The position numbers were made by a program, and so were the translations under genes. Below the pieces are notes generated by a model. That model saw only the letters and a list, made by a program, of their open reading frames with translations. It did no database searches and was not told the origin of the DNA. DNA of 64,000 nt, from NCBI RefSeq assembly GCF_000179915.2, contig NC_014963.1, positions 3,968,001 through 4,032,000 of the forward strand. Reading direction: 5' to 3'. Positions 1-64,000 of this stretch are shown here, in pieces (position 1 is the first letter of the stretch; every line of letters begins with the position of its first letter). The stretch is from Terriglobus saanensis SP1PR4. GTDB lineage: Bacteria > Acidobacteriota > Terriglobia > Terriglobales > Acidobacteriaceae.

Positions 1-464
1 CGGATCACCGCTCCGCCCAGAAGCGAAGCATCTTCTTTCCAAAGCACACGAACGTTTCCGCCCGCGAGCTTCGCTGCCTCGGCAGTCAATGCCTGCTTGT
101 CCTCTTCGCGTAAACCGCGTGCCGAGGTAATCTCCGCCTCGCTCGTCCCCGCGCCTGCATCGGCAACGGCAACGTACTCAGCAATCACTTCGCCAATAGC
201 CATGAGGCGCTGGTGATCCATCAGAACCGCGATGAAGTTGCGGACAACCTTATCCATCCCGAGACGTCCGGCAATGGCATCGAGCACCTTGATCTTCTTC
301 TCGTGCTCGATCGCAGGGTTCATCAAAAACTCGTGCAGATCGTGGCTCTCCGCCAGCGTTCCGGCAAAATCACCCAGCTGGGCGCTTACCGCGTTGCGAT
401 CCAACTTATGGGCCGTGACAATTTCATCGAGAGCGCGCGCGTAACGCAGTGCAAAGGCCGCCAT
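1..464 (-). CDS. atpH: ATP synthase F1 delta subunit (3' end outside window)
   Basis: This is the peripheral-stalk subunit that joins F1 to the b subunits of the proton-translocating ATP synthase at the inner membrane. The visible 154 residues begin MAAFALRYARAL and carry the family's helical N-terminal domain, including a DFAGTLAESHDLHEFLMNP stretch. The C-terminal end lies beyond base 1. The ATG at 464 shares one base with the TAA of the upstream b-subunit gene (TAATG), which implies translational coupling. It is the third gene of a b', b, delta run. The order and the overlaps make the assignment secure. Confidence 0.93.
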   Translation of the reverse strand, partial: MAAFALRYARALDEIVTAHKLDRNAVSAQLGDFAGTLAESHDLHEFLMNPAIEHEKKIKVLDAIAGRLGMDKVVRNFIAVLMDHQRLMAIGEVIAEYVAVADAGAGTSEAEITSARGLREEDKQALTAEAAKLAGGNVRVLWKEDASLLGGAVI

Positions 465-1180
465 TAGTTGCTGCCTCCCTTGCCCGACGCAGCCAGACGC
501 GCGGCAAACCCACGCACGATCTCACTATCGTCATCGTCCGAGATATTCAGCTTGCTCGCAGCCTGCTCCACAGCCAGCTTTGCGGCGAACTCACGCAGGT
601 TGCGCTGTGCGTGTGCTTCCGCCGCCGCAATCTCCTGCTCGGCTGCATGCGCAATACGCTCGCGCTCGTCGGCGACGGAAGCCTTGATGCGCGCTTCGTC
701 TGCTGCAGCATCTTTCTCCGCCTCGGACTTCAGAGCGGCAATCTCGCCGTCCAGCTTTGCCAGACGCGCTTCCACGCCAGAGAGACGAGCATTGGCCTCT
801 TCCGTTGCAGATCGTGCTTCGACCAAATTCTTCTGGATTCCCTGCGTCCGTCCGCGAAAGGTCTTCGGCAAAGCCTTAGCCAAAGCGTAAAGAATGGCAA
901 GGGCAAGAATGACAAAGTTGAACCAGGTGAAGACCGTCGAAGCCGTCTCCGGACTCATACCCATCATGCGGCCCAGAGAAATTACCATGGGCGACTTCTT
1001 GAATGCTTCAGTTCCCTCTTCGGCTTCTTTCTTCTTGCCGGCGGAGTTTGCCTGAGGCTCAGCCTTCTGGCCGGACGCCGTCGAAGGCGAAGCCGCAACA
1101 GCCTGTGCCCGCAAGGGGACAACAGGAGCCACGCCCAACATCAAAACCAAAGCCAACAGCACGCATGCTCGCATCGTCAT
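464..1180 (-). CDS. atpF: ATP synthase F0 subunit b with N-terminal extension
   Basis: This is the stator subunit b of F0, a membrane-anchored coiled coil that holds F1 still while the c ring turns. The protein has 238 residues, against roughly 160 for a usual b subunit. Residues 1-27 look like a signal peptide (MTMRACVLLALVLMLG, then APVVPLRAQA). Residues 28-65 are a low-complexity charged linker. The family membrane segment is at about 82-100, followed by an Ala/Glu-rich coiled coil to the end. It overlaps the b' gene by four bases (ATGA) and abuts delta. The extension is the odd point: the anchor may be processed before assembly. No other family fits. Confidence 0.93.
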   Translation of the reverse strand: MTMRACVLLALVLMLGVAPVVPLRAQAVAASPSTASGQKAEPQANSAGKKKEAEEGTEAFKKSPMVISLGRMMGMSPETASTVFTWFNFVILALAILYALAKALPKTFRGRTQGIQKNLVEARSATEEANARLSGVEARLAKLDGEIAALKSEAEKDAAADEARIKASVADERERIAHAAEQEIAAAEAHAQRNLREFAAKLAVEQAASKLNISDDDDSEIVRGFAARLAASGKGGSN

Positions 1181-1644
1181 CCCTGCACCGCCGCGCCGCC
1201 CCGGTGCGTAGGCAAAATCGCCTTCAAAATCTGATCGGAGAGCTGCGCCGCAGAGGTCTGTAGCTGCTGCTTCGCTTCGTCACCAGCGCGCTGAACTGCC
1301 TCGCGCGCCACGCCGATACGCCGCTGCGCATCGTGGCGAGCCAACTCCAGAGCTTTCTCGCGCTCCGTGTTCCATTGCTTCAGCATGGCCTGGCGGTTTT
1401 CAAAGATCTTCGTCCGCGCATCGCGCAGTTTGGCTTCGTATTCCGCCGCCTTCGCCTCGGACGCAGAGATGGCCGAACGCGCCTGGTCCATTGCTCCGGA
1501 GGTCCGCGCATGGCGCTCTGCCAGCATTGTTTCGAGAGGCTTACGAACGAGCGCAGCATAGGCAATCACCAGCACGACGAAGAAGATCATCGTTGGCACA
1601 GAGCCGAGCACAAGTTCGCCAAGTTGGTTCAAAATATCTTGCAT
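1177..1644 (-). CDS. ATP synthase F0 subunit b'
   Basis: This second b-type stator subunit has 155 residues. A short N-terminus is followed by one membrane helix at about 11-33 (LVLGSVPTMIFFVVLVIAYA) and then an uninterrupted charged coiled coil. Having b' directly before b implies a heterodimeric peripheral stalk, as in photosynthetic and several other Gram-negative lineages. It is the first gene of the visible operon, with a likely sigma-70 promoter about 100 bases upstream. The ATG at 1644 is preceded by a modest GGA Shine-Dalgarno sequence. The a and c subunit genes are not in front of it, so the F0 and F1 genes are probably split between loci. Confidence 0.9.
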   Translation of the reverse strand: MQDILNQLGELVLGSVPTMIFFVVLVIAYAALVRKPLETMLAERHARTSGAMDQARSAISASEAKAAEYEAKLRDARTKIFENRQAMLKQWNTEREKALELARHDAQRRIGVAREAVQRAGDEAKQQLQTSAAQLSDQILKAILPTHRGGAAVQG

Positions 1645-1745
1645 ATTTTCCGTGGGAGCTCCGAATGAAAGTCCCGCGTATTCAAGCCGTTATAGGCAGG
1701 AAAGAAGGGCGCCCGGAGGCGTTTTCAGGACGGTGCAACCCTTTA

Positions 1746-1775
1746 TTTTTAGCAGAGGGGCTTCGGGTGAGTCAA
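1746..1775 (-). promoter_or_regulatory. Candidate sigma-70 promoter of the atp operon
   Basis: Read on the minus strand, TTGACT (1770-1775) is followed after 18 bases by TAAAAA (1746-1751). This lies about 100 bases upstream of the b' start codon and downstream of the hflX stop, so it would drive the atp genes separately from hfq-hflX. It is judged by eye from box similarity and position only. Confidence 0.5.
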
Positions 1776-1860
1776 TGTTTCGCCTTCCACTCTAAGGCTG
1801 TAATCGCCCAATTGAGACGGTATTCGAACGGAGATTATTTATTAAAACCGTAGGACTTAT

Positions 1861-1917
1861 GCCTGATATCGGGCGTAGACTGTGGTTACGCCTAGACCCG
1901 TTCGGGTCCGATCAGGC
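1861..1917. other. Three-way-junction inverted repeat cluster
   Basis: Three nested perfect helices can form. P1 is GCCTGAT (1861-1867) with ATCAGGC (1911-1917). P2 is GGCGTA (1872-1877) with TACGCC (1887-1892) and a 9-base loop. P3 is GACCC (1895-1899) with GGGTC (1904-1908) and a 4-base loop. Linkers are only 2-4 bases. The element lies about 70 bases past the hflX stop and upstream of the atp promoter, so if transcribed it would be the 3' end of the hfq-hflX message. No U-run follows P1 on either strand, so it is not a typical intrinsic terminator. The pairing is seen directly; a function is not. Confidence 0.55.
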
Positions 1918-1985
1918 CGCGTCTCTGGGACCCACCTCCACTCCCCCTGCGCGGCCTGAACTATGTCTGGGTGAATTTTCCCTGT

Positions 1986-3524
1986 TTACCGTGTTTTTGT
2001 TGCAGTTTCTATCCTGCGGACGCGCCGCTTCGGCCGCGCCACGGGACCGGTGTCGGGCTTCGCCACATCCGCCTCCTGGAAGCGGCGGTAGCGATTCAGC
2101 AGGGATGCCGGTCCGCGCGCCAACATCACCACAAAACTTCCATCAAACCGTTTTGATTCGATCGAACATCCGGCTTCCAGAGCGGCAATCGTCCGGCCTT
2201 CGCGCTGGGGAATGCGAAACTCCGCTTCCGCCGTGGGATCTGGCGCCTTTTCGCCGCCAATCCGGTCTTCGATGGCAGCGATCAGGACGTCGAGACCAAC
2301 GCCCTTTGCGGCCGAGATCGCAATGACGTCTTTGCGACCCAAAAGCGCCTGCTGTTCCGGCTCGCTCAGCAGATCGATCTTGTTCAAGACTTCGATTCGC
2401 GGAGTCCTCGCCACCTCAAGCTCGGCCAGCACTGCTTCCACCTGCATTTTTTGTTCTTCCAGAATTGCGGAAGATGCATCCCGCACATGCAAGAGAAGCT
2501 CGGCCCGCTCGACCTCTTCCAGCGTGGCGCGAAAGCTGGTGACGAGCGCATGCGGAAGATTGCGGATGAAGCCAACCGTATCGCTCAGCAGCACCTTCCG
2601 GCGCGAGGGCAGAACGAACTGCCGCAGCTTGGGGTCCAGCGTCGCAAACATGCGCGAGCTCGCCAGCACACCCGCCTCCGTCAGAGCATTGAAGAGCGTG
2701 CTCTTCCCGGCGTTGGTGTAACCGACAAGCGCGACCGTGGGCACAGGGACGCTTTCGCGCCTCTGCCTCTGCTGCCTGCGAATACGACGTACCTGCTCCA
2801 GCTGCGCCTTGACGTGGTCGATCCGGCCGCGAATGACGCGGCGGTCTGTCTCGATGCGGGTCTCGCCGGGGCCTCGTGTGCCGATGCCGCCACCGAGCTG
2901 CGACATGCTTTTGCCCTTGCCTGCGAGGCGCGGCAGTTGATACTCCAGCTGCGCCAGTTCGACCTGCAGATGCCCCTCCCGCGTCCGCGCGTGACGGGCA
3001 AAGATATCCAGGATGAGTTGCGTCCGGTCGATGACGCGGCACGGCATCTCTTTTTCCAGATTGCGAAGCTGTGTCGGCGTCAGGTCGTGATCGAAGAGGA
3101 CAACGTCCGCCTCGGTCGACTCCGCCATTGCTGCAAGTTCTTCCACCTTGCCGATGCCGATCAGCGTAGCCGGGTCGGGTCGCCCCCGGCGCTGCACCAA
3201 CGTCGCCGCGATGGTCGCTCCCGCAGAACGGGCCAGTTCTTCAAACTCCGCCAGGGAGGACTCAAAGTCCACGTCTGACTCAACTGCTTTGGCTTTAGGA
3301 ACAACGAAATCTTCGTCATCGTCTTCGATGGAGTCATCGCTCGAATTGCCAATGGACGCAGCAGAGCGCGCCATCAGAGCGGCAGCAGGGATCGACCGTC
3401 TGCTGCCCGTGATCTCCACGGCCACCAGAACGGCCTTTTCCGCAACTGCCGTCACCGCAGCCGACCGCTCCGATGCCGCATGTTCCAACCGCGAAGTTCC
3501 TGCGGATTTTGTGGGTTTTGCCAC
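1986..3524 (-). CDS. hflX: GTPase HflX
   Basis: This ribosome-associated GTPase splits stalled or hibernating ribosomes under stress. In 512 residues, an acidic, poorly conserved N-terminal extension (1-90) precedes the HflX nucleotide-binding-like domain. The signature [11 protein letters not shown] is at 211-221, an Arg-rich helical linker at 235-257, the P-loop GYTNAGKST at 268-276, DTVGF at 315-319, and NKID near 383. It starts at a GTG nine bases after hfq, so the two are co-transcribed, as in many proteobacteria. The N-terminal extension is longer than in E. coli HflX, and a shorter internal start cannot be excluded. Confidence 0.95.
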
Positions 3525-3533
3525 GCTGATAAG

Positions 3534-3821
3534 CTAGGCCGCCGGCGATCCTGCCTCGCCGGAGACACCCGCCGACGAGACAGGAGCATGGGCCCGTTCC
3601 ACATGTGCTCCACCGCGTGTGCTGACTACCGTCGAAATCGCATGCTTGAAGATCAACTGCTCCTGGGCATTGTTTTCCAGGAGAACCGAATACTTATCAA
3701 AGGAACGGATCTTGCCCGTCAACTTTACGCCACTCACAAGGTAGATCGTGATAGGGGACTTGTCTTTGCGAACGGTGTTCAAGAAAGTGTCCTGAATATT
3801 CTGTGCCGGCTTGGAATCCAT
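3534..3821 (-). CDS. hfq: RNA chaperone Hfq
   Basis: Hfq is a hexameric Sm-like protein that pairs small RNAs with mRNAs. In this 95-residue protein the Sm core is clear: [20 protein letters not shown] is Sm1 and the segment ending in KHAISTV is Sm2. The canonical Sm2 YKHAIS appears here as FKHAIS. The C-terminal tail of about 30 residues is Ala/Gly/Ser-rich and presumably disordered. The ATG at 3821 follows a GAGGAG ribosome site. It is the first gene of an hfq-hflX operon. Hfq is not found in every acidobacterium, so its presence predicts sRNA regulation here. Confidence 0.95.
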
Positions 3822-4063
3822 AACTGCCGATCTCCTCTTCTTCGTGTCTACGTTCGATACGCTCTAGCGCATCGTCAAAAAAATCGTACATTCCCCAAAT
3901 TTCGGGGGTCTGCCATTCAGGGCTTCAGGACCACGTTTGGCCTGAGGCGTTCACAATACACAGCTTCCCGCGCCAAATACAATCGGAAAACGGGAAGAGT
4001 CTTCACATTGGACTCGCCACCTTGCCCCAAGGTAGCGAGTTTTATGGATTTAGAATAGCGGGG

Positions 4064-5221
4064 ATGCCCGAAATGAAACTGGCCCCTATTCCGATGCTCG
4101 ACCTCAGCCGCCAGTACACCATAGTTGGGGAAGAAATCCAGGCCGCTTTGGCCGAAATTGGCCGCGCCGGACGCTTCGTTCTCGGAAAAGAAGTCCAAGC
4201 ATTCGAGACTGCCGCAGCCGCCATGCTGGGCACGACCCACGCCATCGGCTGCAGCAGCGGCACGGAAGCCCTCTGGCTTGCTCTGGACGCCGCGGGCGTC
4301 CGCCCCGGCGATAAGGTCATCACCTCTCCTTTCAGTTTCTTTGCCACCGCCAGCGCCATTCTGCGCTGCGGCGCACAGCCCGTCATGGCCGATATCGATC
4401 CGGTCACCTTCAACCTCTCGCCGCTGACCGTCACCGCGATCCTCGAACGCAACTCCGACATCAAGGCCGTTCTTCCCGTCCACCTTTACGGCCAATGCGC
4501 TGATTTTGATGCCCTCAACCGATTGAAAATAAAGCATAATCTCCTACTCGTCGAGGACGCCGCGCAGGCATTCGGAGCGAAGTGGAATGGCATTCCCGCA
4601 GGCGCGCTGGGAGACTCCGCTGCCTTCAGCTTCTACCCGACCAAAAACCTTTCAGCCTGGGGCGACGCCGGTCTGGTAACCACCAGCGACGACACCATTG
4701 CGGATCGCGCCAATCTCCTTCACGTCCATGGCATGCGCGAGCGGTATTTCCACGAAATCGTGGGCTGGAACGCCCGCATGGACACGATGCAGGCCGCCGT
4801 CCTGCTGATCAAGCTTCGCCATATCGAGCAGTGGAACCTGGACCGTGCTCGCATCGCAGCGCGCTATCACTGGCTCTTCGCGGATTCGGGCCTGACTCTC
4901 GGCACATCCGCGGACGCGGCCGATCTAGTTTTGCCGCAGACCGACCCGCGCGCCACCCACGTCTGGCACCAGTACGTGATCCGCTCATCGCGACGCAACG
5001 ACCTTCGCGCTCACCTGACGGCAAGCGGCATCGGCACGGAGATCTACTACCCTCTTTCGCTTCATCAGCAGCAGGCACTTGCGAGCCTCGACTACGTTCC
5101 GGGCGACTTCCCCCACAGCGAATGTGCCGCGCGCGAAGTCCTGGCGATCCCGATCTTCCCTGAACTGCGCGAAGATGAGCAGGACCGCGTCGTGGAAGCT
5201 ATCGTTGCTTTCCACGCCTGA
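4064..5221 (+). CDS. DegT/DnrJ/EryC1/StrS-family aminotransferase
   Basis: This is a PLP-dependent, fold-type I sugar aminotransferase that moves an amino group onto a nucleotide-linked keto-sugar, usually for O-antigen or other surface glycans. It has 385 residues. The GCSSGTEAL phosphate-binding loop is near residue 62, LVEDAAQAFGA near 162, and the Schiff-base lysine in FYPTKNLSAWGDAG is K194. The ATG at 4064 suits the family N-terminus (LAPIPMLDLSRQY); an upstream TTG at 4022 would add 14 residues with no family counterpart. No sugar-nucleotide genes adjoin it, so the substrate cannot be named. Confidence 0.9.
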   Translation: MPEMKLAPIPMLDLSRQYTIVGEEIQAALAEIGRAGRFVLGKEVQAFETAAAAMLGTTHAIGCSSGTEALWLALDAAGVRPGDKVITSPFSFFATASAILRCGAQPVMADIDPVTFNLSPLTVTAILERNSDIKAVLPVHLYGQCADFDALNRLKIKHNLLLVEDAAQAFGAKWNGIPAGALGDSAAFSFYPTKNLSAWGDAGLVTTSDDTIADRANLLHVHGMRERYFHEIVGWNARMDTMQAAVLLIKLRHIEQWNLDRARIAARYHWLFADSGLTLGTSADAADLVLPQTDPRATHVWHQYVIRSSRRNDLRAHLTASGIGTEIYYPLSLHQQQALASLDYVPGDFPHSECAAREVLAIPIFPELREDEQDRVVEAIVAFHA

Positions 5222-5245
5222 CACGAAAAGAATCTATAAACAGAC

Positions 5246-5947
5246 ATGCAACATAGTCAGGATCACCACGAAGCGCACTTTACCGCGGGCGTCTTTGTGC
5301 GCGACGTCGTCATCGGCATGTCAGACGGTCTCACCGTTCCCTTCGCCCTGGCTGCGGGACTCTCCGGGGCCACTGTTGCGGTGCACATCGTCGTCACTGC
5401 AGGTCTGGCGGAGATTGCCGCTGGTTCCATCGCCATGGGCCTGGGCGGTTACCTGGCTGCGCGTGGCGATGCCGAACACTACGCGAGCGAGTTGCGTCGC
5501 GAGTACCGCGAGATCGAAGAAATTCCCGAGGACGAAAAAGAAGAGTGTTCGCTGGTCCTGCAGCAGTACGGACTCTCCCCGGAGATGAGCGCGCCCATCG
5601 TCGAAGCCCTCAGCCACAATCCCAAGGCCTGGGTGGACTTCATGATGCGCTTCGAGCTTGGGCTGGAAGAGCCAGATCCATCGCGAGTCTGGAAGAGTGC
5701 GCTGACTATCGCCGTTTCGTACATCGTGGGTGGATTGATTCCGCTCGCGCCCTACTTCGTCGCGTCCACGATGCAGCGCGCGCTGAGCCTCTCTGTCCTC
5801 TGCACGCTCATCGCGCTCGCCGTCTTCGGCTTTGCAAAAGGAAAGGCGACGGGAGTCAGCGGCTTCAAGGCTGCTTTGCAGACCACGCTCATCGGAGGGC
5901 TCGCCGCCAGCGCAGCCTTCGCGCTGGCGCGGCTCTTCTCGCACTAG
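5246..5947 (+). CDS. VIT1/CCC1-family iron/manganese transporter
   Basis: This integral membrane protein of 233 residues belongs to the vacuolar iron transporter family, which moves Fe2+ or Mn2+ out of the cytosol. The family N-terminus VRDVVIGMSDGLTVPFALAAG is followed by GSIAMGLGGYLA, a soluble acidic segment (about 78-145, rich in Glu) where the family binds metal, and three further hydrophobic helices. It lies 24 bases after the aminotransferase in the same direction and may be read through, although the functions are unrelated. It ends one base before the convergent MFS gene. Confidence 0.92.
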   Translation: MQHSQDHHEAHFTAGVFVRDVVIGMSDGLTVPFALAAGLSGATVAVHIVVTAGLAEIAAGSIAMGLGGYLAARGDAEHYASELRREYREIEEIPEDEKEECSLVLQQYGLSPEMSAPIVEALSHNPKAWVDFMMRFELGLEEPDPSRVWKSALTIAVSYIVGGLIPLAPYFVASTMQRALSLSVLCTLIALAVFGFAKGKATGVSGFKAALQTTLIGGLAASAAFALARLFSH

Positions 5948-5948
5948 A

Positions 5949-7565
5949 TCAATGCGCTGGCGGGGCCTTTCCACCCAGCTTGAAGTTCTTCGTCAGCAAC
6001 ACCAGCGGCGCGGCGCACAGCGTCAGCATGCCCAGCACATGGAAGCAATCCATGAACGCAAGGAAGCGCGTCTGCGATTCCATCTGGCTATAGACGCGAA
6101 GATACGCTGCATTCATTGCATCCGCCTGCGCGAAACCGTGTGTCTGCAGGAATGCCGCAGTCTGTCGCACAGTGTCCTGCAGGAAGGGCGAGGAGGGGCC
6201 CAGATTCGCGCCCATCACCGATTGATGAAAGTTCTGCCGACGCTCACTCATCGTCGTGACAAACGCGATGCCAAAGCTTCCACCCCAGTTGCGAAAGAAG
6301 TTCGTCAGCGACGAAGCCTTGTTGTTCTGGTTCGGTGCGAGCTGCGAGTACGAAATCACCGAAAGCGGAACGAAGAAGAATGCGTAGCCCAATCCCTGCA
6401 AAGCACGCGCCAGGGCGTAGTGTCTGTAATCCGTCTGCAGGTTGAAGTGACTGTAGTGGATAAACGAAATACCCACGATCATCACAGCGCCAAACAACAG
6501 GATGCGTGGATGCACGATGCCGCGCTGCACCAACTGCGCGCCTACTGGAGCAAGAAGCGTAATCACAAAGGCTCCCGGTCCAAGGACCAATCCTGCGTCG
6601 ATCGCGCGATAGCCATACAAGGACTGCAGGATCTGCGGGATCATCGTCGTCGAAGCAAACAAGCCCACGCCGAAGACGAAATAAAAGACGTTCGAGATCG
6701 CGAAGTTACGCACCTTCAACATGCGGAAATCGATCACAGGATCCGCAACGTTCAGCTCCCAGAAGACCGCAGCCGTCAGGCACGTGACGCCGATGACAAA
6801 GCACCAGATGATCGTCGTCGATCCGAACCAGTCATCGATCTGCCCACGATCGAGAAGGATCTCCAGCGCGGCGCTGCCCAGGCCAATCAGCGCGATGCCG
6901 ACTCCATCCACATTCAACTTACCTTTGCTGTCGCGCGCCGTGGCCCGCTCCGCCGCAAAGCCCGGAGGATCGTGCACGAAACGATTCGTCAGAAACAGTG
7001 AAAGGATGCCGATGGGGATATTGATTAGAAAGACCCAGCGCCAGTTGTAGTTGTCCGTGATCCAACCCCCGAGCACAGGTCCGATGGCGGGCGCGGTCAC
7101 AATCGCTACGGTGTACAGCGCAAAGGCGGAAGCTCTCTTCGCGGGCGGAAAGGTATCTACAAGGATTGCCTGTTCCACGGGAGCCAGGCCGCCTCCGCCA
7201 ATGCCCTGCAGCACACGCGCGAACAGCATCACACCCAGGCTTGGTGCGATCCCGCAGAAGAAGCTCGTGATCGTAAAGAGCGTCACGCATGCCATGTAAT
7301 AGTTCTTCCGGCCGAAGACGCGCGAGAGCCATGCGGACATCGGCAGAATCACTGCGTTGGCCACAAGATAGGTCGTGAGAATCCACGTCACTTCATCGAA
7401 CGAACGTCCCAGGCCACCCGCGATGTACGGCAGCGAAACGTTCGCAATCGACGTATCCAGAAGCTCCATGAACGTGGCAAGCGTCACGGTCAGTGCCACG
7501 ACCCACGGATTGATCCCGGCGCGCAGTACTGCGGTCGAACTGGGAGGAGCAACAGCAGTGGCCAA
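5949..7565 (-). CDS. EmrB/QacA-type (DHA2) multidrug exporter
   Basis: This is a proton-coupled major facilitator of the 14-helix DHA2 family. The 538-residue protein opens with NPWVVALTVTLATFMELLDTSIANVSLP, whose LDTSIANV is the family helix-1 motif. It has WLSRVFGRKNYY as motif A and GPVLGGWITDNYNWRWVFLINIP as motif C with its flank. The start is TTG at 7565, supported by AGGAG seven bases upstream; there is no ATG before the first membrane helix. It is divergent from a TetR gene across 126 bases containing two similar operator-like sites, so substrate-induced derepression is likely. The substrate is unknown. No membrane-fusion partner is adjacent. Confidence 0.93.
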   Translation of the reverse strand: MATAVAPPSSTAVLRAGINPWVVALTVTLATFMELLDTSIANVSLPYIAGGLGRSFDEVTWILTTYLVANAVILPMSAWLSRVFGRKNYYMACVTLFTITSFFCGIAPSLGVMLFARVLQGIGGGGLAPVEQAILVDTFPPAKRASAFALYTVAIVTAPAIGPVLGGWITDNYNWRWVFLINIPIGILSLFLTNRFVHDPPGFAAERATARDSKGKLNVDGVGIALIGLGSAALEILLDRGQIDDWFGSTTIIWCFVIGVTCLTAAVFWELNVADPVIDFRMLKVRNFAISNVFYFVFGVGLFASTTMIPQILQSLYGYRAIDAGLVLGPGAFVITLLAPVGAQLVQRGIVHPRILLFGAVMIVGISFIHYSHFNLQTDYRHYALARALQGLGYAFFFVPLSVISYSQLAPNQNNKASSLTNFFRNWGGSFGIAFVTTMSERRQNFHQSVMGANLGPSSPFLQDTVRQTAAFLQTHGFAQADAMNAAYLRVYSQMESQTRFLAFMDCFHVLGMLTLCAAPLVLLTKNFKLGGKAPPAH

Positions 7566-7590
7566 GATCCGTCTCCTGGGTTTACATTTG

Positions 7591-7604
7591 AGACCACTCA
7601 GTCT
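7591..7604. promoter_or_regulatory. TetR operator-like site 1
   Basis: AGAC-N6-GTCT (AGACCACTCAGTCT) lies close to the exporter start codon. A second copy with the same arms and spacing begins 51 bases away. Paired dyads between a TetR gene and its divergent exporter are typical operators. The core resembles the AGACC...GGTCT boxes described for LmrA/YxaF-type regulators, a comparison made from memory. Confidence 0.5.
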
Positions 7605-7641
7605 CTTTCGCTCTGTGTATCATCTGATTCTCCAGGGCCAG

Positions 7642-7655
7642 AGACCGATGCGTCT
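7642..7655. promoter_or_regulatory. TetR operator-like site 2
   Basis: AGAC-N6-GTCT (AGACCGATGCGTCT) lies 37 bases before the TetR start codon and matches the arms and spacing of the site at 7591. A regulator bound at both could repress the exporter and its own gene together. Confidence 0.5.
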
Positions 7656-7691
7656 TTTTTTCGATAAGCTGCAGGAAGGAGAACAAGCATC

Positions 7692-8276
7692 ATGAGCAAG
7701 GGAGATCTCACCCGCCAGCGCATCGTCGCCGCGGCCGCGCCGATCTTCAATCAGAACGGCTACGAAGGCGCGTCCATGCAGGCACTTATGGAGGCCACCG
7801 GCCTGGGAAAAGGCGGCATCTATCGCCACTTCGAGAGCAAGGAAGAGCTCGCCTCCGAAGCCTTCCGGTATGCGGTGGCCCTCTCCGTAAAGACACGCAC
7901 CGGCGATCTCGCGCACATTGAAGGCGCCATCGCCAAGCTGGAATACGTCGTCAAGCGCTTCGTACACACACCGTCTCCGATGCCAGGTGGATGCCCTCTG
8001 ATGAACACCGCCATCGACAGCGACGATGGCAATCCGGTCCTTCGAGCGCTCGCCCGCGACAGCATCGCGGACTGGCGGCACCGTCTCTCGAAGATCGTTC
8101 AGGCCGGGGTCAAGGCGGGCGAGATCCGCAAAGGCATCCAGCCTCGCCAGATCGCCAACACCATCATCGCTACGCTGGAAGGCGCATTGATGATCAGCCG
8201 GATTGAGGGCACGAAAAAGCCCCTGCAGGATGCAAGGGCGTCTCTCATTACACTCTTTACGACGATCAGGAGCTAG
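7692..8276 (+). CDS. TetR/AcrR-family transcriptional repressor
   Basis: This is a one-component regulator of 194 residues. The N-terminal helix-turn-helix is clear (FNQNGYEGASMQALMEATGL followed by GKGGIYRHFESKEEL, residues about 18-52). The ligand domain carries PGGCPLMNTAIDSDDGNPVL, the segment seen in the LmrA/YxaF-like branch of the family. It is divergent from the DHA2 exporter and very probably represses it through the two AGAC-N6-GTCT sites. Its stop codon overlaps that of the convergent lipoprotein gene (CTAG). The ligand is unknown. Confidence 0.9.
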   Translation: MSKGDLTRQRIVAAAAPIFNQNGYEGASMQALMEATGLGKGGIYRHFESKEELASEAFRYAVALSVKTRTGDLAHIEGAIAKLEYVVKRFVHTPSPMPGGCPLMNTAIDSDDGNPVLRALARDSIADWRHRLSKIVQAGVKAGEIRKGIQPRQIANTIIATLEGALMISRIEGTKKPLQDARASLITLFTTIRS

Positions 8277-9490
8277 CGCTTCTTCTTCGCGCCCTTCTTT
8301 TCTTTCTTCTCTTCCGCTACCAGTCGAAACTCCGCAGGGGCCGTTGCCCCCGGCGCAAGAACACGACGCGTGATGTTTCCTTCGAGCCGGTAGGTCTTCG
8401 ACACTAACTGCGAAGGCTTGAAGAGTCCCGTCGCCTTATCTGCGACAGGCAAAGAGGCGCCCGCAGCCAGCACGGTGTAAGTAAACGCCGGAGCGGGTCC
8501 AACAACCTGCCGCCCATTCAGTCCACCGGGATCGGTCTTCAACTTGATCGGCAGGTAGCCCGCGATATTGCGGTCACGCTGCGCCGTTTCATAGCGATGC
8601 TTCTTGAGGTTCCACGTAAAAACGCGCAACTGATCGAAGTCATACGGCAGACCCGCCTTGTACGGGCTCATTGCGGTCACGTAGATGGGAACGTCCTTCA
8701 CGGGACCTTCCATCTCGGGGTCCTGGATGATGGTCAAAACATAGGCCGCCACGATGCGCTGGCCTTCCGCATACCGTGAAACGGAGTCGGGAACCTCCGT
8801 ATCCATCATGCGCGAGAGCATCCATCCCGTGTTGCCCTTGGAGTCCCGGACGAGCCACCAGTCTTCCATCGGCGGAACATAGGGCGCGTCGGGGAGAGAG
8901 ACCGCTGGCGCACCTTTCTTCTTTGGCGCTGCGTTCGCCGCATCGGCGGCGGCCTTCTGCGGTGTAACCCCTGGTGGTAGCGGCTTCACGGTACTCGCAC
9001 GTGCCAGCAGCTTCAGCTTCTCGCCCTCATCGAGACGATAGAAGCGGTCCGTATCGCGCCCCGGAGCAGAGTGCAGATAGACATCGTCGCGCACTGTCGC
9101 CGTCGCCACGGGAACATCCGCGGCATGGTCTTTCTTCAGGGCCTCGAACTCGTCCGCCACCTGCTGCGTCGCGACGGTGCGCTCGTCGATCCAGCCGACT
9201 TCGTTGGCGTCCGTCTGTACCTTGTAGAAGCGCCGGTTAGTTTCCAGGACCTTCAGTCGCTGGCCATTGGTCACGTTGGCGGTACGGTTGGAAACAGCCG
9301 CGATGCGGTCGCGCAGAAAGCCACTCTTCGCCGTTACATACACATACTTGCCGGGAAGAGCAGCTTTGAAACGGGAACACCCATTCAGCAGCAACACAGA
9401 GAACAACAGCAGGGGTAACAGCGTCTTCAGCAAGCGCGCTTGAAGCCCCTTCCCTGTTTGCCGTTCGTTTTCCTGACGCAAAATAGGCAA
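8273..9490 (-). CDS. SH3-domain lipoprotein of unknown function
   Basis: This predicted envelope lipoprotein has 405 residues. A basic n-region and hydrophobic stretch (about 20-35) end in the lipobox LLNGC, with Cys at 38. Two bacterial SH3-like modules follow: one at about 48-105 (KYVYVTAKSGFLRDR, then VGWIDERTV), the second at about 127-225, ending at GNTGWMLSRMMD. The C-terminal half has no family I recognise and ends in a Lys-rich tail. The TTG at 9490 directly follows the pyruvate kinase stop; a TTG about 19 codons further in is an alternative start. SH3 modules suggest binding to cell-wall peptide, but that is inference. Confidence 0.75.
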   Translation of the reverse strand: MPILRQENERQTGKGLQARLLKTLLPLLLFSVLLLNGCSRFKAALPGKYVYVTAKSGFLRDRIAAVSNRTANVTNGQRLKVLETNRRFYKVQTDANEVGWIDERTVATQQVADEFEALKKDHAADVPVATATVRDDVYLHSAPGRDTDRFYRLDEGEKLKLLARASTVKPLPPGVTPQKAAADAANAAPKKKGAPAVSLPDAPYVPPMEDWWLVRDSKGNTGWMLSRMMDTEVPDSVSRYAEGQRIVAAYVLTIIQDPEMEGPVKDVPIYVTAMSPYKAGLPYDFDQLRVFTWNLKKHRYETAQRDRNIAGYLPIKLKTDPGGLNGRQVVGPAPAFTYTVLAAGASLPVADKATGLFKPSQLVSKTYRLEGNITRRVLAPGATAPAEFRLVAEEKKEKKGAKKKR

Positions 9491-10975
9491 CTAGCGGTCT
9501 CCGACCTTATGCAGACGCATGAAGTTGGTCGCTCCTGTACGCGTCGCCGTACCGGCCACGATGCCCAGGATCTCGCCCTTCTTCACATGCCCTGCGGCTT
9601 CCAAAATATCCTCGGCCATGTTCACCAGTTTGTCCGTCTCGTCATAGCGGCGGCAGAGAATCGGCGTCACACCCCACAAGAGCACCATGCGTCCGATCGC
9701 TTCCACATCTGGACAGAGCGCAAAGACGCGCGCATTCGGACGATACTTCGAAAGCAGACGCGCCGTTGCGCCACTCTCCGTAAAGATAGCAATCGCGCCC
9801 AGGTCCAGATCGTCCGCCGAATGCGCCATGCACTCGCAGATCGTCTCTGCAACGCTCAGGCGTGCGCGTGCAGCGTGTCCGATGCCGTGGCCCAGACCGT
9901 GCCGGTGGCCCATGGGCTCCATGGCGATCTGCGTCTCGGTCTCCACGATGATCTTCGCCATCATGGCGACGGACTGCACAGGATACTTGCCTGCGGCAGT
10001 CTCCGCGCTCAGCATGACGGCGTCTGTGCCGTCATAGACGGCGTTGGCCACATCGCTTGCCTCGGCGCGCGTAGGACGGGGATTCTCGATCATGCTTTCG
10101 AGCATCTGCGTCGCCGTAATGACCGGCTTGCGATACACCGCGGCGCGGCGGATGATGTGCTTCTGAATCGCGGGCACCTTCTCGGGCGGAACTTCTACGC
10201 CAAGATCGCCACGCGCAACCATCAGACCGTCCGTCGCTTCCAGGATCTCTTCAAGATTCTCAATGGCCTGCGGCTTTTCGAGCTTCGCGACCACCCATGC
10301 GGTCGAACCGAGGGCGGCAACGCGCTCCTTGGTGTGGCGAACGTCCGCAGCCGTCCGGACGAACGACACCGCGACCGCATCCACCTTCTGCCCGATGCAG
10401 AAGACGAGATCTTCTTCGTCCTTCTCGGTGAGAGAAGGCACTTTGACCGGAATACCCGGCAGGTTGATGCCCTTGTTCTCACCCAGCATGCCACCGTTGA
10501 CGATCTCGCAGGTCACGTCGCCGCCCTGGATCGTGACCACCTTCAACTCAATCAGGCCGTCGGAGAGCAGAATCGTGGAGCCGGGCTCCAGGTTCTCCGC
10601 CAGCGTCTTGAAGGTTGTTCCGACGCGCTGGGCTGTGCCCAGAATCTCTTCCGGAGTGATGGTCAAAAGCTCGCCCGCGTGCAACAAGACGGCCTTGTGG
10701 TCCACCAGCTTGCCCGTACGGATCTTCGGTCCCTGCAGATCGGCGAGGATGCAGATTGCCTTGCCTTCGCTGGCCGAAACCTTGCGCACCATCGCAATCA
10801 GCTCAGCCTTCTGCTCGTGGCTACCGTGCGAAAAGTTCAGACGCGCCACGTCCAACCCGGCACGTACCAACTGCGTAAAGACCTCTTCTGTAGAACACGC
10901 CGGTCCTAGCGTCGCAACGATCTTTGCGCTACGACCACTTCTACCCAAAAAACCAACACCATCTGTCGCAGTCAT
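9491..10975 (-). CDS. pyk: Pyruvate kinase
   Basis: This enzyme makes ATP and pyruvate from phosphoenolpyruvate in the last step of glycolysis. The 494 residues include the substrate and metal motifs RLNFSHGSHE, ADLQGPKIRTGKL and LMVARGDLGVEVP, plus RPTRAEASDVANAVYDGTDA in the active-site barrel. The ATG at 10975 is chosen over an upstream one at 11026 because GGGAG sits four bases before it and the family N-terminus begins there. A His/Gly-rich insert (MGHRHGLGHGIGHAARARL) interrupts the C-terminal region. It is followed directly by the SH3 lipoprotein gene. Confidence 0.96.
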   Translation of the reverse strand: MTATDGVGFLGRSGRSAKIVATLGPACSTEEVFTQLVRAGLDVARLNFSHGSHEQKAELIAMVRKVSASEGKAICILADLQGPKIRTGKLVDHKAVLLHAGELLTITPEEILGTAQRVGTTFKTLAENLEPGSTILLSDGLIELKVVTIQGGDVTCEIVNGGMLGENKGINLPGIPVKVPSLTEKDEEDLVFCIGQKVDAVAVSFVRTAADVRHTKERVAALGSTAWVVAKLEKPQAIENLEEILEATDGLMVARGDLGVEVPPEKVPAIQKHIIRRAAVYRKPVITATQMLESMIENPRPTRAEASDVANAVYDGTDAVMLSAETAAGKYPVQSVAMMAKIIVETETQIAMEPMGHRHGLGHGIGHAARARLSVAETICECMAHSADDLDLGAIAIFTESGATARLLSKYRPNARVFALCPDVEAIGRMVLLWGVTPILCRRYDETDKLVNMAEDILEAAGHVKKGEILGIVAGTATRTGATNFMRLHKVGDR

Positions 10976-11061
10976 CGTTCTCCCGGGAACTGCAGCGCAA
11001 CGCCGCAATTTTCTATGCCCCGGCAATTTTACCTACAAATTAGCGTCCATCACTTTTTGCT

Positions 11062-11985
11062 TCAGTGTCCGTCCTGCGAGGGACGCCGGGAGAGCTCCGC
11101 ATTAAGCTCCGCTCCGCATAAAACACTGAGCGCCGTGAGGAACATCCAGACCATCAGGACGATACCCGTTCCCAGTGAACCGTAGACCTGCGAGTAATCC
11201 GCAAAGCGGGTCACATACCAGCCAAAGCCCACCGTCGTAAGGAACCAGGTGATGGTGGCAAACGCCGCACCTGGAAAGACCTCGTGCCAACCGAGTTCCT
11301 TTGAAGTTCCAAATCGGTAAATCATCGCGATCACCGATGCGGTCGCGGACAGGGCCACCGTCCAGCGCACAATATTTGCCGTCACATAGAACAACGACTG
11401 TACCTGCGGCTGCTTCCACTCCATCACCATCAGGGTGATCAGGTGGCCAAAGACCACCAGAACGCTCGCGATGGAGAGCGGAATCAGCGAAATCGGCACC
11501 AGCAGATAGGCTCGACCGCGCCTCTGCCACTGCGTCCACGCGTTGAGTGGTAGGTCGTAGGTGCGCCGGAAGCCTTCCATCAATGTAGCGATGACGCCCG
11601 CCGCACCGGAAAATCCGACGATGCCCGCACCAATCAGCACCCGGATCGACTGCGGCGCTCGGTGATCGCCGCCTGTAAAGAACTCCTGCAGCAACGGCGC
11701 CACATTCGCTGGCAGAACCCGGTCGAAGAAGATCGCCAGCTCCGAACGCAACGGAGCGACATCAGGCAGAAGGTTGATGCAGGCGGCAGCTACCAGAAGT
11801 GCCGGAAACACGGCAAAAACAGCAGAATAAGCAACGGCCTTCGCCGTCGTGCCGCATCCGTTCTGGAAGGAGTTCCAGTAGGCCCGGCGGACGTGCTCCG
11901 TCCATCGCAGACCATGCCCCGCGATGCGTCCTGGCATAGCCAGAACGCCGCGGTCATCGTCGCGTTGAACTTTTATGGCTTCCAC
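11062..11985 (-). CDS. YihY/BrkB-family membrane protein
   Basis: This inner-membrane protein of 307 residues has six predicted helices. Family landmarks are the aromatic N-terminal amphipathic segment (RAYWNSFQNGCGTTAKAVAY), LLPLR-type helices, and the last helix with GTGIVLMVWMFLTALSVL followed by GAELNAEL. The family was once misannotated as ribonuclease BN, and its molecular role is unsettled. The GTG at 11985 overlaps the thioredoxin-like gene by 13 bases; an ATG at 11937 is an alternative start. The overlap suggests the two are co-transcribed. Confidence 0.88.
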   Translation of the reverse strand: MEAIKVQRDDDRGVLAMPGRIAGHGLRWTEHVRRAYWNSFQNGCGTTAKAVAYSAVFAVFPALLVAAACINLLPDVAPLRSELAIFFDRVLPANVAPLLQEFFTGGDHRAPQSIRVLIGAGIVGFSGAAGVIATLMEGFRRTYDLPLNAWTQWQRRGRAYLLVPISLIPLSIASVLVVFGHLITLMVMEWKQPQVQSLFYVTANIVRWTVALSATASVIAMIYRFGTSKELGWHEVFPGAAFATITWFLTTVGFGWYVTRFADYSQVYGSLGTGIVLMVWMFLTALSVLCGAELNAELSRRPSQDGH

Positions 11986-12479
11986 TGATTCAGAAAGTCC
12001 GTGGCGTATTTTTCATCCATATAGCGCATATCGCTGAACTCACCCTGGGATTGCGCGTACAGAACCTTCCCCCTGGCGTCGACGACGGCCAGTGCTGGCA
12101 CGCCATGCTTCAAGGGGACACCATATTTCGCGGCAAGATCCAGATTGGTATCGATATGCCCAACCCACACAGGAACGAGGACAAAATTTGCGTTCAGAAC
12201 CTCAACGTTCGGGCTCTTATGAAAGTAGTAGTACAGCACCTGGCAGTCGCCGCACCAGTCTCCACCGAAGTCCAGGATGACGCGCTTATGCTCGGCCCTG
12301 GCTTTTTGGAAGGCGGCAGCGATGAGTGCCTTTGGGTCGGCCTTCTCGTCATAGATGTGGTTGTGGGGGATCGCTACAACGGGCGTGCGCTTTACCGGCG
12401 GAGCCACTTGAGCATGGCCGGACACGCCGAAAGCAGAGAGAAAAACAAACGAAAGTGCAAAAGCGAATGCTTTACGCAT
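11973..12479 (-). CDS. Secreted thioredoxin-fold protein
   Basis: This 168-residue protein has a signal peptide (1-23, ending SGHAQ), followed by a thioredoxin fold with active site WCGDC at residues 75-79 and a cis-proline region at HGVPALAVVD. WCGDC rather than WCGPC is typical of periplasmic thioredoxin-like proteins of the DUF255/thioredoxin_7 kind. It probably handles disulfides in the envelope. It is the first gene of a pair with the YihY gene. The partner proteins are unknown. Confidence 0.85.
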   Translation of the reverse strand: MRKAFAFALSFVFLSAFGVSGHAQVAPPVKRTPVVAIPHNHIYDEKADPKALIAAAFQKARAEHKRVILDFGGDWCGDCQVLYYYFHKSPNVEVLNANFVLVPVWVGHIDTNLDLAAKYGVPLKHGVPALAVVDARGKVLYAQSQGEFSDMRYMDEKYATDFLNQWKP

Positions 12480-12564
12480 TAGGAAGAACTCCTATGGGAT
12501 CAGTTTAGACATCGTCTAACGTCCTGAGAAGAAGATGAAAAAGTGAGCCGATTCGACTCATCCA

Positions 12565-12608
12565 CGAACGAAAATTGCAATTTTCTATCTGAACTGCAAT
12601 TTTGTTCG
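12565..12608. repeat. Long AT-rich inverted repeat after scpA
   Basis: CGAACGAAAATTGCA (12565-12579) pairs with TGCAATTTTGTTCG (12595-12608), with one bulged base. The first arm also forms part of a 16-base perfect palindrome, GAAAATTGCAATTTTC, at 12570-12585. It lies 15 bases past the scpA stop on the minus strand, so it may end or stabilise that transcript. It contrasts with the GC-rich surroundings. Confidence 0.55.
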
Positions 12609-12622
12609 GTTTCCGAGGACTT

Positions 12623-13549
12623 CTAGCGCCAATCGTCTCGGGCCATGGCGGCCTGATTTGCGATGACATCGTCGAAGTTGTCTGCCTTTTTGATCAAAAT
12701 CTCGCCGGTAACCTGGGTTTGCCGCAGAAGGATCGCCTGGAGACGCACAAGTTCGAGCATCGCCAGGAACATACATATCAGGGCCTGCTGCGAGTGAGTA
12801 TTGGCGAGCAACTTCCGGAGGGAGATGGGACGATCTTCCAACACCAGACGGCGCTTGCAGTAGTCGATCATCTGCGAGACGGTGACGGTGTCCTCATTGA
12901 CATTGAGGATGGGGCGCTCTTTGAGGCGCTGCAGAATCTCCTGGAAGACGCGGACGAGGTCGTCCGTATCTGCGGCGATCTCGCGGTCCGAGCTAGCGAC
13001 TTCGCGGAATTCTCCGATGCCGGGATTCGTCCAGGTGGCTTCTTCGATCTGCTGCTTCTGCATGAGCATCTGCGCGGCGGCCTTGAAGCGCTCGTGCTCC
13101 AGCAGGCGCTCGACGAGTTCGCGGCGCGGATCTTCCATGTCCCCAGCGGCGATGAGTGAGGCTTCGCGCGGAAGGAGCATTTTGCTCTTGATGTGGATCA
13201 GCAGCGAAGCGGTGTAGATGAACTCGCCTGCCGAGTCGACGTCCGTCTGCTTGAGCTGGTCGCAGTAACTCAGGAACTGCGCGGTAATGCGCGCAATGGG
13301 GATGTCATAGATATCGATGTCCTGCTTGCGGATGAGATCCAGCAGGAGGTCGAGCGGGCCGTCATAGACGAGGCCGACGGTGATGTTGAACGGAGACTGC
13401 GACTGCTCCTCGCGCGTGGGCTTGGCCTCCTTGACGACAGGAGGCTTGGGCGCAGGAGGCGTCGGAGGATGCTCAAGGACAAGCGTCTCTACCTCGGGCT
13501 GCTGTTGCTCAGCTTGCGGCTCTTCGTTCTGGAGTTCGACTTCAGACAT
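12623..13549 (-). CDS. scpA: Segregation and condensation protein A
   Basis: ScpA is the kleisin subunit of the bacterial SMC condensin. The 308 residues start MSEVELQNEEPQAEQQQ, an acidic Gln/Pro-rich leader of about 65 residues. The kleisin N-terminal domain follows (GPLDLLLDLIRKQDIDIYDI, IARITAQFL), then a central helical region and a C-terminal winged-helix. The ATG at 13549 is chosen because 35 upstream codons of the longer frame have no family counterpart. The partner scpB is not visible next to it. A frameshifted SDR lies divergently upstream, between scpA and trpS. Confidence 0.92.
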   Translation of the reverse strand: MSEVELQNEEPQAEQQQPEVETLVLEHPPTPPAPKPPVVKEAKPTREEQSQSPFNITVGLVYDGPLDLLLDLIRKQDIDIYDIPIARITAQFLSYCDQLKQTDVDSAGEFIYTASLLIHIKSKMLLPREASLIAAGDMEDPRRELVERLLEHERFKAAAQMLMQKQQIEEATWTNPGIGEFREVASSDREIAADTDDLVRVFQEILQRLKERPILNVNEDTVTVSQMIDYCKRRLVLEDRPISLRKLLANTHSQQALICMFLAMLELVRLQAILLRQTQVTGEILIKKADNFDDVIANQAAMARDDWR

Positions 13550-13698
13550 TCGCTCTAACAGTATCGCCCATGCGGGGTTCTTGAAAACTGGGCATATCTT
13601 TCCCGGCCCAAAACCGGGTCCCCGAAAGGAACGGGATGGATACCCTCGATGCACCTTTCATACAAGTAGAGAATTCCCGAAAGCTCTAAGGTGAAGAG

Positions 13699-14471
13699 AT
13701 GGATCTGTACCAAGGTGGAAGGCTGAAAAACAAATGCGCTCTTCTGATGGGAGCAACGAGTGGGATCGGCCAGGCCTGCGCCGAGATGTTTGCTCGTCAA
13801 GGGGCCCGCGTTGTAGTGACGGGTCGCCGAGTTGCTGAGGGCGAAGCAGTCGCACATGGCATCGTCGCTGCGGGTGCCGACGCCGTGTTCCATCGGTGCG
13901 ATGTAACTGAGACCGAATCGGTTGAGGAGGCCGTTCGACAGACTGTAGAACGCCTGGGGAGGATTGACATCCTCCTAAATAACGCCGGCGGATCGAGCAA
14001 CACGGACGGCCCGGTGACCACCGCCTCCCTCGATGCATTTTGGAATAACATGCGAGTCGATCACTTTGGGACTTTTCTCACCCTTCGCTTCGCAATTCCG
14101 GAGATGGTCAAATCCGGGGCGGATCGGTAATCAATATGGTGTCGGTGGTGGGCTTTGGAAATTTGACTGGCGGACGCTCTGCATATGCCTCATCGAAAGC
14201 CGCCGTGATGAATCTCACTCGAAGCACAGCGCACACCTTCGCCAAAGATCGGGTCCGGGTGAACGCCATCGCTCCCGCTGGCGTCGGTACTGAGCGGATC
14301 AAAAAGATGTTGGCGGACCGACCTGAAGCCAAGGCTGCCATCGCAATGCAGCAGCTAGGCCTGATCGAACCCGAAGACATCGCATACGCGGCGGTTTTCC
14401 TAGCATCTGATGAGTCCCGCATGATCACCGGCCACATACTCCCGGTAGATGCAGGGTCATTCTCCGATTGA
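13699..14471 (+). pseudogene. Short-chain dehydrogenase with a single-base frameshift
   Basis: Two frames together give one complete SDR of about 256 residues. The first frame (13699-14130) has the NAD(P) motif GATSGIG at 18-24, DVTETESVE and LLNNAGGSS, and ends at IPEMVKSGADR. The second (from about 14120, open to 14471) has VSVVGFGNLTGGRSAYASSK with the catalytic Ser, Tyr and Lys, and a C-terminus ending ILPVDAGSFSD. Adding one G to the GGGG run at 14116-14119 restores SGGGSVINMVSVVG, the expected family sequence. So this is a recent frameshift or a sequencing error in a homopolymer. It is divergent from scpA. Confidence 0.85.
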
Positions 14472-14498
14472 GCGGGACCGGAGTAGTTCAGATCAGGT

Positions 14499-14693
14499 TT
14501 ACACAGGATCAGTCGCCGAGGGCAAAATCCCAGGCGTAGCTTCCTGATCGCCTTCCGGCGTGTACTCGCTGTCGGAGTGAGCGTCGTCCGGACGGACGTA
14601 GCCCTGCGGAGAGATGTTGGTGTTCTCGCGACGGTCGGCGTCCGTGGCTGGGATGGTGGAGGTGGTCGGAACAGGCTTCAGTTTGTCGGTCAT
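14499..14693 (-). CDS. Small hydrophilic protein of unknown function
   Basis: This 64-residue polar, Pro/Thr/Asp-rich sequence (MTDKLKPVPTTSTIPATDAD...) has no hydrophobic segment or recognised domain and is probably disordered. It starts four bases after the trpS stop in the same direction, so it is likely a downstream cistron of trpS. Codon choice looks like that of the neighbours. No family is recognised. Confidence 0.5.
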   Translation of the reverse strand: MTDKLKPVPTTSTIPATDADRRENTNISPQGYVRPDDAHSDSEYTPEGDQEATPGILPSATDPV

Positions 14694-14697
14694 TGGT

Positions 14698-15780
14698 TTA
14701 CCCCAGCCCTATGACGCTCCGAACCTGCTGCATGGTTTCCGCGGCACGCGCGCGGGCGCGTTCCGCTCCATCTGCAAGGATCTGGTAGACGCGCTCCGGA
14801 TTGGCTTCGAGTTCGGCGCGGCGAATGCGGATGGGCTCGATTTCCTCGATGATCGAGTCGGCGCACCAGCCTTTGCACTCGATGCAACCGATCGAAGCGG
14901 TGGTGCAGCCAGCGTAGACCTTTTCAATCTTTTCCTTGTTGGAGAAGACCTTATGCAGGTCACCAACCGGACAAACATCGGGGTTGCCGGGGTCAGTGCG
15001 GCGAACCCGGGCAGAATCCGTCACCATGGTCTTGAGTTTTTTACGGATGTCGTCTGGAGCATCCGAGAGCATGATGGTGTTGCCATAGCTCTTGGACATC
15101 TTGCGACCGTCGAGACCGGGGAGCTTTGGGCTCGGCGTGAGAAGAACCTTCGGTTCGGGAAGAATTTCGGCTTCAATGGCGTTGTCGCCCACTTCGGCCT
15201 TGATCTTCTCCTTATCCGATTTCGCGGCAGCCACTTCTGGCGTTTCCGCTGACGAATAAAGCTGGTTGAAGCGGCGTGCTACCTCGCGCGTCAGTTCCAC
15301 GTGGGCAACCTGATCCTGCCCTACGGGAACGAAATCCGGCTGATAGAGCAAAATGTCCGCAGACTGCAGCAGCGGATAACCAAGGAAGCCGTAGGTGTTG
15401 AGATCCTTTTCGCGGAGCTGTTCCTGCTGATCCTTGTAGGTCGGCACACGTTCCAGCCAGCCGAGGGGCGTGATCATGCTCAGCAGCGTGTGGAGCTCCG
15501 AGTGTGCAGGGACTGCGCTCTGGCGAAAGATGACACACTTTTCAGGATCGAGACCGGCAGAGAGAAAATCTACGGCCACCTGAAAGGATTTGTCCGACAG
15601 ATCGCCGGGGTCGGCGTAGTCGGTGGTGAGAGCGTGGATGTCTGCGATGAAGAAGTAGCACTCGTACTCGTCCTGCAGGCGGACCCAGTTGTAGAGGGCT
15701 CCCATGTAGTTGCCGAGGTGGAGGCGGCCCGTGGGGCGCATGCCGGAGAGAACACGTTTGCGGGGGTTTGGGTCACTCAT
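14698..15780 (-). CDS. trpS: Tryptophanyl-tRNA synthetase
   Basis: This class I aminoacyl-tRNA synthetase charges tRNA-Trp. The 360-residue protein opens with KRVLSGMRPTGRLHLGNYMG, whose HLGN (21-24) is the HIGH-type ATP motif. GLDPEKCVIFRQSAVPAH and PLLQSADILLYQPDFVPVGQ line the active site, and KMSKS lies in GLDGRKMSKSYGN. It carries an insertion with two cysteines near the C-terminal half (DVCPVGDLH and CTTASIGCIECKGWC), a CxxC-type arrangement. It is probably transcribed with the small gene at 14499. Confidence 0.96.
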   Translation of the reverse strand: MSDPNPRKRVLSGMRPTGRLHLGNYMGALYNWVRLQDEYECYFFIADIHALTTDYADPGDLSDKSFQVAVDFLSAGLDPEKCVIFRQSAVPAHSELHTLLSMITPLGWLERVPTYKDQQEQLREKDLNTYGFLGYPLLQSADILLYQPDFVPVGQDQVAHVELTREVARRFNQLYSSAETPEVAAAKSDKEKIKAEVGDNAIEAEILPEPKVLLTPSPKLPGLDGRKMSKSYGNTIMLSDAPDDIRKKLKTMVTDSARVRRTDPGNPDVCPVGDLHKVFSNKEKIEKVYAGCTTASIGCIECKGWCADSIIEEIEPIRIRRAELEANPERVYQILADGAERARARAAETMQQVRSVIGLG

Positions 15781-15829
15781 GCCGATAGGTCGATGGTAAA
15801 TGATTCGTCTCGGGAGCCCGCCTCAGCAC

Positions 15830-15874
15830 TGTGCCCCATTCTTTCGCGCTCTTTGCACGAAAGAATGGGGCACA
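15830..15874. repeat. Perfect 17-bp inverted repeat, member of a dispersed family
   Basis: TGTGCCCCATTCTTTCG (15830-15846) and CGAAAGAATGGGGCACA (15858-15874) are exact reverse complements with an 11-base loop. The right arm recurs exactly at 37496-37512, again inside a hairpin. The element sits between the site-2 protease gene and trpS, both minus strand. No T-run follows on the minus strand, so it looks like a mobile-type palindromic repeat rather than an ordinary terminator. Confidence 0.75.
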
Positions 15875-15886
15875 AAGTTCGGGCTT

Positions 15887-16579
15887 CTAGATCGAGAAGA
15901 GGATGCGGTTGAAGAAGAGCAGCATCGGTACGAAGACGAAGCCCATCAATCGGCCACCTACAAGCATCAGGATGAGCAGCGAAAACATGCCCACCTTGTT
16001 GTAGAGGTCCTGCAGGCGCGGCGAGAGAAAGTGCGTCAGCACGCGCGAGCCGTCAAGCGGAGGGATGGGAATGAGATTAAAGGCAAAGAGGGAGAGGTTC
16101 ACCAGAAGGCTGGCATAGAGGAGCAGGATGATTGGGAAGAGAATCGAGCTTCCGACCATGGAGGCCTCGGAGAAGCCGAGGACCATGCCTGCAGCGTTCG
16201 CCACGGAGACCTTTGCTCCCGTGTGATTGAGGATGATCAACAGAAGCAGGCAGGCAACGGCCACAAGCAGATTGGAAAGCGGTCCCGCGATGGTGACGAG
16301 GATGTCATCGCGTCTGTAGTTTTTGAAGTTACGCGGTGTGACGGGCGTTGGCTTGGCCCAGCCGATCAGCGGTGCGTGGTAAAAAGCGCTGATCAGCGGA
16401 ATGATGACGGATCCGAGAGGATCCAGATGCTTCATGGGATTGAGCGTGACACGGCCGAGCATGCGCGCAGTCTGATCGCCGAGGCGCGAGGCCATCCAGG
16501 CATGGGAGGCCTCGTGAATGCAGAAGGCGAAGATCAGGGCGGCGAATTCGAAGAGGATGATGGCTACGTCTTGATGCAT
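15887..16579 (-). CDS. Site-2 protease-like M50 metalloprotease
   Basis: This intramembrane zinc protease homologue of 230 residues has the HExxH-type motif HEASH in FCIHEASHAWMASRLGD near residue 20. The third zinc ligand lies in NLIPIPPLDGSRVL, equivalent to the NxxPxPxLDG motif. Several hydrophobic helices surround both. There are no PDZ or CBS domains, which places it in the short Rip-like M50B branch. Substrates are unknown. It lies upstream of trpS in the same direction, a common arrangement near trpS and scpA in this group, as far as I recall. Confidence 0.9.
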   Translation of the reverse strand: MHQDVAIILFEFAALIFAFCIHEASHAWMASRLGDQTARMLGRVTLNPMKHLDPLGSVIIPLISAFYHAPLIGWAKPTPVTPRNFKNYRRDDILVTIAGPLSNLLVAVACLLLLIILNHTGAKVSVANAAGMVLGFSEASMVGSSILFPIILLLYASLLVNLSLFAFNLIPIPPLDGSRVLTHFLSPRLQDLYNKVGMFSLLILMLVGGRLMGFVFVPMLLFFNRILFSI

Positions 16580-16609
16580 GTCTTAGATGATATGGGAATG
16601 CGCCGTCCG

Positions 16610-17182
16610 CTACTGTGAAACGTTCCCGGTAAGGCGGACGGGGTAGCGATCGTCGATGTAGGTGTTGGGTTCCAGCCGCGTGTTATCGGCGAGGGTAATG
16701 TTGTATCCACGCAGGAAGGTGACGCCGGGGTAGATGTAAACGTCTTTGCCTATACTGGCGAAGATATGCGAACCGAGCATGGCGCGAAAGCGAAAGCCAA
16801 GCCAGAGATTGAGACCCAGCGGCGAGCGATCGAATTGAAGCCAGAACCAGATGAGGGGCTTCACCGCAGCAAAGCGGTCGGGATCGAGGCTATCGCAACC
16901 GCGCGAGGGCATCTCTCCGGCAAGCGAGACGTTGCGGGGGTCGAAGTTTTCCTTGCGGACGTCGAGCGGGAGATCGGTTTCCAGCGTCGTCGTGGAGCGT
17001 CCGCCATGGGGTTTGCCGAGAAGGAGCATATGCAGCTCGTCGCGAACGATCTCGGAGCGCCGGTCGCAGCCGGTGTGGCGCGTGAACTCTTCATCGAGAT
17101 GGGCGAGCCAGCGGCGAAAGGTCGCCTCGCCTTCGGGTGTGGGCTTCGGTGCATTGGGCTTGTTGTGCATAACTTCTGCCAT
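16610..17182 (-). CDS. Protein with a C-terminal hexapeptide-like stretch
   Basis: This 190-residue protein has no signal peptide. Residues about 145-185 (GKDVYIYPGVTFLRGYNITL, then ADNTRLEPNTYIDD) resemble one or two coils of a left-handed beta helix as in acyl- or nucleotidyltransferases. The first 140 residues are polar, with a Trp-rich segment near 118-128 (PLIWFWLQFDRSP). It is too short to be a complete hexapeptide acyltransferase, so it could be an adapter or a remnant. It follows the SIMPL gene by 14 bases. I do not recognise the family. Confidence 0.6.
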   Translation of the reverse strand: MAEVMHNKPNAPKPTPEGEATFRRWLAHLDEEFTRHTGCDRRSEIVRDELHMLLLGKPHGGRSTTTLETDLPLDVRKENFDPRNVSLAGEMPSRGCDSLDPDRFAAVKPLIWFWLQFDRSPLGLNLWLGFRFRAMLGSHIFASIGKDVYIYPGVTFLRGYNITLADNTRLEPNTYIDDRYPVRLTGNVSQ

Positions 17183-17196
17183 GGTGACTCCCTCAG

Positions 17197-17910
17197 TTAT
17201 TCGATTGCGAAGACTGCGTAGACAGTAGCGGACTGCGATACTTTGCGCGAACGGATGGCGAGTGGTTCCGAGACTTTCATGGACCGTCCCATAGCCGACA
17301 TCATCATGGGGACAGTACGGACGACTTCCTGGATTTGGTTGCTGGCATAGACGAGCGGGCCAAGATGGATATTGAGGCCATGGGCCATCTGTGCTGCGAT
17401 ACGCTGCGCGTGGGCAATGGCCTTTTCCGCGGCGGAGGCTTCGAGCTGGCTAGTATCCTTCATCTGCCAGCCAATGGAGCCGCTGGAATTAGCCCCGGCT
17501 TTGACGGCGAGATCGAGGATGCGTGCGGCCTCTTCTGGAGAAGTCTTGACCGACCACGATTGCGTGATGCGGAAGCGGTAGTTTTTCTGCTCAGCCTTGA
17601 GGTTCTTGATGTCGTACTCGCTCAGCGGCTGGAGTTGCTGGTCTTCGCTTTCGACGTCGTCCTTGGGAATATGGGCCTTGTCGAGTGCAGCGATGATGGC
17701 ATTGGAGCGCTGGGAACCGGCGGCGTAGGCAGACTGTTCGTCGGTGCCGTAATCCTGATATCCGATCTGCACGACGGCCTGATCGGCCATGGCGAAGGCG
17801 GTATCGGTGGCCGTGATGGCGATGGTGCGGTTGTCCTTGTTGACCTGGATAGCCTGTGCGCTGAGTGTTGCCGTGACGGCGAAGAGAGCGATGGTGCTGA
17901 GGATACGCAT
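17197..17910 (-). CDS. Secreted SIMPL-domain (DUF541) protein
   Basis: This periplasmic protein of 237 residues has a signal peptide at 1-18 (MRILSTIALFAVTATLSAQ). The SIMPL domain follows, with its typical opening DNRTIAITATDTAFAMADQA and the internal SNAIIAALDKAHIPKDDVES, YRFRITQSWSVK and AEKAIAHAQRIAAQMA. E. coli relatives protect against oxidative damage, but the biochemical role is unsettled. It is co-directional with the gene at 16610 and with the small gene upstream, so it is possibly an operon member. Confidence 0.88.
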   Translation of the reverse strand: MRILSTIALFAVTATLSAQAIQVNKDNRTIAITATDTAFAMADQAVVQIGYQDYGTDEQSAYAAGSQRSNAIIAALDKAHIPKDDVESEDQQLQPLSEYDIKNLKAEQKNYRFRITQSWSVKTSPEEAARILDLAVKAGANSSGSIGWQMKDTSQLEASAAEKAIAHAQRIAAQMAHGLNIHLGPLVYASNQIQEVVRTVPMMMSAMGRSMKVSEPLAIRSRKVSQSATVYAVFAIE

Positions 17911-17958
17911 GACGTTTTTACTTCCCTTCCGTACTGCGCGGTGGTCGCGCCCTGGGGA

Positions 17959-18141
17959 CTAGTCGCGGTCTGACTTGGTGAGCAGATCCGCGAGGGTGGT
18001 TTTATGTTTTGTGGTGCGTGCCGCCGCCTTCTGCTTGTCGTCGGGAAGGACTTGTTCCGGCGGAGGCGTACCGACGCGGTCCCGCGCATTCTGCTTAACG
18101 GCCTTGGTGACGGAGAAGACTTTCTTCTTCGGTTTAGACAT
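17959..18141 (-). CDS. Small basic protein of unknown function
   Basis: This 60-residue Lys/Arg-rich protein (MSKPKKKVFSVTKAVKQNAR...) has no hydrophobic segment. GGAG lies a suitable distance before the ATG at 18141. It is placed between the VWA gene and the SIMPL gene, all on the minus strand. The composition suggests nucleic-acid or ribosome binding, but that is only a guess. Confidence 0.5.
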   Translation of the reverse strand: MSKPKKKVFSVTKAVKQNARDRVGTPPPEQVLPDDKQKAAARTTKHKTTLADLLTKSDRD

Positions 18142-18177
18142 CGCTTCTTTCTCCGTTGCTCATGGTATCCCTTCGCG

Positions 18178-19890
18178 CTAAGGAGCGGGGCTGCCGATTG
18201 CGTCGACGGAGACCTGGAGCGCTCCAATGCGGTCTGAAGGGACGTCGTGGACGCCCAGACGGAGAAAAAAGTTCGATTTAATCGGGACGGCGATCTTTTG
18301 GTCCAGAGAGAGTGGCACCTTCTGCAGGCGTTCATACTCCGCCGAGGTGAAGTTGAGATTGAGATTGGCTACGGCGGAGTTGGCAAGCTGTCCCAGATCG
18401 TCATAGATCGTCGCCAGGACCTGCAGACTGCCGGTACGGTGACCGTCGGGTGTCACCGCGAGTTGGAGGTTGCGGGTATCGATCTCGTAGTGAAGGGTGT
18501 AGATGCGCGCGGACTCCTTCTGCCATTTGCCCTTGAGATGCGTGCCGGGATCGGCGGCGAGCGTCTTGCGGTCCACCGGCTTGGGATCGAGCGACGTCTG
18601 CACGCGGAACCGGATATCGAAGGGCGCAATGGCACCAAGGGCCATCGCACTGTGCAGGGCATCCGGTGGAGCGACTGGCGGCGCCTTTGGATCGGGCTTA
18701 GAGCTTGGAGGTGGTGGGTTACTGGTTCGGGCAAGGTAGTTGCGGCGATAGTTCAGGGAGTAACCGGGCTTATCGACCTGCAAATCGATGCGGCGCATCT
18801 CTCCGCGCCAGTTCGGATTGGTGGGAGCGTAGGTGAGCGTGTAGTAGCGCCCGCCATTGGTTTCGACTTCGTCGATGGCCTGAGAGATGCCGTTGGTGTT
18901 GTAAAAAGCCTTGCCGCCGGTGCGCCGCGCAAAATCGTCAAGGAGCATATTGCGCTGCAACTGGAATGTCTGCCGCCCCGAGTTAAGTGCAGGCGGACCA
19001 CTGTGGGAGGCGTCGAAGCCAGAGTCTACGGTGAGACCGCGTGCGTCGATGGGATAGATCGCAACGCGTCCGAGGTTAAGGTCGTTGGCAAGGCCATTCA
19101 TATCCGCCGTGAAGGTATTGAAGAGATCAAAGTTGGCGGGATCGAAGCCGTAGTTCTGGCCGACAGGAACATCCGAGGTAAGCCAGATGAGGTTCTTGCG
19201 TCCGGGAAACGCGGAGAGATACGTGGCCAGGGAGCGGAAGGAGTTACGTAGAGCATCTTCGCGAAACTGGGCGCGCACCTGTCTCTCACCGGGCATGGAA
19301 CCACCGCCGGAGTTGAGAAACATGGACTGACGCGGCTGGAGCTTTTTCCCGAGCTTGCCGGATTGGAGATCGCTGGGATCGTCGTTGAACCCGTGCAGAA
19401 GGTGGAGCTGGGTATCCAGGAGAAACACAGCGATGGGGGCGTTGGCGGGACGCGCATCGAGATACTTGAGGATCTGGGTGCGCGCATACATTTGCGCGGT
19501 GATCGGAGTGTTGACGGTGTCGAAGAGGAGAACCGTCCGGGAGGTGTCCTGCAGGTCCGCAGGGGTGTTCATGAACGTGTTAGGCGGCAGCGGGTTGGGC
19601 GCGAGCTTCGCGGTGGCAGGGACGTGTTCGGTGAACGAGGTGATGCGTTGGTTGGCGCGGTCTTCGGTGAGTTTGAAGTCGGAGACTTTCAGATCGGGAA
19701 CGGGCTGGCCGGAGTGGTCGGTGACGACGACGTCGAGGTAAACGAGACGGGCGCTGACGCGGAGGTCGGGCTCCCTCTTGCGCAGGGGAGGCACTTGAGC
19801 AGCGGAGGCCGGCACCGAAGGAGCGGCAGGTTGCTGGGCGACACAGGGGATGCCTAAAGCGAGAAAGAACAGAGCGAAGGTTCGACGCAT
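18178..19890 (-). CDS. Secreted von Willebrand A-related protein
   Basis: This 570-residue protein has a signal peptide (MRRTFALFFLALGIPCVAQQ). An N-terminal beta domain (about 40-100, RLVYLDVVVTDHSGQPVPDL) is followed by a VWFA-like fold (about 115-330: RTVLLFDTVNTPI, GRKNLIWLTSDVP, VAIYPIDARGLTV) and a C-terminal beta-rich domain. DTVNT stands where DxSxS would be the metal site, so metal binding may be altered. This is the VWA type expanded in Acidobacteriota; the role is unknown, perhaps extracellular adhesion. ATG 19890 is preferred because GGGAG precedes it. Confidence 0.85.
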   Translation of the reverse strand: MRRTFALFFLALGIPCVAQQPAAPSVPASAAQVPPLRKREPDLRVSARLVYLDVVVTDHSGQPVPDLKVSDFKLTEDRANQRITSFTEHVPATAKLAPNPLPPNTFMNTPADLQDTSRTVLLFDTVNTPITAQMYARTQILKYLDARPANAPIAVFLLDTQLHLLHGFNDDPSDLQSGKLGKKLQPRQSMFLNSGGGSMPGERQVRAQFREDALRNSFRSLATYLSAFPGRKNLIWLTSDVPVGQNYGFDPANFDLFNTFTADMNGLANDLNLGRVAIYPIDARGLTVDSGFDASHSGPPALNSGRQTFQLQRNMLLDDFARRTGGKAFYNTNGISQAIDEVETNGGRYYTLTYAPTNPNWRGEMRRIDLQVDKPGYSLNYRRNYLARTSNPPPPSSKPDPKAPPVAPPDALHSAMALGAIAPFDIRFRVQTSLDPKPVDRKTLAADPGTHLKGKWQKESARIYTLHYEIDTRNLQLAVTPDGHRTGSLQVLATIYDDLGQLANSAVANLNLNFTSAEYERLQKVPLSLDQKIAVPIKSNFFLRLGVHDVPSDRIGALQVSVDAIGSPAP

Positions 19891-20052
19891 GCTTTCTCCC
19901 GGGCACATCCGGCCCACTTACGGTACAGACACCGATTGTAAGAGTGGAGTTGCGATGGCAGTTCCTAAGGCTGCTTTGGCCTATCGAGCCAGACGTTATC
20001 GATTTGGACTATCCTTGTGTGGTTGCGCACCACGCTGCGTAGGGAGAGAGTT

Positions 20053-20328
20053 ATGGAAGAGCGCGATTTTTTCGACGAACGGACAGAGCCTCGTAACCAC
20101 ATGCTGACGTGTCCCCACTGCGGCAAGCAGGACGAATATGCCCTGAGCTGGCTGGTGCGGCGCAAGAAAAGTCAGTTGAACGGACGTGCGGACGAGCGGG
20201 ATCGCGCGCGCTTTGCCAAAGCCCTGAGCTACATGGTGCTGCGCGATGACGTGGCCGCATGCAAGAACATCCGGTGCCGCAAACGGTTCGACCTGAACGG
20301 CGTAAAGACCATGGCTTTTCTGGACTAG
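20053..20328 (+). CDS. Small zinc-ribbon-like protein
   Basis: This 91-residue cytosolic protein starts MEERDFFDERTEPRNH. It has CPHCGKQ at residues 20-26 and a distant CKNIRC at about 71-76, which together could make a four-cysteine zinc site. The middle is basic (LVRRKKSQLNGRADERDRAR). AGGGAGAG lies just before the ATG at 20053, and an upstream start at 20017 has no such support. Family and target are unknown; nucleic-acid binding is plausible. Confidence 0.65.
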   Translation: MEERDFFDERTEPRNHMLTCPHCGKQDEYALSWLVRRKKSQLNGRADERDRARFAKALSYMVLRDDVAACKNIRCRKRFDLNGVKTMAFLD

Positions 20329-20402
20329 CGCACCTGCAGAAGGTCAAAAATCGCTGGTGTGATTTAATGGCATTGAAAGATTGTCCCAAGGAGATTTGAC
20401 CG

Positions 20403-20687
20403 ATGGCGAATTTGTCGCTGCCCCTCTATGAACGCAACCTGACTCCGGACGAAGTAGTACGGCTGGATGCACGACGTCGCCGCGGCCAACTGTTCTTCAC
20501 GATCTGCGGACAAACCGCCATTATTACGGTGCTTTTGTCGCTCTGGGTGGGACAGGACCTGACGTACTCTCCGGGCTGGGAACGACCCATGACCTATTGG
20601 GCGTTGACCACTGGTCTGATCTCCTTCGTCACCTTCATTCTTGGAATGAAGGCTCGCCGTGGAAACCATGAGTTCACCAGCTACTAG
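20403..20687 (+). CDS. Small two-helix membrane protein
   Basis: The 94 residues comprise a charged N-terminus (about 1-28, ending DARRRRGQ), a hydrophobic segment at about 29-49 (LFFTICGQTAIITVLLSLWV), a short loop, and a second segment at about 62-82 (YWALTTGLISFVTFILGM), ending in a basic tail. AAGGAG precedes the ATG. It is followed by a strong bidirectional terminator. The function is unknown. Confidence 0.65.
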   Translation: MANLSLPLYERNLTPDEVVRLDARRRRGQLFFTICGQTAIITVLLSLWVGQDLTYSPGWERPMTYWALTTGLISFVTFILGMKARRGNHEFTSY

Positions 20688-20705
20688 CTTTCGCTAAGGC
20701 ACGAA

Positions 20706-20730
20706 AAAGCCCGCTCGGTGAGCGGGCTTT
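20706..20730. terminator. Bidirectional intrinsic terminator
   Basis: AAAGCCCGCTC (20706-20716) and GAGCGGGCTTT (20720-20730) form an 11-bp perfect stem with a 3-base loop, flanked by A and T runs on both sides. It lies between two convergent genes and serves either strand. Confidence 0.88.
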
Positions 20731-20748
20731 GCTACGTCTGGAGGAATT

Positions 20749-21252
20749 TTAGACTGCGGCGCGCAGGGAGTTGTTACGATCTTCCTCCGCCGCCGCGGGA
20801 GCCTGCTCCGTGATCTTCGTGCAGGACTGGAGGTGGCGCAGCACGTCTTCCACGGTAAGGAAGGTTACTGGCCGTGTACCCGGAGGGCATGCGCGACCAT
20901 TCACACGCAGGAGATTTTCCACCATAAGATCCACCTCCGCCTCTGAGATGCGCAGGTCGCGGTTGAGACGGTCTGAGTGATGCACAGGGAACGCAACGCT
21001 TTCCTCATGCATTAGATATTCATACGTGCTGCGTGCAATGCCAGCATCGAAACCGAAAGAGCTTAGATAAGAAACAAAGCTGTCGACGTCTTCTCCCTGG
21101 CGAGAGTTCGTCAGGCGGCGGCGGCGCGTCACGCCCGAGATATAGAGCACGACAAGACCCAGCACCAGGCACCCCCCAAGAATCAGAAAGGGGATGAACC
21201 GGACAACAACATGTGATGCGATTAGATCAGGGAGACGTACAAATCCAGACAC
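20749..21252 (-). CDS. Membrane-anchored protein of unknown family, paralogue A
   Basis: This 167-residue protein has one N-terminal membrane helix (about 19-40, FIPFLILGGCLVLGLVVLYI), a basic stop-transfer (TRRRRL) and a cytosolic domain of about 120 residues. Motifs are SFVSYLSSFGFDAGIARSTY, FPVHHSDRLNRDL and LTVEDVLRHLQ. The gene upstream at 21366 has the same plan and motifs, so they are tandem duplicates. The start is GTG at 21252 with AGGA upstream. I do not recognise the family. A conserved soluble domain on a membrane anchor suggests an adapter or signalling role. Confidence 0.72.
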   Translation of the reverse strand: MSGFVRLPDLIASHVVVRFIPFLILGGCLVLGLVVLYISGVTRRRRLTNSRQGEDVDSFVSYLSSFGFDAGIARSTYEYLMHEESVAFPVHHSDRLNRDLRISEAEVDLMVENLLRVNGRACPPGTRPVTFLTVEDVLRHLQSCTKITEQAPAAAEEDRNNSLRAAV

Positions 21253-21365
21253 GGGTCATTCCTTTCCCGGCTCTCTTGGCCCTGGATACGTTGAAACTTA
21301 TATAACGATTTTACGTCGTGGAGAGGTCTAATTTTCCAACCAAATGGTAACGCGTCGTCTGTTAC

Positions 21366-21812
21366 CTACGCCACTAAAAGACGGCGCATGGGAGAAGCCT
21401 GAACCTGACGCAGAACGTCCTGCACTGTAATCAAAGGCGTATTGAGCATGCCCGGTTTGCGCTCACGGCTGTTAACTGCAAGCAAGTGATTGACCAGATC
21501 GGTCACGTCCGTATCTTCCAGACCAAGATCCTGAGATAAGCGATCTTCGGGAAGAATCGGAAAAGAGATCTGCTGGTCCTTCTGCAGATACGCATACGCC
21601 GTACGGCAGATCCGGAGATCGTATCCCAAGGGCAGCATTTCATTCACGAAGGAAGCTTCATCGCGACCTGCACGACGGCTTGCCAATCTGGATTTGCGCA
21701 TGAGCCCAGAGACGAACACGACGATGAGACCTGCGGCAAGGAAGGCGAGCAATAAACCAAATGGAAGTGCTTGGTCCGCCAGCCATGCGCGTAGGGTATC
21801 GGGTGATTGCAT
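21366..21812 (-). CDS. Membrane-anchored protein of unknown family, paralogue B
   Basis: This is a 148-residue relative of the gene at 20749. It has a membrane helix at about 17-38 (FGLLLAFLAAGLIVVFVSGL), then SRRAGRDEASFVNEMLPLGY, ICRTAYAYLQ, ISFPILPEDRLSQDLGL, VTDLVNHLLAVNSR and a C-terminal LITVQDVLRQVQ. Aligned by eye, both copies share S-F-V near 50, LG-F/Y-D, R-S/T-x-Y-x-YL, FP, DRL-x-x-DL, LL-x-VN-x-R and TV-x-DVLR-x-x-Q. It is divergent from moaA across a promoter region. The function is unknown. Confidence 0.7.
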   Translation of the reverse strand: MQSPDTLRAWLADQALPFGLLLAFLAAGLIVVFVSGLMRKSRLASRRAGRDEASFVNEMLPLGYDLRICRTAYAYLQKDQQISFPILPEDRLSQDLGLEDTDVTDLVNHLLAVNSRERKPGMLNTPLITVQDVLRQVQASPMRRLLVA

Positions 21813-21981
21813 CGTTTAGGGCCCCTCAATCTGTCCAACGGTAGTGTTTTACGTTCTTCTCTCTAGAAAGACGCTAAAACGTATACTGTGGGATGCCCGG
21901 TTTTGGTTCCGGTGTTGTTTTGGACGCATCTTATCGATTGCGCCGTTGTCCGGCGATTCATGGCTCCTGAAAGTGGTTTTT

Positions 21982-23037
21982 ATGCCTTTCGATATACCAG
22001 TCGCCGAGTTTGGACGGGATTTGCTCCCGTCGCTGGTCCAGGACAGGCTCAGGGACAGCCATGGACGCGCGATCACGGACCTGCGGGTTTCAATTACGGA
22101 TCGCTGTAATTACAGATGTGTCTACTGCCGCGAAGGCGAAGATAACGTTCATTTTGATGAGTTGAGCATTCAGGACTACCTGCGCATGATCGAGGTATTC
22201 GTCTCCCTGGGTATTGAAAAGATTCGACTTACCGGTGGGGAGCCACTTCTGCGCGCGGGTCTGGTGAAGATGGTGCGTGAACTTGCTGCGATGCGCCCGG
22301 TCTTCACGGACGAGCCTCTGGATATCGCTCTCACCACGAACGGACACCTGCTCGCGGGTATGGCGGTCGATCTGAAGGCGGCCGGTCTGAGCCGGATCAC
22401 GGTGAGCATGGACGCCGTAGACCCGGAAACTTTTACGCGCATCACGCGGGTCCCGCGTTCGTTTGAGAAGGTTCTCGCTGGAATTCGGGCAGCCAAGGCC
22501 GCCGGGCTGTCCCCGGTCAAGGTGAATTGTGTCTTGATGCGGGGCTTTAATGAGGACCAGATTGAGGCCTTTGGGGAGTTTGCCCGCAGAGAAGGCGTCA
22601 TTCTGCGCTTTATTGAATTCATGCCGTTGGAAGAGGGGCGCGTCTGGTCCAAAGATGTCGTCGTGCGCGAGGCGGAGATCGTAGAACGGTTGAGCCGTGT
22701 TCTTCCCTTGGTTCCTTTGCCTCCGAACCATCTAAGCGAGACAGCGCGGCGTTATGGATTTGCCGATGGCGAAGGCGAGATCGGAATTATCGCTCCGGTG
22801 TCGCGTCCGTTCTGCGGACACTGCAGCCGTGTGCGTCTGACCTCCGACGGCAAGATCCGTACCTGCCTTTTTTCTCAGACAGATCACGACTTGGCGGGGG
22901 TAATGTTACGTGGTGGAACTGACGAAGAGATGGCAGCGTACATCCGTCGTACCATCGAGCAAAAGGAAGCTCGCCATCACATCGGCGAGCCTGGGTTTGA
23001 AAAACCTTCACGCAGTATGGTGCACATCGGCGGCTAG
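21982..23037 (+). CDS. moaA: GTP 3',8-cyclase (molybdenum cofactor synthesis)
   Basis: This radical SAM enzyme turns GTP into the 3',8-cyclo intermediate in the first step of molybdopterin synthesis. It has 351 residues. The first Fe-S cluster motif CNYRCVYC follows DLRVSITDR near residue 38, and LTGGEPLLR is the SAM site. The C-terminal cluster ligands are in RPFCGHCSRVRLTSDGKIRTC. Usually the chain ends in GG; here it ends MVHIGG, as expected. The ATG at 21982 is chosen because residues before it in the longer frame are not family-like, although no strong ribosome site is present. TATACT at 21882 may be the -10 box. Confidence 0.94.
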   Translation: MPFDIPVAEFGRDLLPSLVQDRLRDSHGRAITDLRVSITDRCNYRCVYCREGEDNVHFDELSIQDYLRMIEVFVSLGIEKIRLTGGEPLLRAGLVKMVRELAAMRPVFTDEPLDIALTTNGHLLAGMAVDLKAAGLSRITVSMDAVDPETFTRITRVPRSFEKVLAGIRAAKAAGLSPVKVNCVLMRGFNEDQIEAFGEFARREGVILRFIEFMPLEEGRVWSKDVVVREAEIVERLSRVLPLVPLPPNHLSETARRYGFADGEGEIGIIAPVSRPFCGHCSRVRLTSDGKIRTCLFSQTDHDLAGVMLRGGTDEEMAAYIRRTIEQKEARHHIGEPGFEKPSRSMVHIGG

Positions 23038-23055
23038 GAAACCGAACGGACGACC

Positions 23056-24342
23056 GTGAGCAAGAGCAAGGTAAAGCAGATCGAGATCACCGAACCGGTG
23101 CAGGAGCGACATCTCCGGCTCTTTCACGACGTCGCGCGTGAACTCACCTCGACCCTCGATCTGGAAGCGGTTCTGACCACCATCATGATGAAAATGGCCC
23201 AATTCTTCGGGCCGGAGCGCTGGTCGATGCTCCTCGTGGACGAGGCCAAGGGAGAACTTTCCTATGTCATTGCTATCGGCGAAAACGCGGAAAGCTTGAA
23301 GGGTCTACGGGTTCAGCTGGGAGAAGGCGTCGCCGGCTGGGTCGCGGCTACAGGCAATCCCCTGGTCATTCCGGATGTCACACTCGATCCCCACTGGCAC
23401 GCCTATGCCAAGGCGAATCCGGAACTCGACATTCATTCGATCGCTTGCCTTCCGGTACGGTCCACGGACCGCGTTCTTGGCGTGATCCAGCTGATGAACT
23501 CGAAGTTCGACCTGTTGAGCGAATATTCGATCTCGTTTCTGCGGATGCTCTGCGATTTTGCCGCGATTGCCATCGGCAACTCGGCTTCGATGAAGCTGAT
23601 TCGCGAACTGAGCATCACGGACGACTGCACCAGCCTCTTCAATGCGCGGCACCTCTACACCATGCTGGCAGAGATCGTCGGGAACGGCCGCGGAGTAGAG
23701 TTCAGTCTCGTTTTCATGGATTTGGACCACTTCAAGAGCATTAACGACACCCACGGCCACCTGATCGGAAGCCGCTTGCTGGCCGAGGTGGGCAGTCTCC
23801 TAAAACGGATGATCGGACCAAATAACTCTGCCTTCCGCTATGGCGGAGACGAGTTTGTGTTGCTTCTGCCCGAGACGGACAAGCTACGGGCCATTGAACT
23901 GACCATGCGCATCATCGACCGGCTACGATCTGAGGTTTTTCTGGAGGGCGCGGGCTTGGCGCTGCAACTGCGCGGAAGCTTCGGTCTGGCGACCTTCCCC
24001 GGCGACGGAGATACGGTGCAGGAGATCATTCGGTCGGCGGACAGCATGATGTACGAAGCCAAGGTGACACGAGACAACCTGAGCGTGTCGGGCATCGGCA
24101 TGATGTATGAGGAAAACGGCGAGCCCGTCTTTGAGCCTACCCGCAAAATGGAACCTCGGGAAGAAGTTCTCCGCGAGGTGGGGATGCAGGCCAGGTCATC
24201 AGGACGAACCTCTGCTTCAGAAGCCCACTCTAATGGGACGAACGGTCTTCCAGAGAGGGTTTCCGCCGCTCCACGGGCAAGATCGCGTCACGATTCTGCG
24301 GAGCCGCTGGATGAACGCCGAAGTCCCACACGGCTAAGTTAA
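23056..24342 (+). CDS. GAF-GGDEF diguanylate cyclase
   Basis: This enzyme makes cyclic di-GMP from two GTP. It has 428 residues: a GAF sensor at about 30-180 (LTSTLDLEAVLTTIMMKMAQ), then a GGDEF domain at about 185-350 with MDLDHFKSINDTHGH and an intact GGDEF at 263-267. The usual inhibitory RxxD site just before it reads GPNN, so product inhibition through it is unlikely. A 75-residue disordered tail follows. The start is GTG, 18 bases after moaA, suggesting co-transcription. The 3' end overlaps a convergent gene by 113 bases. Confidence 0.9.
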   Translation: MSKSKVKQIEITEPVQERHLRLFHDVARELTSTLDLEAVLTTIMMKMAQFFGPERWSMLLVDEAKGELSYVIAIGENAESLKGLRVQLGEGVAGWVAATGNPLVIPDVTLDPHWHAYAKANPELDIHSIACLPVRSTDRVLGVIQLMNSKFDLLSEYSISFLRMLCDFAAIAIGNSASMKLIRELSITDDCTSLFNARHLYTMLAEIVGNGRGVEFSLVFMDLDHFKSINDTHGHLIGSRLLAEVGSLLKRMIGPNNSAFRYGGDEFVLLLPETDKLRAIELTMRIIDRLRSEVFLEGAGLALQLRGSFGLATFPGDGDTVQEIIRSADSMMYEAKVTRDNLSVSGIGMMYEENGEPVFEPTRKMEPREEVLREVGMQARSSGRTSASEAHSNGTNGLPERVSAAPRARSRHDSAEPLDERRSPTRLS

Positions 24343-25249
24343 GTTCGTGATCGGAGAGCACTTCGATCAACGCATACTCCCCGGCCGTGAGCGGCTGCAC
24401 GGGAACGAGCTTCATCCAGTGTCCTCCGGGCAAGACCGTGGCCTTTGTCGGGACAACATCCTCTTCCATCTTTCCCGCACCGAGCAGATTCATGGAAAAA
24501 GTGCTCACGATGCGAACGTCCTGTCGGACATCGACGCGGACGATGACGTATTGGCTGCCCGCGCTATTTTGTTTCGGGTCCTTAACGCGGCTTGAAGAAC
24601 CCTGTGTGTCCACTTCGAGTGCGCCTACGGGAGCGGCGTCACCGCTGAAGTTTTCTTCGCTGATGCGGATGTAGAGTTCGGGTAAAGGAACGTGCAGCTG
24701 CACCGCGGCGCGCACGCCCTTGATCTGCACAAGCTGGTGCGCGTGAGCGAGCGGATTGATGCTCTGGCGCAGGATGTTGTGCGAGGTCTGGCGGTTCAGG
24801 TCGCCGTCGGTCTGGGTCAAGGGGATGAGCTGCGGCGTATCCCGGAAGTTATCGAGCACGAGAAGGCTTTCGCGCTCCGGCAGATGCAGGTTGGGGGCGA
24901 CCTCCGGAACGTGCGCGGCACGCTCCGCCTCTTCCCTGGCGAGTTCGGGATCGATGACGGGAGCTGCCTTGACCGTGGGATCGTGCGAGGCCTCCCACTT
25001 CTGGGTACGGTCGAGATCTACGAGGTTGGTGGGGATTTCTTCCTGCTCCCCGCCGCGTTCCGCGGAACGATAGATCACATTGCTGCCGGAGATCCGATAC
25101 GACAGGACCACCTGGTAGCTGCCGTCTTTCAGATAGAGACGTGTGCGATGCGACGCGGACTCCGGCTGCTGCGTGACGGCACAGAGCGGCAGAACTGCCG
25201 AAAGAACCATGACCTTCAGAGCTTTGCGGAGTTTGTTCACAGATGGCAT
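24230..25249 (-). CDS. Secreted protein of unknown function
   Basis: This 339-residue protein has a signal peptide (about 1-27, LRKALKVMVLSAVLPLCAVT). A short domain follows with LYLKDGSYQVVLSYRISGSN and VIYRSAERGGEQEEIPTNLV. This pattern of a modified-residue display followed by a threshold is seen in many acidobacterial secreted proteins, but I cannot name it. The rest is a beta-rich C-terminal domain ending VERRKPSLEDRSSH. The ATG at 25249 is preferred to a TTG at 25258. It overlaps the diguanylate cyclase 3' end convergently, so one of the two tails may be dispensable. Confidence 0.72.
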   Translation of the reverse strand: MPSVNKLRKALKVMVLSAVLPLCAVTQQPESASHRTRLYLKDGSYQVVLSYRISGSNVIYRSAERGGEQEEIPTNLVDLDRTQKWEASHDPTVKAAPVIDPELAREEAERAAHVPEVAPNLHLPERESLLVLDNFRDTPQLIPLTQTDGDLNRQTSHNILRQSINPLAHAHQLVQIKGVRAAVQLHVPLPELYIRISEENFSGDAAPVGALEVDTQGSSSRVKDPKQNSAGSQYVIVRVDVRQDVRIVSTFSMNLLGAGKMEEDVVPTKATVLPGGHWMKLVPVQPLTAGEYALIEVLSDHELNLAVWDFGVHPAAPQNRDAILPVERRKPSLEDRSSH

Positions 25250-25332
25250 TAGACGCAACTTTCCAGAAAAGGGAAAGTACCCGTTTTGTGAAACTGAATC
25301 TGCTCACAGCAGTGGGTCTTCGTGGCGGAGGG

Positions 25333-26216
25333 TCAGCCCTCATAACGGGCTCGCAATGCTCTCATCTCGCGTCCCAAAGCCGAACAGTTTACCGCCGCCT
25401 GTGTCGCAATCGAAAGCACGCTGCCCGTCAAGACATACAGAGCAAGTCCCGAGGCGTAGTGCCAGCTCACGTAGCCAAATCCGACCGTCATCAGGCATGC
25501 CGCGTGATCTTCTGTTGCTTCGCATCGCTTCCAGGCGACGGCGTGTACCACTGCAACAGCAGCTGAAAGAGGATCATGAGAATCGGCAGGATGTGATGCG
25601 GATCGGCCGAGGACAGATCGTGCAGCCATAACCACCCTGCACCGCGTAGTGCATCTGCCTTCCGCAACATGCCGAAGAAGGCGAAGAGCAGCGGCATCTG
25701 GACCAGCAAGGGCAGACACCCACCGAACATATTAACGCCGTGGTCCTTCTGTAGCTTTGCGATCTCAGAGCTCAACTCTGACCGCCGTGGATCCGCGAGC
25801 TTAAGGTGCTTATAGCGATCCTTGATGGCGTTCATCTCTGGTTGGATCCGCTGCATCTTCAAGCCGCTCCGCATGCTCGTGATGCGCAAAGGCAGCAGCA
25901 AAAGATTGATCGCAACCGTCAGCAATACAATCGCCCAGCCCCATGAGCCAGGCCAGTTCGCGACCACATGTTGAACGAACGCGAGTGCAACGAAAAGCCC
26001 TCGCTCAGTGAAGTTCATAGAACTGGGAGCAGTCGGGTTCGGTCTCTTCGCTACCTCCGCCGTAACTTGCTGCGCGTGAGGCGATGCTGCATGAGATTCA
26101 AAGGTTGCTGATGACCGCTGCAAACCGAAGGAGATGCATACCATGAAGATCATCAGGGCCACGACCGACCAACGGCTGGTACCACTCTCCAGTTTGGGAT
26201 TTCTAGACTCTGTCAT
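25333..26216 (-). pseudogene. Second YidC/Oxa1-type insertase, frameshifted
   Basis: Oxa1-type insertases place proteins into the inner membrane. The first frame (26216 to 25491) gives a signal or first helix (SRWSVVALMIFMVCISFGLQ), a helix at WPGSWGWAIVLLTVAINLLL, the family arginine in LPLRITSMRSGLKMQRIQPE, and FGGCLPLLVQMPLLFAFFGM. It stops at SDAKQQKITRHA. The last helix continues in another frame to 25333 as LMTVGFGYVSWHYASGLALY. One base is missing near 25491-25515. GGAG precedes the ATG at 26216. It lacks the large periplasmic domain and is not next to rnpA/rpmH, so it is likely an extra copy that has decayed, unless it is a sequencing error. Confidence 0.78.
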
Positions 26217-26868
26217 AAGTTCTCCGTTCGATCGCGGACGCACGGAGCCGTCAGCTTCTGTCACAGCCGTGGCGTTGCCGGATCGATGTGCTGTTAGGAA
26301 TTCGCTCCCGCATGGCGGACAAGCGGCACAAAGGCCGCACATCTTCCCTGGCAGGCGATACAGGCGAACGGAACTGGCAAGATACGCCAGAACAGCGGCC
26401 CAGGGCGAAAACTAACGCGACAGAGTTGGAGGTGGGAGCTGGAACCAGAAAGGAAGAACCGATGGAGTCGTGGGCAGAGAGACTTCTGCAACCTGTCTCA
26501 GGATCTGACGGTAGAGCCCTGGCGAAAAGAGCATCCCGGTGCGGCTGTTCCGGCTGGTAACGATCGCTTCATGCAGGGCGGAAGACGAACTGACAATGAA
26601 AAGCACCAGGCAGGAAAAGATCAGGAAGCCTGCAAACGCTGTCAGCCCACTGACCAGGGCTCCGGAGCATCGACCCGTCAGGCAAGCGACAAACAACGAC
26701 AGACTCAGCGCAACATGCAGCCGCCGGTATCGATGCAAATCCACAGGTCGCCTCCGAAACAGTTTGAAGTTACCATGCCATATCTCTTGCGGCAATGGTC
26801 AGGATTTCCTTCCACAGAAGACGAAAGAATCTTGCGCCGTGGTGAGAATGCCGGGCATCCAAAGCAGC
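26217..26868. other. 652-base stretch between the YidC-like gene and the aldo/keto reductase
   Basis: It holds one doubtful minus-strand reading frame (26412-26795, listed separately) and presumably the promoters of both flanking genes. No stem-loop, repeat or RNA gene stands out. Confidence 0.5.
26412..26795 (-). CDS. Possible small membrane protein upstream of the YidC-like gene
   Basis: A 127-residue frame opens at TTG and has two hydrophobic stretches ([14 protein letters not shown], and [20 protein letters not shown]), a basic N-terminus and a Pro-rich end. Its direction matches the YidC-like gene, 195 bases away. It has no ATG start, no clear ribosome site and no recognised family, so it may be a chance frame. 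Confidence 0.3.
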
Positions 26869-27717
26869 ATGAAGACTTCAAAAACATTCCAGCTTGGCGG
26901 TGATCTTGAGATCAACCGTCTCGGGTACGGCGCAATGCGTATTACGGGCGCCGGTATATGGGGCGAGCCTGCTGACCGCGAGTCGGCCAAACGGGTACTT
27001 CGTCGAGCAGTAGAACTGGGAGTGAACTTTATCGACACAGCGGACAGCTACGGCCCCGCCGTCAGCGAACCTTTGATCGGCGAGGCTCTCTTCCCTTATG
27101 CAAAGGGTGTCGTGGTGGCGACCAAGGCGGGTTTGACGCGAACCGGACCAAATGTCTGGCCTGCCGTCGGCAGGCCGGAGTACCTCACGCAGCAGGTAGA
27201 GATGAGTCTGCGGTATTTGAAAAAAGATGTTCTGGATCTGTGGCAGCTCCACCGCATCGACCCCAAGGTTCCGGTGGAGGAATCCCTGGGAGCGATCAAG
27301 AAGCTGCAGGAACAGGGCAAGATTCGCCACGTGGGCTTGAGCGAGGTCAATGTCGCCCAGATCGAGCAGGCGCGCAAGGTCATCGAGATCGTCAGCGTGC
27401 AGAACGAGTACAACCTCGGCAATCGCAAGAGCGAAGAGGTGTTGGAGTATTGCGATAAGAACAACCTCGCCTTCATCCCATGGTTTCCCGTGGCTTCGGG
27501 CAAACTGGCGCAGCCCGGCGGCAAGCTGGACACGATTGCGAAGAAGCATGATGCGACGGTGTCGCAGCTTTCGCTTGCCTGGCTTCTGCATCGCAGCCCA
27601 GTAATCCTGCCGATTCCGGGAACGACGTCGGTGGAGCATCTTGAGGAGAACGTCAAGGCCCAGGATGTCGAATTGAGCGACGCGGAGTGGGCGGAGATCG
27701 AAGCCGCGGCCAAGTAA
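26869..27717 (+). CDS. Aldo/keto reductase
   Basis: This NAD(P)H-dependent oxidoreductase has a TIM-barrel fold and 282 residues. The catalytic tetrad can be placed: Asp and Tyr in [10 protein letters not shown], Lys in VVVATKAGL, His in DLWQLHRID. The cofactor end of the barrel holds [20 protein letters not shown] and [14 protein letters not shown]. It resembles the general-stress type that starts [24 protein letters not shown] 26869 is used; ATG 26848 would add seven residues. A strong terminator follows. The physiological substrate is unknown. Confidence 0.9.
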
Positions 27718-27744
27718 TCGGTTAAGAAGTTCCACGAATGAGAC

Positions 27745-27798
27745 GCGCGGATAGCTAATCTTTCTCGAGAAGATTTGCTACCGCGCTCTTTATTTTTT
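27745..27798 (+). terminator. Intrinsic terminator of the aldo/keto reductase gene
   Basis: GCGCGG (27745-27750) pairs with CCGCGC (27781-27786). Inside it TAGC pairs with GCTA, and AATCTT with AAGATT, around CTCGAG. The run TCTTTATTTTTT follows directly. The long stem with a U tail marks transcript ending on the plus strand. Confidence 0.85.
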
Positions 27799-27899
27799 GC
27801 TTTGTCTTGCAGTGAATGCAATAACCTAGGCAGCTTAGGTTCTCATGACTTGAGATAGGTCCGATTCGGCTCAACGGCATTCGATTTACTGCATACACA

Positions 27900-28101
27900 A
27901 TGGATCATGAGCCAAGACACGTTCATGGCTTCTATGCGGACATAGAGGCCAATGTCGATCTTCGGCTCGACGGTACAGTCTCACTGGCAGGCAGAGCAGA
28001 CGCCACAAGGCCAGGCAATGGAAGTAAATCGGACGTGCGGCACGTGCTCACGGTAGCCGCACAACACTTCGAGGATCTGGTAGCTCTCTGGGAGAAGCAT
28101 C

Positions 28102-28109
<8 letters not shown>
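27900..28109 (+). CDS. DUF4160-like small protein
   Basis: This 69-residue protein opens with HEPRHVHGFYADIEANVDLR, the PHVHV-type core of DUF4160. It overlaps the next gene by eight bases. DUF4160 and DUF2442 proteins are encoded side by side in many bacteria and are suspected toxin-antitoxin or related modules, though this is not settled as far as I know. Only the N-terminal 25 residues match clearly, so the call is moderate. Confidence 0.6.
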
Positions 28110-30673
<2,564 letters not shown>

Positions 30674-30718
30674 GCGGGAAACCTCGCCAAAGGATATCCT
30701 GATCGGCTCTGCAAACAA

Positions 30719-30752
30719 CAGTGCCGCTGCCTGTGGTGATGCAGCGGCACTG
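30719..30752 (-). terminator. Intrinsic terminator of the RcnB-like gene
   Basis: CAGTGCCGCTGC (30719-30730) and GCAGCGGCACTG (30741-30752) form a 12-bp perfect stem. On the minus strand it is followed by TTGTTT. It lies 19 bases past the stop of the gene at 30771. Confidence 0.82.
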
Positions 30753-30770
30753 TGTTGGGAAGGCTGGAGT

Positions 30771-31175
30771 TTAGTGGCTTACGAGATCGAGAACGTCTGC
30801 AATGATGCGCGTCGTTGGGTTATACGCAACGACATATCCGTTGTAGTAACCGTACTGGTATCCCCGGGGAGGAGGAACGTTCCCGTAGTAGGAGCGAGGC
30901 ACCGCGCGAATGGCATATCCGCGGGGAATCTGCTGGCCCGCGGAGAAGTTAGGACGCTTGCGCTGGTCCGGGTGGGCCTGGTACTTGTTGACGTCGCCCT
31001 TGTAGTGCTGCTGGAACTGCTGGCGAGCCTGATCGTTGAAGTGGAAGTTCTGCTGTTGCTGCTGCGGACCATGGTTTTGTCCCTGATCGTGACCGTGATC
31101 CTGTGCGCTTGCACCGGCGATACCGACCGTTACGATGGCTGCGGCCAATGCAAATTTTGCGATGCGAATCTTCAT
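30771..31175 (-). CDS. Secreted RcnB-like protein
   Basis: This 134-residue periplasmic protein has a signal peptide (MKIRIAKFALAAAIVTVGIA, cut near GASAQ), then a His/Gln-rich stretch (HGHDQGQNHGPQQQQQ). The C-terminal domain (PRSYYGNVPPPRGYQYGYYN, then GYVVAYNPTTRIIADVL) matches the RcnB pattern LPPPPxGxxW. RcnB acts in nickel/cobalt homeostasis in E. coli. The His-rich linker fits metal binding, but no RcnA exporter is nearby. A terminator follows it. Confidence 0.75.
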   Translation of the reverse strand: MKIRIAKFALAAAIVTVGIAGASAQDHGHDQGQNHGPQQQQQNFHFNDQARQQFQQHYKGDVNKYQAHPDQRKRPNFSAGQQIPRGYAIRAVPRSYYGNVPPPRGYQYGYYNGYVVAYNPTTRIIADVLDLVSH

Positions 31176-31300
31176 GGTTCTCCCTTGCAGAAACGTGATC
31201 TATGGAACATGCTTCTGGGGCATGAGATGCTGAGTGTGCCCGTTTAGCCTTCCGACAGGCGTAAATAGTGGAAGCTGCATCCAAGTCAGGTGAGGAAACC

Positions 31301-32005
31301 ATGGACGAGCGCGAAATAAACAAAGAAGTTCGGCACGAAGAACGTTTGCGGACGCGCGAGGAGGAAGCGAGAGCCAATCGCAGCTTTTTGGGTGTGAAGC
31401 TTTTCAGCGTTGTGTTGATCTTTGTCTTCGGGATCGCCGTGACGTTTCTTTTTCTGCGTGCAGCGACGGGCGGTGGACCGCTGGCAAAGATTGCGGCACT
31501 GGTGCTGGGACGCAACGTCTCTTTCGACAGCTCTGCGCCTGCAGTCGTAGAACGTATCCAGAAGCTGAACAAGCTGGAGACCGTGACCTACTCCGTGGAC
31601 ACCGTGGTTGAAGGCAGACGCGACAACGCCGTGCTGCCAGACCTTTTGTTTGGCGATCGTCTTTTGCTTGTCGCCCATGGGCAGACGATTGCAGGCGTGG
31701 ATCTTTCGAAGCTAAGCGCGGACGGCGTGCATGTGAGTGGCAAAGCCGTGACGGTGGATCTTCCCGCTTCGGAGATTTTTCTGACGAAGCTCGATAGCTC
31801 AAAGACGCGTGTGTATGCGCGGACAACGGGCATGCTTGTGCCGCAGGATACGAATCTTGAAAGTGAAACGCGCAAGCTTGCGGAGGACCAGATTCAGAAG
31901 GCCGCGATCAGCGATGGCATTCTGGATACGGCCCGAACGAATGCGCGTGCGAATGTTCAGTCATTGTTGAGTGGGTTGGGATTTGATTCGGTGACGGTGC
32001 GTTAG
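31301..32005 (+). CDS. DUF4230 membrane-anchored protein
   Basis: This 234-residue protein has a charged cytosolic start (MDEREINKEVRHEERLRTRE), one membrane helix at about 34-54 (LFSVVLIFVFGIAVTFLFLR), and the DUF4230 domain outside: VVERIQKLNKLETVTYSVDT, LLLVAHGQTIAGVDLSKLSA and VTVDLPASEIFLTKLDSSKT. The ATG at 31301 has GAGG upstream, and the earlier start at 31268 has none. The biochemical role of DUF4230 is unknown. It is divergent from the RcnB-like gene. Confidence 0.85.
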   Translation: MDEREINKEVRHEERLRTREEEARANRSFLGVKLFSVVLIFVFGIAVTFLFLRAATGGGPLAKIAALVLGRNVSFDSSAPAVVERIQKLNKLETVTYSVDTVVEGRRDNAVLPDLLFGDRLLLVAHGQTIAGVDLSKLSADGVHVSGKAVTVDLPASEIFLTKLDSSKTRVYARTTGMLVPQDTNLESETRKLAEDQIQKAAISDGILDTARTNARANVQSLLSGLGFDSVTVR

Positions 32006-32430
32006 GAGAGAAGGATGCTTCCGCTTGTGCGGCGCGCCAACGCGCGATCAAAGGTTACGAGCCGGAGACCGGCGGTCACCGCGAAGGCTGAAAGGTACGC
32101 GTCGTTCCACAGTTTTGGCGAAGAGGCCGTTGTGCTGGCAATGGATGCGAATGCGGCTTCCATGTTGTCCGGTTCTTCTCGATATCGCGCGCCATCCGTT
32201 TGAATCCATTGCTGATAGATCCGCAGGGCTTGCAGATTGGTTTTTACGTCGGCTTGCATGGCCGTCTTATTCGTCAAGATGCGGAGAAAGCCAAGCTGGG
32301 TCATCCTGCAGAAGAGCAGGGTTTCAGAGATGAGAGTGCCATACCATATTTGCGCGGGACGACTGTGCTCGTGCGTCTCGCCAGTGAGAGCGAGCCAAAC
32401 ATTCACATCAGGGAAAAGAGAGGAAGTCAT
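32002..32430 (-). CDS. vapC: VapC-type PIN-domain toxin
   Basis: This 142-residue PIN nuclease is probably an RNA-cleaving toxin. Acidic residues expected in the active site appear as D8 in FPDVNVWLALTGETHEHSRP and further on in LWNDAYLSAFA and LRLVTFDRALA. It starts 23 bases inside the 3' end of its antitoxin gene, the usual coupled arrangement. The stop overlaps the end of the DUF4230 gene. The target RNA cannot be predicted. Confidence 0.85.
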   Translation of the reverse strand: MTSSLFPDVNVWLALTGETHEHSRPAQIWYGTLISETLLFCRMTQLGFLRILTNKTAMQADVKTNLQALRIYQQWIQTDGARYREEPDNMEAAFASIASTTASSPKLWNDAYLSAFAVTAGLRLVTFDRALARRTSGSILLS

Positions 32431-32635
32431 TGACCATCTCTGTTGTAAGTGTGCCTGGGTTTTTGGATTTGATGAGCGGCAGCTTCATCTTGCGGAAGGG
32501 CTTTTTTTCTTTCTCGCATGCGAGCACGGCTTTTACGCCATCGTGAATCAACTGCTTGATGGTCCTACCTTCTTCCGCGGCCTTGACCTTAAGAAGCCGA
32601 TACTCTGCGTCCGGGATGTCGACCGTGGTGCGCAT
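32408..32635 (-). CDS. vapB: VapB-type antitoxin (ribbon-helix-helix)
   Basis: This 75-residue partner of the PIN toxin opens MRTTVDIPDAEYRLLKVKAA with the short beta strand and helix of a ribbon-helix-helix DNA-binding dimer (GRTIKQLIHDGVKAVL). A C-terminal segment (NPGTLTTEMVNDFLSFP) would wrap the toxin. It precedes and overlaps vapC and would repress its own promoter. It lies 42 bases from the divergent kdsA start. Confidence 0.8.
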   Translation of the reverse strand: MRTTVDIPDAEYRLLKVKAAEEGRTIKQLIHDGVKAVLACEKEKKPFRKMKLPLIKSKNPGTLTTEMVNDFLSFP

Positions 32636-32677
32636 GGGGCGATGCTACCATAAATATGGCTGGAGGCGATTCCCATC

Positions 32678-33505
32678 ATGGCAGTGCCGTTTCGTGTAGG
32701 AGATATCGAGGTAGGTGGCGGCGATCTGTTTCTGATCGCGGGTCCGTGCGTAATCGAAAGCGAAGAGCATGCGCAGAAGATGGCGGCGGCGATTGCAGAG
32801 ATTACGAGCGAGTTGAAGGTGCCCTACCTCTTCAAAGCCAGCTATGACAAAGCCAATCGTACCTCCATCAAGAGCTTTCGCGGGCCGGGGTTGATCGAAG
32901 GGGCGCGCATTCTTCGCGCCGTTGCGAAAGAGACCGGCCTGCCTGTGCTGACCGATGTTCATTCGGCGGAGGATTGTGTTCGTCTGCATGAGGCATTAGG
33001 TGACGTGGAGGCGATGCTGCAGATTCCCGCGTTCCTCTGTCGCCAGACGGACCTGCTCATCGCAGCGGCGCAGACTGGACGTGCGGTGAATGTGAAGAAG
33101 GGCCAGTTCGTTGCTCCGAACGATATGAAGCATGCGGTCGAGAAAGTGCGCGAAAGTGGGAACGAGCGGGTCTGTCTCACGGAGCGTGGTGCAAGTTTTG
33201 GATACAACAATCTTGTCGTCGATATGCGGTCGCTGCCGATCATGCGCGGGTTTGCGCCGGTGATCTTCGATGGCACGCATTCGGTGCAGACACCTTCCTC
33301 CACGGGTGGTGTGAGTGGCGGGCAGCCGGAGTTTATTCCTGTACTCGCTCGGGCTGCTGTGGCTGCGGGCGTGGATGGGTTGTTTCTTGAGGTGCACGAC
33401 AATCCGGCGTGTGCGAAGAGTGATGGAGCGAATGCTCTGCATCTGGAGAAACTCAAGGGTGTACTGGAGCAGCTGTTACGAGTGCATGCGGCTGTGGCTG
33501 TTTAG
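32678..33505 (+). CDS. kdsA: 3-deoxy-8-phosphooctulonate (KDO-8-P) synthase
   Basis: This enzyme condenses arabinose 5-phosphate with phosphoenolpyruvate to make KDO-8-phosphate, the precursor of the LPS inner core. It has 275 residues. The family opening is [20 protein letters not shown]. Active-site segments are [29 protein letters not shown] and [32 protein letters not shown] is also typical. The presence of kdsA shows a Gram-negative outer membrane. No other KDO genes adjoin it. Confidence 0.95.
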
Positions 33506-33588
33506 CAAAACGGATGCGCTTCGCGCATAACGCACACATCGCAAGAACGCGATGCATGGGGCACCCATTTTTGTGGCTAACGGCCATA

Positions 33589-33624
33589 CAGCAGATACCT
33601 TCGCTGCGCTATGGAATGACAAAT
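33589..33624. repeat. Dispersed repeat copy, right part
   Basis: A 36-base segment beginning CAGCAGATACCTTCGCTGCG and ending in ATGACAAAT matches 37513-37548 at 32 of 36 positions. A degenerate version of the TGGGGCAC core precedes it at 33557-33565. It lies between kdsA and the OmpA-like gene. Confidence 0.7.
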
Positions 33625-33692
33625 TAAGCTGCCGCAAACTACATTGGAGAGCCAAGCGAAGCGTACCGCCGTCCGCGTAAGACACAAAAAAC

Positions 33693-33712
33693 GGCCCTCC
33701 GCTAGGAGGGCC
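33693..33712 (-). terminator. Intrinsic terminator of the OmpA-like gene
   Basis: GGCCCTCC (33693-33700) and GGAGGGCC (33705-33712) form an 8-bp perfect stem with a 4-base loop. On the minus strand GTTTTTTGTG follows directly. It lies about 80 bases past the OmpA-like stop codon. Confidence 0.85.
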
Positions 33713-33791
33713 AATCTGCCTTGGTTCTCTCTGTTAGGAGAGTTTGATGGAAGCGTGCTTTCAGCACGTCTTCACAACCTTGATGCCTGCG

Positions 33792-34664
33792 TTAGTTCGT
33801 TGCAGGAGGAGCGCTGGACGATACCTGGCCGGTTTGGCCATCGAGCGTAGCCAGACTGTTGTGCAGCAGGGTCACGCGAACGCCGTTGCTCAGAGGACGT
33901 TCACCGTCGACAGCGACGGACTTCGTCTTGCCGAGGCCGGTCTTGTAGATGCGATAGATCGGTACCTGATGCTCTGCAACGAGATAGCGAACGACCGAGT
34001 CCGCCATTGCCTGCGACTGCGGAACGCCAGCGCGGGAGTAGCCCTGTACCTCAATGATGTAGCCCTTCTCGTTCGAGAGGCTTTCAGCCACTGCGTCCAG
34101 TTCGCCCTTGGTTTTCTTCGTCAGCGTGGTGCGGCCTGCGACGAAAGGAAGCGATTTGGCGGAGACGGTTTCGTACTGGTCCAGATTGCTGACCGTTCCG
34201 TGCAGCGCGGTGGCTTTGCCGTTCGCTGTCGTAGCGAGGCCGTTCGCGGATTCGGCACGATTGCTTGCTTCAAGCGCATGCTGGTCGGCCAACTGGGCTG
34301 CTGTCTTGGCCTGATTGATGCCTGTGGTCGCGCGGGAATCGACGTCACGAATATCGTTGGCGTTCTTGGCCTGCACTTCGTCCAGCTCGTTGACGCGGTC
34401 CTTGATCGGATCCGTCTGGCGCTTTACCCACTTCTTGCGGGCAAAGGGGTTCATATGGCCCCAGAAGCCTTCCTTCGACTGCGTTTCGAGGGGCTTGCCG
34501 GTAGCGTAGGTCGAGTTGTCGGCAGTACCGGACTGTACGGTCTTGGGCTGTTGCTGCGTTGCGGCGGCAGCGTCATCCTGCGCGGTAGTCTGACCGAAGG
34601 CGGTTCCAGAAACTGCTGCACCTAGAACGAGTGCTGAGGTTAGAGCTGTTTTTTTGAAGTTCAT
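33792..34664 (-). CDS. OmpA-family envelope protein
   Basis: This 290-residue protein has a signal peptide (MNFKKTALTSALVLGAAVSG, then TAFGQ). A Gln/Thr-rich linker, an Ala-rich coiled-coil stretch at about 90-170 (INQAKTAAQLADQHALEASN) and a C-terminal OmpA-like peptidoglycan-binding domain follow (VAESLSNEKGYIIEVQGYSR, QAMADSVVRYLV, NGVRVTLLHN). The canonical NxR end of the domain is weak. ATG 34664 has AAGGAG upstream. It likely tethers the outer membrane or another assembly to the wall. A strong terminator follows, and it is monocistronic. Confidence 0.8.
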   Translation of the reverse strand: MNFKKTALTSALVLGAAVSGTAFGQTTAQDDAAAATQQQPKTVQSGTADNSTYATGKPLETQSKEGFWGHMNPFARKKWVKRQTDPIKDRVNELDEVQAKNANDIRDVDSRATTGINQAKTAAQLADQHALEASNRAESANGLATTANGKATALHGTVSNLDQYETVSAKSLPFVAGRTTLTKKTKGELDAVAESLSNEKGYIIEVQGYSRAGVPQSQAMADSVVRYLVAEHQVPIYRIYKTGLGKTKSVAVDGERPLSNGVRVTLLHNSLATLDGQTGQVSSSAPPATN

Positions 34665-34881
34665 TGTCTGCTCCTTGCATGAACTGTCTCGCAACATTGC
34701 GGGACAGTGCTTCTCGCAAAGAGGTAGTGCACCCCTCATGCCAAAGGGGATAAATTCCCTATACCGATGCAAACAATGAACTTAGCATGATTTAAAAATT
34801 GGGGAATAAAACTATTTCAGCGGTGAGAGGGAAGATTCTTCTAAGGTGTCCAGACAAAAGTGCCGGGTAGAAGTTTTGACC

Positions 34882-35409
34882 CTATTTCGTTACCGCGTGA
34901 ATTGCACGGATCTGAGGTGGCTGCTGATCCCATGCGTCGGGAATTCCTTCGAAGATGAGGCGAAAGTCCGCGCTGGCTCCCGGTGCAACGGGCGCGGCTG
35001 AGATTGGTTGCAGATCGACGTAGGGCTCGCGGCTACGGACCAGAGCAAGAGGCAACGTTTCGAGAGCGGCATTGGAGCCGTCGGCTGCGTGGAAGATTGC
35101 CTGCACAGTTAAAGCACTGAGCGTCCTGCTTCCGTTGTTTTTGAGCTGGCCATCAACATAAATACTCTTCGTCCCGGTGCCGTGACCAGCTTCTGAGAGC
35201 GTAATGTTCTCGAAGGTCAGCGAGGGAGCGTAGGCGTCGAGCGGAGCTACGGTCCGGACCGGTGCCGGGCCGCCCTGGTGGAGATGGATCGCGACGAGCG
35301 ACCCCACGACAATGGCCACAGCAACGCAGGCCAGAAGGACGAGACGTTTCGAAGGTCCCTGTGCGGGGGCGGGATCGTTGAAGAGAGGCGTGCGCGGCTC
35401 GACGGACAT
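34882..35409 (-). CDS. Membrane-anchored protein with an immunoglobulin-like outer domain
   Basis: This 175-residue protein has a cytosolic N-terminus, one membrane helix at about 23-43 (LVLLACVAVAIVVGSLVAIH), and an extracytoplasmic domain with LTFENITLSEAGHGTGTKSI, YVDGQLKNNGSRTLSALTVQ and APVAPGASADFRLIFEGIPD. That pattern is shared by FxLYD and DUF2393-type proteins. It is co-directional with the secreted protein upstream, 23 bases away. The function is unknown. Confidence 0.65.
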   Translation of the reverse strand: MSVEPRTPLFNDPAPAQGPSKRLVLLACVAVAIVVGSLVAIHLHQGGPAPVRTVAPLDAYAPSLTFENITLSEAGHGTGTKSIYVDGQLKNNGSRTLSALTVQAIFHAADGSNAALETLPLALVRSREPYVDLQPISAAPVAPGASADFRLIFEGIPDAWDQQPPQIRAIHAVTK

Positions 35410-35432
35410 GCTCTGAAGTCTACATCCGGCCC

Positions 35433-36875
35433 TTACTGCGTGGAGCCGGTGAGGAAAGTTTGGTCAGCCCGACCAGCGAGGATGCGGTAGAGCGCAAACT
35501 GGCGGGAACGGGAGGCGCGCAGCTCAAAGAGCAGGCTGGCGCGGTTGGAGGCCTCGGCGTCGACGACATCGACGAAGCGCAGACGGGGAACGCGGTCGAG
35601 ATGTGCGCCATCCGTATACGACCGCATGACAGGCTGCAGGCCACCGTTGAGGTCCGGCTGCGCCACGATCGTTACATATATGGCTGCGGCTCCTGCGCCT
35701 GCCGTGTGCGCCGTGAAGACGTAAGTTGGGGTGCTGTTGTAGCTGAGATCGAAGGCCGAGAGCTGGCCGTCGAGAAGATCCGGGCTGACGGCCGCAGGAG
35801 CCGTCGTTTGGTTGTGGGGTTTGCGGACGCCGGGACGTGTGCGGGTGGCTGTCGTCTTGGGTACTGCGGGAGCCGGTGCCGGTGCTGGTTCAGGGAGAGC
35901 CTTTGCATCGGGTGTCGCAGTGGGATTCGCCGTCTGGGCGGCGAGTGCCGGGTTGGCGAGAACGGCTTTGGCCATCGCCTGCATTTTAGAGATGATGTCC
36001 ACTCGGTCTGCGTCGGCTGAGAAGTGATGGGTGAAGTCATGCTCGGGCCGGTCGACGGCGTCGGAGACGGCGATCATCTGGTGGAGATCCGGCGGCAGAC
36101 CGGAGAGCTGGGGAAGGAGTTCGCCTGCGGTTGCGCCCGTGGGGCGACCGCGATGGATGCCGGGCCGGTCAGGGTCGCCGAGAACGGAGCCTTTTACAGC
36201 GGTGACGCCTTCGGTGGACTCGCTGGCGTCGGGGGCAGAGGCGTGGCGCTTGAGCGAGGGACGGTCGGGATCGGAGTCCGGATCGGGCGGTGCCTGCGAG
36301 ACGCCACTGGTCTCCTTGGGCGCCTTCTGCTTGCCCGCAGTGGTATTTGAGTTGGGACGCTGCAGGGTCGGGCGTTCCGGATCGGGATCGTCGGACTTTC
36401 TATCTTTTTTGTCCTTTACATCGTCGTCGAGCGAAACGCGGGAGGCAAACTCGGGACGGCCGTTCTTTGCGCTTTGCGTGGACGGCTTAGGTTTCGGCAG
36501 AGGCCGGTACTTTCCGTAGCCGAACCAGCCGTCGTCGTACGCCGTCGGTGCGCCTTCAACCCCTGCGGAACGGAGGTTGCGGGCATAGGAGATGTCGAGA
36601 AAGGACTTGCGGACACCGGCGGTCTGGAGCTCGTAGGCGGTGCCGGTCTGGATGGCGAGCGGCACGGGGGTGCTGAGGTAGATGGCGGCGTCTTCAAAGT
36701 GGCCGGAGAGAAAGAGCGTAATCGGAATCAGTCGCGCGGCGGTGGGCTTAGCCAAATCGCCGGTCCACTCATAGACACCGACGGCGCGGGTGATCGAATC
36801 CGGCCGCGCGACGCGGTGCATCTGCGCCTGGGTGAGGGAGGCTATGGCAAGAACGAGGAAGGCGACACGTTTCAT
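35433..36875 (-). CDS. Secreted protein with Asp-Pro-Asp-Arg-Pro repeats
   Basis: This 480-residue protein has a signal peptide (1-18, MKRVAFLVLAIASLTQAQ). Residues 25-125 form a possible beta-sandwich (ITLFLSGHFEDAAIYLSTPV, TAYELQTAGVRKSFLDISYA). Residues 126-260 are low-complexity and include three spaced copies of DP-D/E-RP-x-L/I-x-R at 165-173, 202-210 and 234-242. A Pro/Ala linker follows, then a C-terminal domain (LSAFDLSYNSTPTYVFTAHT, AIYVTIVAQPDLNGGLQPVM). I do not recognise the family. The two ordered domains joined by charged repeats suggest a surface or envelope spacer protein. Confidence 0.72.
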   Translation of the reverse strand: MKRVAFLVLAIASLTQAQMHRVARPDSITRAVGVYEWTGDLAKPTAARLIPITLFLSGHFEDAAIYLSTPVPLAIQTGTAYELQTAGVRKSFLDISYARNLRSAGVEGAPTAYDDGWFGYGKYRPLPKPKPSTQSAKNGRPEFASRVSLDDDVKDKKDRKSDDPDPERPTLQRPNSNTTAGKQKAPKETSGVSQAPPDPDSDPDRPSLKRHASAPDASESTEGVTAVKGSVLGDPDRPGIHRGRPTGATAGELLPQLSGLPPDLHQMIAVSDAVDRPEHDFTHHFSADADRVDIISKMQAMAKAVLANPALAAQTANPTATPDAKALPEPAPAPAPAVPKTTATRTRPGVRKPHNQTTAPAAVSPDLLDGQLSAFDLSYNSTPTYVFTAHTAGAGAAAIYVTIVAQPDLNGGLQPVMRSYTDGAHLDRVPRLRFVDVVDAEASNRASLLFELRASRSRQFALYRILAGRADQTFLTGSTQ

Positions 36876-36955
36876 GTAGTTCCTCTGTTGGACGTTGTTC
36901 CGGCCGAATGAGTTGACGTCTCTTTGCGATACTAGCCGTAGAGGAGACCAGAACG

Positions 36956-37408
36956 ATGAACTTAGGCGATGTAGTGGATTTTGAGGCGCTGGATGAAACA
37001 GGCGCTCCGGTAAAGCTTTCCGACTTTCGTGGGAAGCCGGTGGTGCTGTTTTTCTACCCGAAGGCGGATACGCCGGGATGCACGGTGGAAGCCTGCGAGT
37101 TTCGGGATTCGTTTGGCGATTTGCAGGCTGCGGGCGTGACGGTTTTGGGGATTTCTCGCGACAAGGCGAGCGCGCAGAAGAAGTTCAAGGAGAAGTTTTC
37201 GCTTCCCTACACGCTTCTGGCCGATCCTGAGCAGACAGTTTGCAAACAGTTCGATGTGATCAAGGCGAAGACGATGTATGGCAAACCGGTGACGGGGATT
37301 GAACGGTCTACGTTTGTTTTTGATAAGGATGGGAAGTTGATTCACGAGATGCGGAAGGTCACGCCGGCGGGGCATGCGGCGGAGATTCTGGCGTTGTTGA
37401 AGGGGTAA
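36956..37408 (+). CDS. bcp: Thiol peroxidase of the Bcp type
   Basis: This peroxiredoxin reduces hydrogen peroxide and organic hydroperoxides. It has 150 residues. The catalytic motif FYPKADTPGCTVEACEFRD has its peroxidatic and resolving cysteines in the PGCTxxxC arrangement of the Bcp class. GISRDKASAQKKFKEKFSLP and GIERSTFVFDKDGKL complete the family pattern. GGAG lies ten bases before the ATG. It is divergent from the DPDRP-repeat protein gene and is probably monocistronic, followed by a dispersed repeat. Confidence 0.95.
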   Translation: MNLGDVVDFEALDETGAPVKLSDFRGKPVVLFFYPKADTPGCTVEACEFRDSFGDLQAAGVTVLGISRDKASAQKKFKEKFSLPYTLLADPEQTVCKQFDVIKAKTMYGKPVTGIERSTFVFDKDGKLIHEMRKVTPAGHAAEILALLKG

Positions 37409-37471
37409 AAAGCGGACGGATCTGCTTTTGTGACGTCCTTCCTTAGGAATCGGTTTGTGCGCTCTGCGCGA

Positions 37472-37548
37472 CCCCACACTTTCGCGATAAAACTGCGAAA
37501 GAATGGGGCACACAGCAGATCCCTTCGCTTCGCTACGGGATGACAAAT
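37472..37548. repeat. Dispersed palindromic repeat, fullest copy in the window
   Basis: It has a left hairpin, with CCCCA (37472-37476) and CTTTCGC (37479-37485) pairing with GCGAAAG (37495-37501) and TGGGG (37504-37508). A 36-base tail at 37513-37548 ends in ATGACAAAT. The 17-base CGAAAGAATGGGGCACA is shared exactly with 15858-15874, and the tail with 33589-33624 (32 of 36). It lies between two convergent genes. Confidence 0.75.
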
Positions 37549-37565
37549 ATCCGTGATTTTCGCGA

Positions 37566-38294
37566 TTAGACCCAAGCTTCCGGGGTGGTAAAGCGGAGGC
37601 CGGGGCGGCCCAGGAGCCTGCGGGTGACTTCGAGGGTGTCTTTGCGCGAGTGGGATTCGACGAGGGTGTCGAGGTGGGAGGCGTCGTGCAGGAGGATGGT
37701 CGATCCTCTTCCCTTCTTTCGGTTGGCAGCGAGGCCGCGATCAATATAGGCAAGGATTTTGTCGGGGCCGTGGGTAATGACCCAGTCGTGGGCGGTGACG
37801 TTCCAAAGCACGGGGGTCAAGCCGATCTCCCGGGCGGCTTTCAGGGCATCGGGACGGCGGCCACCGAAAGGAGGCCGGAAGACTGCCGGGGTGATCCCTG
37901 TAGTGTCGAAGATCGTGCGCTGGCAAAGGTCGAGCTCCAGGCGAACGCGGTCTGGCGAGCTGAAGAGAAGATTTGGGTGGGTCTGTGTGTGGTTGCCGAT
38001 CAGGTGACCCGCCTCCGCAATGCGGCGGGCGAGTTGCGGGTGGCGCAGAACATGATTTCCGACGAGAAAAAAGGTCGCACGGGCGCCATGCGCGGCCAGG
38101 ATATCAAGCAGCTCCGGGGTGTGGGCGGGGCTGGGGCCATCGTCGTAGGTGAGGGCGATTTCGTCCGGATCGCGGCCGGGTTGGAGCGTAGCGCCGAAGA
38201 TCTGGGAGGTGGGCCACTGGCCCGCGTAGAGGTAAAGACCGACGGAGAGGCCCAGTACGGCAACGGGAAGTGCTGTGACGACGAGGTTGGGCAT
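37566..38294 (-). CDS. Polysaccharide deacetylase (NodB family)
   Basis: This is a carbohydrate esterase family 4 enzyme with 242 residues and an N-terminal signal anchor at about 5-24 (VVTALPVAVLGLSVGLYLYA). The metal motifs are TYDDGPSPAHTPELLD (DD), IGNHTQTHPN (HxxxH) and RPPFGGRRPDAL. LLWNVTAHDWVITHG-type sequence follows, and LLHDAS carries the catalytic His. It could remove acetyl groups from peptidoglycan or from an exopolysaccharide. The substrate is not shown by the neighbours. Confidence 0.9.
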   Translation of the reverse strand: MPNLVVTALPVAVLGLSVGLYLYAGQWPTSQIFGATLQPGRDPDEIALTYDDGPSPAHTPELLDILAAHGARATFFLVGNHVLRHPQLARRIAEAGHLIGNHTQTHPNLLFSSPDRVRLELDLCQRTIFDTTGITPAVFRPPFGGRRPDALKAAREIGLTPVLWNVTAHDWVITHGPDKILAYIDRGLAANRKKGRGSTILLHDASHLDTLVESHSRKDTLEVTRRLLGRPGLRFTTPEAWV

Positions 38295-38476
38295 GCTTGT
38301 AACAGTTTATTCCGCGGCGGGGATCACGCTTGCTCACCTTTACAACAGGATTCGGTCTATCTATGCAGAGATCGATCTCCTGGCTCCGGAGTCAGAAAAA
38401 CATGGGAACTGAAGCAATGCGTTGGAACGCAGGGCCTGCGGGAATAGGCTCTGTGCGGGTAGAATCGTCCGCAGCC

Positions 38477-39121
38477 ATGACGAAGGCAGCGGTAACACGG
38501 ACGGGAGCTCGGCTGACCCCAGCGCAGATGGAGGCGCGGGCCCAGCAGCGTCTGGAAGACGACGAGCTGATCCGGCAGGCACAGGCCGGAGAGCGTGAAG
38601 CCTTTGACCAATTAGTGCGGCGATACGACTCTTCCGTCCTTCGACTGGCGATGCATATGCTGCAGAATGAGCAGGATGCGCAGGATGTCCACCAGGAGGC
38701 CTTTTTGAAGGCCTACCGGCATCTTTCGAACTTCCGCTTTGAGTGCTCGTTTTACACCTGGCTCTACCGGATTGTGACGAACCTTTGCCTGGACCAGATG
38801 CGGCGGCGTAAGAGCCGGCGCGAGGATGCGGCGACCTTCGTCGACCAGGAGGGCGGCGAGATGGACCTGATGGCGAATGTGCAGGACGACCGCAGTGGCG
38901 CCAATCCCGCGCGCGAGCTGGAACGAAAGGTCCTGAGCCGGAAGATTCAGGCGGCGCTGGAAAAGCTTACGCCGCGCGAACGGATGGTTTTTGAGTTAAA
39001 GCATTACCAGGGATTGAAGCTGAGAGTGATTGGCGAGATGTTGCATACCAGCGAAGAGACCGCAAAGAACACGTTGTTCCGCGCGACTCGAAAGCTGCGA
39101 TCAAATTTAGTGGATGCATAA
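38477..39121 (+). CDS. ECF-type RNA polymerase sigma factor
   Basis: This 214-residue group 4 sigma factor has region 2 at about 40-105 (EREAFDQLVRRYDSSVLRLA, and FRFECSFYTWLYRIVTNLCL) and region 4 at about 155-210 (LTPRERMVFELKHYQGLKLR, EETAKNTLFRATRKLRSNL). It sits directly before a zinc-finger anti-sigma gene, which probably holds it inactive. ATG 38477 is chosen because the family sequence starts near it; ATG 38402 in frame would add 25 residues. Region 2 and region 4 both look intact. The target promoters are unknown. Confidence 0.9.
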   Translation: MTKAAVTRTGARLTPAQMEARAQQRLEDDELIRQAQAGEREAFDQLVRRYDSSVLRLAMHMLQNEQDAQDVHQEAFLKAYRHLSNFRFECSFYTWLYRIVTNLCLDQMRRRKSRREDAATFVDQEGGEMDLMANVQDDRSGANPARELERKVLSRKIQAALEKLTPRERMVFELKHYQGLKLRVIGEMLHTSEETAKNTLFRATRKLRSNLVDA

Positions 39122-39230
39122 GTTTTGATGGAACGCACGATGGCGGACGGGATAGGTTTCGATCCAGCCACGGGCAAAGAAGCAATCAGTACGAGTAGGA
39201 CTTCAACGAGGCAGTGCAGGGGAAACTCCG

Positions 39231-40196
39231 ATGAAATGTGAAATAGCGCAAGAGTGGATGGTCATGCTGGCGTACGACGAGCTGGCCGAGACCGATGCAA
39301 CCGAACTCGAGATGCATGTTCGTTTTTGCGAAGCATGCACAGCCGACATGGAGCGCTTGAGCCTCTTTCAAAGCGCCATGGCCGTCGAGACGATGGAAGA
39401 GCCTTCCGCGAATCTGTTAGCGGAAAGCCGTATGCGCCTGGACGCGCGGCTGGATGCGGCTGGCGTGGGCGGATGGATGGACCGTGTCCGCGCCCTGGTG
39501 ATGGGCAGCGTGGCGACGGTGAGCTCTGCTCCCGCGCTGGCGACGTTGCTGGTGGGTGTTGGATTTTTAGGTGGAAACTTTCTGGAGCGTTACAAGGCGG
39601 CGCACGCAGCCAAGATGCCCAGCGTTGTGGTGATGCAGAATCAGACCGAGGGCGTAGTCAGCAACGTCAGCGGCATCGTGCAGACGCCCAACTCGGACAT
39701 AGTGCAGGTCAAATACAACCGCGTGGTTCCGGAGACGATGCAGGGATCGCTGGACGATCCGCAGATCCGTCAGCTGTTGATGGTCGGCGCAAAGAACGGC
39801 ATCTCCAATGGCGTACGGGAGAACAGCGTAAGCCTGCTGGCCGCGGAGTGCATCGCCGGGCATCAGTGCGAGAGCGCAAGCAGCGGCGGTGTGGGCGTAC
39901 GCGATGCCCTGCTGGTTAGCCTGCGGTACGACAAGAGCCCGAAGGTGCGGATGAAGGCGCTCGAAGGCCTGCAACCCTATGTAGGCGCGGACCAACGCGT
40001 GCGTGACGCCGTGGCCGAGAGCCTGATGCGCGATGCATCGGCGGATGTGCGGACGCGGGCGATCGACCTGCTGCAGCCGGTCCAGGCAGATTCCAGTATT
40101 CGCCAGGTGCTGCATACGGTTTCGACGCGCGATGACAACCCTTATATCCGCAACGCCTCGACCCAGGCGCTGGAAGGTACGGACGGCCTGCAGTGA
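39231..40196 (+). CDS. Zinc-finger anti-sigma factor with HEAT repeats
   Basis: This 321-residue protein has a ZAS-type zinc finger at the N-terminus, with HVRFCEACTAD giving the H-x3-C-x2-C ligands at about 29-36. Residues about 80-115 contain a hydrophobic segment (ALATLLVGVGFLGGNFLERY) that may anchor it in the membrane. A C-terminal domain of HEAT-like repeats follows (SVSLLAAECIAGHQCESASS, RDALLVSLRYDKSPKVRMKA, QRVRDAVAESLMRDASADVR). The HEAT domain would be outside the membrane and could sense a signal or protein. It is coupled to the PDZ gene by a GTGA overlap. Confidence 0.82.
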   Translation: MKCEIAQEWMVMLAYDELAETDATELEMHVRFCEACTADMERLSLFQSAMAVETMEEPSANLLAESRMRLDARLDAAGVGGWMDRVRALVMGSVATVSSAPALATLLVGVGFLGGNFLERYKAAHAAKMPSVVVMQNQTEGVVSNVSGIVQTPNSDIVQVKYNRVVPETMQGSLDDPQIRQLLMVGAKNGISNGVRENSVSLLAAECIAGHQCESASSGGVGVRDALLVSLRYDKSPKVRMKALEGLQPYVGADQRVRDAVAESLMRDASADVRTRAIDLLQPVQADSSIRQVLHTVSTRDDNPYIRNASTQALEGTDGLQ

Positions 40197-41095
40197 AGAA
40201 GTCCTCCAAAACGCTCCTGCTGATGGCCTCAGCAGCGCTTCTCAGCGCTCCGATTGTGGCGATGCACACGGGTTCGCACACGCCGAAGCCCTCCCAGAGT
40301 TACCTGGGCGTGGACATCGTGGATGTGGAGCCGGAGCAGGTGAGTGTTCTGCATCTGCACGATAGCAAGGGCGCGGAGATTACGCGCGTCGATCATGATG
40401 GCCCTGCGGGAAAAGCCGGCCTGCGCGAGCACGACGTCATTCTGAAGGTCAATGACCAGACGATTGAAAACGAAGAGCAGTTCCGGAAGGCTCTGCGCGA
40501 GACACCTGCCGGACACAACGTTGCCTTGACACTGAGCCGCGACGGTCAGATGCTATCGGTAACGGCGCAGTTGGCTAATCGGGCCGAGGTAGAGCGCCGG
40601 GCGTGGGAGCAGCATTACACCGTTCCCGAACCCCAGACCACAGAGAACTATCCTCCCGTTGCGGAAGCCGCACCGGCCGGAACTCCTATCGTCCACGGGT
40701 TTATCACCGGACACCTGCTCTGGACGCCCTACACTGGCCTGATGATGGACACGATGGGCGCTCAGCTGGCGGAGTTTTTTGGGGCAAAGAACGGCAAGGG
40801 CCTTCTTGTTCATAGTGTGGAAGCGAATAGTCCTGCGGCCATGGCCGGGGTTCGTGCGGGCGATGTGGTGGTCCGGGTGAACGGTGGCACGATTGGATCG
40901 AAGGCGGACTGGGCGCGCGCTGTTCGTGACGCCAAAGGACGCCCCGCAGAAGTCACGCTGCTGCGCGAACGGCACGAAGTCACCGTCATGATGCCGACCG
41001 ACGGCAAGAAGCGCAGCTCCCTGCGGTTTCCGGGTGCCAGCGTGGCGAAGGACGTTCCTGCGCCAGTGATCATGGCTTGCCTGGAGTTGCTCTAG
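40193..41095 (+). CDS. Secreted protein with two PDZ domains
   Basis: This 300-residue protein starts at GTG, overlapping the anti-sigma stop. A signal peptide (KTLLLMASAALLSAPIVAMH) is followed by PDZ 1 at about 38-125 (YLGVDIVDVEPEQ, GPAGKAGLREHDVILKVN) and PDZ 2 at about 188-270 (GAKNGKGLLVHSVEANSPAA, AGVRAGDVVVRVNG). No protease domain or catalytic Ser-His-Asp motif is present, so it is not DegS or HtrA. It may bind exposed C-termini, passing an envelope signal to the anti-sigma factor. This role is inferred from gene order. Confidence 0.85.
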   Translation: MKKSSKTLLLMASAALLSAPIVAMHTGSHTPKPSQSYLGVDIVDVEPEQVSVLHLHDSKGAEITRVDHDGPAGKAGLREHDVILKVNDQTIENEEQFRKALRETPAGHNVALTLSRDGQMLSVTAQLANRAEVERRAWEQHYTVPEPQTTENYPPVAEAAPAGTPIVHGFITGHLLWTPYTGLMMDTMGAQLAEFFGAKNGKGLLVHSVEANSPAAMAGVRAGDVVVRVNGGTIGSKADWARAVRDAKGRPAEVTLLRERHEVTVMMPTDGKKRSSLRFPGASVAKDVPAPVIMACLELL

Positions 41096-41143
41096 GGTTC
41101 TTTTTTGGGGCAACTGCCGGGTCGCCTCTATACTCAGAGGTTC

Positions 41144-42652
41144 ATGGACCCAATTGAGACACCCCAGATTGCGCCTCTTATCCAGTCGCAGATCCAGCAA
41201 CAGATGGAAAACTCCAATCTGACTCTGGACAACTACCTTCTGGATAGCGCCTACGACGAGATGTTCGCGGGACGCGAAGCCTTGCACGCGCACTACGAGC
41301 TGCTGATGGAGCACTTCTCCTCGCTGCCGAAGGACGATCTCACACGCAAGAAGCAGGCCGCCGATCTCTCTTTTCTCAACCAGGGCATCACGTTTACCGT
41401 GTATGGCCGCGAAGAGGGTACGGAGCGGATCTTCCCCTATGACATGCTGCCGCGCATCATCACGGCCAAGGAGTGGGAGACGGTCGAGCGTGGCCTGACG
41501 CAGCGCATCACCGCGTTGAATCTCTTTCTGAAAGACATCTACAACGAAGGCCGGATTCTGTCCGAAGGTATTGTGCCGCGCGAACTGGTCTACAGCTGTA
41601 AACAGTTCCGTCGACATATGGTGGGTTTGCAGGTACCGCGCAATATCTACATCGCCGTTGTGGGCACGGACCTGATCCGTCTGGAGAATGGTGAGTTTGT
41701 GGTGCTGGAAGACAATCTGCGCGTGCCCAGCGGCGTGAGCTACATGCTGACGAATCGGCGCGTGATGAAGCGCATCTTTCCGCAGCTCTTTCGCAGCTAT
41801 GGCGTGCGGCCCATCGAGCAGTACACGCAGCTTCTGCTGGGTACGCTGCGGTCGCTGGCGCCAGAAGGCCGGCCGGAGCCGAACATCGTTCTGCTGTCGC
41901 CTGGCGTATTTAACTCGGCCTACTTCGAGCATGCATACCTGGCGCGACAGATGGGCATCGAGCTGGTTGAAGGGCGAGATCTGGTGACGCACGACAACGT
42001 CGTCTACATGCGTACGACGAGCGGTCTGCGGCGCGTGGATGTAATCTACCGGCGCGTGGATGACGACTTTATCGATCCGCTGATCTTCCGAGCGGATTCG
42101 ATGCTGGGCGTAGCGGGACTCTTCAATGCGTATCGTGCGGGCAATGTCACGCTAGCGAATGCGTTTGGTACGGGCGTCGCCGACGACAAGGCACTATATG
42201 CGTATGTCCCGGCGATCATCAAGTTTTATCTGAGCGAAGAGCCGATCCTGAAGAATGTGGAGACCTTCCTTTGCGCACGCGAGACCGAGCGGAAGCATGT
42301 TCTCGCCAATCTGGACAAGATGGTCGTAAAGGCCGTGGGTGAGAGCGGCGGCTACGGTATGTTGATCGGACCGCAGAGCACCGCTGTGCAACGCGAGGAG
42401 TTTGCACGAAAGATTGAAGCCGACCCGCGCAACTACATTGCGCAGCCGACGATTTCATTCTCCCGCGCACCTTGTCTTGTCGACGACGGCTTTGAGCCAC
42501 GGCATGTGGACCTACGGCCCTATGTTCTCTATGGCGACAAGGTGAGTATCGTCCCGGGTGGCTTGACGCGCGTGGCACTGAAGAAGGGCTCACTGGTCGT
42601 GAACTCTTCGCAGGGTGGCGGGAGTAAAGATACGTGGGTTTTGAGCCAATGA
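41144..42652 (+). CDS. Circularly permuted type 2 ATP-grasp protein
   Basis: This is a peptide-ligase-like enzyme of the family linked with alpha-E and transglutaminase genes, thought to join amino acids or peptides with ATP. It has 502 residues. Landmarks are [60 protein letters not shown] and, near the C-terminus, [17 protein letters not shown] and [23 protein letters not shown] 41144 begins the family sequence. The stop overlaps the CPCC gene by ATGA, so translation is coupled. The substrate is unknown. Confidence 0.92.
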
Positions 42653-42984
42653 GCATCCTCATCAAGCGTAGGGCAAAGCTGCCCGGCCCTGGATTTGTTA
42701 ACGTGTATCGCCCACGAGTGGATGGCAGTAAGTACTCATGTCCATGCTGCTATTTCAGAACGCTAGACGAACGAGGAGGGTATGACATTTGCCCGATTTG
42801 TTTCTGGGAGGATGACGGCCAAGATGATCACGATGCCTCCGAGGTTCGCGGAGGATCAAACGCCTCGCTAAGCTTGACTGAGGGTCGTGCGAACTTCGAA
42901 CGAATTGGTGCCTGTGAAGAGAAGATGCTTCCAAATGTAAGACCACCGCTTGAAGAGGAGAAGCCAAGATGCTTTCCCGCGTAG
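42649..42984 (+). CDS. CPCC-family cysteine-rich protein
   Basis: This small cytosolic protein of 111 residues has a zinc-ribbon-like CPCC motif. The family signature is [20 protein letters not shown] followed by [32 protein letters not shown] and GACEEKML. It overlaps the ATP-grasp gene by four bases and the alpha-E gene by 16, so it is fixed inside the operon. CPCC proteins are usually found alone or in toxin-related loci as far as I recall, and finding one here is unusual. The composition is slightly AT-richer than the flanking genes, a hint of later arrival. Confidence 0.88.
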
Positions 42985-43958
42985 CTGACAGTTTGTATTG
43001 GATGAGCCGGTACCTTGAGCGTGCCGAGCATACGACGCGTCTGCTCGACGTGAATCTGAACCTCATGCTCGATGAGTCGTGGACCTCTGCCGACCGGCGT
43101 TGGCAGCGTGTGCTGCAGTCGCTAGGATCGCCGAAGGACATTGAGTGGAAGGGTGATCCCTTCAAACTGGCGCATGCGCTGACGTTCGATGCGACGCATA
43201 CTTCGAGCGTACTGGGATGCATTGTCGGTGCGCGTGAGAATGCGCGGCATGTGCGCGAACAGATTTCGACCGAAATGTGGCACCGCCTGAACAGCCTGTA
43301 TCTGCAAGTGACGCGGCCTGAGATGCAGAGCGATCTGCATGCCGAAGCGCTGCTGGCGCAGCATGAGGGGCCGACGGAGTTCCTGGCGCAGGTGATGGAG
43401 GCCGTCCACCAGTTCCAGGGTGTGACGGATTCCACGATGAGCCACGGCGAGGGCTGGGAGTTCATTCAGGTGGGGCGCTACATGGAGCGCGCGTCGGCGA
43501 CGACGATGCTTCTGGAGGCCTATCAAGAAGATCTCTGGAAGACGCATGACAAGGTGCAGGAAGGCAACGAGTACCTGGAGTGGATGGGTCTGCTCCGCTC
43601 GGCCACGGCGTTTGAGGCGTACTGCAAGGTGTATACCGCCGACCTTACACCGGAGTGGATCCTCGAATTTCTTCTGCTGGACGACAAGTTTCCGCACTCG
43701 CTGCGGTTTTCCGTAGAGGCGATGCAGCGCGCGCTGGTCGCCGTGCAGGAGGTAAGCGGTGGAAGCGTGCGGTCGGAGACGCTCAGCCGCATCTCCGGCA
43801 GGCTTCGCGCCACGTTGAGTTACTCCAGCGTGGACGAGATCCTGGAAGGCGACGTGATTGCCTACCTTCGCGAGATTCAACATCACTGCCGCGAGATTCA
43901 TAACGCCATCTACGAACTGTATGTGGACTACTCGATTCAAGCTGCGCTGGCAGTCTAA
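42969..43958 (+). CDS. Alpha-E domain protein
   Basis: This 329-residue all-helical protein of unknown biochemistry belongs to the family that travels with circularly permuted ATP-grasp and transglutaminase genes. It opens with [20 protein letters not shown], the standard start of the family. Other landmarks are HTTRLLDVNLNLMLDESWTS, SVLGCIVGARENARHVREQI, and WEFIQVGRYMERASATTMLL. ATG 42969 lies in the last 16 bases of the CPCC gene. It may act as a partner or a carrier for the modifying enzymes. Confidence 0.93.
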   Translation: MLSRVADSLYWMSRYLERAEHTTRLLDVNLNLMLDESWTSADRRWQRVLQSLGSPKDIEWKGDPFKLAHALTFDATHTSSVLGCIVGARENARHVREQISTEMWHRLNSLYLQVTRPEMQSDLHAEALLAQHEGPTEFLAQVMEAVHQFQGVTDSTMSHGEGWEFIQVGRYMERASATTMLLEAYQEDLWKTHDKVQEGNEYLEWMGLLRSATAFEAYCKVYTADLTPEWILEFLLLDDKFPHSLRFSVEAMQRALVAVQEVSGGSVRSETLSRISGRLRATLSYSSVDEILEGDVIAYLREIQHHCREIHNAIYELYVDYSIQAALAV

Positions 43959-43979
43959 GTACGTTCCCGGGGAGGGCCG

Positions 43980-44969
43980 ATGTACTACACCGTTCGACAT
44001 CTTACGAAGTTCGTTTACAGCAACGCCGTGAGCGAAAGCATCATGGAGACGCGCATGCATCCGCGCTCGGATGCGAGCCAGCGCTGCCTGACGTTTCATC
44101 TCTCGGTCAGCCCGCGCTGTCGCGTCTTCAGCTATCGCGATCACCTGGGAAACCACATTCATCACTTCGATATTCCGGTGGCGCATGAGCAGTTGGTGAT
44201 CGTTGCTGAGAGCCTTGTAGAGATGGACGAGATCATCATGGTGCCGAGCTTCCTTGCCCCCGATGCGTGGGCCGAAGTGGACGCGATGGTACAGGAGGGT
44301 GATTTCTGGGAGATGCTGTTGCCGAGCGAATTCACCGCCTCGACGCCTGCGCTTGAAGAGCTTGCGAACAAGCTGGACATCCGCCGCCGCGACGATCCCC
44401 TGATGGTCCTGCACGACCTGAACGAGAAGCTGTACAAGTACTTCGACTATGTACCGAAGTCGACGAAGGTGGATTCTCCGATTGACGTCGCGCTGGAGAA
44501 CAAGGCCGGCGTCTGCCAGGACTTTGCCCATGTGATGATCGCGCTGGTGCGGTCGCGGCTGCGGATTCCCTGTCGCTACGTCAGCGGCTATCTCTTCCAT
44601 AGCAACGAAAAAGACCGCAGCGTTAACTCTGCAACACATGCCTGGGTCGAAGCGCTTGTACCGCAGTTCGGCTGGGTTGGATTCGATCCTACGAACTGGC
44701 TCATCGCCAGTGACCGCCACATCCGCACCGCAATTGGACGCGACTATGCCGACGTTCCGCCGACACATGGAATCTTTCGTGGACGTGCGGCGAGTGAACT
44801 GACGGTCGCTGTGCGTGTTTCTCCGAGCGAAGGCGCCCCACTGATGGACCGTGAACTTCCGATTCCGGAGGACTGGTCCATTCTGGTTGAGAAGGCGACG
44901 CAGTTGCCGCCTCCGCCGCCGGTGGTTTCGAGAGCTAAGCAGTTGCAGCAGGCTCAACAGCAGCAGTAG
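43980..44969 (+). CDS. Transglutaminase-like cysteine peptidase
   Basis: This papain-fold enzyme of 329 residues has an N-terminal transglutaminase beta domain (MYYTVRHLTKFVYSNAVSES) and the catalytic triad Cys179 in GVCQDFAH, His220 in ATHAWVEAL and Asp236 in GWVGFDPTNW. In this operon type it is expected to cleave or transfer a peptide linkage made by the ATP-grasp enzyme. A short Gln-rich tail (KQLQQAQQQQ) ends the protein. It follows the alpha-E gene by 21 bases. A long hairpin lies right after. Confidence 0.92.
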   Translation: MYYTVRHLTKFVYSNAVSESIMETRMHPRSDASQRCLTFHLSVSPRCRVFSYRDHLGNHIHHFDIPVAHEQLVIVAESLVEMDEIIMVPSFLAPDAWAEVDAMVQEGDFWEMLLPSEFTASTPALEELANKLDIRRRDDPLMVLHDLNEKLYKYFDYVPKSTKVDSPIDVALENKAGVCQDFAHVMIALVRSRLRIPCRYVSGYLFHSNEKDRSVNSATHAWVEALVPQFGWVGFDPTNWLIASDRHIRTAIGRDYADVPPTHGIFRGRAASELTVAVRVSPSEGAPLMDRELPIPEDWSILVEKATQLPPPPPVVSRAKQLQQAQQQQ

Positions 44970-44974
44970 AAGAA

Positions 44975-45036
44975 GTTGTGAGTTATAAGTTGTTAGTTGT
45001 TAGAAAACTAGCAACTAACAACTACTTACTCACAAC
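44975..45036. repeat. 29-bp imperfect inverted repeat between convergent genes
   Basis: The arm at 44975-45003 (starting GTTGTGAGTTATAAG) and the arm at 45008-45036 (ending CACAAC) are reverse complements at 25 of 29 positions with an AAAA loop. Internal GTTGTTAGTTG stretches give it an AT-rich look unlike its neighbours. It probably terminates the transglutaminase and DprE2-like transcripts. Confidence 0.75.
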
Positions 45037-45039
45037 TCC

Positions 45040-45786
45040 TTACGTATTCGTCTTCTTGAAGATGCTTTCTGGAATATGGCGGATGACGGCCATGATGACG
45101 CGCCACTGGAACGGGACGTAGATCTGGTCGCGCTTGGAGTCGATGGCGCTGGCGATGGCCTTGCCTACCTTGGCGGGATCGGCGAACTTCTCGCTTCCCT
45201 TCATGCCTGCGGTCATCGAGGTTTTCACCGGGCCGGGCTTGATGGTGGTGACGGTAACGCCTTCGCGGTCAATGCGGTTACGAAGGCCGCTCAGGAAAGC
45301 CGAGAGACCGGCCTTCGCCGAACCATAGACGTAGTTCGATTTTCGTCCACGATCGCCCGCTACGGAAGAGATGACGGCAAGCGTGCCGGAGTGCTGTTTG
45401 ACGCAGAAGTTCGCCAGCCAGGTCAGCAGAGAGACCGGCGAGGTAAAGTTCGTGTGGAGGATCTGCTCCGCTGCGATAGCGTCGGCTTCGGCTTCGGCCT
45501 GATCTCCGAGGACACCGTGCGCAAGGTAAGCGATGTCCAGACCGCCAAGGGCGGTAATAGCATCGGCCAGCAGCTGTGGGTGAAGGTCCAGGTCGTCGAG
45601 ATCGGCGACGATGGATTCCACGAAGCTTGCGCCACGCGTCTTGAGGTCGGCGGCGACGACGGCGAGCTTCTGTGGGTTGCGGGCGACGAGGTAGAGGCTG
45701 TCGCCACGCTTGGCCCAGACGCGTGCAGTCTGTTCTGCGATGGCCGAGGTAGCGCCGAGGATAAGGATCTTGCGGGGTGTAGGCAT
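45040..45786 (-). CDS. SDR oxidoreductase, DprE2-like
   Basis: This is an NAD(P)-dependent short-chain dehydrogenase of 248 residues. It has ILILGATSAIAEQTARVWAK as the nucleotide motif (GATSAIA), VISSVAGDRG with the catalytic Ser, and YVYGSAKAG with Tyr and Lys. The GATSxIA form and the placement next to an FAD-oxidoreductase gene match DprE2, which reduces the keto intermediate in decaprenylphosphoryl-arabinose formation. ATG 45786 is chosen over an upstream start. It follows the DprE1-like gene by 17 bases, so they form an operon. Confidence 0.82.
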   Translation of the reverse strand: MPTPRKILILGATSAIAEQTARVWAKRGDSLYLVARNPQKLAVVAADLKTRGASFVESIVADLDDLDLHPQLLADAITALGGLDIAYLAHGVLGDQAEAEADAIAAEQILHTNFTSPVSLLTWLANFCVKQHSGTLAVISSVAGDRGRKSNYVYGSAKAGLSAFLSGLRNRIDREGVTVTTIKPGPVKTSMTAGMKGSEKFADPAKVGKAIASAIDSKRDQIYVPFQWRVIMAVIRHIPESIFKKTNT

Positions 45787-45803
45787 CTGGTTCCTCAAAA
45801 AGT

Positions 45804-47180
45804 CTAAGTTGCGACCCGCTCCCAGAAGGAGGACGTCAGCAAGGGATCTTTGTAACGGGCGAAGTCGCGCCACTGCGGGTAGGCCGCCTGGAAGTGTGCG
45901 GCGGACATGCGCGCGTCCTTGGCGGGGTAGAGCTTGCCGCCGTAGTCGATGGTCATGTCGGCAAGACGGTCGAAGAGCTCAAAGCTGACGCCGGGCTTGA
46001 TAGGAAAATCGAGCGCGAGCGTAATACCGGGCTGCGGAAAGCTCATCATGCCGGGCGAGGGCACGTCTCCGAAGGCCTTCAGCACCGCCAGAAAGCTGGC
46101 GAGACCCGAGTCCGCGACGGCATGCAAGATCGCCGTCGTGCCTTCTTTCGCCGACTCCCATGGAAGAGCGTACTGGAACTGCAGCAGGCCGCGCTTTCCG
46201 TAGAGGCGATTCCACTTGAGCATGATATCGAGCGGATAGAAGAAGGGCTCGTAGTCCTGCAGGGCGCGGACGCGGCGCTTGATCTGTTTATGGAAGAAGA
46301 CGGCGTTGAAGGCCGAGACACTGAAGCTGTTCAGAGCGAAGCCGGGAGCGTTGAAGGGAAAGACCAGCTTGGGTTCGGGCGACTCCGTCAGCTCGTCCGG
46401 CATGGTGGAGTGCTCACCCAGCATGAAGACGCCGCGGGCGAAGTTCTTGCCGGTAGAGGTGCAATCCACCCAACTCACCGTGTACTCGACGGATTTGAAC
46501 TGTTCCGTAAGGGCAAGGAACTCTTCGATGCCGTGAAACTGAACACCCTGGTAGTCGATGAGGCGTGAAGCGATCTTGCGTAACTTGACCTGGGCCCATG
46601 TGATGACGCCGGTGAGACCAAGGCCTCCGATGGTAGCCGCGTAGAACTCCGAGTTCTCAGTGCGCGAACAAAGCATGCGCGTTCCGTCGGAGCGCACCAG
46701 TTCGAACTGCGGAACGTGAGAGCCGAAGGTGCCGGCGATGTGATGATTCTTGCCGTGGATGTCATTGGCGATCGCGCCGCCGATGGTGACGTACTTCGTT
46801 CCCGGCGTAACGGGGAGGAAAAAACCACGCGGCACGGCGAAACGAAGGATCTGGTCAAGGGTAGCCCCAGCCTCGCAGGTGAGGAGACCGGTTGCGGGAT
46901 CGAAACTCAGCAGGCGGTCCATACCCGTGGTGACCAGGAGATGTCCGTCGCGGAGGAGGCAGCAGTCGCCATAAGAACGTCCCATGCCCACGGCAAGTGC
47001 GCCGCTGGGCATGCCGTTATGCGCATCCACCACAGCGGGGAAGTCCTGTTGCCACGAGAGCGGAACGATCGTCGCCGGATAGAGCGGGTAGCGTCCCCAG
47101 GGCTCAAAGGGAACTTGTACTTTCGTGTTTTCCGTCGCCGGGTGATGATAGGCCAGCGGCGCTTCTTGAAGAGATGGCAT
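45804..47180 (-). CDS. FAD-dependent oxidoreductase, DprE1-like
   Basis: This flavoprotein of 458 residues belongs to the vanillyl-alcohol-oxidase type. FAD motifs are AVGMGRSYGDCCLL (about 63-76) and YVTIGGAIANDIHGKNHHIA, which is close to the DprE1 pattern. The substrate domain ends with FPIKPGVSFELFDRLADMTI. In DprE1 of mycobacteria the inhibitor-reactive Cys387 sits before DFPIK; here that place is Ala (ITLALDFPIK). Together with the DprE2-like gene it would epimerise a lipid-linked ribose to arabinose. The lipid carrier and the end product are not shown here. Confidence 0.82.
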   Translation of the reverse strand: MPSLQEAPLAYHHPATENTKVQVPFEPWGRYPLYPATIVPLSWQQDFPAVVDAHNGMPSGALAVGMGRSYGDCCLLRDGHLLVTTGMDRLLSFDPATGLLTCEAGATLDQILRFAVPRGFFLPVTPGTKYVTIGGAIANDIHGKNHHIAGTFGSHVPQFELVRSDGTRMLCSRTENSEFYAATIGGLGLTGVITWAQVKLRKIASRLIDYQGVQFHGIEEFLALTEQFKSVEYTVSWVDCTSTGKNFARGVFMLGEHSTMPDELTESPEPKLVFPFNAPGFALNSFSVSAFNAVFFHKQIKRRVRALQDYEPFFYPLDIMLKWNRLYGKRGLLQFQYALPWESAKEGTTAILHAVADSGLASFLAVLKAFGDVPSPGMMSFPQPGITLALDFPIKPGVSFELFDRLADMTIDYGGKLYPAKDARMSAAHFQAAYPQWRDFARYKDPLLTSSFWERVAT

Positions 47181-47261
47181 ACAGTTGTGAGGATAGCTGA
47201 TCCAACAGCCTTTCCTGTCTGGAAGATTGCGCCGGATAGTTGATTTCCGAGAGAGTAAACG

Positions 47262-47834
47262 ATGGATCCCCTAAGATTGAGAGAAGCAACCGCGGACCTG
47301 CACGCTCAGACAGAGGAAGGCGTCCCTCTCATGAAGCCAGACCTGACGCTTACGGAGTATGTCAGCGTTCTACAGCGTTTCTACCGGGCGGTCGCAGCCT
47401 GGGAGACATGGGCAGAGACGCATGTTCCGGAGCAATGGCGGGCCATGTTCGAGCAGAGACGCCGATCCCGGCTTCTTTTGGAAGATTTCCATTCCCTGGG
47501 CGTGACCAGCGACGAAGCCGCCTGGAGCGAGCTTCCCTTCCCTGTCCTGGAAAGCGACGCCAGTTTTCTGGGCGCGATGTACGTTGTGGAAGGCTCTACG
47601 CTGGGCGGCCAGTACATTGCTCGGCACGTGGAAGAGGTCCTGCAGTTCACACCGGGCGTCGGCGATGCCTACTTTCGCGGGTACGGTGACCGTACCGGGG
47701 AGATGTGGAAAGAGTTTCGCGCGGTCGTGGCGGGGATTGACGACAGAGATTCCGGTGAAGTGATTGATGGTGCCCGTAAAATGTTTGGAATGTTTGCGCA
47801 CTGCTTGAAAGAGGGACAGACCGTCGGCGCATGA
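47262..47834 (+). CDS. bphO: Heme oxygenase (biliverdin-forming)
   Basis: This enzyme opens heme to biliverdin, carbon monoxide and iron, making the chromophore for the downstream phytochrome. It has 190 residues. It has the proximal His region LREATADLHAQTEEGVPLM and the distal helix YVVEGSTLGGQYIARHVEEV with its GG bend. It overlaps the phytochrome gene by ATGA, so the two are translationally coupled. No other chromophore genes are nearby. The call is supported by the motifs and the gene pair. Confidence 0.93.
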   Translation: MDPLRLREATADLHAQTEEGVPLMKPDLTLTEYVSVLQRFYRAVAAWETWAETHVPEQWRAMFEQRRRSRLLLEDFHSLGVTSDEAAWSELPFPVLESDASFLGAMYVVEGSTLGGQYIARHVEEVLQFTPGVGDAYFRGYGDRTGEMWKEFRAVVAGIDDRDSGEVIDGARKMFGMFAHCLKEGQTVGA

Positions 47835-50407
47835 GCAGATACCAGCCCCCGAAAGAAACGGACCTGAACCAGCGGCTGGAAGTGTGCGAGGATGAACCCA
47901 TCCGTGTGCCCGGAAGCGTGCAGAGGCATGGATTTTTACTGGGTTTGGATGCTAAGGCGGAATATGTTGCAGTCGCTAGTGAAAACGCTGAAGAGTTTTT
48001 AAGGGTTCCCCTCAAGCTCATTCTGGGCGCGCGTCTCGAATCTTTATTCGACCGCGAAGTGATGGCCGCCGTGACGATGATGTTGATGACGCCTCGCACG
48101 GAGGAGATCCAGACGTATCTGGGAGCTTTCCAGATAGGCGATGAGCTATGCAGCGTGATCACGCATAAGGTAGACGAACGCTACATCCTGGAGTTTGAGA
48201 AGCAGGACAGCTTGGTGGGCGCGGCGAGAATGAACGCGATCATTACGAATTTTGTGGGTCTGTTGAGCAAGCTGCGTACGAAAGAAGACATGTGCCGTGC
48301 GCTGACTCGACAGATGAAGGAACTCACAGGGTACGACCGCGTCCTGCTCTACAGCTTCGACGATGTCGGCCATGGCACCGTGCTCTCCGAGGAGAACAAC
48401 GGCAGGCTTCCGAGCTATCTCGGCCTCCGCTTTCCCGCCTCCGATATCCCACGCCAGGCGCGTGAGCTCTACATTCTAAATACGACACGCATTATCCCGG
48501 ATGCGAACTATGTTCCGTCGCCGCTTGTAGGCATGGCCGGTACGGAAGCGCGACAGATGGACCTCTCGCTGAGTGTTCTGCGTAGCGTCTCTCCGGTCCA
48601 CCTGCAGTACATGCACAATATGGGAACGGCCTCGTCCATGTCCGTCTCCATCGTGTGCGAGGGTAAGCTGTGGGGGCTGCTCAGTGGGCATCATGCGACA
48701 TCGCTCAGTGTTCCGTACCTGCTGCGAAGTGCCTGCGACATGCTCTCCAAGCTTGCGGCAACGCAGATTATCTCGTTCGATACAGCGGAAAAGCTGGAAC
48801 GACGCAGCTATCTTCATGCCGTACAACGCAAGATTCTGACACAGGTCGCCTCGGGAAAAAACTTCCTGGAGTCACTTGGCTCGCACGTCGGCTCTTTACG
48901 CGATGTGACCAACGCACAAGGAGCCGTGCTCGCCGTCGATGGAACATGTGTCGCCGATGGCACGGTGCCGGATGCCGCATCGCTCGTGAAGATCGTAGAG
49001 TGGCTGGATAATCAGCCGGAGACGTTGCTTTTCACAAGCAAGCTGAGCGAACAGCTTCCCTGGGCGGACGAGATGCGGGAAGCGGCCAGCGGCATGATCG
49101 CGGCGCGCATTTCGGATGTAAACAGCCGCTATGTTCTCTGGTTTCGGCCTGAAGTCGTAAAGATGGTGGTGTGGGCGGGCGAGCCTGCGATGAAAGACTC
49201 TACAAGCCCGGATACGCTGCATCCGCGAGGATCGTTTGCGTCATGGAAAGAGATCGTTCGCGGCCAGAGTGAACCATGGCTGGAGCCGGAGATCGAATCT
49301 GCGAGAGACTTTCGCGCTGCGAAGGTCACAATCGGCCTGCGTCGCGCGGAGCAAGCGGCCGAGTTGAATGAAGCACGCTTCGAGCAACTCACCCAGACGT
49401 TGCCCTCAATTGTCTTTGCCATGGACGATACCGGTAACCTGACCTACGTGAACCAGCGCTGGCACGAAGCCGGGCTGCAACCTACGGGATGCTGGTTTGA
49501 CCACGGCAACGTGATTGATGAAGACCGTGCGCGCTGTGGACATGCCTGGGATGAATGCATGCGGCTCGGTATCGAGTTCAAAGAAGAGCTGCGGTTAAGG
49601 TCTGACCCTGCAGGCGTCGAACGGTGGTACCTCGTGCATATTGTTCCCTTCGTCACGCGCCATGAGGGTCGCGGCGGGTGGGTAGGAAGCTGCACCGATC
49701 TGACCGAGCGTCGGGAGCGCGAAGCAGCTCTGCGGATGACGGAAAAGCTTGCCTTGACGGGCCGTATGACCAGCGTCATCGCGCATGAGATCAATAATCC
49801 TCTCGAGTCCATCACCAACCTGATGTATTTGCTTCGTACCGAAGTTTCAAAGGTTGGCCCGGCGGCAGATTACATTGCGCTGGCTGAGAGCGAGTTGTTG
49901 CGCATCTCCGGCATCACCAAGCAGACGTTGCGATGGAATCGCGAGACGACCGGCGCGCCGGAACGATCGATTGTGGGAGCATTGTTTAGTGAGGTGCTAC
50001 GCCTCTTCGCCGGAAAAATCCGCAATCGCCAGGTCAAGGTGACGATTCGCACGGGCGAAGAGGTCTCTATCTATGGCACCAGCGGACAGTTGCTACAGGT
50101 GATTGCCAACCTCGTCTCCAATGCGGTAGATGCGGCCAACGTGGGAGGCAATGTCTGGTTATCCGCAACGGAGACTGAGACAGGAGCGGTGATCGAGGTC
50201 GAAGACGATGGCATCGGCATCAATGCCAAAGTGCAGGCGCAGCTCTTCAAGCCGTTCTTCAGCACCAAGGGCGATCTGGGAAACGGCCTGGGGCTGTACA
50301 TTTCCAAGGAGATTGCGGAGCGGCACGGAGGCGAGTTGTCCGTGGAATCGACGGTAGGCGCAGGAACGACCTTCCGGTTCAGCCTTCCGGCGGCACCTGG
50401 AGTCTAG
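47831..50407 (+). CDS. bphP: Bacteriophytochrome histidine kinase
   Basis: This is a red/far-red light sensor kinase of 858 residues. The PAS-GAF-PHY photosensory core has Cys19 (LEVCEDEPIRVPG) as the biliverdin thioether site, FPASDIPRQARELY at 201-214, His257 in SVSPVHLQYMH, and the PHY-tongue PRGSF near 465. A second PAS lies at about 515-625. HisKA has the phospho-acceptor His652 in SVIAHEINNPLES, followed by an HATPase domain (NLVSNAVDAA, DDGIGI, NGLGLYISKE). The usual Cys-His-His of the GAF pocket reads GHH. No response regulator is adjacent. Confidence 0.95.
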   Translation: MSRYQPPKETDLNQRLEVCEDEPIRVPGSVQRHGFLLGLDAKAEYVAVASENAEEFLRVPLKLILGARLESLFDREVMAAVTMMLMTPRTEEIQTYLGAFQIGDELCSVITHKVDERYILEFEKQDSLVGAARMNAIITNFVGLLSKLRTKEDMCRALTRQMKELTGYDRVLLYSFDDVGHGTVLSEENNGRLPSYLGLRFPASDIPRQARELYILNTTRIIPDANYVPSPLVGMAGTEARQMDLSLSVLRSVSPVHLQYMHNMGTASSMSVSIVCEGKLWGLLSGHHATSLSVPYLLRSACDMLSKLAATQIISFDTAEKLERRSYLHAVQRKILTQVASGKNFLESLGSHVGSLRDVTNAQGAVLAVDGTCVADGTVPDAASLVKIVEWLDNQPETLLFTSKLSEQLPWADEMREAASGMIAARISDVNSRYVLWFRPEVVKMVVWAGEPAMKDSTSPDTLHPRGSFASWKEIVRGQSEPWLEPEIESARDFRAAKVTIGLRRAEQAAELNEARFEQLTQTLPSIVFAMDDTGNLTYVNQRWHEAGLQPTGCWFDHGNVIDEDRARCGHAWDECMRLGIEFKEELRLRSDPAGVERWYLVHIVPFVTRHEGRGGWVGSCTDLTERREREAALRMTEKLALTGRMTSVIAHEINNPLESITNLMYLLRTEVSKVGPAADYIALAESELLRISGITKQTLRWNRETTGAPERSIVGALFSEVLRLFAGKIRNRQVKVTIRTGEEVSIYGTSGQLLQVIANLVSNAVDAANVGGNVWLSATETETGAVIEVEDDGIGINAKVQAQLFKPFFSTKGDLGNGLGLYISKEIAERHGGELSVESTVGAGTTFRFSLPAAPGV

Positions 50408-50422
50408 CTCGTTCTTCAACGC

Positions 50423-50454
50423 AAAAAAGCACAGCCCGAGGGCTGTGCTTTTTT
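50423..50454. terminator. Bidirectional intrinsic terminator
   Basis: AAAAAAGCACAGCCC (50423-50437) and GGGCTGTGCTTTTTT (50440-50454) are a 15-bp perfect palindrome around GA. It serves the phytochrome gene on the plus strand and rplT on the minus strand. Confidence 0.93.
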
Positions 50455-50484
50455 ACTGAAATTTACTAAAAGATGCGAGGTGGC

Positions 50485-50874
50485 TTAAGCAGCTGCCTTG
50501 GTGCGCTCTGCCTTGGCCTTGTCATTCGCGGTCTTCGCGGAGACAGCCAGGGAAGCGAAACCAGCGGCGTCATGCGTGGCAATGTCCGAGAGGACCTTGC
50601 GGTCGAGCTCGATACCAGCCTTCTTGAGGCCCGAGATGAACATGGAATAGCTGATTCCATTGATACGGCAAGCTGCGCCGATACGAACGATCCAGAGCGA
50701 GCGGAACTGACGCTTCTTCTGCTTACGTCCGATGTAGGCGAACTTGAGACCGCGCTCGACGGCTTCCTGAGCGGCCTGATAGAGCTTGGATTTTGTGAGG
50801 AAATAACCACTCGCGCGCTTGAGGATCTTTTTGCGGCGATCACTGCGTTTTGTTCCACGTTTTACGCGTGGCAT
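50485..50874 (-). CDS. rplT: 50S ribosomal protein L20
   Basis: L20 is essential for the first steps of 50S assembly. The 129-residue protein opens [20 protein letters not shown]. It has [20 protein letters not shown] and [20 protein letters not shown], all diagnostic. The C-terminal Ala/Lys tail ([16 protein letters not shown]) is an extension of about 12 residues beyond the E. coli protein. GGAG lies before ATG 50874. L35 lies upstream but is separated by 217 bases, which is wider than usual, and infC is not adjacent. Confidence 0.97.
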
Positions 50875-50981
50875 AGAGCTCTCCTTTTGCGTACATCAGT
50901 TGTTAGCGGCTGGAGGTAAGGAAGAGTCTGGCTTTCGCCTCGCTCCGGCCTCTTCACACGCTTGCTACTCCAGGTTTGATA

Positions 50982-50999
50982 TCGATTCATCCGAATCGA
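50982..50999. other. Hairpin in the L35-L20 spacer
   Basis: TCGATTC (50982-50988) and GAATCGA (50993-50999) form a 7-bp perfect stem with a 4-base loop, in the unusually long 217-base gap between rpmI and rplT. It may belong to a ribosomal-protein leader that controls rplT. Only the pairing is seen. Confidence 0.4.
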
Positions 51000-51091
51000 G
51001 GGCCCATAACGCTATATCCGGACCGTTGTGCAGCATGCAGCCACACGGCTCAACCTGAAAAACTTGCTTCAAAAATCCGTTACGCCAAAAC

Positions 51092-51289
51092 TCAGGCGTA
51101 AGGGATCATGCGCGAAACCTTGTGATAATCAGCATCAGACACAAATGCAGAAGCACCGAGCTTGCGCTTGGTCTTGGTGTCCTTGCTGGTCAGGATATGG
51201 CGCATCTTGGCCTGGCCCCGCTTGATCTTGCCGGTGCCGGTCTTTCTGAAGCGCTTCGCCGCACCGGAGTGCGTCTTCATCTTAGGCAT
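51092..51289 (-). CDS. rpmI: 50S ribosomal protein L35
   Basis: This small basic ribosomal protein has 65 residues. The opening [20 protein letters not shown] is diagnostic, followed by [20 protein letters not shown] and [14 protein letters not shown]. It lies upstream of rplT in the usual order, but no infC gene precedes it; instead a large membrane-protein gene ends 57 bases before it on the same strand. So this L35-L20 pair is probably transcribed on its own. Confidence 0.96.
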
Positions 51290-51345
51290 GGTAATTCCTT
51301 ACGGTTGTCGTCCGTCCAGCAGACAACTCTATCACTATACCTTAC

Positions 51346-53166
51346 TTACGGGGTGTCCGTACGGATGACATAGTAGTCGGCGCCTTTTCCAAGTGCGGCG
51401 TGGTCAAGAACCTTCCATTGGCCGCTCTCTACACGCTGTTTTAACAGATCATCCAATGCGCGGTGGGGTAAACCCTCTCCATGGTTATAGATAGCCTCAT
51501 GCATCTTGAGAATCTCGAGTTGCCGCTGATAGACGATCCACTGCGGCGGGGCCGTTTTGAGATCGCGGACGAGCGGATCGATCGTCTCCCGGCCCGAGGT
51601 GTCAAAGAAGGTCTGGACGACGTCGTGCCATGGGGAAATCCCGCAGAAATAGTTCATGTACGGGTAGGGCAAAGAGAGCACCTGGGGCGACTGGGTCGCG
51701 GAGATCATGTCGCAGCTTCTCTTCTCGAACGCCAGGTTGTCGCGGTCGATCAACATCGGGCCATAAAGAGGGTGCTTGTACCAGACTCGACCGGTGAAGA
51801 GCGGCTTTTCGAAGTACGTGTGCCAGGTAAAGCAGTGGAGGATCTTGAACGGAAGCACAAACGCCGCGACGAGCACGGCAAAGACGAGGTAGATCTCCAG
51901 TTGCCGTGACCTTGCCTTGAAAAACGCCGGGAAAAGCAAGGCAAGGAGGAGGAATTCCACGGCGATGGGCGTGAACAGGGGGATAAAGTTCCCTCCCGAA
52001 GACATGCTTCCCGAGATGAGCTGGCCTGCGGGAACCAGCAGGATCAGTTCGCGTGGATCCCATCCATTCTGCCTGCCAGAGAGAAGCCAGCGGGCCATGC
52101 GGACGAGCACCGCTCCATCCACGACAAAGGTCACCAAAACGATGATGGCGCAGAGGGTATAGGTGAAGTTTCCGTGCTCGATCAGATGCGCAAAGTGAGG
52201 CAATACGGCGGACAGACAGGCAATCGCGACTGCGTACTGCCAGAGATATCTGCGCCAGCGATTCTGCTTCACATCATGGATCAGAGATCCGGCGATAAAG
52301 CCGACTGCGAGCGCATAAAGCGCCACGGGACCGTAGATCCTGGTCGCGAGGTAGTGGAAGGCCGTGCTTGGAAGGTGGAGAGGGGCGATCAGAACATGGC
52401 CCGTGCCGCCTTTGCTGGCGGCGGCGTGCAGAATGGTGGTGCCGAACCAAACCTTAATAGGGTCGCCCGTCAGGAACACGGCGATCACCACGACGAGAGC
52501 AGCCGAAACGCAGGCGAGAAGTGCGTGCAGCATCTTCTGCGAAGGCACGCAGAAGAGAATCGCCAGAGCGACGGTGACAAGAAGAAGACCGCCGTCATTG
52601 ACGCGCAGGACGATGGCGAGGCCGCTGAGAACTCCCATGACCACTGCAGCCAGGAGGCTCTTTGAGAGGGGCATCCGGTCGCGCAGGCGGAGCAGGAGAT
52701 AGATCGAGTAGAGCTGGAAGCAGTCGGCCAGGACGTGGTAATCGTCGAAGCGATAGGCCTCGAAAAAGATCGACAGCAGGAACATGGAGCCCAACAGGAT
52801 CGCCTTCTGGCCATCCTCCCACGCCAGACGCCGGATAATCAGCCACAAGGCGAAGACGTAAGCGAAGAGATGAATGGCGGCGGGAATCTTGGAGATGAGC
52901 CAGCCATATCCGAACATCCGCTGCTCTGCTGCGGTCTCCATGATGAAGAGTGGCTGCAGGACGAGGTGCATTCCGGAGTAGAGGTGTTTGCCCTGATGAA
53001 AGAGCTTCGCATACCAGAACCAGGCTCCGTCGCCGAGGGGTTGCGTGTTCAGAATGATGGAGAGTCCGAACAGGCAGCAGAGCACAAAGACCACGGTTTG
53101 CCAGAGGGATCGGTCGCCGATACGGGGCGAGGCCGTGCTCAGGGTAGGGTCTGCGTTTGCTGGCAT
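51346..53166 (-). CDS. Large polytopic membrane protein, GT-C-like
   Basis: This 606-residue protein has about 12 hydrophobic segments from about 24 to 455 and a soluble tail of about 150 residues. The pattern of a first helix, an acidic loop (NTQPLGDGAWFWYAKLFHQG), and a long membrane body resembles GT-C glycosyltransferases (PMT/ArnT type). The loop Asp would be the catalytic acid, but I cannot confirm it. The tail has SLPYPYMNYFCGISPWHDVV. No glycan genes adjoin it. Glycosyl transfer from a lipid-linked sugar is therefore only a structural guess. Confidence 0.65.
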   Translation of the reverse strand: MPANADPTLSTASPRIGDRSLWQTVVFVLCCLFGLSIILNTQPLGDGAWFWYAKLFHQGKHLYSGMHLVLQPLFIMETAAEQRMFGYGWLISKIPAAIHLFAYVFALWLIIRRLAWEDGQKAILLGSMFLLSIFFEAYRFDDYHVLADCFQLYSIYLLLRLRDRMPLSKSLLAAVVMGVLSGLAIVLRVNDGGLLLVTVALAILFCVPSQKMLHALLACVSAALVVVIAVFLTGDPIKVWFGTTILHAAASKGGTGHVLIAPLHLPSTAFHYLATRIYGPVALYALAVGFIAGSLIHDVKQNRWRRYLWQYAVAIACLSAVLPHFAHLIEHGNFTYTLCAIIVLVTFVVDGAVLVRMARWLLSGRQNGWDPRELILLVPAGQLISGSMSSGGNFIPLFTPIAVEFLLLALLFPAFFKARSRQLEIYLVFAVLVAAFVLPFKILHCFTWHTYFEKPLFTGRVWYKHPLYGPMLIDRDNLAFEKRSCDMISATQSPQVLSLPYPYMNYFCGISPWHDVVQTFFDTSGRETIDPLVRDLKTAPPQWIVYQRQLEILKMHEAIYNHGEGLPHRALDDLLKQRVESGQWKVLDHAALGKGADYYVIRTDTP

Positions 53167-53191
53167 GCGTTAGCTCCTGACTTCAAGCTGA

Positions 53192-56089
<2,898 letters not shown>

Positions 56090-56103
56090 AGGTCCATTTT
56101 TTT

Positions 56104-56172
56104 AAAAGCTTTGCCGTGGTATAGCTCATGGGTATACACTCTCCGCATGGGTCATGCCACGGCAAAGCTTTT
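56104..56172. promoter_or_regulatory. Palindrome-enclosed promoter of the second vapBC pair
   Basis: AAAAGCTTTGCCGTGG (56104-56119) and CCACGGCAAAGCTTTT (56157-56172) are exact reverse complements; allowing one mismatch extends them to 19 bases. Between and over them lie TTGCCG (56111-56116), 16 bases, and TATACA (56133-56138), a good sigma-70 promoter. The start ATG at 56147 is about nine bases past the -10 box, with no ribosome site, so the mRNA may be leaderless. The centre of the palindrome falls on the -10 box. It is probably the autorepression operator. Confidence 0.7.
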
Positions 56173-56410
56173 TCAAAATGGTCGCAGCCAGGCAGTGCGT
56201 CTACCCAAGGAGTTTCGTTTCGAGGGTAGTGAAGTTTCAATCCGGCGTGAAGGTTGCGCCGTAATACTTGAACCGGCAGTGAAGCGTCGTCCCCAGACTC
56301 ATGAAGAGGTGCAAGCCTTCTTTAAAGAGGTGGACGCGATGAAGGCTGGACCCGCCATTCCGGGTGGTCGAAATCAAGGTGAACTCAAACCACGGAAGAT
56401 CTTCGATTGA
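56147..56410 (+). CDS. vapB: VapB-type antitoxin (AbrB/SpoVT fold)
   Basis: This 87-residue antitoxin has an N-terminal swapped-hairpin DNA-binding domain ([20 protein letters not shown], then [16 protein letters not shown]), the common VapB/MazE-like pattern. A C-terminal toxin-binding region follows (residues about 50-87). ATG 56147 lies inside the palindromic promoter region with no ribosome site in front. The next gene starts in its stop (TTGA). It is expected to repress its own promoter together with VapC. Confidence 0.85.
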
Positions 56411-56817
56411 AATACCTGCTCGACACCAATTTCTGCATCGCCCTCATTGAAGAACGTGAGGTTCCCCGTCAGCGGTTGGAGCGTGCTCTCGTCGAAGGGT
56501 CTGCGCTCTATCTATCTTCTCTTGTTCTCTACGAACTCTCTTATGGCATTCATAAAAGTCGGCATCCCAAGACGAGCCGAGGGAGGCTGGACAGATATCT
56601 CCATCTCTTCCATGAAGTTCTCGATTTCACGTCCAAGGATGCAGAGAAGGCGGGAGAGATCCGCGCCAAGCTTGAAAAAGCGGCGAAACCGATCGGACCT
56701 TATGATGTACTGATCGCTGGGCAAGCACTAGCAAGAGATATGATTCTTGTGACTGCAAACGTCCGCGAATTCGAGCGAGTTCCGGGTCTCGTCTATCAGG
56801 ATTGGGAGCGCGGCTAA
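56407..56817 (+). CDS. vapC: VapC-type PIN-domain toxin
   Basis: This 136-residue PIN ribonuclease starts at TTG, overlapping the antitoxin stop. It has the acidic motif [13 protein letters not shown] with D6, E43 in [14 protein letters not shown], and a further Asp in [20 protein letters not shown]. The fold and gene pair fit the tRNA-cleaving VapC type (FitB-like), but the target is unknown. This is the second PIN toxin in the window, of a different subtype from that at 32002. Confidence 0.88.
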
Positions 56818-56820
56818 AGC

Positions 56821-58011
56821 TTACTTCCCCGCAAATACTCGTAAAAGTGGCGCATCATCTGCATCCCCCGACAACTCCCAGATCATCACACCTCCAAGAT
56901 GCTGCTCCCGCACATACGCAGCCTTGGCGTGGAGCGAGGTAGCGTCTTCGAAGGTGAGGAAGTTTTTGCCGTCATAGAGCCATGGTGCTTGTGAGATGGG
57001 GTCTCGATAGAGCTTGGCGTCCGGAGTGGCGGCGAGGATCTTTGCCGTGGATTGATTGAGATTCCCGCGCACCGGTCGGCCCGCTGTGCCAAGGCCATTG
57101 TTCTCGCCTGAGACTTCCGTCCATTGATACGCATAGAACGGGATGCCGAGGAGCAGCTTTTCGACGGGAGCGCCGTGCGAAGTGAAGTCGGCGATGGCTT
57201 TGCTGGCGGTGTCGGCGTTGGGATTGCTGCTGCGGAGAGGAGCGACGAGGCCGGTCGTATGGCTCCACGGGCCGTTGTAGTCGTAGGTCATGACACCGAT
57301 CTCATCCACCTCTGCGGCGACGCGCTGCCAGTCCACAGCTTCGATGTGGTCGCGGGTCGCACCCGCTGCAATCGAGAGCGTCAACCCTGGACGAGCGGCA
57401 CTCATTTGCCTGCGAAACTCTGCGAGGAGGGCGATGAAGTCTTCGTTCTGCGCGGCGTTGGGATACTCCCAGTCCACATCGAAGCCGTCGAAGAGTCCGG
57501 GAGCTTCGACGCCTGGAGCCAGGTGTCCGAGTACGAAGCGCTGGATGCAGGAGCGCACAAAGCCTTCGCGTACCTCAGACTGGGCGATCGCGGCAAAGTC
57601 CGACGCGCGACCTTCCAGTGAGAGAAGAATGCGGAGACGTGGGTATCTCTGCCTCAGCTTTTGTAACTGGTGGAAATTGCCCTTCAGGATCGCCGTGGGG
57701 TCGTCGGCGATACCGTCCACGCTATTCGCCATGGTGTAGGCGAGATTCATGTCCGCTTGCAGGTCAGCGACAACGCACTGGTTATCTTTGATAAATCCCT
57801 GCGCGTAGTTGATCTGCGTCAGTCTGTCCGCCGCGCCACTGTGCACTAGGTTGCCAACGAAGTAGTTGTCGTAGACACCCCATTGCGGGAAGTATCCCAC
57901 CACTTTTTCGTGTGTCTCAGCCGGAATCGAGGCAGCCATGCGGGCGCGATCCGCTGCGAACGCAGGTAAGGCAAGAGATAGAACAAATGCAGCAATCCAG
58001 GCAGATTTCAT
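56821..58011 (-). CDS. Secreted glycoside hydrolase family 18 protein
   Basis: This chitinase-like enzyme has 396 residues and a signal peptide (MKSAWIAAFVLSLALPAFAA). A GH18 TIM barrel covers about 36-395 with KVVGYFPQWGVYDNYF at the start. The catalytic DxxDxDxE motif is DGFDVDWE at 175-182, with acid Glu182. MTYDYNGPWSHTTGLVAPLR and WLYDGKNFLTFED line the substrate cleft. It has no chitin-binding or fibronectin modules, so it probably acts on soluble or peptidoglycan-like GlcNAc chains, or on fungal chitin. Cell context is unknown. Confidence 0.92.
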   Translation of the reverse strand: MKSAWIAAFVLSLALPAFAADRARMAASIPAETHEKVVGYFPQWGVYDNYFVGNLVHSGAADRLTQINYAQGFIKDNQCVVADLQADMNLAYTMANSVDGIADDPTAILKGNFHQLQKLRQRYPRLRILLSLEGRASDFAAIAQSEVREGFVRSCIQRFVLGHLAPGVEAPGLFDGFDVDWEYPNAAQNEDFIALLAEFRRQMSAARPGLTLSIAAGATRDHIEAVDWQRVAAEVDEIGVMTYDYNGPWSHTTGLVAPLRSSNPNADTASKAIADFTSHGAPVEKLLLGIPFYAYQWTEVSGENNGLGTAGRPVRGNLNQSTAKILAATPDAKLYRDPISQAPWLYDGKNFLTFEDATSLHAKAAYVREQHLGGVMIWELSGDADDAPLLRVFAGK

Positions 58012-58141
58012 ATTTGTTGCAGTTCCTCAAAGAATCGACGTCCCAGATTGGACGCGCGACACCTCCCGAGCGAACCAGATCGGCATAAATTGACTTTCAG
58101 CCGATGCATCCACGCCTTGCCGCGTTATAGTGCAAGGCAAG

Positions 58142-60007
58142 ATGAATCGACGTGGATTTCTAGAGATGTGTGCGGGCGCGGGCATTGGATCGCCGATGTT
58201 TGCCGGGGCGCTGATGGCGCTGGTGGGTACCCCTTTCGCTGTTGCCGCGGAGCCAGCGGGAGAGTCGAAAGACGATTATCCGAAGATCACGCTGGAGATG
58301 CTGGCAGCCGCTGAGGGTGTCGCCGGCATCAAGCTCACCACCGAACAGCGCAAGATGCTGTTGGGAGGAGTCACGGAGCAACGCGACTCGGTAAAGGCCA
58401 TTCGCGCGCTGAAGATATCGAACTCCGTTGCGCCAGCCACCTATTTCGACCCGAGGCCGAACGGCTTTGTGATGCCGCAAGCGCCTGTGGAGAGACGGAA
58501 GCCTCACGCGCATGATGTGGCGTTCAACGCGACGGGCGGTGAAGAGACTTTGGCCTTCGCAACAGTGACCCAGTTGGCTTCACTGTTGCGGACACGCAAG
58601 ATTACTTCGCTTGAACTGACGAAGATGTATCTCGGTCGGCTGAAACGCTACGATCCGAAGCTGCACTTCGTCGTAACACTGACCGAAGAGCGGGCGCTGG
58701 CGAGTGCCGCCCAGGCGGACAAGGAGATTGCGGCTGGCAAGTATCGCGGGGCATTACACGGAATACCGTGGGGCGCGAAGGACCTGCTGAGCGTCAAGGG
58801 ATATCGCACGACGTGGGGCGCTGCTGGACTGGAGCAGCAGAGCTTCGACACGGACGCCACGGTGGTGCAGCGACTGGATGCCGCCGGTGCGGTGTTGGTC
58901 GCGAAGATGACGCTCGGCGCGCTGGCGAATGGCGATGTCTGGTTTGGCGGCAAGACGCGCAATCCGTGGAACGCGAAGCAGGGTTCGAGCGGGTCATCTG
59001 CTGGCAGTGCGTCCGCAGTGAGTGCGGGATGTCTTGGCTTTGCGATTGGATCGGAGACGCTTGGAAGCATCTCTTCTCCTTCGACGCGGTGCGGCGTGAC
59101 GGGTCTACGTCCGACCTATGGCCTGGTGCCGCGAACGGGTGCGATGGCGCTGACGTGGTCGATGGATAAGCTTGGTCCCATCTGCCGAGACGTGGAGGAT
59201 TGCGCGCTGGTGCTTGAGGTGCTGCAGGGCGCGGACGGCATGGACCACACGGTCCGCAGCGACGCGCACTTTCATTGGGACCCCGACTTCGATTGGAAGA
59301 CGCTGCGCATCGGATACCTTGCGGCGAAGTTTGAACTGGCAGATGCGAGCGATCTGCCCCCGAAGCCAAAGGAGACCGACGCGGCGACCATGAAAGCTTG
59401 GCGAGCAGACAAGGCGGCCTTCGACACGAAGCGCTATGACAATCGCTTCGATCGCGCCACCCTGGAGGTGCTTCGATCGATGGGCGTAACTCTTATCCCC
59501 GTGAAGGTTCCTGACCTTCCATGGAGTGCCATGACGCAGGTACTCGAAGCCGAAGCTGCCGCGGCATTCGATGAACTGACGCGCAGTGGACGCGACGCTT
59601 TGCTGACCGCGCAAGGCAAGAACGATTGGCCGAACATCTTCCGCACCTCTCGCTTTTACTCCGCCGTGGATTATATCCAGGCGCAGCGCGCTCGCACGCT
59701 CGGCATTGAAGCGATGCGCGAGATCTTTGAAAAGGTCGACATCATCGTGACTCCAAGCGGCGGAACCCAGCTACGTATCACTAATCTCACAGGTCATCCG
59801 GCGGTCATTGTTCCCAACGGTATACGCGGAGACGATGCTCCCTCACCCGCGCACGAGGAAGACGACGATGACGAGAACGTCGGCGGTCCCGGTACACCGG
59901 TCAGCATGACGTTTCTAGGCGGGCTTTACCAGGATGCGCGCGTGGCCGCCTTCGCTCGTGCCTACCAGGAGAAGACCAACTTCCATCATCTGCATCCCAG
60001 ACTTTAG
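58142..60007 (+). CDS. Exported amidase-signature hydrolase
   Basis: This 621-residue amidase has a twin-arginine type signal (MNRRGFLEMCAGAGIGSPMF). The Ser-cisSer-Lys triad is present: Lys in LHGIPWGAKDLLS, then GSSGSSAGSASAVSAGCLGF with the cis-Ser, and SETLGSISSPSTRCGVTGLR with the nucleophile Ser. Insertions at about 380-420 make it longer than GatA-like enzymes. ATG 58142 has AAGG upstream. It hydrolyses an amide of unknown identity outside the cytoplasm. It stops four bases before the convergent SDR stop. Confidence 0.9.
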   Translation: MNRRGFLEMCAGAGIGSPMFAGALMALVGTPFAVAAEPAGESKDDYPKITLEMLAAAEGVAGIKLTTEQRKMLLGGVTEQRDSVKAIRALKISNSVAPATYFDPRPNGFVMPQAPVERRKPHAHDVAFNATGGEETLAFATVTQLASLLRTRKITSLELTKMYLGRLKRYDPKLHFVVTLTEERALASAAQADKEIAAGKYRGALHGIPWGAKDLLSVKGYRTTWGAAGLEQQSFDTDATVVQRLDAAGAVLVAKMTLGALANGDVWFGGKTRNPWNAKQGSSGSSAGSASAVSAGCLGFAIGSETLGSISSPSTRCGVTGLRPTYGLVPRTGAMALTWSMDKLGPICRDVEDCALVLEVLQGADGMDHTVRSDAHFHWDPDFDWKTLRIGYLAAKFELADASDLPPKPKETDAATMKAWRADKAAFDTKRYDNRFDRATLEVLRSMGVTLIPVKVPDLPWSAMTQVLEAEAAAAFDELTRSGRDALLTAQGKNDWPNIFRTSRFYSAVDYIQAQRARTLGIEAMREIFEKVDIIVTPSGGTQLRITNLTGHPAVIVPNGIRGDDAPSPAHEEDDDDENVGGPGTPVSMTFLGGLYQDARVAAFARAYQEKTNFHHLHPRL

Positions 60008-60714
60008 CCCATATGGCGGATGGTCATCTGCGGCACACGCAGGTTCGGCGGCAGCGAGCAGGTGAAGACGATGGTCTCTGCAAGTTCGCGCGCGTCCATC
60101 ATCCGCGACTGAGCCACGCTCTCTTCCGTGCGGCCGTGACCTACGGCGAACTCTGTTTTGATGCCGCCGGGACAGAGCGCCGTGACCTTGATGCCGTGCG
60201 GACGAAGCTCGGCGTCTAGTGCCTGCGCGAAGCCGAGCTGGGCGAACTTGCTCGCGCAATAGACACTCTCATTCGCGGCTCCCGACAGGCCAGCGACGGA
60301 AGAGATGAAGACGATCTGTCCGCTGTTCTGCGCGATCATGTGCGGCGCGACGGCACGCGAGAAGACGAAGCCGGAACGCACATTCGCCGCCATCATCTCG
60401 TCATACTCTGCCGCAGTGGTGTCCACGAGTTGTTTGTAGTTACCCTGCCCTGCATTGTTGATCAGGATGTCGATGCGACCGAATCGCTGCAGGGCGGCCG
60501 CGAGAACTTCCTCCGCGGTGCTCTCCAGCGAAGCATCGCCTGCAACGAAGGCTGCGGCCTCACCAATCTCGTCCACCAGAAGGCGCAGGCGCTCTTCGCG
60601 TCTGGCGGTCACCACTACACTCGCGCCCTCCGCGGCCAACGCCAGTGCGGTCGCACGTCCCAGACCGGCGCTTGCACCGGTCACGATCGCTACTTTGCCC
60701 TGCAGCTTTTTCAT
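60004..60714 (-). CDS. Short-chain dehydrogenase
   Basis: This classical SDR of 236 residues opens MKKLQGKVAIVTGASAGLGR with the cofactor motif TGASAGLG. It has INNAG, VFISSVAGLSG with the catalytic Ser, and VYCASKFAQLGFAQALDAEL with Tyr and Lys. Proton-relay Asn is at MMAANVRSG. The basic residues RREER after VVVTA point to NADPH. It is divergent from the ABC ATPase with only 27 bases between start codons, so they share a promoter region. The substrate is unknown. Confidence 0.9.
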   Translation of the reverse strand: MKKLQGKVAIVTGASAGLGRATALALAAEGASVVVTARREERLRLLVDEIGEAAAFVAGDASLESTAEEVLAAALQRFGRIDILINNAGQGNYKQLVDTTAAEYDEMMAANVRSGFVFSRAVAPHMIAQNSGQIVFISSVAGLSGAANESVYCASKFAQLGFAQALDAELRPHGIKVTALCPGGIKTEFAVGHGRTEESVAQSRMMDARELAETIVFTCSLPPNLRVPQMTIRHMG

Positions 60715-60741
60715 ACTGGCAGGATGCTACCATCCGCTAGG

Positions 60742-61512
60742 ATGCAAGCGAAGACCCTCATCCGGGCCGAAGGCCTGACGAAGCAGTACGGGACACAGAC
60801 CGTCGTTCACGATGTCTCGTTCGATATCGAGCATGGGGAAATCCTTGGCCTGGTGGGCGAATCAGGCAGCGGCAAAAGCACCGTGGCGCGGATGCTTCTC
60901 AAACTCATTGAACCGACCAGTGGTGCAGTCCACTTCGATGGCATCGACGTTCTGCACGCGCCAACAAGCGAACTCCGGCATCTCCGACGTCGCATGCAGA
61001 TCGTCTTTCAGGACCCGTATGCCGCGCTCAATCCGCGCATGCGCGTGCGACAGATCCTCGCGGAACCCTTTCACATTCACAAGCAGGCATTGCATGGTGC
61101 AGAACTCGAAGCGAAGTTGATCGACCTGCTCGATGAAGTACAGCTAGGCCACTCCGCCCTTAGCCGCTATCCGCATGAGTTCAGCGGAGGACAGCGGCAG
61201 CGCATCAACATTGCGCGCGCTCTCGCACTAAGGCCGGAGTTCCTCGTTCTGGATGAGCCTGTCTCCGCGCTCGATGTCTCAGTCGGTGCGCAGATCATCA
61301 ATCTCCTCCGCGACTTGCAGAAGGCGCATGGCCTTACCTGCCTGTTTATCTCACATTCCATGCCGCTGGTGCGCTACCTCTGCGATCGCGTGGCGGTGAT
61401 GCAGCGCGGCAGCATTGTGGAGATGGGAGAGGCCGTTTCTCTCTGCGAAAATCCGCAGCAGCCATACACGCAGGCGCTCATCGCAGCAACCCCGGAGTTC
61501 AGCGTAAAATAA
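60742..61512 (+). CDS. Opp/Dpp-type ABC transporter ATPase
   Basis: This 256-residue nucleotide-binding subunit has Walker A GESGSGKST, Q-loop VFQDPYAALNPRMRVRQILA, signature FSGGQRQRINIARALAL, Walker B LVLDEPVSALDVS and the H-loop FISHSMPLVRYLC. The DPYAALNPR segment is typical of OppF/DppF-like ATPases of peptide importers. No permease, second ATPase or binding protein is adjacent, so it must pair with subunits from elsewhere, or work alone. ATG 60742 is used; ATG 60724 would add six residues. Confidence 0.9.
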   Translation: MQAKTLIRAEGLTKQYGTQTVVHDVSFDIEHGEILGLVGESGSGKSTVARMLLKLIEPTSGAVHFDGIDVLHAPTSELRHLRRRMQIVFQDPYAALNPRMRVRQILAEPFHIHKQALHGAELEAKLIDLLDEVQLGHSALSRYPHEFSGGQRQRINIARALALRPEFLVLDEPVSALDVSVGAQIINLLRDLQKAHGLTCLFISHSMPLVRYLCDRVAVMQRGSIVEMGEAVSLCENPQQPYTQALIAATPEFSVK

Positions 61513-61576
61513 TGCATGGACGTGACCAGGAGGTGACTTGCCGGCACGTACTATTGCGTCACGCGGAGACCCGCGC

Positions 61577-61861
61577 ATGGGCACAACTTCCTGGGTGGAC
61601 ATCGTCGGCTATATCGCCGCCACCTGCACTACGATCGCCTACCTTCCTCAAGTCATCATGGTCTGGCGCAGCAAAGATGCCTCGGGCGTAAGTTGGGGGA
61701 TGGTGTTGCTCTTATGCATTGGACTCAGCCTTTGGCTGGTCTTCGGACTTGCCATCCACCGTCTTCCGGTCATCCTGGTAAACGGTCTCACGCTCATTCT
61801 TACTGGCACCATGGTGGTGCTCAAACTGAAATACGACGCCCAACGAAAGCAGAACGCATAA
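61577..61861 (+). CDS. SemiSWEET-type sugar transporter
   Basis: This 94-residue three-helix PQ-loop protein acts as a dimer to let sugars cross the membrane. Helix 1 has the PQ motif (AATCTTIAYLPQVIMVWRSK), helix 2 is VSWGMVLLLCIGLSLWLVFG, and helix 3 is LPVILVNGLTLILTGTMVVL. ATG 61577 is used because GGAG precedes it; a longer frame from 61538 has no family match. It is followed immediately by DUF971 and DUF3050 genes, a run of three tightly packed cistrons. The sugar is unknown. Confidence 0.88.
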   Translation: MGTTSWVDIVGYIAATCTTIAYLPQVIMVWRSKDASGVSWGMVLLLCIGLSLWLVFGLAIHRLPVILVNGLTLILTGTMVVLKLKYDAQRKQNA

Positions 61862-62305
61862 GTGAGCCACGAAGGCATACGCATCGTCAGTGAAGAGGAG
61901 TCCAGGCGCATTGCCGCTGAAGATGAGCGGACCTTCTCCGCCGATGCGTTTACGCCGACGAAGGTGCGCGTTCGCATCACCGAAGGTACAGGCGTGGAGA
62001 TCGAGTGGAAGGACGGCCACCTCTCTTCGTGGACCTTCCAATGGCTGCGCGATGCCTGTCCTTGTGCCACATGCCATGAAGCGCGCGAAGCCAGCGGCAT
62101 GGCAGTCGGTGAACGCAAGCCGCAGCCGATGCAGATCCTGCCGATGTATCAGGCGCCGGTGAAACCGCTGGAAGCAACGCCCGTGGGCCGTTATGCTCTC
62201 CGCTTCAAATGGAACGATGGGCACGAGAGCGGCATTTATTCGTGGGACTATCTACGCCGCATCTGCCGGTGCTTTGTCTGCCGCGCAGAGTTAGGAATCG
62301 ATTGA
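61862..62305 (+). CDS. DUF971-domain protein
   Basis: This 147-residue protein starts at GTG directly after the SemiSWEET stop. DUF971 is seen in IEWKDGHLSSWTFQWLRDAC, followed by PCATCHEAREASG, and then the second half ALRFKWNDGHESGIYSWDYL with a final CRCFVCRAELGID. Two pairs of cysteines (CPCATC and CRCFVC) could bind a metal or Fe-S cluster. Relatives include the N-terminal domain of gamma-butyrobetaine hydroxylases. Its stop overlaps the next start (TGATG). Confidence 0.85.
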   Translation: MSHEGIRIVSEEESRRIAAEDERTFSADAFTPTKVRVRITEGTGVEIEWKDGHLSSWTFQWLRDACPCATCHEAREASGMAVGERKPQPMQILPMYQAPVKPLEATPVGRYALRFKWNDGHESGIYSWDYLRRICRCFVCRAELGID

Positions 62306-63099
62306 TGACGACCTCCACTCCTACATCGCAGACAGAACGCCTGGATTCCCTGCAACAGCGCCTGCGTCCCTTCTATGCACGACTGGCGGAGCATCCCCTT
62401 TACGCGAGCTTTCGCACGGTGGAAGATCTCCACATCTTCATGGAAGCGCACGTCTTCGCAGTGTGGGACTTCATGAGCTTACTTAAGACATTGCAGCGCG
62501 GGCTTACGTGCGTCGAAGTGCCCTGGACTCCTTCTGCCAAGCCGGAGAGCCGACGTCTTGTGAACGAGATCGTTCTCGGCGAAGAGAGCGACATCTACGA
62601 AGGCAAGCACGTCAGCCACTTCGAGCTGTATCGCATGGCCATGCAAGCCTGCGGTGCGGATACCTCCGCGATGGATTCCCTCCTGCAACTGCTGGCTAGG
62701 GGTGAAGATCTCGACACAGCACTGGAACAATGTGGCGCTCCCCTTGAAGCCATCATCTTTGTAAAAGGCACCTTTCAGGTCATCGCGAAGGGCAGTCTGC
62801 ATGCTACGGCGGCGGCCTTCACCTTTGGTCGTGAAGACCTGATCCCGGAGATGTTCAAGGGCTTCGTCCGCGACCTCGCTCAGAAGCTCGCAGGCAGTCT
62901 CGGCATCTTCCTCTGGTATCTTGAGCGGCACATCGAGGTAGATGGTGAAGAGCACGGCCCCATGGCTCTGCGCATGGTGAGCGATCTCTGTGGCGACGAT
63001 GATCGCAAGTGGAGCGAAGCGGAAGAGGCCGCCCGCATTGCTCTGGAAGAGCGTCTGCAGCTTTGGGACGGCATCCACGCACGGATCAAAAACGCCTGA
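62305..63099 (+). CDS. DUF3050-domain protein
   Basis: This 264-residue helical protein of the heme-oxygenase-like superfamily has the family opening LDSLQQRLRPFYARLAEHPL and YASFRTVEDLHIFMEAHVFA. It includes VWDFMSLLKTLQRGLTCVEV, NEIVLGEESDIYEGKHVSHF and LYRMAMQACGADTSAM, with conserved His, Glu and Asp that could hold a di-iron site. The start shares one base with the DUF971 stop. Relatives are annotated as iron-containing oxidases, but the substrate is unknown. It ends the SemiSWEET operon. Confidence 0.85.
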   Translation: MTTSTPTSQTERLDSLQQRLRPFYARLAEHPLYASFRTVEDLHIFMEAHVFAVWDFMSLLKTLQRGLTCVEVPWTPSAKPESRRLVNEIVLGEESDIYEGKHVSHFELYRMAMQACGADTSAMDSLLQLLARGEDLDTALEQCGAPLEAIIFVKGTFQVIAKGSLHATAAAFTFGREDLIPEMFKGFVRDLAQKLAGSLGIFLWYLERHIEVDGEEHGPMALRMVSDLCGDDDRKWSEAEEAARIALEERLQLWDGIHARIKNA

Positions 63100-63250
63100 A
63101 ACAACGTCGCAATATTGAATACACGACCGTATCTGACAAATCTGACAAAAAAATCATTTTCATGAAAGCCCCCCTTGGTTCGATCTCCTATCTTGATTCC
63201 AGTGCAGTGTAACGATCAAGTTTTTCTGCGCTCCAAATCACTGAAAGAAG

Positions 63251-63760
63251 ATGAATGAGATGAGCAACGTCACAACGTTTCAGCAATTGAAGAAAGAACA
63301 TAAGTTTTCGAACGACATGAAGCTGTGGGATTTATTCGACTCCCTCGACTCAGTAGGGATTGAAGATAGTTTGGGTTTATATCAAGGCGGGGGCTTCGAT
63401 ACAGGTCATTGGCTTTTTCAGTTGATGGGCGAGATGAAGTGGTACGGGAAAAATTTCGTATCGCAGATGGGTGTTGTTCCACTCCTTTGCTATAACCAGG
63501 AGGGTCATATCTATTCCGAAGGGATGTTCGGCGGGGCGAGCCTCTGGATGACAGAGTTTCGAGGAAAGCCCTCTGTCATGCTTAACTACGACAAAGAGCC
63601 GGTGTTTGACCATTTCCGCAAAGTGGATAACAACACTTTGCTTGGTATCGTGAACGGAAAGACGCTGTCCAACGGAAAAGATATTGTTGAAAACGGCAAA
63701 TTCCAGTTCGTTTATCTGGAGCGCGTTGCCGAGCTTCCCGCAAAATTTGTCACGACGTAA
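63251..63760 (+). CDS. DUF4334 (GXWXG-type) protein
   Basis: This 169-residue protein is a single lipid- or ligand-binding-like domain. The family signs are LFDSLDSVGIEDSLGLYQGG, GFDTGHWLFQLMGEMKWYGK, MTEFRGKPSVMLNYDKEPVF, and DHFRKVDNNTLLGIVNGK. The GXWXG motif that begins the family reads GLYQG, so the Trp is replaced by Tyr. The gene is AT-richer than its neighbours, which could mark recent transfer. The function is unknown. The 63100-63250 leader region has no clear promoter. Confidence 0.82.
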   Translation: MNEMSNVTTFQQLKKEHKFSNDMKLWDLFDSLDSVGIEDSLGLYQGGGFDTGHWLFQLMGEMKWYGKNFVSQMGVVPLLCYNQEGHIYSEGMFGGASLWMTEFRGKPSVMLNYDKEPVFDHFRKVDNNTLLGIVNGKTLSNGKDIVENGKFQFVYLERVAELPAKFVTT

Positions 63761-63765
63761 AGTCG

Positions 63766-63799
63766 TTACCGCGCCTGGCCAGCAGGCCGGACGCGGTAA
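63766..63799. terminator. Bidirectional hairpin between convergent genes
   Basis: TTACCGCG (63766-63773) and CGCGGTAA (63792-63799) pair, with GGCC and GGCC closing an inner helix around AGCA. It sits six bases past the DUF4334 stop and 8 before the stop of the convergent gene at 63808. There is no long T run, so the terminator call is moderate. Confidence 0.55.
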
Positions 63800-63807
63800 T
63801 TGGACGA

Positions 63808-64000
63808 TTACTTCGCTACGACCTCTGTCGCAGCATCATGGACATACGTCACATTCACAGGATGGCCGTCGTTGTAATACTTCACCGTGCGATTGCCGTA
63901 GGTTGTGCCTGCACTCTTGCTCACCTGTCCGAGCGCAATCTGCGACTGCAGTTCGTTCATCCCCTTGATGACCTTATGCTGATCGACTGCGGCCCAGACT
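63808..64000 (-). CDS. Partial protein (N-terminus outside window)
   Basis: The last 64 residues of a minus-strand gene are visible. They read KVIKGMNELQSQIALGQVSK, then SAGTTYGNRTVKYYNDGHPV and VNVTYVHDAATEVVAK before the stop TAA at 63808. Tyr, Thr and Asn are common, as in an extracytoplasmic domain, but no family is recognised. The start lies beyond 64000. Codon use looks like the neighbours. Confidence 0.6.
   Translation of the reverse strand, partial: VWAAVDQHKVIKGMNELQSQIALGQVSKSAGTTYGNRTVKYYNDGHPVNVTYVHDAATEVVAK

Follow-up and report, generated by a model that had tools for sequence, protein, structure and literature searches.

Toxin-antitoxin operons often lie behind active genes, and their autorepression is effective only as long as transcription from outside is excluded. 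The vapBC operon of Terriglobus saanensis SP1PR4 begins 57 bp behind gyrB, and its promoter is enclosed by a long inverted repeat, which raises the question of what this repeat does at a junction between a housekeeping gene and a toxin-antitoxin operon. The locus was analyzed within a stretch of 64,000 nucleotides, hereafter the window, in comparison with the whole 5.1-Mb genome, with genomes of the same genus and with a collection of vapB promoters. The features discussed below are listed in Table 1.

Table 1. Features of the gyrB-vapBC junction, with coordinates in the window.
Feature	Coordinates	Strand	Remarks and basis
gyrB (DNA gyrase subunit B)	53429-56089	+	Upstream gene in the same direction; stop codon at 56087-56089; its ORF as listed opens at TTG, a putative start
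Left arm of the full imperfect repeat	56094-56130	+	Includes the perfect 16-bp stretch, TTGCCG (putative -35) and the first half-site of the operator; alignment, fold
Perfect 16-bp left arm, AAAAGCTTTGCCGTGG	56104-56119	+	Sequence, inverted-repeat search
Putative -35, TTGCCG	56111-56116	+	Weak, 4/6; read from the sequence
Predicted VapB/VapBC operator, TGGTATAGCTCATGGGTATACACTC	56117-56141	+	Two half-sites 13 bp apart; motif match
Putative -10, TATACA	56133-56138	+	Inside the second operator half-site; read from the sequence
Right arm of the full repeat	56146-56181	+	vapB codons 1-12, start codon included; alignment, fold
vapB, 87 aa, MazE/AbrB-type antitoxin	56147-56410	+	ATG 56147-56149; PF04014; R. 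felis VapB2 chain 3zvk
Perfect 16-bp right arm, CCACGGCAAAGCTTTT	56157-56172	+	Codes for ATAKLF; terminates in a T tract, 56168-56172
vapC, 136 aa, PIN-domain toxin, tRNA(fMet) endonuclease type	56407-56817	+	TTG start overlaps the vapB stop by four bases (TTGA); PF01850

An earlier note on this DNA had described two perfect 16-base arms that frame TTGCCG-N16-TATACA, with the right arm inside vapB codons and the axis of symmetry on the -10 box. Inspection of the sequence confirmed each of these points: the arms are separated by 37 nt and the axis falls at position 56138, within the -10 hexamer. The repeat is the second longest perfect inverted repeat of the window when loops of up to 80 nt are considered. 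The window was also simulated five times with a first-order Markov model, which keeps the dinucleotide make-up, and no arms longer than 12 bp were obtained. The palindrome AAAGCTTT is present in each arm. When the whole 5.1-Mb genome was searched, the vapB promoter region matched its own reverse complement with 74% identity over 81 bp (E value of 7e-8), and no comparable second copy of the inverted-repeat region was found elsewhere. A gapped alignment to the reverse complement extended the repeat to two longer, imperfect arms with 30 identical columns out of 37. The full inverted repeat occupies 88 nt (56094-56181), from 4 nt past the gyrB stop codon to vapB codon 12, start codon included. The inverted repeat is therefore real and is the core of a larger hairpin that encloses the promoter and operator assigned to vapBC, and the downstream arm of this hairpin consists of the antitoxin's own first twelve codons.

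The identity of the two genes as vapBC, also proposed earlier, was borne out by profile and structure matches. VapB matched PF04014 with an E value of 2.1e-9, above the gathering score, and its nearest solved relative is the VapB2 chain of R. felis (3zvk); its scores against the NCBIfam VapB models were below cut-off (58.6 versus 60, and 72.3 versus 100). VapC matched PF01850 with an E value of 2.4e-22 and, over its full length, tRNA(fMet)-specific VapC structure chains with E values down to 3e-26. It also fits the NCBIfam equivalog models but scores below their cut-off, and for this reason tRNA(fMet) is given as its likely rather than assured target. Apart from VapB itself, the genome gave no match to this antitoxin. 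The gyrB C-terminus was matched in 18 of 19 genomes of the genus, this one included, with identities of 79-88% in the other 17; none of the other genomes compared carries vapBC directly behind gyrB. A vapB homologue of the same genus (L002 1480-1764, genome G006) is located approximately 1.9 kb downstream of gyrB, shows a TATACT approximately six bases ahead of its ATG and has an altered DNA-binding loop. At the other end of the operon, vapC stops 3 nt short of the point where a convergent gene on the minus strand ends (56821-58011, chitinase-like by eye), and there is no space for a separate terminator at this junction (56815-56821).

The putative -35 and -10 hexamers of vapBC are separated by 16 nt. 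A scan for consensus promoters and for terminators with loops of 3-8 nt listed nothing at the vapB promoter or the hairpin. The start codon had been placed about nine bases after the -10 box, without a ribosome site; we find no Shine-Dalgarno sequence ahead of it, and the distance is 8 nt. Among relatives, for which start codons were assigned by rule, the nearest ATG is found at a median of 19 nt after the -10, and at 3-12 nt in just 7 of 142 loci. The geometry of the locus thus fits a near-leaderless start, with a predicted +1 at about 56145-56147, in agreement with the leaderless reading made before.

To locate the operator we used a set of 163 distinct vapB promoter loci, from which a motif was trained on the 162 others, leaving out the window locus. 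Upstream of vapB the commonest distance between TAT trinucleotides, if the 2-bp step within TATAT is disregarded, is 13 bp; it is found in 39% of the loci, as opposed to less than 1% of control regions. The resulting 25-bp motif, TGGTATATACTTTTGGTATATACCA, is estimated to be present in 94% of the 162 loci. The two strands of a single segment, the predicted operator of Table 1, gave the top two motif scores in the 64-kb window (16.4 and 13.9 bits). This position was found independently of the arms; it is almost wholly in the loop, shares with the 16-bp arms only the 3 bp at the end of the left one, and covers the -10. It is very likely that an operator of VapBC overlaps the -10, as had been proposed. 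The assignment of that operator to the 16-bp arms was not sustained, since the motif lies between them. A symmetric promoter can pass for an operator; here the relatives move the VapB site into the loop, and the arms need another explanation.

The predicted arrangement is related to that of the VapBC systems of the S. flexneri and R. felis type, which combine a MazE/AbrB-fold VapB with a tRNA(fMet)-cleaving VapC. It shares with them the protein families and an operator of two half-sites spaced by 13 bp over the -10. The same spacing is seen, in our own reading of the sequences, in the oligonucleotides used for gel shifts with S. flexneri VapBC, whose hetero-octamers bind operators at -10 and -35 (PMC3384007). 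The Terriglobus locus differs in that its half-sites are degenerate (TGGTATAGCT and GGGTATACAC), in that one operator pair was found where S. flexneri has two sites, and in its putative near-leaderless start and enclosing hairpin.

The possibility that the arms are a conserved operator of the family was rejected, and the expectation that the dyad would be kept in other vapB loci failed: none of 144 other loci matched the arms in length and position. Flank-to-flank inverted repeats outside the operator occur near the frequency expected by chance among 145 scorable loci, with the exception of the extremes. The longest repeat outside the motif is that of the window locus (13 bp), followed by L085 (11 bp) and L016 (10 bp), with 0.3 loci expected at 10 bp or more. 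Outer dyads were consequently not retained as a general vapB feature, there being little excess besides the window locus, L085 and perhaps L016; the 10-bp repeat of L016, at the same codons, is not pressed given the number expected at that length. The right arm encodes residues that are conserved in the antitoxin family (AKLF), which makes the left arm the derived side. The codons CTT-TTT found in the right arm are rare in relatives (3 of 124), an observation that is not decisive.

Several other vapB loci carry long dyads of their own. In L085, L033, L061 and L017 these dyads are real and have the operator half-sites within their arms, which is a different arrangement. Upstream of vapB in L033, L061 and L017 the operators are found within locus-specific perfect dyads of 12-17 bp, exceeding what the conserved half-sites need. 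In the alphaproteobacterial vapBC locus L085 (925-971) a hairpin with perfect 20-bp arms (z of -9.15) lies just before vapB and 23 nt past a co-directional ORF; it includes the operator half-sites in its arms, has no T tract and leaves the AUG mostly free. It can be considered a partial analogue of the Terriglobus arrangement. In a Rhizobium vapB locus (L082), between approximately 60 and 27 nt ahead of the RSQ codon, arms of 15 nt with one mismatch allow the second half-site of the operator to pair with the region of the start codon and might represent another start-codon lock.

The position of the hairpin relative to gyrB suggested a different role. In 15 of the 16 other genomes of the genus in which the end of gyrB could be read, the stop codon is followed, at 13-57 nt, by the start of a terminator-like hairpin with a T-rich stretch; the stems are of 8-23 bp, one locus (L119) has no hairpin and in another (L121) it is weak. 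Between gyrB and vapB in the window the sole comparable structure is the hairpin described here, which starts 14 nt past the stop codon and has a 27-bp stem if one mismatch is allowed. It shares with bacterial intrinsic terminators, as represented by the gyrB terminators of the genus, a GC-containing stem right after the gyrB stop, an A-rich side upstream and a T tract downstream. On the other hand, its stem is longer than those of the relatives, its larger loop contains a promoter and an operator, and its right arm is inside the next gene. It is also unlike a textbook terminator in its long stem and in the partly folded loop of its perfect core. The T-rich tail, TTTTTC at 56168-56173, is short and pairs inside the stem.

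A role in RNA had earlier been set aside with the argument that the left arm would not be transcribed. This overlooks gyrB, whose stop codon is 14 nt upstream of the left arm; RNA reading through from gyrB holds both arms and is predicted to fold strongly. The RNA from 56092 to 56182 is predicted to form one hairpin of -49.1 kcal/mol (z of -9.95), and none of 200 shuffled sequences was as stable. In three read-through RNAs the probability that the vapB AUG is unpaired was 0.000-0.003, as opposed to 0.995-1.0 in RNAs that start at 56146 or 56147 and 0.84-0.95 with a start at 56145. If the first half-site were to act as -10, the RNA would start at about 56132; it lacks the left 16-bp arm, and the third base of its AUG is mostly paired (0.14). 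When the fold was computed family-wide the window locus ranked second by energy and eighth by AUG accessibility, and because of the latter rank burial of the AUG is not by itself unique to this locus. Matches to the Rfam family mir-2009 were discarded; they are far under the gathering score and merely reflect a long hairpin.

Taken together, these properties lead us to propose that the repeat, in which the vapBC promoter is nested, acts as an insulator and would shield a near-leaderless, autorepressed vapBC from gyrB read-through; we assign this model a probability of about 0.6. RNA polymerase running past gyrB would make the hairpin, and a stem followed by UUUUUC in the usual position of a gyrB terminator may stop most of the gyrB transcripts. 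On transcripts that go on, the hairpin would conceal the vapB start codon and vapB would be left untranslated, as would vapC, given that it overlaps the end of vapB. The transcript of vapBC itself would start at approximately 56145-56147, would not include the left arm and could be translated from its 5' end, its promoter being repressed by VapB-VapC bound to the predicted operator. Because the hairpin would end or silence read-through from gyrB while the operon's own transcript escapes it, vapBC would remain under its own autorepression in spite of its location behind a housekeeping gene. The weak -35 counts against this model, as does the absence of such outer arms from the family as a whole; so do the long stem, the 37-nt loop of the core and the short T tract paired within the stem, at a place where the scanner, restricted to loops of 3-8 nt, lists no terminator. 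The complete version, with the vapBC promoter and operator nested in the gyrB terminator and one hairpin that ends gyrB and silences read-through, so that translation would be confined to the near-leaderless transcript under autorepression, is put forward tentatively, with rather less than even confidence.

There are precedents for such a design. In IS10, transcripts that enter from outside mask by folding the start site of a gene that could do harm, and the transcripts of the element itself do not; the gene protected there is a transposase instead of a toxin-antitoxin pair, and no homology is claimed. The predicted folds place the locus with the start-site sequestration of the T4 gene e and I-TevI type, in which RNA from upstream hides the AUG and RNA from an internal promoter frees it. 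The longer transcripts of T4 gene e form an inhibitory structure that lowers synthesis approximately 100-fold and the late transcripts, without the 5' part of the structure, are well translated; in I-TevI the start site is buried in the same way in long transcripts, a late promoter provides the escape, and the operator of the autorepressor overlaps that promoter (PMC3014915, PMC2988022). As in these cases, long upstream RNA of the Terriglobus locus would contain the two strands of the hairpin and have its start codon buried, and RNA from its own promoter would be without the 5' strand; the repression of the own promoter through an overlapping operator, as in I-TevI, is predicted for vapBC. The differences are that this is a chromosomal toxin-antitoxin operon behind gyrB, known from its sequence and from fold prediction, that a near-leaderless AUG and coding sequence would be buried in place of a Shine-Dalgarno sequence, that the repeat is long, and that the hairpin may double as the gyrB terminator. 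The locus is thus a plausible variation on a known regulatory design, and offers a compact and testable way of excluding read-through in which one repeat would serve as terminator, start-codon lock and operator enclosure.

The hairpin could also have arisen without a selected role. Template switching is known to take place at inverted repeats, and a foldback event could have copied the first codons of vapB, inverted, into the gap behind gyrB, with later quasi-palindrome correction keeping the core perfect. The left arm does resemble an inverted copy, since degenerated, of codons 1-12 of vapB with their flanks, and it is unique to the window locus. Yet the copy holds a plausible -35, sits exactly in the slot of the relatives' gyrB terminator, and its perfect core stops where the operator starts; that the 16 bp of the core are perfect and the flanks eroded suggests that the core has been kept, although recent correction would look alike. 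We regard this origin as the main rival of the insulator model, though unlikely, and give it more weight than the two explanations that follow.

Both of these assign the arms a function in DNA. In the model of the earlier note VapBC has its operator in the two 16-bp arms, and the complex would bridge them to block the polymerase. Their symmetry about the -10 and the distance of 53 bp between their centers, close to five helical turns, would suit such a bridge, as would the binding of S. flexneri hetero-octamers to two operators (PMC3384007). The family motif, however, has its best score in the window between the arms, while the arms themselves lack a TATA half-site and have no counterpart in the other loci, and S. 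flexneri VapBC bound 30-bp DNAs with one 13-bp-spaced half-site pair each (PMC3384007), so that long arms are not needed. This makes the model improbable. Still less credible, and very improbable in our judgment, is that the arms act either as paired sites of another regulator, one AAAGCTTT per arm, or as a cruciform extruded under the negative supercoiling behind gyrB. Extrusion is possible in principle for a repeat as long as this one, and AAAGCTTT is in both arms, but the copy in the right arm is accounted for by the Ala-Lys-Leu-Phe codons and there is no supporting motif or conservation. Moreover, a large loop makes cruciform extrusion unfavorable.

An unrelated repeat was observed elsewhere in the window. 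The sequence GAAAGAATGGGGCAC is present in three copies, two within 15830-15874 and one at 37497-37511, and the first two form an inverted repeat with 17-bp arms (15830-15846 and 15858-15874). The 5.1-Mb genome has 113 copies of it, 63 forward and 50 reverse, as opposed to 0 of a control pattern, and it is a dispersed repeat family whose members are at times arranged in inverted pairs.
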